Of a stretch of 36,159 nucleotides of DNA, positions 1-36,159 are shown piece after piece. The notes below the pieces were generated by a model. The model did not search any database. It saw only the letters and a list, made by a program, of their open reading frames with translations, and had not been told where the DNA came from. This DNA is from Methanobacteriota archaeon (GTDB lineage Archaea; Thermoplasmatota; Poseidoniia; Poseidoniales; Poseidoniaceae). The translations under genes and the position numbers were made by a program. The stretch spans positions 1 to 36,159 of the forward strand of contig JABIYX010000147.1 in assembly GCA_018666575.1 (NCBI GenBank). Reading direction: 5' to 3'. The first letter of the stretch is position 1, and each line of letters opens with the position of its first letter.

Positions 1-564
1 CCTATCGCAGTCGTAGTATCCGGATTGTATGCCATCGAATGCAAGCGTAATTGACGTTACATTAGCCACATTTGTTCCTGGAACGTCCCATGTGTAGACG
101 CAAGCTCCAGCTTCTCCATTTACGATCCATTCTGAATCATATGAGGCATCGTTCGAACATTCGCTCTCGTTGAAAGCTTGTACGACTTGATTCGGAATTA
201 CACGAAGAATCGCTCGGTGGATAATGGGGGTTGTCGCTTCTCCATTCTTCTTGTAGATGACGACATCGCCTTCCATTCCATGCGACTCATAGCCATAGTT
301 ACGATGCGATGCATCAGTAGCCTCTGCAAACGTCACCAGTGAGTCTATCGATGCATCATGGACGAGAACTAAATCACCTGCATCAATGCTTCCAACTTCT
401 CCATTTTCATCATGAATCATGCTCGATGATTCGACCACAACCAAAGGGGGCATTGAGCCTGTGTGAGCGTAGAGTGCGAAGATGAGAATGACAATCATGC
501 CGCCAGCAAGCAAAACCTCTCGGATGAGAAGTTGTACTGAACTGGTCTCTTCCAAACGTTCCAC
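1..564 (-). CDS. Signal peptidase I (S26B-like), 3' end cut by window edge
   Basis: Membrane-bound serine protease that removes signal peptides from exported proteins. The 188 residues visible show one N-terminal membrane segment (about residues 17-33), then VVESSSM with the likely nucleophile Ser48, the box DAGDLVLVHD (about 61-70), GDVVIY (about 99-104) and IIHRA with His116. His in place of the bacterial Lys is what archaeal and ER-type S26B enzymes use. The ORF track misses this gene because it runs off the window and probably starts with GTG. The GTG lies only a few bases after the TGA of the upstream gene; a TTG about 15 codons further up is possible, and an in-frame TGA stands just before it. 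Unusual points are SSSM instead of SGSM-x-P and about ten extra residues between the Ser box and the GD box. The first two thirds of the family are recognisable; the C-terminus is unseen. Confidence 0.8.
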   Translation of the reverse strand, partial: MERLEETSSVQLLIREVLLAGGMIVILIFALYAHTGSMPPLVVVESSSMIHDENGEVGSIDAGDLVLVHDASIDSLVTFAEATDASHRNYGYESHGMEGDVVIYKKNGEATTPIIHRAILRVIPNQVVQAFNESECSNDASYDSEWIVNGEAGACVYTWDVPGTNVANVTSITLAFDGIQSGYYDCDR

Positions 565-569
565 CTGTC

Positions 570-953
570 TCAGCGTCGCAGGCCTCGTTCTTGAAGGAAT
601 GCGTTCCAACGTTGTTCATGGCCTGCTCCGAGCACTGAGGCAGAGCGGTCTCCATCAGAGCGTCGTCGCTTCAATTCTGCCGTACTTTGGATTTCATACA
701 GTTCGTCGAGCGTACTTGCATGACCCTTGAAAACAAGGAATTCCGGAGTGATGACAATCAGGGCTAGAGCAGATAGGACAACAATGCCGATTGCTAAGCC
801 AGTGTATTCTGAATAGGGATCGACTTCTTGAAAGAATAACAGTTGACTCATGCCCGCCAAGAAGAGAACAGTTAGCGAACCAAATATCGTTGCCAAAATC
901 AAGTATTGTCGCCCATGTTGAGCCGCCCACCATCGTGAAAATAATCCAGCCAT
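570..953 (-). CDS. Small two-helix membrane protein of unknown function
   Basis: A protein of 127 residues. It has two hydrophobic segments (about residues 15-36 and 46-65 from the chosen start) and a charged, probably cytoplasmic tail rich in Arg and Glu that ends QERGLRR. I chose the ATG at 953 rather than the ORF-track start at 1169 because GAGGAGAG lies directly upstream and because the longer form would run back across the intergenic space and into the divergent surface-protein gene. It sits immediately upstream of, and probably in one transcript with, signal peptidase I. A role in the same export step is possible but is only inferred from position. I do not recognise a named family. Confidence 0.6.
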   Translation of the reverse strand: MAGLFSRWWAAQHGRQYLILATIFGSLTVLFLAGMSQLLFFQEVDPYSEYTGLAIGIVVLSALALIVITPEFLVFKGHASTLDELYEIQSTAELKRRRSDGDRSASVLGAGHEQRWNAFLQERGLRR

Positions 954-1080
954 TGTCTCTCCTCTTGTCGGGCTATGCATAGAAGGATTCATGACCATTG
1001 CGGAGGATTGTTTAGGTGACCTGTCGCCGATGTGTTGATATGGTACGTTGGGATAGTTTGCGATAAGGGATGTCTGCACT
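954..1080. promoter_or_regulatory. Divergent intergenic region
   Basis: These 127 bases separate two divergently transcribed genes and must hold both promoters. No strong TATA box stands out on either strand; TTGATATGG about 40 nt before the surface-protein ATG is the best, weak, candidate on the plus strand. On the minus strand the ribosome binding site GAGGAGAG precedes the small membrane protein. No RNA gene is seen here. Confidence 0.35.
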
Positions 1081-4000
1081 ATGCGAAAAGCGCTATTTTT
1101 AACTCTCCTCTTCACCCTCTCTGTAATGGCTCCGTTGGCTTCTTCAGCAACGACTGAGACCCAATTCAAAGGTGGCTTAACGTCCTATGAGCACACGTTC
1201 AATGGCCAAGGAAACGGTTCTGCTGGAGTGATCACATTCCCATACGGGGCAGAGGTCACATCTGCTCAATTCAACTTCCTCGGTGAGGCGAGTACCACCA
1301 CCTGGACGAACATGACCAACAACAAGGACTTCGGAAGCGCCGGAAGTGGAACTTGGTCGGGTGGACCAAACGGCTTCCCATACGGAACTCGTACCAACCT
1401 TGAAACGGCTAATGACGAAATTGGATTGAAAGGAAACCCCACCAACAACGCTATCTCATTCAAAAATTCAAATGACCTTTCGAGCACAAGTTCTGCCATA
1501 CTCAATTCAACGGGGCAATTCGTTGCACTTGGCGACCAAGGATACAACAGCATCTCAAAGCAGTTCACCGATCTCTCAGTCTCATCTTCCGCAGCTTGGG
1601 ATTACAGAGGAATCGTCGTCAAAGTCGACGATGAAGTCCACTCAACTCGATATACCAGTACCTCGATGTATACTGCTCCAACAATTCAACGATTCAACTC
1701 TACAACAGGGGCATATCTTGGCACTGCAAGTATCTCAACATCGAATTGTATCTCTCAGGTCTCGAGTTACTGGTACGACGCTGCCGTTGACTCAAATGGA
1801 AACATCTGGACTGTATCCTACTCCTATTACTACTTGACAAAGTGGACATTGAACTCAGCAAAGACCCAATGGTCGTGCTCCAGTTACACAAATTACAACT
1901 ACCCAACATATCTTACTGGAGTTGACTTTGATGAAGATACTGGAAAACTCTTCGTCAGTTATTACGACTCTTCAACATACCCAACCTACAACAGATATCT
2001 TATGGAAGTAAATCCATCTAATCCATCCTCAATCAGTTCCACATGGTCACTGGGAACTGCTACTGATTACATGTACAAAACAACTTCAACGGCAGGAAAT
2101 CAGAACTCTGGTCTCGTTGTTGATCTACCTCGTATTATTGTCAATGAGTACAATCAACAAGGTTCACGGCATCACCACTTCACCATGAATGGATTTAATC
2201 TGGACAAAATGGGTGTTCAAGAAATGCCAAACGGTGGCCACTATGGAATTTCACAAGATGATGAGAGTGGCCAAATTTTGTTCGCTTGTTACTACACATC
2301 GTACTGCGGTAGCGTTGCTCGAAAAATCCACATGTGGGGCGACGGGGCTGTCTTTGACGAGAGAACACCCTCGACAACCAGCACAACAATTATTGGAAAA
2401 ACTACAACCTCCAGTCAAACCGTTGACGAAATTAAGTTGCAGAGTGCAATCGGCTACATCCCCACAGGGACTTCAATCGACATCGATGTATCGAATGATG
2501 ACGGCGTAACATGGAAGTCCCTATTGGTCGGTGACAGTAAGAGGTTCTCTGCTGCTGGAAATAAAATCACCTGGAGAGCAACGCTTAACGGAACCTCAAC
2601 GGCCACTCCAATCCTTGATCAGGTTACGGTTCAATACACGACAAATTACTTCACGAGCGGAAATTTCTATGTACGTTCAAACTACAACAACCCGTTCCCG
2701 ACTTATGTTGCTGCAACCATACATTACAACGCCACAGTTCCATCTGGTACGTCGATGAGTGTGCAACTTGGTGGCAGTACCTCAAGTCTCTGCAGTAGTG
2801 GATTGACAACGTTTGGACAATCGGGACTTACCAAATCCTTCACCACCCCAAGCTATGGGTACCTTTGTCTCAAGGTTTCTTTCTCAACCTCGAACTCAGC
2901 AAACACGCCAATCCTTGAAGACATACAGATTGCTCTACACAGCAACGCCCCAACCCGTCCAGGATTTGAAATTCAAGCACCGTATCCAATACCTGCTGGA
3001 TTTAATCCACCATTGAATCCAACTGTTGGTTGGAGCGAAAACGGAGTATTGGTTGGTACGAAAACAATCAATGCAGCAGGACCGACCAATCTTATCGTAA
3101 AGGCGTTCAACGATCGTATCCCTGACACTGGGCAAGGGTTTGTTGATATCCCAATCGATTTGACTTCTGAAAGCAGTGGTATTCTAAGCTTAACTTCATT
3201 CAGCGTGACCTACACCATGCAAACAGTCAATCTTGAAATCAACATCCCCGAAGGAGAAATTCTCCACGAACGTAGTGAGCCCTATGAAGTCATTACTCGC
3301 CACATCGTTGGTGAAAGTGCGACTGCTATTCGCGAGGCTACTCTCACTTTGATGACGACTTCCTCGGCTGCAAATCCAACATTGTTCTGGCAGAACGGAG
3401 ACATCTTCCCTTCACCTAATGATCCTGAAGGATATGTCGTCATGGACGGAAACTCATACTCCACGCTAAACAACAGCATTCTTGAGATTCACTGGTTGTT
3501 TAGAATCACAAGTGAATTCCCAGACCAAAACAGTGTTCGATTCAAGACAGGCTGTCTTGATGATAGTGGGTCTGCAGGTTTCTCACCTCTGGACCTCATT
3601 AGCGATGAAGGGCTCGTAGTCAACCGCACCTTTGGACTTGGATGGATGAAAGTCCGAGACAATGAAGGAGATCTCGTCCGAGATGATGTCCCAAATAATG
3701 CCTGGGTCTCTGCAGGAGAAACGCTCTACTTCCAAGGGGCTATGTGGTTCATGGACTCTGATGATGCTCCTTTAGACAGCGCCTTTGACGTTCGAGTCTC
3801 CCGCAATGGATGGGTCGAATCAACCGCTCGAGATACGACGAATAACAACGGATCTTTCTTCATCAGTGTCGTCACACCTGAGATTGACGTTCCAGATGGA
3901 CTGAACTATCAAGTTCAGACCTACAACGAGCGAAATCCTACCCACGTGATGGCGCCAAACTCAGATTGGTCAAGAACATTCAAGGTCGATGCAACACCAC

Positions 4001-6177
4001 CTGAGCGTGTACAATTGTATCCAACGGATGGTTCATACGAAGCTGGAGTCAACCAACAAGAGGTCAGCGTCTTGGTGCGAGATGCAGTAGGTGTTCCAAT
4101 GGAACTGACACTCAAATACTGGGTTGAGGCAGATCACGACGTCAACAGAAACGGTATTGCAGATGATGGAGAATACGCCAGCAAGCAAGTCACAAACATG
4201 AGCGAGAGCAACAATAAGTGGTTCATCACATCAATTGATCACTCAAGAAACCCGAACATGGGCCGTGTATCCTATTACTGGGAAGGTGGCGACCAAGCAG
4301 GCAATCCAATTTATTATACACAATCCGATTCCGAAGGCGTAGTTTACGAACTCCAATCTGGGCCAGGATTCAATTTTGATGATGCAACATTCCAGACTCG
4401 CAAGGATTCCGCAGCTATCTTTACTGGCCTTGAATGGGTTGGGCACAGCGATGACGAAGCAGTATATGCAGGTCTTGAACAATCCATTACAGTCGGATTT
4501 ATTGACGCAAACACGGCAATTGATTTCGAACATATCTCACTTGTCTTCGACTTTGAAGGACCAAACCCTAGCAGAGATGCACAACGAATTTCTTACTCTG
4601 GATTGAACGATACCTTCTGGAGTGAAAGCAAATACATTCATCTCAGCCAAAGCAGTATGATGTACGAAACTACCAATGAATCAGGACTTCCTTGGATTAT
4701 TGTAACCTTTGAATTTACCTTTGCATGGGATTGGCCAGATGAAGAAATGGGTGATCTGGCTCTTGTTTTCAAAGAACGTGGATCTCCTGAAGATGACATG
4801 CTTTTGATTCTGGAACATACATTCAGAGTTGAGAATGATTTCACACTCTCTCCTACAGATTATACAGTTGAGGATGTAAGCGAACCAAGAACAGGCCAAG
4901 TGGCTGATGGAACCCGTGTTCGCAAGGACGACCGATTGGCGTTTAGTGGACGGGTTGTATACGAAGGAAGTAACGTCCCAGCACCTCGAAACGTTGGTAT
5001 TTTGGTTGAAGTCTTTGATGGTGAAAAGTTGTGGAGCGATGGTTCTCTTACCGAGGATGGAGAATACTTGATCGAAGTACCACTTGATTCCGCTAAGACA
5101 TTGCAATCATCACCAACACGTACATGTTTGATTTCAATAGCCAACATTCCTGGCCGAGGTGAAGATATGACTGGAACATTGGTTTCAACGACCCTACGTG
5201 TTGTTGTTGACGATGCAGCACCTCGAGTTGTTCGAAGAATGGCTCCATTGAATGTCATTGATGTTTCTTCAACCAACGACCTTTCTTCCATCTACGTGGA
5301 ATTCCAAGGCTCTGAAGATGCGGATTTGACCGGTTCCGAACAAATGATACATTGGGTTATGAGAGATCAAACTCGAACGGTTACAATCGGCGCTGGTTCT
5401 GCAGTCCTTGGAATGCAACAAGTTGATCAAGTTGTTTACTGGACTGGCGAAGTTGACATTACTGATGGTGGGACAATTACTCCACAAGCAGGAGATTTCG
5501 TTGGATTTTACATGACAGGATGGGATGCTGCAGGAAACCAGTTCCCACTTGTGTCGAACTCAGAAGCAAGCCCAATTCCCGAACTTGCCTTTGATGATAC
5601 AGACTTCGAGCGACAATGGGTCCGACTTGGAGCCGTTGGTCCTGAATTGAGAGTAAAGTCAATCCAAGTGTCAGATGATCACGTCTCTCCTGGTTCTTCC
5701 GTGGAGATTACAGGAACTGTTGTGAACAACGGCGGAGCAACAGATTCACAATTCAAGGTTGCATTCTTTGCAGGCGACGATACAACCCCGTTCGATGTCA
5801 AGACCATTATCGGAATTGGCGAGGGTGAATCAATCCCTATCACTGTTGACTGGGAAGTTGAAGATGTTGATAGAGTACGAGTTGAAGTCGATTACGGAAA
5901 CATCTTGGTTGAAGTAAATGACAACGACAATACTGCGGAACACGACATCAACATCGCCTATGGAGAATATCTTGGCTGGCTTGACTCACCACGTGAGCAA
6001 CCTCTTGCTTGGATTTTCGCTATGTCTACCATCTTGATTCTGATTGTTGTTGCAACAGTTGCCTCTCGAACTGCAGTTGATCTCGGAGACGGTGCATTCG
6101 CTGATGAAGAAGAAGACTGGGAAGATGACGATGACGAGTACGATGATGACGATGAGTACGACGATGACGAGGACTGA
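1081..6177 (+). CDS. Giant secreted surface protein with propeller-like, Ig-like and CARDB-like modules and an acidic cytoplasmic tail
   Basis: The 1698 residues begin with a clear signal peptide (MRKALFLTLLFTLSVMAPLASSA, cleavage about 23/24). Residues about 160-440 carry repeating blade-like strands (for example AAVDSNGNIWTVS, GVDFDEDTGKLFVS, GISQDDESGQILFA) and suggest a beta-propeller. A long run of beta-rich modules follows. An EF-hand or dockerin-like calcium loop, DVNRNGIADDGE, is near residue 1020, and a CARDB-like Ig domain with VVNNGGATD lies at about 1524-1628. One membrane helix (about 1640-1665) is followed by a tail made almost wholly of Asp and Glu. Many N-x-S/T sequons fit glycosylation. 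It is a probable cell-surface adhesin, S-layer-associated or polymer-binding protein; the ligand is unknown. The gene is isolated, divergent from the signal peptidase pair and followed after 70 nt by the helicase gene. Confidence 0.75.
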   Translation: MRKALFLTLLFTLSVMAPLASSATTETQFKGGLTSYEHTFNGQGNGSAGVITFPYGAEVTSAQFNFLGEASTTTWTNMTNNKDFGSAGSGTWSGGPNGFPYGTRTNLETANDEIGLKGNPTNNAISFKNSNDLSSTSSAILNSTGQFVALGDQGYNSISKQFTDLSVSSSAAWDYRGIVVKVDDEVHSTRYTSTSMYTAPTIQRFNSTTGAYLGTASISTSNCISQVSSYWYDAAVDSNGNIWTVSYSYYYLTKWTLNSAKTQWSCSSYTNYNYPTYLTGVDFDEDTGKLFVSYYDSSTYPTYNRYLMEVNPSNPSSISSTWSLGTATDYMYKTTSTAGNQNSGLVVDLPRIIVNEYNQQGSRHHHFTMNGFNLDKMGVQEMPNGGHYGISQDDESGQILFACYYTSYCGSVARKIHMWGDGAVFDERTPSTTSTTIIGKTTTSSQTVDEIKLQSAIGYIPTGTSIDIDVSNDDGVTWKSLLVGDSKRFSAAGNKITWRATLNGTSTATPILDQVTVQYTTNYFTSGNFYVRSNYNNPFPTYVAATIHYNATVPSGTSMSVQLGGSTSSLCSSGLTTFGQSGLTKSFTTPSYGYLCLKVSFSTSNSANTPILEDIQIALHSNAPTRPGFEIQAPYPIPAGFNPPLNPTVGWSENGVLVGTKTINAAGPTNLIVKAFNDRIPDTGQGFVDIPIDLTSESSGILSLTSFSVTYTMQTVNLEINIPEGEILHERSEPYEVITRHIVGESATAIREATLTLMTTSSAANPTLFWQNGDIFPSPNDPEGYVVMDGNSYSTLNNSILEIHWLFRITSEFPDQNSVRFKTGCLDDSGSAGFSPLDLISDEGLVVNRTFGLGWMKVRDNEGDLVRDDVPNNAWVSAGETLYFQGAMWFMDSDDAPLDSAFDVRVSRNGWVESTARDTTNNNGSFFISVVTPEIDVPDGLNYQVQTYNERNPTHVMAPNSDWSRTFKVDATPPERVQLYPTDGSYEAGVNQQEVSVLVRDAVGVPMELTLKYWVEADHDVNRNGIADDGEYASKQVTNMSESNNKWFITSIDHSRNPNMGRVSYYWEGGDQAGNPIYYTQSDSEGVVYELQSGPGFNFDDATFQTRKDSAAIFTGLEWVGHSDDEAVYAGLEQSITVGFIDANTAIDFEHISLVFDFEGPNPSRDAQRISYSGLNDTFWSESKYIHLSQSSMMYETTNESGLPWIIVTFEFTFAWDWPDEEMGDLALVFKERGSPEDDMLLILEHTFRVENDFTLSPTDYTVEDVSEPRTGQVADGTRVRKDDRLAFSGRVVYEGSNVPAPRNVGILVEVFDGEKLWSDGSLTEDGEYLIEVPLDSAKTLQSSPTRTCLISIANIPGRGEDMTGTLVSTTLRVVVDDAAPRVVRRMAPLNVIDVSSTNDLSSIYVEFQGSEDADLTGSEQMIHWVMRDQTRTVTIGAGSAVLGMQQVDQVVYWTGEVDITDGGTITPQAGDFVGFYMTGWDAAGNQFPLVSNSEASPIPELAFDDTDFERQWVRLGAVGPELRVKSIQVSDDHVSPGSSVEITGTVVNNGGATDSQFKVAFFAGDDTTPFDVKTIIGIGEGESIPITVDWEVEDVDRVRVEVDYGNILVEVNDNDNTAEHDINIAYGEYLGWLDSPREQPLAWIFAMSTILILIVVATVASRTAVDLGDGAFADEEEDWEDDDDEYDDDDEYDDDED

Positions 6178-6247
6178 AGTTCTCTAACGAACTACAAATC
6201 CTCAAGAAGGAAGCCCAATCACCACTCTCTACGGGGAGGGGGAGAGT

Positions 6248-9200
6248 ATGTCAAATGTATTTTCCCAATTGCACCCACAATTGCAATCGTTCATAGCAGA
6301 GCGAGGTTGGAATCCGACCCCTATTCAGGAGGCAGCTTTGCCTGAACTCTCTGCAGGAAACGACCGCCTCCTCATCGCTCCAACAGGATCTGGAAAAACA
6401 CTCGCAGCCGTATTACCACTTCTTCATCGATGCAAAGTAGAGGAATGGGATCCACTTGCTATTCTTTACATCACGCCCCTTCGAGCCCTCAATCGAGACG
6501 TCGACCGCCGCCTTGCTGAATTAAGTGAAGCTCTCGAGTTACGATTCGCACTTCGACATGGCGATACAACCACGAGTGAACGGGCCCGACAAGTTAGGAA
6601 ACCTCCACATCTCTTGGTTACAACACCTGAAACCTTCCAATTAATGTTCACTGGACATCGATTACGTGGCCTTCTTAGTAGTGTAAAAGCAGTGATTATT
6701 GACGAAGTTCACGATTTGGCTGGTGGCGAACGTGGATGGCAATTACGCCTTGGTCTTGAGCGATTGGAAGCATTGAGTGGACAACGCCTTCAGCGAATTG
6801 GTCTCTCAGCGACTGTTGGCAATCCAAAACAAGTTGCAGAGTGGATGGCTTCTGAATCATGTATTCCAATTAATGCCCCTGCAGAGCGTTCTACAGTCCT
6901 CTCAGTTGAAACTGCACCTCCATTGCCTGAGGATGAGGTGGGAGCGATAGAAATGCGTCTATCACCTAGAGCACACGCTACGTTTCGACTTCTTGCAGAA
7001 CTTGTTGGGAAAGACCCACCCTGCCTCGTGTTTGTAAACAGTCGGAATGCAGCCGAAACAGTTGCACAGCGTTTGCAAACAATGGCTCCACAACTCAATA
7101 TTGGTGTTCACCATGGAAGTTTGGCTGCAGAAACACGGCAAGAAATGGAAGAGAATATTCGAAACGGTTCACTTCATGCCCTTATCTGCACTTCAAGTCT
7201 TGAACTTGGAATCGATGTTGGTTCGATTCAAAAAATCGTTCAACTAGAAAGCCCTCGTTCTGTAGACAGAATGCTTCAGCGTGTTGGTCGTGCTGATCAC
7301 CGGATCGGTGGAATTGGTCGCGGCCACCTTCTAGCTTGGGAAACTGATGGTATTGCAGAAGCAGCAGTTGTCGCTCATCGCTCCCACATGGGCTACATTG
7401 AGGATGTTGAGTGGAGAAAGCGTCCATACAGTATTGCTGCGAACCAAATCATGCTCATGGCTCATAGTTTCAAGGTTGTTCCAATTGATGAAGTTCATGA
7501 AACATTTTCTAATGCTGAGCAATTCGAAAACTGGGAACGAAAAGATACTGAGACGATGCTTGCAGTTCTGTCCGACCGTTGGCTCCTTCGATATGCCATT
7601 GATGTAAACGAACGACCGTGGTACCGATGGCCAAAAAGCCTCTATCTTGAAGCAAAGGGATTGGTTCCTGAGGAAGAGAATTGGCCTGATGAGTTACCTC
7701 GATACGATGTTCCAGATGAAGAAATTCCATCGGAGTATAAATCTCGAAAACTACCGATACCGAAGCGTTTCAAGAATGGATGGTTTTCTTCTGCTGGTCG
7801 AACACGCAAGTGGGTGGAAAGCCATCTTTCGATGATACCTGACAAGCAATCATACCGGGTACGAGATGTTGTAACACGTCGAACGATTGGAAATGTAGAC
7901 GAATCCTTTGTGCTTGAACTCAATGGGAGTGGAGAGGAAGAAGATGGACGTATACGTCAGTTCGTTATGGCTGGAAGAACATGGACAATTGTTGATGCTG
8001 ATCCAGAACAAAGCGAAGTTCTCGTCGCTCCTGTCTCAATGCAAGGTGAAGCGCCAACGTGGGTTGGTGAACTCCCGCCAGTTCCTGCTGCAGTAGCTCG
8101 AAACATTGGTCGACTTCGCCGTCTTATTGCAGAAGATTTCAATCTGCTAGAACCCAGAGGGTCTGACCAGATTGACCCAGCAGGTGTTCTGACTCACGAT
8201 GGAAAGCCATTGGCTGATTATCCACTCGATGGAGAAGCACTTGGCCTTCTTGCAGATACAATCACTCGGCATATCGACGCAACTGAAGCATTACCGGATG
8301 ATCAAACCATTACAATCGAGCGTCGTTCTGAAGCACTTGTCATCAACATCTGTCAAGGGACGTTAATCAATGAGACAATTGGACATCTCCTGCTTGCAAT
8401 GGCCTCAACCAAAACAGGACGTTGGGGAGGCTTAATGGTTGAACCAACACGAATTCATCTCTCAGGTTCGGATTTAGAACCTCACGATGTTGTTGATTGG
8501 CTCAATGAACTCCCAGCCGACGGAATCGAAGGACTCCTTGCAGTTACGCTTCCAAATTCACGACAAGTTCGATGGCGATTTGCACAAGTGGCCAAGACCT
8601 TTGGAATCTTACGTCATGGCGTAGATCCACGTAAAATCAATCTTGGCGCGCTTGTACGAAAGTATCGAGGAACCATCGTTGTCGATGAAGTTCTCAGTAA
8701 ACTCTACTTCGAACGCATGGACATTCAAGGTGCGAAAGATGTCCTACAAGGAATACAATCTGGACTACTCGACATTGTCGTTACGCCAACAGGACCACTA
8801 GGTGTATCTGATCGAAGCCAACGAGACCTTCTCCTTCCGAATTGGGACAACGAAGCAGTTCGAGCACGATTGCGACTTCGATTGATGAATGAACGAGCCG
8901 TACTTTGTTGTTTAAAATGTCAAGCAATACGTCGATTCAGAGTTGAACGCTATCCTGACCTCAAAGACCCAGGAAATTGTATAGTTTGCAAAGGACAAAT
9001 GCTTGTCTGTGCTCGAGAAGGTCTTGAGAAGATGCTCGAAGGATGGGTTGTTTCTGAAGAAGAAAGCGATCGTAATCGTATGATTCGAAACGCTTCATTG
9101 CTCAAAACACATGGATTTCCCGCCATTGTTTGTTTGATGGCAAGAGGTGTTGGGGAAGCGACTGCTCAACGTATTCTTCGAAAGGTTCACAGCAACAACA

Positions 9201-9271
9201 TGGATAGTTTACTGCAATCAATACATCATGCAGAAATTGAATACGCCAGAACTCGACGTTTCTGGGGTTGA
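6248..9271 (+). CDS. lhr: Lhr-like superfamily 2 ATP-dependent helicase
   Basis: Large helicase-related protein of 1007 residues, expected to unwind or remodel DNA (or RNA:DNA) in repair or recombination. Visible motifs are the Q-like motif NPTPIQEAALP, Walker A APTGSGKT (about 43-50), DEVH (152-155), SAT (about 187), TSSLELGIDVG and QRVGRADHRIGG (about 345-360). The Lhr core follows, with FVMAGRTWTIVDAD and PTWVGELPPVP, both typical of Lhr proteins. The C-terminus adds four or more Cys in CxxC pairs (CLKC near 887, CIVC near 911), likely a zinc site, and a helix-hairpin-helix-like stretch ARGVGEATAQRILRKV. The start is supported by GGGAGGGGGAGAGT just before the ATG. The stop codon abuts the stop codon of the convergent dCMP deaminase gene with no base between them. 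Confidence 0.9.
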   Translation: MSNVFSQLHPQLQSFIAERGWNPTPIQEAALPELSAGNDRLLIAPTGSGKTLAAVLPLLHRCKVEEWDPLAILYITPLRALNRDVDRRLAELSEALELRFALRHGDTTTSERARQVRKPPHLLVTTPETFQLMFTGHRLRGLLSSVKAVIIDEVHDLAGGERGWQLRLGLERLEALSGQRLQRIGLSATVGNPKQVAEWMASESCIPINAPAERSTVLSVETAPPLPEDEVGAIEMRLSPRAHATFRLLAELVGKDPPCLVFVNSRNAAETVAQRLQTMAPQLNIGVHHGSLAAETRQEMEENIRNGSLHALICTSSLELGIDVGSIQKIVQLESPRSVDRMLQRVGRADHRIGGIGRGHLLAWETDGIAEAAVVAHRSHMGYIEDVEWRKRPYSIAANQIMLMAHSFKVVPIDEVHETFSNAEQFENWERKDTETMLAVLSDRWLLRYAIDVNERPWYRWPKSLYLEAKGLVPEEENWPDELPRYDVPDEEIPSEYKSRKLPIPKRFKNGWFSSAGRTRKWVESHLSMIPDKQSYRVRDVVTRRTIGNVDESFVLELNGSGEEEDGRIRQFVMAGRTWTIVDADPEQSEVLVAPVSMQGEAPTWVGELPPVPAAVARNIGRLRRLIAEDFNLLEPRGSDQIDPAGVLTHDGKPLADYPLDGEALGLLADTITRHIDATEALPDDQTITIERRSEALVINICQGTLINETIGHLLLAMASTKTGRWGGLMVEPTRIHLSGSDLEPHDVVDWLNELPADGIEGLLAVTLPNSRQVRWRFAQVAKTFGILRHGVDPRKINLGALVRKYRGTIVVDEVLSKLYFERMDIQGAKDVLQGIQSGLLDIVVTPTGPLGVSDRSQRDLLLPNWDNEAVRARLRLRLMNERAVLCCLKCQAIRRFRVERYPDLKDPGNCIVCKGQMLVCAREGLEKMLEGWVVSEEESDRNRMIRNASLLKTHGFPAIVCLMARGVGEATAQRILRKVHSNNMDSLLQSIHHAEIEYARTRRFWG

Positions 9272-9718
9272 TTACTCCAGATTGACATTACGAAGTTTAA
9301 GACCTGCTTCTTTCATCATACCAGTCGATCGAGTGAAATCCTCAACCCATCGCTCTGGTATGTCAGTTCCACCAGCGTAAACAACTTCGATGATACCTGC
9401 TTGAATCAATGAACGAGCGCATCGCGTACATGGAGGCCATGTGACATAGGCCGTGCAATCTTTCAGAGAAACTCCAATTCGAGCAGCATGCATAATCGCA
9501 TTTTCTTCTGCATGACAGATAAGTGGATATTTTTCTTCTCGGTTAGCCAGTCGCTCAATCGAATCATCAATACCTCTTGGGAAGCCATTGAATCCTGTCG
9601 AACGGATTTCTCGGTCCGAGCCAACGACAACACAACCAACTTTTGTTGAAGGGTCTTTACTCCAAGAACTGATGTGGTGTGCAAGTTCAATAAATCGAAG
9701 GTCCCACTTTTCGCTCAT
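9272..9718 (-). CDS. Deoxycytidylate (dCMP) deaminase family zinc enzyme
   Basis: Cytidine/deoxycytidylate deaminase fold of 148 residues, expected to convert dCMP to dUMP in the cytoplasm and so feed thymidylate synthesis. The zinc and catalytic residues are complete: HAEENAI gives His69 and Glu71, and PPCTRC gives Cys97 and Cys100. Length fits dCMP deaminase rather than the shorter cytidine deaminases. RibD-like or ComEB-like relatives share the motif, so substrate identity is likely but not proven. It lies 26 nt downstream of folC on the same strand; a folate enzyme beside a dUMP-producing enzyme fits a shared dTMP supply role. No strong ribosome binding site is visible, so translation may depend on the upstream gene. 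Confidence 0.85.
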   Translation of the reverse strand: MSEKWDLRFIELAHHISSWSKDPSTKVGCVVVGSDREIRSTGFNGFPRGIDDSIERLANREEKYPLICHAEENAIMHAARIGVSLKDCTAYVTWPPCTRCARSLIQAGIIEVVYAGGTDIPERWVEDFTRSTGMMKEAGLKLRNVNLE

Positions 9719-9744
9719 GTTGACTCATACGGGGCTCGTTCATC

Positions 9745-11013
9745 CTACCTTTGAGTGTTTGGTGAGAATAATTCGAGATGTTTTGACCCATATAGGTCAA
9801 ATGTCTCAAACAACTCTCCTATGAGGTATAGGGAGCCAATTGCGAGGGTGTATTGAGGTCGCAATTGTTCAAGAATTGGTTTTACATCTTGTGGTGTTGG
9901 CGCTCGAAGAACAGCTTCTGTAGATGACCAATCAAGATGTATTAATTCTGAAAGAGGCACTCCGGGATAGCGTCCTGTTTGAGGCACTGTGAGCAAAATA
10001 TTCGCTGGCGGATTTTTCTTGCAAAGGTCAATCAACGGTTGAACAAATTCTTCTAAATCATTCTGTGGAGTGCAACCGAAGACCAAACACCATTCCATTT
10101 TTGAAGCCACACGCTCAGTAATGGACGGTAAAACTCGATTTAATCCACTCGGATTATGAGCAGCATCTACGAAAAGAGATCCTCCCCATGACATAGGCTC
10201 GATGTGTTGCATCCGACCAGGCCAGTTGAGTGATTGCATGGACTCATCTATCGAATCCATCTTGTAATTGAGGTGGGCCAAGGCCACTTTTACCAACATC
10301 AATGCTTCTTCTTTCATTGAGGATTTGGAATCGATTGTGATCCATTCTAGATTTGCAGGAGAAGGACTCTCTCCTAGAGGCTCTTGTCCAGCATTATGTG
10401 CTTCGTTTTCGACTGCAGAACGAGCTTCAGTATCATCAATATCTCGAACAAACATTGGTTTTCGAGGTCGAGCAATGGCTGCTTTTTCAGCAGCGATTTC
10501 AGCCAATGTGTCTCCAAGAATTTCTCTATGCTCGAGTTGAATCGATGTGAGGAGGCAAAGGTCAGCGGGTAAGATTCGTGTTGCATCAAAGCGCCCGCCA
10601 AGTCCTGTTTCGACGATGAAAACATCAGGATTGACATCGCGAGCACACAAGCACGAAGCAAGAAATGTAATCTCAAAGAAGGTTAATTCAATACCTAAAT
10701 CGAGTTCAGTTTGCTGAATTAGGGAAAGATAGATCTCGAACTGTTGTTCTGAGATGGGTCGGCCATCAATTCGAATTCGTTCCTCAAGACGAACAAGATG
10801 TGGTGAAGTGAACATGACCGTAGTTTGATCTAATCGATTCAGATGTGTAGCCATTAAAGCACACGCAGTTCCCTTTCCGTTACTCCCTGCAACGTGAATA
10901 ATTGTTGATTCATAGGATTGAATAAGAGAATTGTGAGCCACATTGACGCGTTCCAGTCCAAGCTTCATACCACGGCTTTTGGTCAGGTCAAGCCACTGTC
11001 GGATACTGGACAT
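9745..11013 (-). CDS. folC: Folylpolyglutamate synthase / dihydrofolate synthase (FolC)
   Basis: Mur-ligase-family enzyme that adds glutamate to (dihydro)pteroate or folates using ATP. The ATP loop GSNGKGT is at residues 43-49, and FTSPHLVRLEERIRIDG and FIVETGLGGRFDATR are hallmark FolC segments. A later VDAAHNPSG marks the C-terminal ligase domain. The 422-residue length is normal. The ORF track begins at a GTG (11043), but the ATG at 11013 has GGGGGAG three bases upstream and gives the usual FolC N-terminus, so I prefer it. It is probably the first gene of a two-gene unit with the dCMP deaminase. Its presence implies use of folate-type C1 carriers in this organism, which not all archaea have. 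Confidence 0.9.
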   Translation of the reverse strand: MSSIRQWLDLTKSRGMKLGLERVNVAHNSLIQSYESTIIHVAGSNGKGTACALMATHLNRLDQTTVMFTSPHLVRLEERIRIDGRPISEQQFEIYLSLIQQTELDLGIELTFFEITFLASCLCARDVNPDVFIVETGLGGRFDATRILPADLCLLTSIQLEHREILGDTLAEIAAEKAAIARPRKPMFVRDIDDTEARSAVENEAHNAGQEPLGESPSPANLEWITIDSKSSMKEEALMLVKVALAHLNYKMDSIDESMQSLNWPGRMQHIEPMSWGGSLFVDAAHNPSGLNRVLPSITERVASKMEWCLVFGCTPQNDLEEFVQPLIDLCKKNPPANILLTVPQTGRYPGVPLSELIHLDWSSTEAVLRAPTPQDVKPILEQLRPQYTLAIGSLYLIGELFETFDLYGSKHLELFSPNTQR

Positions 11014-11131
11014 TCGCTCCCCCAGATTCTTCGTGTAGGACACTCATGATAGGTGTGGCGATAGACGATTCTTGCTATGGTTACGTCGATGTGCTCAAAT
11101 GTGTTCCTCTTCTGGCAGGAGCATGAGCGAC

Positions 11132-13249
11132 ATGAACGGAGACTTCCGCCGCCAACTTCCATCTATGATTGGAATGGCCTCGATGTTCTTGGTTACCATC
11201 TTCCTTGCAATGTTTATCCGCCCTTGGTACGACAGGGCTGGATTGCAAGCGTTCGGTGCAGAGGGGGCGTCTCAGTTACGCTATATCGGACTTGAATTGT
11301 TGATGATTTTTATCTTTACAGCAGCAATTCTCGCGCTCGCTCGCTACAAGAAGGAATGGGTCATCAAATACGGGATTATGGGTATTCTCTTCATTGCTCT
11401 CATGTACGCAAGCGTACCATTGGCTCATCAAATCATGGTCGACGACACCGTCACAGCGTTCGAATATGAATCAACAGATGTTACTGAGGCCGAATATTTG
11501 ACTGAAATTGGCATGAATCAATACATTGATTCAATTCGAACCAACGAAAGTGGGATTATCAACAACACGATTCGGTTGAATCAACTCGGGATGGATGAAC
11601 CTGTTTGGACATCTGTGATTCCTCACGGAACTGAAAGTTATGAATTCACTAAACTCGTTGTTGCAACCGGTCCAGATACGATTACAATAAACAATGGAGC
11701 ATTGATTCATACTCTATCACTCACTGATGGAACGCTTCTCTCAACATACGAATGTTTTGAGTACGATTTAGAGGGCAATATCCTTCCTATCGTCCAATTT
11801 GGTTGCATACTTGCAGTCGAAACAAGCGATTCAGTTTACATTGTTGATGGTGGAGAGAAACTCCACCGTTTTGCCACATTTGATGAAACACCTAATGTCA
11901 TGACATTACAGGCTATTTGGCAACTTCCAAGCGAGATGAAAGTCGTTGATGATCTCATTGAAGCCGAACTCCTCGACGACACTCATCTTCTCATTGTTAG
12001 CAAGGAAATGGCTGGAGTTGTTGAACTAGAAAAGACCGTTAGTCAAATTGGAGACGTTGGTTCAGGCTTCCAACAAACTGCAAAGGTTCTCATCAACGCT
12101 ACCTCAAGTGCAAACTTCTCAGCAGCTGATGTCGGTTACTCAAATGTCGCCGATGTACCGATGAGTGAAGCGGATAATGGCAACCAACTGATTGTCCTCG
12201 GAACTGAAGACGGAGACATCATGTCTTGGAATTATCAACCGGGTGAAGAGGAACTTGTTGTCGAAGAAAGCAAAGTTTCAATCAACAATTTCGCCGATCA
12301 AATCCGAGACGTCAGATTGACAGATATTGACAATTCAGGTTATACTGAATTGTTGATCACAACAGAAGATGAAGCACGACTCTTGTACGGATCGAGTATG
12401 GTTCAGAGATTGATTGTCGATGTAGCGGAAGGAGAAAACGTTGCAGTCGCCTTTGGCGATACCTCAGAAGATGTAGAAGATGATACAACACATCTTCATG
12501 CCACTGTCATCGGTGAGAATTATTCCACAACCTCAGGGGTTGTTGAGTCCTCGATGTTCCTAAGTGGAGGAATTGTCTTTGAGGACGTTCCAACATTGAT
12601 TGGATTGCTTGTCAGCATTATATTGATGATTCTACTTTATGTTCACAGCGAATGGTACGTGGTCAACACAGTTGGAATCCTTGTCGGTTCAGGTGTCATT
12701 GTTATGCTTGGTGTTTCCTTTGTTCCAACATTGATTATGGTGTTCATGGTTGCCGCAGCGATATACGATGCATGGGCTGTGTACAAATCGAAGCATATGC
12801 TCGACCTTGCTGATACGATGATTAATCTCAATCTTCCAATTCTCCTGGTTGCGCCACAAGGCTCAGATTATTCCTTTAGAGCTGAACGTGCTCCCCCCTC
12901 AACCGTCATATCTGCGCCTTCAACAGATGATCCAGTATCTCCGCAACCTCGTGAGCGAGTTATCAAAAAGAACAACGATGCAATGCTGATGGGCCTGGGT
13001 GATGTGATCTTCCCAGGTATGCTGGTTCTTTCTGTCCTCCAATACATCGGTGGAGATGATGGGTGGATTATGGCCATCACCACACTGATTGGCAGTCTTA
13101 TTGGTTATTCCATCCTCATGTGGTATGTTGGCCAAGGTAAGGCACAAGCAGGCCTTCCTCTTCTCAATGGTGGAGCCATTCTGGGCTACATTGTCGGTGG
13201 GATAATGACCATTGGAATGGCAATGTTCCAATTCAATATCAGTTTGTAG
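11132..13249 (+). CDS. Presenilin-family (A22) intramembrane aspartyl protease with extracytosolic propeller-like insertion
   Basis: Predicted membrane-embedded aspartyl protease of 705 residues. The C-terminal part has the presenilin/SPP signature: AAIYDAWAVY with Asp546 in TM6, GLGDVIFPG with Asp624 in TM7, and GLPLLNGGAILGY (674-686) as the PAL-type motif in TM9. Nine hydrophobic segments can be drawn: three near the N-terminus, then about 380 residues of hydrophilic beta-rich sequence (about 102-486), then six more. The insertion has blade-like repeats, a Cys pair (ECFEYD, FGCILAV) and an FG-GAP-like DIDNSGYTELLI. Positive charges (RYKKEW; the K-rich loop between TM6 and TM7) place the insertion outside the cell. 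The start is uncertain: the track uses TTG 11072, while ATG 11123 or 11132 sits after AGGAG. The gene ends 10 nt before serS. Confidence 0.8.
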   Translation: MNGDFRRQLPSMIGMASMFLVTIFLAMFIRPWYDRAGLQAFGAEGASQLRYIGLELLMIFIFTAAILALARYKKEWVIKYGIMGILFIALMYASVPLAHQIMVDDTVTAFEYESTDVTEAEYLTEIGMNQYIDSIRTNESGIINNTIRLNQLGMDEPVWTSVIPHGTESYEFTKLVVATGPDTITINNGALIHTLSLTDGTLLSTYECFEYDLEGNILPIVQFGCILAVETSDSVYIVDGGEKLHRFATFDETPNVMTLQAIWQLPSEMKVVDDLIEAELLDDTHLLIVSKEMAGVVELEKTVSQIGDVGSGFQQTAKVLINATSSANFSAADVGYSNVADVPMSEADNGNQLIVLGTEDGDIMSWNYQPGEEELVVEESKVSINNFADQIRDVRLTDIDNSGYTELLITTEDEARLLYGSSMVQRLIVDVAEGENVAVAFGDTSEDVEDDTTHLHATVIGENYSTTSGVVESSMFLSGGIVFEDVPTLIGLLVSIILMILLYVHSEWYVVNTVGILVGSGVIVMLGVSFVPTLIMVFMVAAAIYDAWAVYKSKHMLDLADTMINLNLPILLVAPQGSDYSFRAERAPPSTVISAPSTDDPVSPQPRERVIKKNNDAMLMGLGDVIFPGMLVLSVLQYIGGDDGWIMAITTLIGSLIGYSILMWYVGQGKAQAGLPLLNGGAILGYIVGGIMTIGMAMFQFNISL

Positions 13250-13259
13250 GTGATGAATG

Positions 13260-14549
13260 ATGCTTGATATCCATTTATTCAGAGATGAGCCAGACAAAAT
13301 CCGTGCAGATTTTGATCGACGAAGCCTTCCTCATGACCCAATTAACAGTGTCATTGAATTAGATGCGAAATGGAAAGACTTGCTTCACAAAACTTCAGAT
13401 TTAAGACGTCAAAAGAACGAGGCAGCTCGTGGAATTGGAGCGGCAAAAAAATCTGGAGATGAAGCAGAAGCACAACGTATTCTTGCCGAAGTGGCAGATT
13501 TAGGTTCACGGATTTCTGAGATGGAAGTTCAGACTACAGCAGTTCTTGAAGAGCGAGACGCCATTCGAATGCGAATTCCTAATCTCCTTCATCCAGAAGT
13601 GCCATCTGGTGCTGATGAATCTGGGAACACAAAGCATTCTTTGCATGGCCAAAAACCAACCTTCACCTTTGAACCAAAAACTCACAATGAACTGATTGAA
13701 GAGAACAAGTGGGTTGATCTCGAACGTGCTGCTAAGATTACAGGAAGCCGATTCTTCTTCCTAAAGGGAGACCTTGCACGTATGGAAATGGCTCTACAAG
13801 CCTTCTCTGTTGATTTTATTCAACAACGTGGCTTTACTTTCGTTCAACCACCGGTTATGATGAATCGTGCTGCTTACGAAGGTGTAACTGACCTTTCTGA
13901 CTTTGAGACAGTAATGTATGGCATTGAACCAGATGGCTACTACATGATTGCAACTGCTGAGCACCCACTTACTGCTATGTTCATGGGAGAGACGATTCCA
14001 GAAGATCAACTCCCTATCAAGATGGTCGGTGTTTCCTCATGCTTCCGTCGAGAAGTAGGAGCTCATGGTCAATCGGACAGAGGCATCTGGAGAGTCCATC
14101 AATTCACAAAGATTGAACAAATCATTCTTACAACTCCTGAAACATCATGGGAACTTCATGAAGAATTATTGCAAAACTGTGTCGACCTTTGGGATGCACT
14201 CGGGCTTCATTATGAGGTCGTCAACATCTGTACTGGAGACATGGGGACAGTTGCTGCACGCAAGTATGATCTTGAAGCATGGCTGCCTGGTGCAAAAGCA
14301 TTCAAGGAAATTGTTTCTTGTTCGAACTGTACGGATTACCAATCCAATCGCCTTGATATTCGATATGGAACGCCTGGGCACCCAAACCAACCGATGGTAC
14401 ATACCTTGAATTCAACAGCAGTAGCGACTTCTAGGGCTCTTGTAGCCATCATCGAACAGAACCAACTCGAAGATGGTCGTGTCCGTGTACCAGAAGCACT
14501 TCAGCCGTATATGCAAGGCCAAGACGTCCTAGAACCGTGCAACTGGTAG
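13260..14549 (+). CDS. serS: Seryl-tRNA synthetase
   Basis: Class II aminoacyl-tRNA synthetase that charges tRNA-Ser (and tRNA-Sec where present). An N-terminal coiled-coil arm occupies about residues 30-100. The catalytic core shows [13 protein letters not shown], the motif 2 stretch [46 protein letters not shown]-like sequence and motif 3 in [20 protein letters not shown]. It is the common bacterial/eukaryal-like SerRS, not the unusual methanogen type. The track starts at 13257; the second ATG (13260) is preferred because GGTGA lies 5-6 nt upstream of it and [18 protein letters not shown] is the normal SerRS N-terminus. Its ribosome binding site overlaps the stop codon of the protease gene, so the two are probably co-translated. 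Confidence 0.96.
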   Translation: [429 protein letters not shown]

Positions 14550-14592
14550 TTTTAATAACTATTAATAAATACTCAATTCGGAGCGGATTGAG
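14550..14592 (+). promoter_or_regulatory. TATA-box promoter for the GGCT-fold gene
   Basis: The run TTTAATAACTATTAATAAATA after the serS stop contains an archaeal TATA-like box, ATTAATAAAT at 14561-14570. Its centre is about 27 nt before the ATG at 14593, the spacing expected for a leaderless or very short-leader transcript. A GGAG 9 nt before the ATG could also serve as ribosome binding site. The T-rich start of the run may help terminate serS. Confidence 0.5.
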
Positions 14593-15450
14593 ATGATGTA
14601 TTTTGGATACGGGTCAAACTTAGACTGGAACGACTGGAAAGGATTTTGTGAAAGAAACGGAAGAAGGCCTGATGGCCTTACGGAGATTGAACCTGCATGG
14701 GTGCTTGGTCATAACCTGAAATTTCACTATCATTCTTCAGGGCGAAAAGGTGGTGCTGCAGACGTAGTGCCTCTGAATAATTACCATGCTACACCAGGTG
14801 CTCTGTTCGAACTTGATGAGGATACTTGGCAAACGATGAACATCAAAGAAGGTACCAAAGGGGGTTACTACAAGCCCAAGGAAGTCCTTGTTGTAAGGCA
14901 GAGTGGTGAACTATGCACAGCTTTGACCTACGTTGTTTGTGAAGATAAAATCAAACCTCATTACACGAAACCAAGCGCTGAGTATGAGCAACTAATCAGA
15001 CAAGGACTTCTCAGTCGAAGTCTTCCAGACTCTGGTTTGGATCATTCAATGGATGGCAATTGGGGGCTCCCAGTCATCGAACATTTGTTTGTGTATGGTA
15101 CGCTGATGAACGGTGAGGTTCGAAATGGAGAGATTTCACCGTACATAGAATCAACAACAGAGGGTACAACGAAAGGAGTTCTGTATGATTTAGAATATTA
15201 TCCTGGGATGAAGGCAGGTGAAGGCCTTGTTCACGGAGAATTAGTCAAAATGAATGATGTTGAATCCTGTTTGAGGGATATGGATTCTATTGAAGGGTTC
15301 TACGGATATGAGAGCAAGAATTCTCTGTATGAACGAACGATTGTTCCTATTCAAACAAACGAAGGAATGCATTGGGCCTGGACATACCTGTATGCAATGG
15401 AAGTTGATGAGAATTCCAGAATCGAATCTGGTCGCTGGAGACTTCGTTAA
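14593..15450 (+). CDS. Tandem gamma-glutamylcyclotransferase-fold (AIG2-like) protein
   Basis: The 285 residues consist of two copies of the GGCT/AIG2 fold. Domain 1 (about 1-125) opens with YFGYGSNL and has ATPGALFELDEDTW and NIKEG with Glu86. Domain 2 (about 162-285) opens with HLFVYGTLM and has LVHGELVKM, MDSIEGF with Glu234, then YERTIVPI. Both keep the family's YG-S/T-L-type entry loop and the acidic residue normally needed for catalysis. The fold acts on gamma-glutamyl-amines or gamma-glutamyl amino acids to release 5-oxoproline; the substrate here is not known. Most relatives have a single domain of about 110-150 residues, so the duplication is notable. It has its own promoter and lies at the start of an AT-richer stretch. 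Confidence 0.8.
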   Translation: MMYFGYGSNLDWNDWKGFCERNGRRPDGLTEIEPAWVLGHNLKFHYHSSGRKGGAADVVPLNNYHATPGALFELDEDTWQTMNIKEGTKGGYYKPKEVLVVRQSGELCTALTYVVCEDKIKPHYTKPSAEYEQLIRQGLLSRSLPDSGLDHSMDGNWGLPVIEHLFVYGTLMNGEVRNGEISPYIESTTEGTTKGVLYDLEYYPGMKAGEGLVHGELVKMNDVESCLRDMDSIEGFYGYESKNSLYERTIVPIQTNEGMHWAWTYLYAMEVDENSRIESGRWRLR

Positions 15451-15533
15451 TTCTTCATATCACTGCCAAAATTTATTTCTAAAACACCAGTTTATAGGTG
15501 AAGATAAAAAAAAAGGAGATTAAGGTGAAATAA
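15451..15533 (+). promoter_or_regulatory. AT-rich promoter and ribosome binding site for the 56-residue ORF
   Basis: The space holds a TATA-like TTTATAG at 15491-15497 and a poly-A stretch, then GGAGATTAAGGTGAAATAA before the ATG. GGTGA (15524-15528) ends five bases before the ATG, the same spacing seen at several secure starts in this window. This supports the short gene that follows. Confidence 0.45.
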
Positions 15534-15704
15534 ATGAAAGGAAAAATATCACGAATTGGATTTGTAGCAAGTATGTTGTCAGTAGTAGGATCTCTCTATG
15601 TCTACTTTGTAACCGGAGATGAAAACTTAGGCATATTTGTCGGTCTATGGGCTCCAACATTGATTCTAGCAACAAAAGAAATCGAAGAAATGATTGAAAA
15701 CTAA
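15534..15704 (+). CDS. Small 56-residue membrane protein, absent from ORF track
   Basis: Too short for the supplied ORF list. The ATG at 15534 opens MKGKISRIGFVASMLSVVGS and the frame closes with TAA at 15702-15704 after IEEMIEN. There are two hydrophobic segments (about 7-26 and 33-46) and an acidic C-terminus. Support comes from a well-placed GGTGA ribosome binding site, an upstream TATA-like box and a coherent amphipathic layout. It is 73 nt upstream of the phosphatidyltransferase start and may be co-transcribed with it. No family is recognised. Confidence 0.6.
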   Translation: MKGKISRIGFVASMLSVVGSLYVYFVTGDENLGIFVGLWAPTLILATKEIEEMIEN

Positions 15705-15777
15705 TGTTCTCCACTTTTGGACTGATCGAACAGTACGACTCTCAACTCCCCCAAGGCGATTGGTGATGGGGAACATA

Positions 15778-16542
15778 ATGCCAGAAAACAAGAAAAAGTA
15801 CGGTACTATTGAGGTTTTCAATCTCTCTGAATGGGGCCGTCCTATTGCACGTGTTGCTGCAAAGTTTCTTGAAAAGAAGCCAATTTCGGTCATCCAAGTC
15901 ACAAATATACATTTTCTTCTCTCTCTGTTTTGTGCTTGGTTGATCTTAGAAGGCTACTTGTTGGAAAGCTGTCTCTTGCTTGTCGTTAAAGGCGTCATCG
16001 ACGCAGTTGATGGTGAACTTGCACGTATCCGAGAGAGGCCTTCACATGTGGGCAGATATTGGGATACTGTCGCTGATACAATCGGACTCATTGCAGTAAT
16101 GTGCGCCTTCGGGGTTGTCTTAGACTGGAAAATAGGTTTAACATCGATCATTATTCTTGCTACGTTGCTTCAATATTCACTATTCAATCATTTTTCAATA
16201 CTGATGCGAATGCTCGGTTCTGGAGATTCGACAAGTCGAATCGATGAGCGTATTCGCCCTGTTGCTCAACCTTGGGAGAGCCAAACGGCAGTGAATATCT
16301 TTCACACGATATATGTTGTATTTTTCAGCTGGCAAGATAGCCTCGTCTCCAAGTTATCTGGAAAAGGTTCGGCAAAATTACGATTTGAATTAACCGTATC
16401 ATCTTCGCTAGGCTATGGAATGCAATCCATACTCATCTTTTTACTCGCACTCACTCAGAATCTGAGTTACTTACCTCACTTGGTTTTGGGCGTGAATGGC
16501 TTCTTAGTAGCCCTCGTTCTTCTTAGAAGCCGATTCAGATGA
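15778..16542 (+). CDS. CDP-alcohol phosphatidyltransferase family membrane enzyme
   Basis: Integral membrane enzyme that transfers a phosphatidyl (in archaea, archaetidyl) group from a CDP-activated lipid to an alcohol, making a polar lipid head group. The family signature D(x2)DG(x2)AR(x8)G(x3)D(x3)D is matched exactly: Asp75, Asp78-Gly79, Ala82-Arg83, Gly92, Asp96, Asp100. Around it are about five to six hydrophobic segments. The acceptor (inositol phosphate, glycerol phosphate, serine or other) cannot be told from the sequence. The track starts at 15694, which would overlap the 56-residue gene. I use the ATG at 15778, which has GGGGA five bases upstream; the ATG at 15766 is the alternative. 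Length is 254 residues. Confidence 0.82.
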   Translation: MPENKKKYGTIEVFNLSEWGRPIARVAAKFLEKKPISVIQVTNIHFLLSLFCAWLILEGYLLESCLLLVVKGVIDAVDGELARIRERPSHVGRYWDTVADTIGLIAVMCAFGVVLDWKIGLTSIIILATLLQYSLFNHFSILMRMLGSGDSTSRIDERIRPVAQPWESQTAVNIFHTIYVVFFSWQDSLVSKLSGKGSAKLRFELTVSSSLGYGMQSILIFLLALTQNLSYLPHLVLGVNGFLVALVLLRSRFR

Positions 16543-16589
16543 AACGTATAAAAGGGGCCACTTCGTTATCATTCGAGAAGAAGGGTAAA
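16543..16589 (+). promoter_or_regulatory. TATA-like box between convergent genes
   Basis: The sequence CGTATAAAAGGGG at about 16547-16559 is a good match to an archaeal TATA box, yet it lies between two convergent genes. Read rightward it would drive transcription antisense to the zinc-ribbon gene; an 8-codon frame (MRLRKDRK) lies about 45 nt downstream. It may be chance in an AT-rich spot. Confidence 0.2.
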
Positions 16590-16979
16590 TTAGAATGCGT
16601 CTACGTAAAGATAGAAAGTGATTGCACTAATGATTGGTGATGATAACGCACCTAGCGCTAATTGATATCTTTGCGTTCGTAATCCAATTAATCCAAGGAT
16701 TATTGTGGTTGAGATATTTGAGATAATGCCTACGATCAAATAAATCAAAACTTCCAATCCTTGAGGTTCAAAAATGAATAGCATGATTGGTACTCCTGGA
16801 AAAATAGTCAAAGATGGAATAAGTAAACCGATCCATAAATCAAACCATCTAGTGGTGTGGGACTGAGGCACATTTCCCCATGAGAACTGCTGTTCACAGT
16901 AAGGGCAATCGAATAGTCCAGCGGAGCCAGCGTCTAATTCAATATCCTTCTCACAATGAGGGCATTGGATTATGGCCAT
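16590..16979 (-). CDS. Zinc-ribbon membrane protein of unknown function
   Basis: The 129 residues begin with a CxxC...CxxC zinc ribbon (CPHC at 6-9, CPYC at 25-28). About three hydrophobic segments follow (FDLWIGLLIPSLTIFPGVPIMLFIF; LEVLIYLIVGIISNISTTIILGLIGL; LALGALSSPIISAITFYLYV). The N-terminal ribbon is presumably cytoplasmic. Similar small ribbon-plus-helix proteins are common in archaea and their function is unknown. It is transcribed toward the phosphatidyltransferase gene. The next upstream gene on its strand is the 85-residue membrane protein, 82 nt away. Confidence 0.7.
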   Translation of the reverse strand: MAIIQCPHCEKDIELDAGSAGLFDCPYCEQQFSWGNVPQSHTTRWFDLWIGLLIPSLTIFPGVPIMLFIFEPQGLEVLIYLIVGIISNISTTIILGLIGLRTQRYQLALGALSSPIISAITFYLYVDAF

Positions 16980-17061
16980 GTTCGGCCTACATATTCCTGA
17001 TGAATAACATTTGAGTTAGATGTGTTGATTGGCCTCGTGCAACAAAGAATCCTTCATCGGA

Positions 17062-17319
17062 TTATATCTTACCCAAAACCATTGAGGCTTGACTTGCATT
17101 GGGCTTTGTTTTTGCAACGATGTTAATTTGCTTGTTGCTGATCTGAGATCTGTATAGAAGGAATCCTAGTGTCCCACAAACCAATGGTGCAAACAGTAAC
17201 GGCATGAGCGCTGTTAACTGCGTTGCTGCAATGATTGTAAGGCCCAAGAAGCCTAGAATGCAACCGACTGTGTTAGCGGTTGAAAACTCTCTTTTTACGT
17301 CTGATAGTGTTCTGTCCAT
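17062..17319 (-). CDS. Small two-helix membrane protein of unknown function
   Basis: An 85-residue protein with a charged N-terminus (MDRTLSDVKREFST). Two hydrophobic segments (about 18-35 and 38-55) are followed by a basic tail containing QISNKQINIVAKTKPN. CATATAC lies about 30 nt upstream of the ATG on the minus strand and could be its TATA box, suggesting a near-leaderless transcript. No family is recognised. It is probably a separate unit from sdhB, which is 81 nt upstream on the same strand. Confidence 0.5.
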   Translation of the reverse strand: MDRTLSDVKREFSTANTVGCILGFLGLTIIAATQLTALMPLLFAPLVCGTLGFLLYRSQISNKQINIVAKTKPNASQASMVLGKI

Positions 17320-17400
17320 GCGCTATACATCATCCAAGCGAGTATATGACGCTATGTTTTTGCGGGTGCCAAAAGTGGTTTTTTTTGAAACGAAATAGTA

Positions 17401-18168
17401 TCAGTATCTGACCTTCTTTCGAGTGATTGTTCTCCAAATTCGCTGCAATGGGTCGTAGTAACGGTCAACGACTCGTTCTTTGAGCTGAATAATAGCATCA
17501 TCAGTGATTTGAATTCCGGCAGGGCAAACCTCTGTACAACATCGTGTGATGTTACAGTATTCGATTCCGAACTCCTTTTTGATTTCTGGAATACGGTCTT
17601 CTGTATCGAGAGGGTGCATTTCGTACTGTGCAAGTCGAACGAGGTTTCTTGGTCCAGCAAAGTCATCAAACATCTCGTGATCCCTTAGAACGTGGCATGT
17701 GTTGACACATAGGAAACACTCGATGCATTCACGAAAATGCTGTACTCGGTCTGCTTCCATTTGGTTAAATTCCCAGTTCATTTCTTCAGGACCATTGATC
17801 GGTGCAATCTTCTGAGCAATATCGTAGTTCCATTGAACATCTGTGACAAGGTCCTTGATGTGTGGAAATGCTTTCATTGGGCGGATTTCGATTGGTTGTC
17901 CTTTAGGTGTCTCTGCGACGACATCGCTCATACGAGTCATGCACATTAAACGAGGACGTCCGTTGATTTCGGCAGAACATGAGCCGCACTTTCCTGCTTT
18001 ACAGTTCCATCGAACTGCCATATCAGGTTCCTTTTCGTGCTGAATACGGTGCATACAATCCAGAACGACCATTCCTTCATCAAGCGTAATTTCGTAATCT
18101 TGTAACGTTGTTTCTCCGTCTTCACCACGAGCTACTTTGAATGCCTGCTTCTTTCCTTTCAATGACAT
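17401..18168 (-). CDS. sdhB: Succinate dehydrogenase/fumarate reductase iron-sulfur subunit
   Basis: Electron-transfer subunit that passes electrons from the flavoprotein to the membrane quinone site. Residues 56-76 carry the plant-type [2Fe-2S] site (CKAGKCGSC and a later Cys: 56, 61, 64, 76). CIECFLCVNTC (148, 151, 154, 158) and CNITRCCTEVCPAG (205, 210/211, 215) supply the other clusters. Length is 255 residues. The track begins at a GTG at 18171; the ATG at 18168 overlaps the sdhA stop (TGATG) and has GGAGGTGG upstream inside the sdhA end, so translation is coupled. It is the last gene of the operon. Confidence 0.95.
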   Translation of the reverse strand: MSLKGKKQAFKVARGEDGETTLQDYEITLDEGMVVLDCMHRIQHEKEPDMAVRWNCKAGKCGSCSAEINGRPRLMCMTRMSDVVAETPKGQPIEIRPMKAFPHIKDLVTDVQWNYDIAQKIAPINGPEEMNWEFNQMEADRVQHFRECIECFLCVNTCHVLRDHEMFDDFAGPRNLVRLAQYEMHPLDTEDRIPEIKKEFGIEYCNITRCCTEVCPAGIQITDDAIIQLKERVVDRYYDPLQRIWRTITRKKVRY

Positions 18169-20024
18169 CACTTGCCACCTCCTGCTTGTTCTTCAGCCCG
18201 TTCTGCAATCATGGTCTTTACTTCCTTGATTGCGTCTTTGAGATCATCTCTCATCTCTTCCACGGGTTCTTGTCGAATCTTTACCTCGCCTTCTTCCATC
18301 CAGATGATGTTCAGAGTCTTACCCCAGTATTCATCTTCTGGTGTTGGCATATCTTCTCGAGTGTGTCCTCCTCTGCTTTCCTCACGAGTGAGTGCAGCAA
18401 GAGCACATGCAATGGAAACGTCAGCCATATTGATCAAGTCGAGGGCCTGATGCCATCCGGAGTTGTAGCGCCGAGATGTTCCTGGGAAGGAAGCGAGAGC
18501 TCGCTTCTTGAAGTCATTAAGTTCAACAAGTGCTTCTTCGAGTTCATCCTTTGTACGAATGATTCCGACTTTGTTTTGCATCATTTCTCGCATTTCGTCA
18601 TAAATGACTCCAGGGTTTTCTCCCCCTTCCTTGTTAAGCGGTTGAATCATTTCTTCAATCGCTGTTTGAACTTGTGCATCGTCAATGGATGGTTGAGCCA
18701 GGTCTTTGGAACGCTTCGAAGCGAATTCACCAGCACGCTTTCCGAATGTAATCAAATCGGACAATGAGTTTCCACCAAGTCGATTAGCGCCGTGCAGTCC
18801 ACTTGCAGCTTCCCCACAAGCGTACAAACCAGGGACAGTTGATTCCTGAGTTTCAGCATTGACGAGGATTCCTCCCATGACGTAGTGTGCTGTTGGGCCA
18901 ACTTCCATCTTGTCTTTGGTAATATCAACACCAGCCAATTCCATGAATTGGTGATACATTGAAGGCAATTTCTTCTTGATTGCTTCTGGGCCACGGTGTG
19001 AAATATCGAGGTAGGCCCCTCCATGTTCAGATCCTCTTCCGGCACCAACTTCAGCCTTGATTGCCTTAGCAACAACGTCTCGAGTCAAGAGTTCAGGAGG
19101 TCGACGAACGGTTGCTAACTTTCCACTAACAACTTCTTCAACCCATTTATCAGATTCTTCGATGGTTTCGGCGTGATCACCCTTGAACATTTCAGGGACG
19201 TAATCGAACATGAAACGCTCCCCCTCACTGTTTGTAAGGCGTCCACCTTCACCACGAACACCTTCTGTAACAAGGATTCCACGTACAGACGGGGGCCATA
19301 CCATTCCAGTCGGGTGGAATTGAATGAATTCCATATCACGGAGTTCTGCACCTGCCCACATAGCAAGAGCATGACCGTCCCCAGTGTACTCCCATGAACC
19401 AGAACAAACGCTCCAGCATCGAGTGATTCCACCTGTGGCGAGAATGACAGACTTTGCTGAGAAAGCATGGAATTCGCCATCTACACGGGTGTAAGCAACA
19501 CATCCAGTAACACGGTCTCCTTCCTTGAGAAGATGGCGAACGGTGTATTCCATGAAGATATCAATACCTTCGTGAATCCCACGTTCTTGCAATGTACGAA
19601 TGATTTCGAGTCCAGTTGAATCTCCAACGTGAGCGAGTCTCGGGAATGTATGTCCACCAAAGTTTCGTTGATTGATGAGTTGCTTTGGTGTACGATCAAA
19701 GACTGCACCCCACTGTTCGAGTTCACGTACTCTGTCTGGAGCTTCCTTTGCGTGGTATTCAGCCATGCGCCAGTCAGCAAGCCACTTGCTTCCCTTCATC
19801 GTATCGTGGAAGTGAACCTTCCATCCATCACGAGGGTCAGCGTTTTGCAAAGCAGCAGCACAGCCCCCTTCGGCCATGACAGTGTGGGCTTTTCCAAGAA
19901 GAGATTTTGTGATAATTGCGGTCTTAGCACCGCTCCGTGCTGCTTCAATTGCAGCGCGTAGACCTGCTCCTCCAGCACCGATAACAACAACATCGTATTC
20001 GTGTTTCAAGTATTCTTCAGTCAT
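18168..20024 (-). CDS. sdhA: Succinate dehydrogenase/fumarate reductase flavoprotein subunit
   Basis: FAD-containing catalytic subunit that oxidises succinate to fumarate (or the reverse). It shows the dinucleotide fold GAGGAG at 16-21 and AHTVMAEGG with His47 at the position of the covalent FAD-linking His. [12 protein letters not shown] and the substrate-site region [16 protein letters not shown] are present, as is [18 protein letters not shown]. At 618 residues the length is normal. The ribosome binding site GGGGTGA spans the stop codon of the anchor gene, four bases before the start, so the operon is translationally coupled. I cannot tell from sequence whether it runs mainly as dehydrogenase or fumarate reductase; an aerobic dehydrogenase role is the simpler guess for a marine surface archaeon. 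Confidence 0.96.
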
Positions 20025-20028
20025 TTAA

Positions 20029-20838
20029 TCACCCCAATATTACAAAGGCCATGTCATTGATGTGCCCTTCAGCCACCGCAAGCGTCCACAAGTCGCCCAA
20101 GAATACGAATCCAAGACTGGTCCAAAACCAAAAGCCGTGAGATCTGTTGAATACGCTAATTCTTTTGAAGAGTTTACCACGGAATGCAGAGATTCCGCTG
20201 ACCCAGCGGTCAAGGCTACCACCTGCAAGATGGCGAAGTGCGTGACAGGATGTGACGTACATTGTTAGCAAAAATGCTTCAGTAGCCATAATGAATGTAC
20301 CAAACGAGAATCCCCACCCTTCTTCGAAATGTAGAGTATGGGTTACATCCCACCACTTGATGGCGATGATGATGATTGCTGCGTAGAGGAAATATCTGTG
20401 AAGGTTGTTGAAAATAAACAAGCGCTTCTCTCCTCCGTAACCTATTTTCTTATTGATGTCAGGTTCGTCAACCCAGCAAGCAGTTGGACTTTGGAAGAAC
20501 GTTCTGTAGTAGACACGGCGCATGTAGTAGCAAGTCCCTCGGAAACCAAATGGAATCCATAGGACAAGAATAGCCGCATTGACCCATCCTGGATGATCCC
20601 ACTCATTGAGGCCAAAAAGTTCCCATTCCAGAATATTTGGAGAGAAGATAGGTGACATCACTTTCGAACCTTCAAGATCGTAAGAAATACTGTCAGGGAA
20701 GATGACGAGTCTCCATGCAGTGTAGATGAGAGCTGCAGTTAATGCGATGCCCATTGCAAGTGGTTGTCTCCACCATTTGTCTATTCTATCTGTACGTCCC
20801 AAGCCGTTGATAACGGGAAGTTTGATGCCTTCGCCCAT
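20029..20838 (-). CDS. sdhC: Succinate dehydrogenase membrane anchor, single-subunit mycobacterial Sdh1-like type
   Basis: Membrane anchor of 269 residues with about five hydrophobic segments, replacing the usual pair of SdhC and SdhD. FRGTCYYMRRVYYRTFFQSPTACWV and NNLHRYFLYAA closely resemble, from memory, the anchor of actinobacterial Sdh1-type enzymes, whose gene order (anchor, flavoprotein, iron-sulfur) is the same. Cys103, Cys121, His147, Cys198, His199 and His203 are candidate cofactor ligands. In the mycobacterial type F enzyme the anchor holds a Rieske-type iron-sulfur cluster; whether that holds here is inference. The track starts at GTG 20847; I favour ATG 20838, which follows GGAGGACGTGA at better spacing, but either could be right. 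Confidence 0.82.
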   Translation of the reverse strand: MGEGIKLPVINGLGRTDRIDKWWRQPLAMGIALTAALIYTAWRLVIFPDSISYDLEGSKVMSPIFSPNILEWELFGLNEWDHPGWVNAAILVLWIPFGFRGTCYYMRRVYYRTFFQSPTACWVDEPDINKKIGYGGEKRLFIFNNLHRYFLYAAIIIIAIKWWDVTHTLHFEEGWGFSFGTFIMATEAFLLTMYVTSCHALRHLAGGSLDRWVSGISAFRGKLFKRISVFNRSHGFWFWTSLGFVFLGDLWTLAVAEGHINDMAFVILG

Positions 20839-20847
20839 GAAGTTCAC

Positions 20848-20953
20848 GTCCTCCCAGTAACTGGGAATGCTTTATCCAAGGACTCGGGGTCTTTGAGGTT
20901 GGCCCTTTAGCCTCATGTTATTTATGCAACAAAATGAGGGCATAATCTAACGA
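20848..20953 (-). promoter_or_regulatory. sdh operon promoter with TATA box inside an inverted repeat
   Basis: On the minus strand GCATAAATAAC (20917-20927) is a TATA-like box about 80 nt before the anchor gene. It sits between the arms CCTCAT (20911-20916) and ATGAGG (20934-20939), with GTT...AAC extending the symmetry after a small bulge. The repeat could be an operator over the promoter, or a hairpin ending the aldehyde dehydrogenase transcript, whose stop is 14 nt away. Confidence 0.4.
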
Positions 20954-22582
20954 TTAGACCAATTCGTTCCAGTTGACTTGAGCTTCAACCATTTCGACTT
21001 CTTCAACATCCATTTGCGCCAATTGAAGTTTTCCAGAGAGTTCATCGTTGACAGCGTGCCAGTAGGAGTAGGCTTCAATAACCCAAATACCAGATTCACG
21101 TGTACCATTTCCAGAGCCTTTGACTCCACCGAATGGAAGGTGAGCCTCAGCACCGGTTGTTGAATTGTTAATTCCAGTCATACCTGCCTTGATTCCAGTC
21201 TTGAATCGATATGCTTCCAATCGGTCGTTTGTGTAGATTGCAGAAGAGAGTCCGTACGGGCTTGCGTTGGCAAGGTGCAGAGCGTGATCGAAATCGTTTG
21301 CTTTACAAATAGTGACTGCTGGGCCAAAGACCTCTTCGTGGAAACACTTCATGTCTTCAGTGACTTCTGTAAAGACGTGAGGCCACATGAATACGCCATC
21401 TTCAGCAGTTCCTAGGAAGTTTGTTGGCTTGTTGTCGCTGGTAATTCGGCCTTTACCAAATATTTGTTTTGCACCAGATTCAAGACACATTTCGACACCG
21501 GCAAGGAAGTCCTTTGCATACTTTTCAGAGAGCATTGGGCCGTAAAGAACACCATCATGAGCAAGTGAATCTCCAATCTTTGTTTCTTCGACTTTTGCCA
21601 TGAATTTGGCCATGAATTCATCGTAGACATCTTTGTGGACAATGAGATTTCCAAGGGATGTACAACGTTGTCCTGCAGTTCCAAATGCTCCCCAATAAGC
21701 GCCTTCTACAGCGTTGTCAAGGTTTGAACTTGGCATAACTACGAGAGGGTTCTTTCCTCCAAGTTCAAGAGAACATGAGACGAGGTTTCGTCCGCAAACT
21801 TCACCGATCATCTTGCCAACTTCTGTTGAGCCAGTAAAGGAGATTTTGTTGACACGACCTTCGTCAACTGCGTCAACCAAGTATTGTCCTGCTCCGCTTC
21901 CTTTTCCATGAACCAGATTGATGACTCCATCAGGGAGTCCAGATTCGTGCATAATTCGAGCAAGAGCAAACGAGAGTAAAGGAGCATCCTGTGGACTCTT
22001 CCAAACACAGGTGTTTCCACACATAATGGCTGGAATCATCTTCCAGAACGGAACAGCAGCTGGGAAGTTGCAAGCATTGATAATTCCACAGACACCGAGG
22101 GGTCGCCGGTAGGTGAACAGTTCCTTGTCTGGCAGTTCAGAGTTGACTGTTTGACCGTAAAGTCTTCTCCCTTCAGATTGGAAGAAAAGGCATGTATCGA
22201 TTGCTTCTTGGACAGATCCCGCAGATTCTTTCAGTGTCTTTCCGATTTCTCTGGTTTCCAATGCAACAATTGCATCCTTGTGTTCCATGAGGAGTCTTCC
22301 CATGTTTCCGATGATTTGACCTCGAGTAGGGGCTGGAGTTGCAGCCCATGATGGGAATGCAGCGTGAGCAGCATCGAGAGCAGCATGGACATCGTCTTTA
22401 GTTGAAAGAGGGAAAGTTCCAAGCTTGTCATCAAGGATTGCAGGGTTAATCGATTCAAAGGTCGAACCATCACTTGCTTCGGTTAATTGACCGTTGATGA
22501 TATTGAACCCTTTAACAGCGGGGCGGTTGTTTGGATTGTTTGCTTCAAGGTAGGTGAGACCTGCTTCGAGTACGTGGACCAT
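20954..22582 (-). CDS. NAD(P)-dependent aldehyde dehydrogenase
   Basis: Cytoplasmic ALDH-superfamily enzyme of 542 residues that oxidises an aldehyde to the acid with NAD(P). The general base Glu273 is in LELGGKNP and the nucleophile Cys307 in GTAGQRCTS, with the canonical spacing of 34. FTGSTEVGKMIGE, WKSPQDAP and the C-terminal LPFGGVKGSGNGTRESG are also typical. WKSP and CNFPAAVPFWKMIPAI recall semialdehyde-type ALDHs such as ALDH7, but the substrate is not decided by sequence. The track starts at 22636, but a TATA-like CCTTTTTATG lies right at that point on the minus strand, so transcription should begin further in. I therefore use the ATG at 22582, before the usual ALDH N-terminal strand INPAI. 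Confidence 0.85.
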   Translation of the reverse strand: MVHVLEAGLTYLEANNPNNRPAVKGFNIINGQLTEASDGSTFESINPAILDDKLGTFPLSTKDDVHAALDAAHAAFPSWAATPAPTRGQIIGNMGRLLMEHKDAIVALETREIGKTLKESAGSVQEAIDTCLFFQSEGRRLYGQTVNSELPDKELFTYRRPLGVCGIINACNFPAAVPFWKMIPAIMCGNTCVWKSPQDAPLLSFALARIMHESGLPDGVINLVHGKGSGAGQYLVDAVDEGRVNKISFTGSTEVGKMIGEVCGRNLVSCSLELGGKNPLVVMPSSNLDNAVEGAYWGAFGTAGQRCTSLGNLIVHKDVYDEFMAKFMAKVEETKIGDSLAHDGVLYGPMLSEKYAKDFLAGVEMCLESGAKQIFGKGRITSDNKPTNFLGTAEDGVFMWPHVFTEVTEDMKCFHEEVFGPAVTICKANDFDHALHLANASPYGLSSAIYTNDRLEAYRFKTGIKAGMTGINNSTTGAEAHLPFGGVKGSGNGTRESGIWVIEAYSYWHAVNDELSGKLQLAQMDVEEVEMVEAQVNWNELV

Positions 22583-22691
22583 GACCGTCCGAGTTCTATT
22601 CCCTCCATGAAGTCTACGATTGATTTCCATGCACATAAAAAGGGGATTTCTTCATCTAACTGTTTTAGTACCCTGAGGATTTAGACAACCC
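22583..22691. promoter_or_regulatory. Divergent promoter region between aldehyde dehydrogenase and CDC48
   Basis: CATAAAAAGG at 22634-22643 reads as a TATA-like box on both strands (CCTTTTTATG on the minus). On the minus strand it predicts a transcript start near 22612, ahead of GGAGGG and the ATG at 22582. On the plus strand it lies about 54 nt before the CDC48 ATG; GTTTTAG near 22662 is a closer, weaker alternative. No strong ribosome binding site precedes CDC48. Confidence 0.4.
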
Positions 22692-24917
22692 ATGAGCGGC
22701 GATGATGACGGAGTTTCGTTAAGGGTAGCAAAGGCAATTCCATCCGATGTAGGACACGGAAGAGCACGAATTTCGGGAGACCATGGTCTTGACCTCAAGC
22801 CTGGTGACATCGTTGAAATCCGTGGCGAAAAGCGCTCAACAGCTGCTATCTACTGGCGAAGTCGTCCAGAAGATGCAAAAATGGACATTGTCCGAATAGA
22901 CGGAATCATCAGAAAGAATGCTGGTGTAAGTTTAGGCGATCGAGTCGATGTCATCAAAGCCGAGGCAAAGGAATGTACGAAACTTACACTTTCCCCAGTA
23001 ATGGCAAACAAGCAGAAGGTGAAGTTCGGCCCTGGTATCGAAGGCTTTGCTCGCAGAGGCCTTTCTAAGCGTCCAGTTATGGCCGGTGATAGAATCTTCA
23101 TTCCAGGCATGACATTGTTTGCTGAAGCATTGCCATTTGCAGTTGTTCAAACCACTCCAAAAGGAATCGTGAAAGTCACCAGCGATACCGATATCATCAT
23201 CAAAGACGAAGCGATTGACGATGAAGACGTCGGACAATCTGAAGGAATCACCTACGAGGACGTTGGTGGAATTGGCCAACAATTGCAGAAAGTTCGCGAA
23301 ATGATTGAACTTCCTCTGAAGCATCCTGAATTGTTCCGAAGACTCGGAATTGACCCTCCAAAAGGAGTTCTTCTTCACGGTCCACCTGGGACTGGTAAAA
23401 CGATGATTGCAAAGGCTGTTGCTACTGAAGTAAACGCTCACTTTAAGTCGATTAATGGTCCTGAAATCATCTCCAAGTATTACGGTGAATCAGAGAAACA
23501 ACTCAGAGAAATCTTTGACGAAGCAAGTGAAAACTCGCCTGCGATTATATTCATCGACGAAATCGATTCAATTTGTCCTAAGCGTGAAGATGTCAGCGGA
23601 GAAGTAGAACGACGTGTCGTCGCTCAAATGCTCACCCTAATGGACGGAATGCAAGGCCGTGACAATGTCGTTGTCATCGGCGCAACCAACCGCAGAGACG
23701 CACTTGACCCGGCTCTGCGACGTCCGGGCCGATTCGACCGAGAAATTGAGATTGGTGTCCCAGACCGCGATGGGCGACAAGAAATCATGGATGTCCACAC
23801 ACGACAAATGCCGATTGCTGATGATTTTGAAATCAATTGGGTTCTTGACAACACATACGGGTTTGTTGGAGCGGATCTTGCTGCTCTCGTCCGAGAATCC
23901 GCAATGAAAGCGCTACGACGTTATCTTCCAGAAATTGACTTGGAAGAAGAAACCATTCCTCCAGAAGTCCTTGAAAAGATGGAAGTTCGAATGGATGATT
24001 TCAGATATGCAATCAAAGACATTGAGCCATCAGCCCTTCGTGAGATTTACGTCGAAATCCCTAAAATTGAATGGGATGAAGTAGGTGGCCTTGAAGAGGT
24101 CAAAGAACGCTTGAAAGAATCCGTCGAATGGCCACTCACAAAGCCTGAAATCTTTGAGCATTTCAACATCAAACCTCCTCGAGGAATTGTTTTGTTCGGT
24201 GCGCCTGGTACCGGGAAGACGCTTCTTGCCAAGGCTATCGCCAACGAAGCTCAAGCAAATTTCATTTCGATAAAAGGTCCAGAAATGATTTCCAAGTGGG
24301 TTGGAGAATCTGAGCGAGGAATCCGTGAAATCTTCAAGAAGGCCAAGCAATCTTCTCCTTCAATCATCTTCCTTGATGAATTCGAGTCCATTGCGAGTAT
24401 GAGAAGTTCATCCAACGGTGAAGGCAGCGATGTCGGGAACAGAGTTGTTAACCAACTCCTCGCCAGTATGGACGGTGTTGAATCACTTGATGGCGTCATC
24501 ATAGTTGCCGCCACCAACAGACCTGAGATGATTGATCCAGCACTTCTGCGAAGTGGACGATTCGAGCGTGTTCTTCACGTACCGCCTCCAGACGCTGGGG
24601 CTCGTGAAGCAATCTTTGAGATACACTCTCAAGGAATGCCACTGTCAAAATTCTCTCTCAAAGATATTCTTTCCAGTATGGAAGGATTCACTGGTGCAGA
24701 TATTGAAGCAGTATGCCGAGAAGCAGCCCTTATTGCAATGCGAGAGGGTAAGAAAAAGGTCTCTAAGAAGCACTTCGATGAAGCAGTTACTCGTGTCCGT
24801 CCTACTGTAACTCCTGAGATGCTCGAGTACTATCAAAAGATGGAAACTCGTTTGACATCAGGACTTTCCAACATCAAGCGAACCCGTGATTACGGCTTCG
24901 GTATGGAAACAATGTGA
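22692..24917 (+). CDS. CDC48/VCP-like tandem AAA+ unfoldase
   Basis: Hexameric ATPase that unfolds and extracts proteins, often for the proteasome. At 741 residues it matches archaeal VAT/CDC48 in length. The N-terminal substrate-binding domain (about 1-185) holds the double-psi barrel with [15 protein letters not shown]1 has GPPGTGKT (230-237), [10 protein letters not shown] and the arginine-finger region [15 protein letters not shown]2 has GAPGTGKT (503-510), [11 protein letters not shown] and [20 protein letters not shown]. The C-terminus, after a long helix, ends YGFGMETM, with no obvious HbYX proteasome-docking motif. It is divergent from the aldehyde dehydrogenase and followed by a PRC-barrel gene 53 nt on. 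Confidence 0.97.
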
Positions 24918-24970
24918 GCAAGGAAACGGTCAAGTCCTACCTGCTCTGTCGGTAATACAAGGCGAAGCAT

Positions 24971-25213
24971 ATGGAATCTAGTTTCGGTCAAGAAATGCTT
25001 GGACGTATCGTCCAAGATCGAAAAGGCAAGGAAGTTGGAACCCTTGTTGATTTTGTGATAGACATTTCCAATGGAGAGATTTCAGACCTTGTCATAGCCT
25101 TTGGAAATAATCTCGACATCAGTCGTGTTTCCTATCCTTCCAAGGAAGGAAATGTGTACATTCCTTCAACTGATGTGTCATCATTTGGGCAAGTTATTTT
25201 GCTGAAAATTTGA
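24971..25213 (+). CDS. PRC-barrel domain protein
   Basis: A single PRC-barrel of 80 residues. The typical half-barrel pattern is seen in LGRIVQDRKGKEVGTLVDFVIDISNGEISDLVIAF, followed by a second strand set ending FGQVILLKI. PRC-barrels occur in RNA-processing proteins (RimM), photosynthetic reaction centre H subunits and many small archaeal proteins, some linked to cell division. It is cytoplasmic, with no signal or membrane segment. GGCGA five bases before the ATG resembles the local GGTGA ribosome binding site. It may be co-transcribed with CDC48. Specific function is unknown. Confidence 0.8.
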   Translation: MESSFGQEMLGRIVQDRKGKEVGTLVDFVIDISNGEISDLVIAFGNNLDISRVSYPSKEGNVYIPSTDVSSFGQVILLKI

Positions 25214-25310
25214 TGATGCATGTATGAGCATTTTAGCAACACGTTTGGACAACCTTCTAAACCGATGCGAGCCCGTCTTTGTCTGAACGGTGTTCTAGCA
25301 GGTGAGTGAA
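25214..25310 (+). promoter_or_regulatory. Leader region of the DUF4350-DUF58 cluster
   Basis: These 97 bases contain GGTGAGTGAA just before the ATG at 25311, giving a good ribosome binding site. ATTTTAGC near 25230 is a weak TATA-like candidate for a separate promoter. No structured RNA is supported. Confidence 0.3.
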
Positions 25311-26930
25311 ATGGCGGCGGAACGGACAAGAAATCTGAAGCGAATTGGTCTTCAGGTTGCTTTTTGGGCAGTTCTTGGTATCCTTTTGCTTACAATTCTT
25401 CAGAACTTTATCAATATCAGTCAGTCGAATCAACTGTCTGCGTATGACGACGATTGGGATGATATGTCTGCTTTCCGAGAGGACATTAACGATATGGGCA
25501 TTGAAACACGATCTCTCGTAAGCAGTCCTCTGTTGTTAGCTGACATTGAAGATCCTCGAAACACAACGTTCGTCGTTGCAGGAGTTGAACGCGATACGCT
25601 CTCCTTCCCACAATTCGATGAAGATGGATTCATTACGATTGCAACAGAAGATGGTTATTCACCTTCAGAAGTCGATGCAATTGTAGAATTCGTTGACAAT
25701 GGCGGAACTGTAATCGTTTTGGAAGACTTTGGATACGCTGGAAGTATTGGTGAAGCCTACGGAGTACGCTATTCTGGCTATCAGTTGTACGACAGTAATT
25801 ACGTTGCAGAACTTGACTACAATTACATCTGGATGTGTATGCAAGAAAGCCCTTGTGGAATGAACGGAACAACACTTGATGAGACCACAATTGACGAACA
25901 TGAGCGTTGGTCTGATGTCACAGGTCCACATCCGTGCACTGAACTTGATGGTCAGTCCATGACTCTGGCTGATGCCGGGGTTTGCTCACATCACTGGGTC
26001 AAGAGTTCAGGAGAACTCGGCCGAATCGAATACAATGCCACTTACACCATGCTCCTCAACAACGTGACTGGACTTGAAATCGTACCCGGTGTAAAGGGTG
26101 CTCTCAATGACGTAAACGTTCGAGCCGTTACCAGCAATCAAGCAACTGTCGATGTCAATGGTGATGGAGACCTGTGGATTGGTAACGAACAAACGAGTGA
26201 AACACCTGACCTTTCGGGCCAATTTAATCTCTCAATCGAAGCATGTGCTTCGTCGAGTTGTGATCCAGATGAAGGCGGTAGAGTGTTCTTCATTGCAGAT
26301 GGCAGTGCACTGATTAACGCGATTTATGACTACGAAGGGTTCAACAATGGAGAGTACGGTAAAACACCGCAAAAAACCGTCCCTGCTAACGATAATAGAA
26401 AGTGGGCGCTCGATGTCATTTCTGAATCCTTAATGAGTACAAAAGACGGTGAAACAGGAGAACCTGCTGAGAATGCAATGGTCATCTTTGACGAAAGCCG
26501 CCACCCACAGAACGCTCTCTTGGCTGATTCCTACAATACTGTTTACTTCCTACTCGTCTACTTTACAGGAGAAGGGCTTGCAATGCTTGCTCTGTTCGTT
26601 GTTCTCTTCATCACATTTGAGGGTGTACTTCTCAAAAAGCGAGACCCAGAACCATGGCGCCACATCTTTAGCATCATTTACTACGGATTTGGAGATGCAA
26701 ACAGATACACGTACTATGCGAAAACGGAGAAAATACGGCAGGTATTCCTTTCCAAGGTTCGAAATCAGAATGGATTGACAAGAGATGAATTCCATGCCAT
26801 GCCCGCTAAGGAATTGGTTGGTCTAATCGAAGACCCAGTCCTTGCTAAATTTGCAATTGAACCTGGAAAGTATTCATTGGAACAATCCGTTGCACTTGTG
26901 AAGCGAATCAAAGCTTGGGGGCGTAGGTGA
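25311..26930 (+). CDS. DUF4350-like membrane protein with extracytosolic domain
   Basis: A 539-residue protein with one N-terminal helix (about 13-33). A large outside domain follows, then a second helix (VYFLLVYFTGEGLAMLALFVVLFITF) and a basic cytoplasmic tail of about 100 residues. The first part of the outside domain, FDEDGFITIATEDGYSPSEVDAIVEFVDNGGTVIVLEDFG, has the Rossmann-like GATase-type pattern of DUF4350 proteins, which usually sit beside DUF58 and MoxR genes. Several Cys (CMQESPC, PCTEL, VCSHH, CASSSC) may form disulfides. The start ATG 25311 rather than the track GTG 25302 is chosen because GGTGA lies five bases upstream. The stop overlaps the ribosome binding site of the DUF58 gene, so the pair is coupled. 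Confidence 0.7.
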   Translation: MAAERTRNLKRIGLQVAFWAVLGILLLTILQNFINISQSNQLSAYDDDWDDMSAFREDINDMGIETRSLVSSPLLLADIEDPRNTTFVVAGVERDTLSFPQFDEDGFITIATEDGYSPSEVDAIVEFVDNGGTVIVLEDFGYAGSIGEAYGVRYSGYQLYDSNYVAELDYNYIWMCMQESPCGMNGTTLDETTIDEHERWSDVTGPHPCTELDGQSMTLADAGVCSHHWVKSSGELGRIEYNATYTMLLNNVTGLEIVPGVKGALNDVNVRAVTSNQATVDVNGDGDLWIGNEQTSETPDLSGQFNLSIEACASSSCDPDEGGRVFFIADGSALINAIYDYEGFNNGEYGKTPQKTVPANDNRKWALDVISESLMSTKDGETGEPAENAMVIFDESRHPQNALLADSYNTVYFLLVYFTGEGLAMLALFVVLFITFEGVLLKKRDPEPWRHIFSIIYYGFGDANRYTYYAKTEKIRQVFLSKVRNQNGLTRDEFHAMPAKELVGLIEDPVLAKFAIEPGKYSLEQSVALVKRIKAWGRR

Positions 26931-26935
26931 GTACT

Positions 26936-28189
26936 ATGTGGACGCGTAAGGCAGCGTTCACCTTTACCGGTGGTATCGCACTTATTCTGATCGGTATGAT
27001 GATTACCAACAATCAGATGATGATTCTTGGTTTGGCTTTAATCACATTCATTGTGGTTAACTCCTGGGTATCTGGCCACGGTGATATCGAAGTACAGCGC
27101 ACACTTTCCGCTGATAACTTGTACAAAGGCGATGACCTGTATGTTGAACTTCTTGTCACCAACCGAAGCAACCGACGTACCCAACTCCTCGATGTGTACG
27201 ACAACATTCCGCATGAAATGAAACTTCGAAGTGGTCTTAATCAGATGCGCCTCAACCTAAAACCTGGCGAAAGTGCCCGCATACGCTACGTATTGCGCTG
27301 TCCACTTCGTGGACATTACTCAATTGGACCTGTTTCCCTTCGTGTTCGAAACACATTCAACCTCGGCGTAGAAGATATGTATGTCGATCACCATTCAGAC
27401 ATTGTCATCTTTCCTCAAATCAAAGAAGTTGAGGAAGCCTTCTTGCGTTCTCGTACACCCAAGATGTACACTGGAGCAACAACTCTGAGAACCCCTGGGC
27501 AAGGTTCAGAATTCTATTCTTTGAGAGAATACGTTCCTGGTGACCCATTCAAGAACATCAACTGGAAAGCATTTGCACGAACAGGCGATTTGATGGTTAA
27601 TGAAAAGTGCCGTGATGCTGTTACTGATCTGTACATTCTTCTCGATTCGAGAGATGTTTCACGAATTGGAACTGTGCTGAAGAATCCACTTGAAATGGGA
27701 ACAGTGAGTGCAGCTAGCCTTGCAGCATTTTTCCTAAAGCGACGTGACAGCGTTGCATTAAGCATCTACGGAGATGGCTTGTCCTATCTTCCTCCAGACA
27801 CAGGAGACAAGCAGTATTTCAAAATCCTCAGTTCTCTTGCTGGAGTGAAACCTGAAGGGAGTATGCCATTGCAAGCTGTCACGAATTCATTAAGTGGAAG
27901 ATTCAGTCGAGGCAGCCCCGTTTTCATTATCTCATCATGTGAAGGTGACGGTACAGTCCCTGCTGCTGTACGAGACCTTGTTGGAAGAGGACACGAAGTC
28001 ACAGTATTGTCTCCATCGAGTATTGATTTCGAGCGTCTCGTTTCTCGTATTCCACGTATGTCCTATGAAGTTCTCAAACTTGAGCGTCAAAATCGTTTGA
28101 CAACCCTTGCGGGTTCAGGTGCACAAGTTATCGATTGGATGCCAGACATGGATTTGTCTCAGGCTATTATGCAAGTGAGGGGATTCTAG
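26936..28189 (+). CDS. DUF58 domain protein, membrane-anchored, vWA-like
   Basis: A 417-residue protein with two N-terminal hydrophobic segments (about 7-40), a beta-rich Ig-like stretch and the DUF58 signature LREYVPGDPFKNINWKAFARTGDLMVNEK (about 195-223). A vWA-like fold with YILLDSRD follows; the metal-site DxSxS motif is only partly kept (LLDSRDVS). DUF58 proteins usually work with a MoxR-type AAA+ ATPase in maturation of membrane or periplasmic complexes; none is visible in this window. I start at ATG 26936, five bases after GGTGA, rather than the GTG at 26927 that lies inside the upstream gene. The next gene's ATG follows its TAG directly. Confidence 0.85.
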   Translation: MWTRKAAFTFTGGIALILIGMMITNNQMMILGLALITFIVVNSWVSGHGDIEVQRTLSADNLYKGDDLYVELLVTNRSNRRTQLLDVYDNIPHEMKLRSGLNQMRLNLKPGESARIRYVLRCPLRGHYSIGPVSLRVRNTFNLGVEDMYVDHHSDIVIFPQIKEVEEAFLRSRTPKMYTGATTLRTPGQGSEFYSLREYVPGDPFKNINWKAFARTGDLMVNEKCRDAVTDLYILLDSRDVSRIGTVLKNPLEMGTVSAASLAAFFLKRRDSVALSIYGDGLSYLPPDTGDKQYFKILSSLAGVKPEGSMPLQAVTNSLSGRFSRGSPVFIISSCEGDGTVPAAVRDLVGRGHEVTVLSPSSIDFERLVSRIPRMSYEVLKLERQNRLTTLAGSGAQVIDWMPDMDLSQAIMQVRGF

Positions 28190-29392
28190 ATGGCAGGTGA
28201 AGTTGATCCTCAGAGCGACGTCTCCCTTCTTGGTGGTCGTCCACGTACACTCCATCTCAAGATGCTGAGGAAGCAATGGCAAATTATCACATTACAAGTC
28301 GTAGCAACAATTGCTCTCGTCTGGATGTATCTCGAGGTTGTTTCAACCTACGTCGTCAACAGTATTGACCACACCATGGTCTTCGAGACGCTTGAATCGC
28401 TTGTCGGCGAAGTCCCAATTGGAGACTGGATTACTGGTGAAGGAAGGCAAGGTCTTGCACGATTCTATGTTCCAATAATCCTGGGACTTCTTCTCGGTGG
28501 TTCTATGGCACTAATGGCATTCCAATCGCCAAAACTACAACAAAGGATCAAACTTGGATTCATCATACTTCTCATGGTCTCTTTGGTTGGTCGACTTCTC
28601 TTGACCTGGGTTCCGTCGATGATTTTCTCACTCGACTTCAGGGCTCCTTCAGAAGGTGAATTGAAGACATTAGAATGGCCCTTGCTGATGATTTTGTCAC
28701 TCGTTATCCTTTTCGTATATCTCTTACCAGTCATTATGGGTACACGTGGAATTTGGGGCTTGTCAAGACGTTCAATTGGTTGGGCGATTGGATTTACACT
28801 CCTCTTCCTCGGTATACACGCAATCCTTACGTTCCCACTCATCAAGACACAGTTAGGTGATTGGGGGGCTAATCTGAAGACACTTGAAACACAAGTAAGC
28901 GATCCCACAATCGGCATATTTGGATTTGATTTAGTGACGCCTGAACAACTCTCACTGATTCTTATCGCTGTATTGATTATGGTATTCCAAGAGTCTGGTT
29001 TCGGCGTTATTCGATATCTCGAATATGCATACAGACTTCCTGAATCATGCAAGAGAGACCCTGAATATGTTAAGCAAATGGACAATGTTCTCAACGGACA
29101 CCTACGACACACAGCAGGATTCCTCTCCATCACTGGTTTAGTTACGATGATTGCTCTTGGATTCCACAGTGTCCTTCTCGAGATTGTGAGTTCTTCAACA
29201 GGAAGCCAATGGGCTGCTCAAGTTTCAGAATCCATCGAATTGACGCTAACTTATGGCTTAGTCATATCCGCGCTTCTTTTCTTGAGTATAATCGCACTAT
29301 TGCGCTTTTTCATCCCATGGCAGAGAGTTTGGGGTTTAATTGAAACCCTAGGGAACAAGACCCAGGCCCCAGTCGAAGAAAAGAAAATATGA
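28190..29392 (+). CDS. Polytopic membrane protein of the DUF58 cluster
   Basis: A 400-residue protein with about eight hydrophobic segments, a basic N-terminus before the first helix and a charged C-terminus (EEKKI). The region between the last helices contains a soluble loop ESCKRDPEYVKQMDNVLNGHLRHT. No enzyme motif is recognised. The ATG directly follows the DUF58 stop with no spacer, and GAGGGG inside the DUF58 end provides the ribosome binding site, so it is surely part of the same operon. It could be the membrane platform for the DUF58 and DUF4350 proteins (inference). Its stop codon touches that of the convergent small membrane gene. Confidence 0.7.
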   Translation: MAGEVDPQSDVSLLGGRPRTLHLKMLRKQWQIITLQVVATIALVWMYLEVVSTYVVNSIDHTMVFETLESLVGEVPIGDWITGEGRQGLARFYVPIILGLLLGGSMALMAFQSPKLQQRIKLGFIILLMVSLVGRLLLTWVPSMIFSLDFRAPSEGELKTLEWPLLMILSLVILFVYLLPVIMGTRGIWGLSRRSIGWAIGFTLLFLGIHAILTFPLIKTQLGDWGANLKTLETQVSDPTIGIFGFDLVTPEQLSLILIAVLIMVFQESGFGVIRYLEYAYRLPESCKRDPEYVKQMDNVLNGHLRHTAGFLSITGLVTMIALGFHSVLLEIVSSSTGSQWAAQVSESIELTLTYGLVISALLFLSIIALLRFFIPWQRVWGLIETLGNKTQAPVEEKKI

Positions 29393-29629
29393 TCATGCAT
29401 TTGCTCGAAGCATTTGGATTATTCTTCCACTCACTTCAGTCATAATCAGTAAGAATATGGCTAAAACAACGGATGCAGTCCATTGAAGCCAGGTTGAATC
29501 AATCTGATTCCACATGTATTGATTCAAGAAAACGAATCCTATGATTGCAAGAATGAAGATGCTTCTATCTAGCCAAATAGGATATGTTGAGCCAACTTTT
29601 TCGTTTCTTCCAAGAAATGTTTCAGTCAT
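29393..29629 (-). CDS. Small two-helix membrane protein, third gene of Roadblock operon
   Basis: A 78-residue protein with two hydrophobic segments (about 21-37 and 47-64), a polar N-terminus (MTETFLGRNEKVG) and a short basic end (RIIQMLRANA). GAGGTGATGAT precedes the ATG, and the GGTGA begins within a few bases of the stop of the large coiled-coil gene, nine bases upstream. Co-transcription with the Roadblock proteins is therefore likely, and it could anchor them at the membrane (inference). No family is recognised. Confidence 0.6.
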   Translation of the reverse strand: MTETFLGRNEKVGSTYPIWLDRSIFILAIIGFVFLNQYMWNQIDSTWLQWTASVVLAIFLLIMTEVSGRIIQMLRANA

Positions 29630-29638
29630 ATCATCACC

Positions 29639-32600
29639 TCAAAAATCTAACTCTGAGAGTTGATGTTCCAATGCAGCAAGATGTGGATCAACCTTTACTT
29701 CTGGTGTCCTCACTCCACGAATATTCCGTTCAGCATCGAGGCGTGCTAACTCAGCTTCAAGGTCTACTCGGTCCTCTTCAATCGGACGTCGAGTTTCAGA
29801 AACTTGTCTTTCCTCAACGGCAGGCCTTTCTACATCAACTGGCGCAGGCATCTCTTCCCATCCATTTTCAGTGACAATTTCTGGTGCAGGCTCAGCATCG
29901 AGTGACACACTTTCATCAACAATGAGTGTTGGCTGAATGTGTTGAATCATCTCATCCATGACAGGAGTTCTCTGACCTACAGGTATTGCTGTTCGTTCAA
30001 ACGGAAGATATCCATCTCGTTGGAAATCCCACATAGAGCCTCTTGGTACTCCCTTTGTTAATCCTGATGCGTCAATTTGTGTGAGGAGTTCTTCCAAAAC
30101 ACCTGCAGTCTGTTCAAGGGCAATTGCTTCGCCAGCATCCCTTTGGTCGGCCTCTAAGTAAATGTCATCTAGGGCAATACGAATCAATCGTCGTGTTTCG
30201 ACGGCAACGCTTGGCAGTGCTTCAGGACGCATACAGTTCATGCGTAGAGCATCAATCTCTTCTGGAGGTGCTCCGAGTTGACCTAATTGGTCGAGAACAT
30301 TTCGCATCCGTCTCAACATAGTAATCGAACGATCATAATCCTCGAGAATACCTTCCAAATCTAAGATGAGATGGCCTACAGTTTCACCAAGTTGATTTTC
30401 CAAACGTTGTTGAACTGACCATCGAGCAAGCCCACGCACTGCTCCTGCTGTCTGAGGAACTTGCCGTTCAAGTAGGGTCATCACTTCACTGCTGAGCAGA
30501 TTTCGTGGAGTTGCAGCAATATGATCAACTGTAGATTGAACAATTTGTAACGCTCGTTCTACTGCACGATCGAGAAGTATGACTGAGTATCCAAGAGTTC
30601 GTGCTTGTTCTAAACGTTCGATGACTGGACCGAGTCCTCTGAACGTTGAATCATCGTTGAGCAATGCTTGAGCGAGCGGTTCTTCTGAGAGTCGTGCTCT
30701 CAATCGTTCTGCTTCAGCAATGTCTGAAACAGCTTCTTCATGAGCATCTGTTAGTGCTTCTGCTCGGCTAATGAGGCCAGACAATTCAGTCTCTGCATTA
30801 CCTCGTCGAGCACCGAGGTTACCTAATTCGGTCAAGATGTCCCGTCGTTCAGTCATTAATTCACGCATTTCAGAATGGAGTTGCATACGTCGTGCTTCAT
30901 CCTCAGCAAGGCGGTGACGCTCTTCTTCTGCTCTTCGTCGACTTGCAATTGTCTCTGCTTCGATTTGGTCAAGTTTGGCCTGTGCAGCACGAACCTTTTC
31001 TTCAGAAACATTCGATTTGCTTTGGGCACTCGATTGACGTTCTCGCATCGAAGATATTTGTTCTTCAAGGGCTCGTAGTCTTCGTTCCTCTGTATCGATT
31101 TGATCACGAACAGATGACAACTTCTGTGCATTTGATTCAAGTTCAGCACGAGTAGAGGCTTCACTTGAGGAGAGCTCTTCCAACTCATTTCGAAGTGCTT
31201 CACTGCTTGTTGCATTTCCAAGTGCCTTGGCGAGTTCACCAGCACGTTCACTCAGTTGATGCTCAAGCTCACTCACACGTCGTAGTAATCGGTCTGCACG
31301 TTCTTCCGCTTGTTCCATTCGAGTTCTTGATTCAGAGACAGTGACTTGAACTCGATTGAGTTCATCGTTTTTTGACTGAATGGTTAATGATTGATCCCCA
31401 GAAGATTCTTTGATCTCTCCCAAGCGAATGAGAGCCTCAGTTCTCTGTTTCTCAGAATCCTGTAATTGCGTTGTTAATCCAGCATTCGTCCGCAAAAGGG
31501 AGTCTGAACGAAGTTCTGCTTCCTCAAGTCGTCGTCTTAATCCGGCATCAACACCTGCTACAGGAGATGCAGCCGGTAAGCCCTTACTCGAATCCGCTCC
31601 ATCGATTCGAATTGAGACCTTACTTCGATGCTGGCGAACAAGGTCAAGTCCGATTTCAAATCCATACATTGTCATGAGTCGATGCATCATGGTTTCCTTT
31701 CGCTTTTCAGATCGAGTTCGGACGGATGATAAAGCCTCAACAAAACTCTCCAGTGAGAAGGATTCAACATCGCCTGTTGAAGATGAAACCGTTGTTCCTG
31801 AAGCAAGGCGATGGAGTTTCACAATACGCTTACTTTCCGTTAATCCCATCATGGCCTCATCAAAGGATTGTCCATTTGCCGCCATTGCTACTGGAATTCC
31901 CTTAACCAATGCAAGTGATACTGCTTTGTTACTTGCGCCTGCTTTGAGATGTCCAGTCACTTGTTCTTCCAAAGCGGCACTGAGCATAGACATGACTGCA
32001 TCTGAGCCACCTTTTCCTTCTCTGAGGATGAATCCATCAGGGAGGGTGGCTGCTCCTTCAGCATAGGTGCCGATTTCCCCATCGAGTTGAGCGGTAAGAT
32101 CAGTCAAAAGGCGAGCATGATTCGTGTCGAGCTCAGTCCATATTGCAATAACAATGGTACTACTCGAAGCAAGCAATACTGACGCATCACCCATCTTCAG
32201 CGTAGCATATCCTTGTTCAGTTCCACCTAATTGTGATTGATGTGATGCCATCGAATCAGCGAGTGATGAGATACTCGAGGCCAGTTCCTCAGATTTGCCT
32301 GGGAGTGTTCCTGCACTATCGATAAGAATTCCTTGATCTGCTGCAAGTGCTCCTTGGACGTGATCGTATCCTTCAAGTGTGGAAAGAACGGCAGAAATGT
32401 TTCGGGCGAAGAGCCGGTCTGTGAGTGATGATCCTGCAGAAAGACCTTGGGCATCTGCTTGAAATTCAAAGGCTTCAGGAATGAGTGTCGCCAACGACCC
32501 AAGGCCTCTGAGTGAACAAGCGTAACCCACGAGTCTGTGCGTACCTTCTTCAGCAGCTTCCAAAGCCTTTCGTGCATCGCCTCCTCCAAGGAGTTTCGTA

Positions 32601-32779
32601 GCACTGTCGCCTTCACAAAGCCAACCAACAATCCTGCCCGCTCGAACAAGTCGATGGCCATAGGGTGTTTTTCTTCTGCCGACCCATGTGGTAATATATC
32701 CGTTTTCAAACGGTTGAATTGTACCTGGAGATACGTTTAATTCTTCATCTATTTGCTCGCTGTGTGGTAAATCAAACAT
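29639..32779 (-). CDS. Roadblock/LC7-like domain plus long coiled-coil protein
   Basis: A cytoplasmic-looking protein of 1046 residues. Residues about 130-232 resemble a Roadblock/LC7 domain (LEGYDHVQGALAADQGILIDSAG ... YATLKMGDASVLLAS ... VIAIWTELDTNHARLLTDLTAQL), the fold of MglB and other small-GTPase regulators. Residues about 410-700 are continuous heptad coiled coil rich in Glu, Arg, Ala and Ser. About 700-960 is a further alpha-helical domain, and the C-terminal 100 residues are acidic and linker-like with a final helix. There are no Walker motifs, so it is not an SMC or Rad50 ATPase. The start ATG 32779 shares one base with the stop of the upstream gene (TGATG) and has GGTGA four bases away; the track start at 32842 lies inside that gene. 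Confidence 0.7.
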   Translation of the reverse strand: MFDLPHSEQIDEELNVSPGTIQPFENGYITTWVGRRKTPYGHRLVRAGRIVGWLCEGDSATKLLGGGDARKALEAAEEGTHRLVGYACSLRGLGSLATLIPEAFEFQADAQGLSAGSSLTDRLFARNISAVLSTLEGYDHVQGALAADQGILIDSAGTLPGKSEELASSISSLADSMASHQSQLGGTEQGYATLKMGDASVLLASSSTIVIAIWTELDTNHARLLTDLTAQLDGEIGTYAEGAATLPDGFILREGKGGSDAVMSMLSAALEEQVTGHLKAGASNKAVSLALVKGIPVAMAANGQSFDEAMMGLTESKRIVKLHRLASGTTVSSSTGDVESFSLESFVEALSSVRTRSEKRKETMMHRLMTMYGFEIGLDLVRQHRSKVSIRIDGADSSKGLPAASPVAGVDAGLRRRLEEAELRSDSLLRTNAGLTTQLQDSEKQRTEALIRLGEIKESSGDQSLTIQSKNDELNRVQVTVSESRTRMEQAEERADRLLRRVSELEHQLSERAGELAKALGNATSSEALRNELEELSSSEASTRAELESNAQKLSSVRDQIDTEERRLRALEEQISSMRERQSSAQSKSNVSEEKVRAAQAKLDQIEAETIASRRRAEEERHRLAEDEARRMQLHSEMRELMTERRDILTELGNLGARRGNAETELSGLISRAEALTDAHEEAVSDIAEAERLRARLSEEPLAQALLNDDSTFRGLGPVIERLEQARTLGYSVILLDRAVERALQIVQSTVDHIAATPRNLLSSEVMTLLERQVPQTAGAVRGLARWSVQQRLENQLGETVGHLILDLEGILEDYDRSITMLRRMRNVLDQLGQLGAPPEEIDALRMNCMRPEALPSVAVETRRLIRIALDDIYLEADQRDAGEAIALEQTAGVLEELLTQIDASGLTKGVPRGSMWDFQRDGYLPFERTAIPVGQRTPVMDEMIQHIQPTLIVDESVSLDAEPAPEIVTENGWEEMPAPVDVERPAVEERQVSETRRPIEEDRVDLEAELARLDAERNIRGVRTPEVKVDPHLAALEHQLSELDF

Positions 32780-33120
32780 CAAATCACCTGTGTTTTTGTT
32801 GCATTTATGCGCTGTCGTTGACGTGTAAGTTGGTAACGCCACATACCTTTCGAACCGTTTTTGCCAGAAATAGCAGCAAATACCCCTGCATCAATCTGGT
32901 CAATGACGGTAAGTCGTCGTGATTCAATCCATACTTCGTGCAGTTCACCAATTCCTAAGGAAGAAGCGACTGAGGCGCATTTAGACCATTCAACACGCTG
33001 CTCTTTCAGAGATTCTGGCCAACGTTTTGTCGTGGAATGTTCATTTCCGAACTGATCGAAAAGCCGAACATGACGTGCGTCTTTGATTTCACAAAGACCA
33101 GAAAAAACACTGTTCAGCAT
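32779..33120 (-). CDS. Small Roadblock/LC7-like protein
   Basis: A 113-residue protein with the alternating strand-helix-strand layout of Roadblock/LC7 domains. It opens CEIKDARHVRLFDQFGNEHST, continues through a helix with EWSKCASVASSLGIGELHEVWIES and strands RLTVIDQIDAGVFAAISGK, and ends in a basic helix. The match is by pattern, not by an invariant motif, so the family call is moderate. Such proteins dimerise and bind or activate Ras-like GTPases (MglB, Ego/Ragulator). It is translationally coupled to the Roadblock/coiled-coil gene by a one-base overlap. The start at 33120 has only a weak GAGGTTTGAG upstream, and a longer overlapping frame upstream makes the exact start uncertain. Confidence 0.55.
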   Translation of the reverse strand: MLNSVFSGLCEIKDARHVRLFDQFGNEHSTTKRWPESLKEQRVEWSKCASVASSLGIGELHEVWIESRRLTVIDQIDAGVFAAISGKNGSKGMWRYQLTRQRQRINATKTQVI

Positions 33121-33376
33121 GGTTGCTCAAACCTCTTGACAACAGCGTACCATTCAAGAACTTTCCCGAAACTCTTCCCCCGTAGGGGGATTTGTCGACC
33201 TGTTTGAAAATTCCAACTGTATTTTGAGATTCGTGAAGGCGCGGATAACCAAATGACCATGATTTACCGCGCTTCATGGAAGGAAATTTTCCCAATTAAT
33301 ATTAAAAATTGCAATTGAATTTTAAAATTTTCAATTGAATTTTTTATTCCATCACCACATCCATCGGAGGCGTTTA
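33121..33376. promoter_or_regulatory. Divergent intergenic region with AT-rich repeat and hairpin
   Basis: This 256-bp gap serves the Roadblock operon and the tRNA thiolation gene. From 33297 to 33348 the sequence is almost pure A/T and holds two copies of CAATTGAATTTT (33312-33323 and 33332-33343), whose starts are 20 bp apart. TTAATATTAA near 33296-33305 and TTTTAAAATTT near 33320-33330 can act as TATA boxes for the two directions. A perfect 6-bp hairpin TCCCCC-GTA-GGGGGA lies at 33176-33190. A 62-codon minus frame (start 33277) crosses the region and runs into the Roadblock gene; I do not annotate it as a gene. Confidence 0.45.
33312..33343. repeat. Direct repeat CAATTGAATTTT x2, 20 bp spacing
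   Basis: Two identical 12-bp copies, 33312-33323 and 33332-33343, each starting with the palindrome CAATTG. The spacing of about two helical turns would put both on the same DNA face, as for paired regulator sites. The surrounding low-complexity A/T makes some repetition likely by chance. Confidence 0.5.
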
Positions 33377-34396
33377 ATGGTGGAATTGAGACGAATTACC
33401 ATGGCGGAACCCACGCAGGCACTTTTCCAGGCTCCAGCCTGTGATGTCTGTGGAAAGGATGCTGTTGTGGAGCAGGCCTACTCTGGGCGTGTATTGTGCG
33501 GGTCTCATCTTGAACAATCTATTCGCAAAAAGGTTGGAAGAGAATTGCGTAAGCAACTTGTTCTCGACAAATCAAAAGATACGACCATATTCGTTGCCAT
33601 ATCAGGCGGTAAGGACTCTGCTGTGTTGCTTACAATGCTTGTTGATCTTGTCGGCAAGCGACGTGACGTTCGAATTGTAGCAGGCTGTGTTGATGAAGGA
33701 ATCGAAGGATATCGCCCCCCATCGATGCAATGTGCAATCGATCTTTGTAGGGATCTAGGTGTTGAATTCATCACCACTTCATACGAATCTCTTGAATTCC
33801 ATCAAATGGATGAAGTCGTTCGCCGCTTGCCAATGGTTTCTGAGAAAAGTGCAGGGGCTTCGACAATGCCTTGTTCATACTGCGGTGTGTTTCGAAGACA
33901 AGGCATTAACGCACTTGCAGAACAAGTGAATGCTGATGTTATGGCTCTAGGGCATAATCTCGATGATATGGCTCAAACAGTCTTGATGAATATGGCCAAT
34001 GGAGACATTGACAGAACGCTCCGTCTTGCCCCTCACACAGATTCTCCAGTCGATGGATTGCCTCCAAGAATTGTTCCACTACGCTGGATTCCAGAGCAAG
34101 AAATCCATCTGCTTGCAATGCATAAACAACTTCCAATGCATCATGAGGAGTGCCCATACGCTCAGGGAGCCCTTCGATGGAGGTACAGAGATCTCGTTGC
34201 ACAAATGGAACAGGATGTTCCTGGAACAAGACATAGCCTTGTCCGAATGGCAGACAACATCAAGATGGTTGCAAAGCAAGAACCTGCTCAAGCTCGTGCC
34301 CAACCAATGAAGTGTGAACGCTGCGGTTCTCCTACATCAGGGGCAACATGCAAAGCATGCGATATGCGAGACTTACTCGACCTAGATTTAGAGTAA
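33377..34396 (+). CDS. TtuA/Ncs6-family tRNA 2-thiolation enzyme
   Basis: PP-loop ATPase that adenylates a tRNA uridine (U34 or U54) for replacement of oxygen by sulfur. SGGKDS (76-81) binds ATP. MPCSYCG gives Cys166 and Cys169, and EECPYA gives Cys259, the three Cys that hold a [4Fe-4S] cluster in TtuA. GHNLDDMAQT is the family's second signature. Zinc fingers are present at both ends: CDVC...CGSH (22, 25, 41, 44) and CERC...CKAC near the C-terminus, as in TtuA. The 339-residue length is slightly above the usual 310-330. The start 33377 is set by GGAGG six bases upstream, against the track start 33335. The 3' end overlaps convergent pyrI by nine bases. Confidence 0.9.
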   Translation: MVELRRITMAEPTQALFQAPACDVCGKDAVVEQAYSGRVLCGSHLEQSIRKKVGRELRKQLVLDKSKDTTIFVAISGGKDSAVLLTMLVDLVGKRRDVRIVAGCVDEGIEGYRPPSMQCAIDLCRDLGVEFITTSYESLEFHQMDEVVRRLPMVSEKSAGASTMPCSYCGVFRRQGINALAEQVNADVMALGHNLDDMAQTVLMNMANGDIDRTLRLAPHTDSPVDGLPPRIVPLRWIPEQEIHLLAMHKQLPMHHEECPYAQGALRWRYRDLVAQMEQDVPGTRHSLVRMADNIKMVAKQEPAQARAQPMKCERCGSPTSGATCKACDMRDLLDLDLE

Positions 34397-34864
34397 GTTG
34401 TGAATCAATTCATCCAAGTCTTGTGGTCGTTGGCAATAGTGGCAACGAAGCGTAAGAGGATCTGTGTTTGTGACTCGCAGTCGATGTGGAAGTGGTTCCC
34501 GTAGATTTTGCGTGATGCAGTTTGAGAATGTGCATTGAACAACATTTCGTACTTCTTTACCGAGATTAACTTCAAGTTTCTCAGCTACAGTATATGCCCG
34601 AATAATCGCAATACTGGAATCAGGAGCAACCAGAGCAAGGCGATCCAATTCAGTTTGTGTTAATTCACGGTCTTCAACTTTGACAATATCCTTTGAACCC
34701 ATCTTCTTCGATGGTACGTTCATGACTAAGGACACAGGGACTGAAGTGTCTCGAGCGATGTTGAGGAGTTCGAGAACTTTTAACGATTGACCAGAAGGGA
34801 TGTGATCAATAACGGTTCCATTACGGATTGCAGTAACTCTTCTCATGTTATGTTCATCAGCCAT
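34388..34864 (-). CDS. pyrI: Aspartate carbamoyltransferase regulatory subunit
   Basis: Regulatory chain (158 residues) of the pyrimidine pathway enzyme; it binds nucleotide effectors and joins catalytic trimers through a zinc domain. The allosteric domain shows RNGTVIDHIPSGQSLKVLELL near the N-terminus. The zinc ligands are Cys111, Cys116, Cys141 and Cys144 (CTFSNC and CHYC). The ATG at 34864 overlaps the pyrB stop (TGATG), and GGAGGTGA lies inside the end of pyrB, so the two subunits are made together. The track start (TTG 34867) is one codon too early. Confidence 0.96.
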   Translation of the reverse strand: MADEHNMRRVTAIRNGTVIDHIPSGQSLKVLELLNIARDTSVPVSLVMNVPSKKMGSKDIVKVEDRELTQTELDRLALVAPDSSIAIIRAYTVAEKLEVNLGKEVRNVVQCTFSNCITQNLREPLPHRLRVTNTDPLTLRCHYCQRPQDLDELIHNLL

Positions 34865-35808
34865 CAAGCCTCACCTCCGTGAATTTCAGCAGGTACTTCG
34901 ATGTTCAACAATCGGCAAAGAAGGGCCATTCGAGCGACAACGCCGTTGAAGGCTTGTTCAAAGTATCGTGCATGTCGGGTTGAATCAACGCTTGGATGAA
35001 TCTCATCGACACGTGGGAGTGGATGCATGATGATCATCTCAGCCTTCACATTGGCAACATCCCGTGCGTGAAGTTTGTATGCGCCTGCAACCTTGATGTA
35101 TTCATCTTCATCTGCAAAGCGTTCCTTCTGAATACGTGTCATGTAGACGACGTCTGCATCGTTAATGTTGCCAAGTAAGTCTTCAGTTTCAGTAACATCA
35201 GCACCATGCTCTCGCAAGTCTTCGATAATCTCAGTAGGCATACGTAGAAGTTCAGGTGATGCGAGAATAAGTTTGCAACCAAATCGAACCAATGCATGAG
35301 AGAGGCTGTGGACAGTACGCCCATATCGCAAGTCTCCTGCGAGGATAACAGATAATCCCTCAAGCGTGTCATGTGATTGCAAGATTGTAAACAGATCGAG
35401 CATGGTTTGTGTTGGATGATGTCCAGCACCATCTCCGCCGTTTAGGATTGGTACGCGAGCAGCATCCTGGGCGTAACGGGCAGCACCTTGTCGAGGATGG
35501 CGCATTGCGATGATGTCTGTGTAGCCATCGACCATCTGAATGGTGTCAAACAGTGTTTCACCCTTGACTACAGACGAGGTTTTCACATCTCCAAGGTTGA
35601 CAACGTCGCCACCCAAACGCTTCATTGCGGTCTCGAATGACATTCGCGTACGGGTACTTGGCTCGAAGAAAAGGTTCCCCAGAATCTTGCCTTCAAGGAG
35701 TGGGAGATAGGTCTCCCCTCGTGCTACTGGAAGCAAGCGTGAAGCATCATCGAGGATGCTGAGAATGTCTTCATTGGTTAAATCGTCCATCGTGATGAGC
35801 CCTTTCAT
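34864..35808 (-). CDS. pyrB: Aspartate carbamoyltransferase catalytic subunit
   Basis: Catalyses carbamoyl phosphate plus L-aspartate to N-carbamoyl-aspartate, the committed step of UMP synthesis. FFEPSTRTRMSFE (phosphate loop, STRTR at 51-55), SSVVKGE (the loop Lys), AMRHPRQGAAR, GDLRYGRTVHSL and MHPLPRVDEI are all classical. The 314-residue length is normal. I start at ATG 35808, preceded by GAAGGGGAC; the longer track form (35874) adds an unrelated Cys-rich leader. It is first in the pyrB-pyrI operon and divergent from a partial gene at the window end. Confidence 0.97.
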   Translation of the reverse strand: MKGLITMDDLTNEDILSILDDASRLLPVARGETYLPLLEGKILGNLFFEPSTRTRMSFETAMKRLGGDVVNLGDVKTSSVVKGETLFDTIQMVDGYTDIIAMRHPRQGAARYAQDAARVPILNGGDGAGHHPTQTMLDLFTILQSHDTLEGLSVILAGDLRYGRTVHSLSHALVRFGCKLILASPELLRMPTEIIEDLREHGADVTETEDLLGNINDADVVYMTRIQKERFADEDEYIKVAGAYKLHARDVANVKAEMIIMHPLPRVDEIHPSVDSTRHARYFEQAFNGVVARMALLCRLLNIEVPAEIHGGEA

Positions 35809-35916
35809 TTCAAGTCCCCTTCTATCCCAACCATCCAAGCATACCCATGAACATTGTTGCAGATTTGGATGCAAACCGTCGGTGGTTTCATGACGAAAAC
35901 ATATCTCCGTTGAATT
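35809..35916. promoter_or_regulatory. Divergent spacer between pyrB and the last gene
   Basis: This 108-bp spacer should contain promoters for pyrBI (minus) and for the terminal gene (plus). I see no convincing TATA box on either strand. An in-frame TGA just before the ATG at 35917 fixes the upstream limit of the plus-strand gene. Confidence 0.3.
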
Positions 35917-36159
35917 ATGCTCTGGGGAGATGTAGAGGATGCCATCAAGGCTGAACGTCTCCTTCGCATCCAGCGAATCGAGCGCCTGAGTACGATTTGT
36001 GCCTTAATGTGCCTTACCGGAGCGGTATGGTTGGCTTGGCCTACGCTGAAGGATGCTTTTTCTGGAGATGCAAAACTTCTCTCGGGATTGGGTATGCCAA
36101 TACTTGTCATTCTCTGGGGCATCATTCTTCAAGATTTAATCCTCGATGATCCCAAGGCA
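35917..36159 (+). CDS. Partial membrane protein, cut by window edge
   Basis: The frame ATG 35917 to the window end (81 codons, no stop) encodes a charged N-terminal helix (MLWGDVEDAIKAERLLRIQRIERL). Two hydrophobic segments follow (about 25-43 and 58-74), with DLILDDPKA as the last visible residues. It is absent from the ORF track because it is open at the end. No ribosome binding site is evident, suggesting a leaderless transcript. The function cannot be called. Confidence 0.5.
   Translation, partial: MLWGDVEDAIKAERLLRIQRIERLSTICALMCLTGAVWLAWPTLKDAFSGDAKLLSGLGMPILVILWGIILQDLILDDPKA

Follow-up and report, generated by a model that had tools for sequence, protein, structure and literature searches.

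A presenilin-type intramembrane protease of Poseidoniaceae with a predicted beta-propeller in the TM3–TM4 loop

Archaeal presenilin homologues (PSHs), which consist of the bare membrane core, are used as simple models of presenilin; gamma-secretase is composed of presenilin, nicastrin, APH-1, and PEN-2. In PSH-type enzymes, two aspartates located in the bilayer cut transmembrane (TM) segments (PMC2947513). How intramembrane proteases such as gamma-secretase and the SPPL enzymes choose their substrates is still debated; the PA ectodomains of SPPL2 take part in substrate recognition and change the cleavage of TNF-alpha, and the exclusion of bulky substrates by the nicastrin ectodomain is under discussion (PMC12043953).

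The protease considered here comes from a Methanobacteriota archaeon of the Poseidoniaceae (Marine Group II). The window analysed comprises one entire contig of 36 kb (G000:C46), in which the protease gene is flanked as follows:

9745..11043, minus strand: folC-type folylpolyglutamate/dihydrofolate synthase, divergent, a conserved neighbour
11132..13249, plus strand: presenilin-type intramembrane aspartyl protease with a predicted propeller insertion, 705 aa, recognised by profile and PDB matches
13257..14549, plus strand: serS, seryl-tRNA synthetase, 7 bp downstream of the protease gene, a conserved neighbour of both the long and the compact forms of the protease

Translation of the protease could equally well begin at the in-frame ATG at 11123 (MSDMNGDF...).

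The archaeal PSH from Methanoculleus marisnigri (MCMJR1; PDB:4HYC/4Y6K) resembles this protease in its nine TM helices and its YD, GxGD, and PAL-type motifs, and the C-terminal cores of the two are 28% identical in the structural alignment. The PSH has 301 aa and a short TM3–TM4 loop, whereas the window protease carries about 373 extra residues there and thus departs from the compact PSH architecture (~300 aa, short TM3–TM4 loop). SPPL2a/b/c are also A22 proteases with a covalent outside domain involved in substrate recognition (PMC12043953), but in them this domain is an N-terminal PA fold, and in the window protease, a predicted propeller inside the TM3–TM4 loop; Pfam scans of the protease and its homologues yielded no PA domain. 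Gamma-secretase combines a presenilin-type catalytic core with a large outer-face ectodomain, a possible functional analogy, although its ectodomain is a separate subunit with a different fold, while that of the window protease lies within the protease chain. Nicastrin, APH-1, and PEN-2 were absent among the genes scanned, which were those of the window only. A presenilin-type protease with a propeller insertion is undescribed in the open literature searched, which does not establish priority.

Family and membrane core of the protease

An earlier note, made from this stretch of DNA alone, had described a presenilin-type protease with the A22 motifs YD, GLGD, and GLPLLN in the last third of the protein, and both statements are borne out. 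The archaeal PSH equivalog model of NCBIfam (NF041679) matches the protease with 215.1 bits (cut-off 125), the C-terminal third matches PF06550 (SPP) with 153.3 bits (cut-off 23.9), covering profile positions 92–279 only, and the PSH crystal structure PDB:4HYC is found by sequence search at E=2.3e-31. Of the two Pfam families that the note had named for an HMM check, PF06550 responded clearly (153 bits), and PF01080 (presenilin) only weakly, in 31 of the 61 members, with the best value of 3e-4. YD (residues 545–546) and GLGD (621–624), hence both catalytic residues Asp546 and Asp624, are present in all 61 homologues, and GLPLLN, the PAL-type motif before TM9 (674–679), in 60–61 of the 61, the shortfall being one unread residue. 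The protease belongs to the presenilin/PSH family (MEROPS A22).

AlphaFold2 (AF2) and hydropathy agree on nine TM helices; YD lies in TM6 and GLGD at TM7:

11141..11437, plus strand: TM1–TM3, AF2 helices at residues 4–35, 49–71, and 75–102, supported by hydropathy
12584..12718, plus strand: TM4–TM5 (485–504, 508–529), from AF2
12725..12787, plus strand: TM6 (532–552) with the first catalytic Asp, Y545–D546 at 12764–12769, from AF2 and the homologue alignment
12788..12982, plus strand: TM6–TM7 loop, predicted cytosolic; residues 553–575 conserved, 577–615 variable with low pLDDT
12992..13045, plus strand: GLGD motif (621–624, 12992–13003) with the second catalytic residue Asp624, and TM7, from the alignment and AF2
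13052..13132, plus strand: TM8 (641–667), from AF2
13151..13231, plus strand: GLPLLN (PAL-type) motif (13151–13168) and TM9, from the alignment and AF2

The full-length model aligns with PSH (PDB:4Y6K) over 207 columns at 28% identity, with a TM-score of 0.55 by target length. Its pTM is 0.58, with low confidence at residues 566–620 of the TM6–TM7 loop, and hence it does not fix the orientation of the propeller over the membrane domain. No stretch of the protein is better conserved (mean 0.90) than the beginning of this loop (window positions 12782–12856, protease residues 551–575; YKSKHMLDLADTMINLNLPILLVAP), and the remainder beyond residue 575 is variable and poorly predicted.

The insert between TM3 and TM4

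The features of the insert to which we refer below are:

11447..12565, plus strand: inserted domain, probably extracytosolic, residues 106–478, predicted seven-bladed beta-propeller (pLDDT 91.2, pTM 0.91)
11753..11755, plus strand: Cys208, putative disulphide partner of Cys225, conserved in 56 of 61 relatives
11804..11806, plus strand: Cys225, invariant (61 of 61)
12323..12358, plus strand: FG-GAP-like motif DIDNSGYTELLI (residues 398–409) in a late blade, found by pattern; PF13517 weak in one member

The insert of about 373 residues begins after TM3, ends before TM4, and is predicted to be all-beta, in agreement with the earlier note, which had placed some 380 beta-rich residues between these helices. 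The survey of homologues that the note had proposed found the insertion in 61 relatives, at lengths of 335–404 aa, and in nearly all sampled Poseidoniaceae. The note had further expected structure prediction to yield a propeller, and it did: folded alone with a 61-row alignment, the insert gave an all-beta AF2 model of about 28 strands (pLDDT 91.2, pTM 0.91), for which Foldseek found 722 chains among solved PDB structures at E<=1e-3. The top neighbours are propellers, largely seven-bladed (DDB1-BPB, the clathrin terminal domain, RACK1, Nup43, G-beta, beta-TrCP), with TM-scores mostly about 0.4–0.55. The insert is thus a beta-propeller, a ring of approximately four-stranded blades, as predicted with high confidence, not solved; seven blades is an inferred, not a measured, count, based on the number of strands and the fold neighbours. 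The architecture and the family of the protease as described here are close to certain.

By sequence, Pfam gives weak, scattered matches to the insert (e.g., the BBS7 propeller in nine of the 61 members, best 0.0026), and a search against PDB sequences retrieved nothing except designed “Cake” propellers and a GAPDH, all at E>=0.012; hence the insert belongs to no named family. Only generic propeller matches were obtained from a viral structure library. The FG-GAP-like motif is incomplete in many members, with the strict pattern in 27 of the 61 and Cys at position 400 in 12. Just two residues of the insert are invariant, C120 and P161 (insert-alignment numbering). Omega values between close relatives are 0.05–0.10 for the insert and 0.01–0.07 for the membrane parts, so both are under constraint, the insert being the freer; given its few invariant residues and its faster evolution compared with the core, there is no obvious conserved binding site.

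Three separate hints suggest that the insert is extracytosolic. First, its charge is strongly biased, with K+R of 13.7 versus D+E of 63.7 (means over 61 relatives), and the positive charge sits in the TM2–3, TM6–7, and TM8–9 loops, which matches the presenilin topology (N-in, C-out); the outside location assigned in the note by the charge rule is therefore retained. Second, 44 of the 61 inserts contain exactly two Cys, and the conserved Cys208–Cys225 pair, mostly the sole Cys of the insert, suggests a disulphide and thus an outside location. Third, the insert is enriched in N-glycosylation sequons (342 observed, 213 expected in shuffles), while their number in the TM6–TM7 loop is 11, with 14 expected.

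Conservation and loss of the insert in Poseidoniales

A match to the protease was found in 138 of the 146 sampled Poseidoniaceae genomes, mostly full-length where the contig allows, and the eight genomes lacking it are incomplete assemblies (70–83% complete). A profile search with the insert in five long-form Poseidoniales genomes detected exactly one copy in each, within the protease. The typical locus in Poseidoniaceae lies between folC and serS, which are housekeeping neighbours, uninformative about a substrate, a partner, or a ligand.

Several minor observations concern these loci. One Poseidoniaceae homologue (L044, 1888–4314) reaches about 809 aa and has some 110 additional residues N-terminal to the EWYV motif. 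The MGII protease also lies beside serS on two contigs whose titles name Rhodobiaceae and Flavobacteriales bacteria (L043, L079); these are probably mis-binned MAG contigs. In the window, a 148 aa dCMP/cytidine-type deaminase (PF00383; 9272–9718, minus strand) is encoded next to folC, and a deaminase occupies this place in most sister-family loci read, at about 73–82% identity. Elsewhere in the window, an ORF of 1067 aa (29639–32842, minus strand) matches nothing in Pfam at E<=0.001, and positions 1081–6177 encode a 1698 aa protein, whose sole recognised domain is CARDB near the C terminus; in long-form genomes of the sister family f2 (L147, L153), the C-terminal part of this protein is found again, upstream of the helicase.

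In f2, which corresponds to Thalassarchaeaceae by its named members, four genera (g15, g17, g19, g22) have the long form, and seven genera have a compact protease, mostly of about 350–430 aa of open frame. Both forms share one locus, preceded by the divergent folC and followed closely by serS. The number of residues before the EWYV motif distinguishes them: 136–191 in the compact versus 505–558 in the long f2 genes examined, and 474–563 in intact Poseidoniales long forms versus approximately 110–191 in the compact homologues of the phylum. Compact orthologues at the folC–serS locus (L141–L146, L151, L152) come from one Thalassarchaeaceae clade; two such copies (L151, L152) were found on separate contigs of one genome (G178), perhaps owing to duplication or a mixed bin.

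In the core protease tree, the compact genes form one clade (100/97), whose placement within the order the tree does not give. Trees of serS and of the helicase likewise group the compact genomes into a single clade, which falls within f2 next to a genus with the long form (95/86; SH-aLRT 98). That long-form row is a long branch, which makes the exact sister of the compact clade less certain. These data are best explained by an insert that the ancestor of Poseidoniales already had and that the compact clade lost once. As this clade does without the insert, catalysis would not require it. Splitting-off of the insert as a separate gene was considered and rejected, as a search in ten compact Thalassarchaeaceae genomes found no stand-alone copy.

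Possible roles of the propeller and inserts in other families

The protease would cut transmembrane segments within the bilayer, like other PSHs. The propeller may lie over the outer entrance to the substrate path. Like nicastrin's ectodomain in gamma-secretase or the SPPL2 PA domain, it would there let substrates in, position them, or keep them out according to how large their outside stubs are and what sequence these have. The note had suggested that an external sensor or substrate-recruiting domain gates the cutting, and such a role has precedents in these relatives (PMC12043953). By its position and by analogy with these systems, the propeller is most likely a covalent substrate selector at the outer face, a proposal to which we nonetheless give somewhat less than an even chance; the statement as a whole, that is, a PSH-family protease with a seven-bladed propeller in the TM3–TM4 loop that selects substrates, falls just short of even. 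The compact clade, living without the propeller, argues against it being an essential gate. With a single-chain presenilin and compact orthologues at the same locus, the effect of an ectodomain is addressable without a four-subunit assembly.

Propellers are common protein-interaction platforms, and the fold neighbours of the insert are mostly interaction scaffolds. The propeller might accordingly serve for docking or stability, anchoring the protease to a component of the envelope or translocon, or stabilising the TM bundle, with no substrate choice involved. This is rather unlikely: the faster evolution of the insert relative to the core fits it, but in the compact clade, where ten genomes searched yielded no stand-alone domain, the anchoring would have been given up.

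Less probable still is a sensor, in which the propeller would bind an outside ligand or ion and switch the protease via TM3 and TM4, resulting in ligand-regulated intramembrane proteolysis. The direct splicing of the propeller between these two helices and the FG-GAP-like acidic motifs in a late blade, possibly of a cation-binding type, are consistent with such switching, but many members have only part of the motif, as detailed above, invariant residues in the insert are few, and no linked signalling gene adjoins the protease at the loci examined. Finally, the reading of the long frame as an artefact, whether two genes joined through a misassembly or a frameshift or an insertion in decay, has nothing in its favour and is refuted by conservation, namely, by the same architecture in 138 of 146 separately assembled family genomes, including the single-contig G011, by frames uninterrupted in nearly all genomes, and by strong purifying selection.

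The earlier note had described ordinary archaeal presenilin homologues as compact, and this agrees with the 301 aa of PSH and with about 280–350 aa in most other Thermoplasmatota homologues. Beta-rich inserts of approximately 227–370 aa are nevertheless found in the same loop in six other families (f8, f11, f18, f26, f28, f33; L181–L185, L248–L253), the f28 length being a minimum, as that protein ends at the contig end; thus, the design is wider than the order Poseidoniales.

Homology of these inserts is partly supported by their alignments. The f33 and f26 inserts are 38% identical along nearly the whole length; between the Poseidoniales and f8/f18 inserts there is a weak, colinear alignment of 79 columns (P=5e-4; best control 0.004), the f33/f26 and f8/f18 inserts also align weakly (P=2e-4), and for the f11 and f28 inserts, a common origin with the others is not detectable by alignment. 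In genome G283, the insert profile has a single weak match (E=0.07), which falls inside the insert of its PSH, and FG-GAP-like acidic motifs recur in several Thermoplasmatota inserts. The inserts may stem from one ancient insertion or from repeated insertion at a permissive site.

On a broader and doubtful reading, Thermoplasmatota would have evolved a single-chain counterpart of gamma-secretase, with a propeller substrate gate in the TM3–TM4 loop that was ancestral to several families and repeatedly lost or replaced. If true, this would provide a natural with/without series on ectodomain control of an intramembrane protease. Two apparently longer proteins, L187 (from the same genome as L173) and L189, were set aside from the inserts, as they have N-terminal extensions, not loop inserts.
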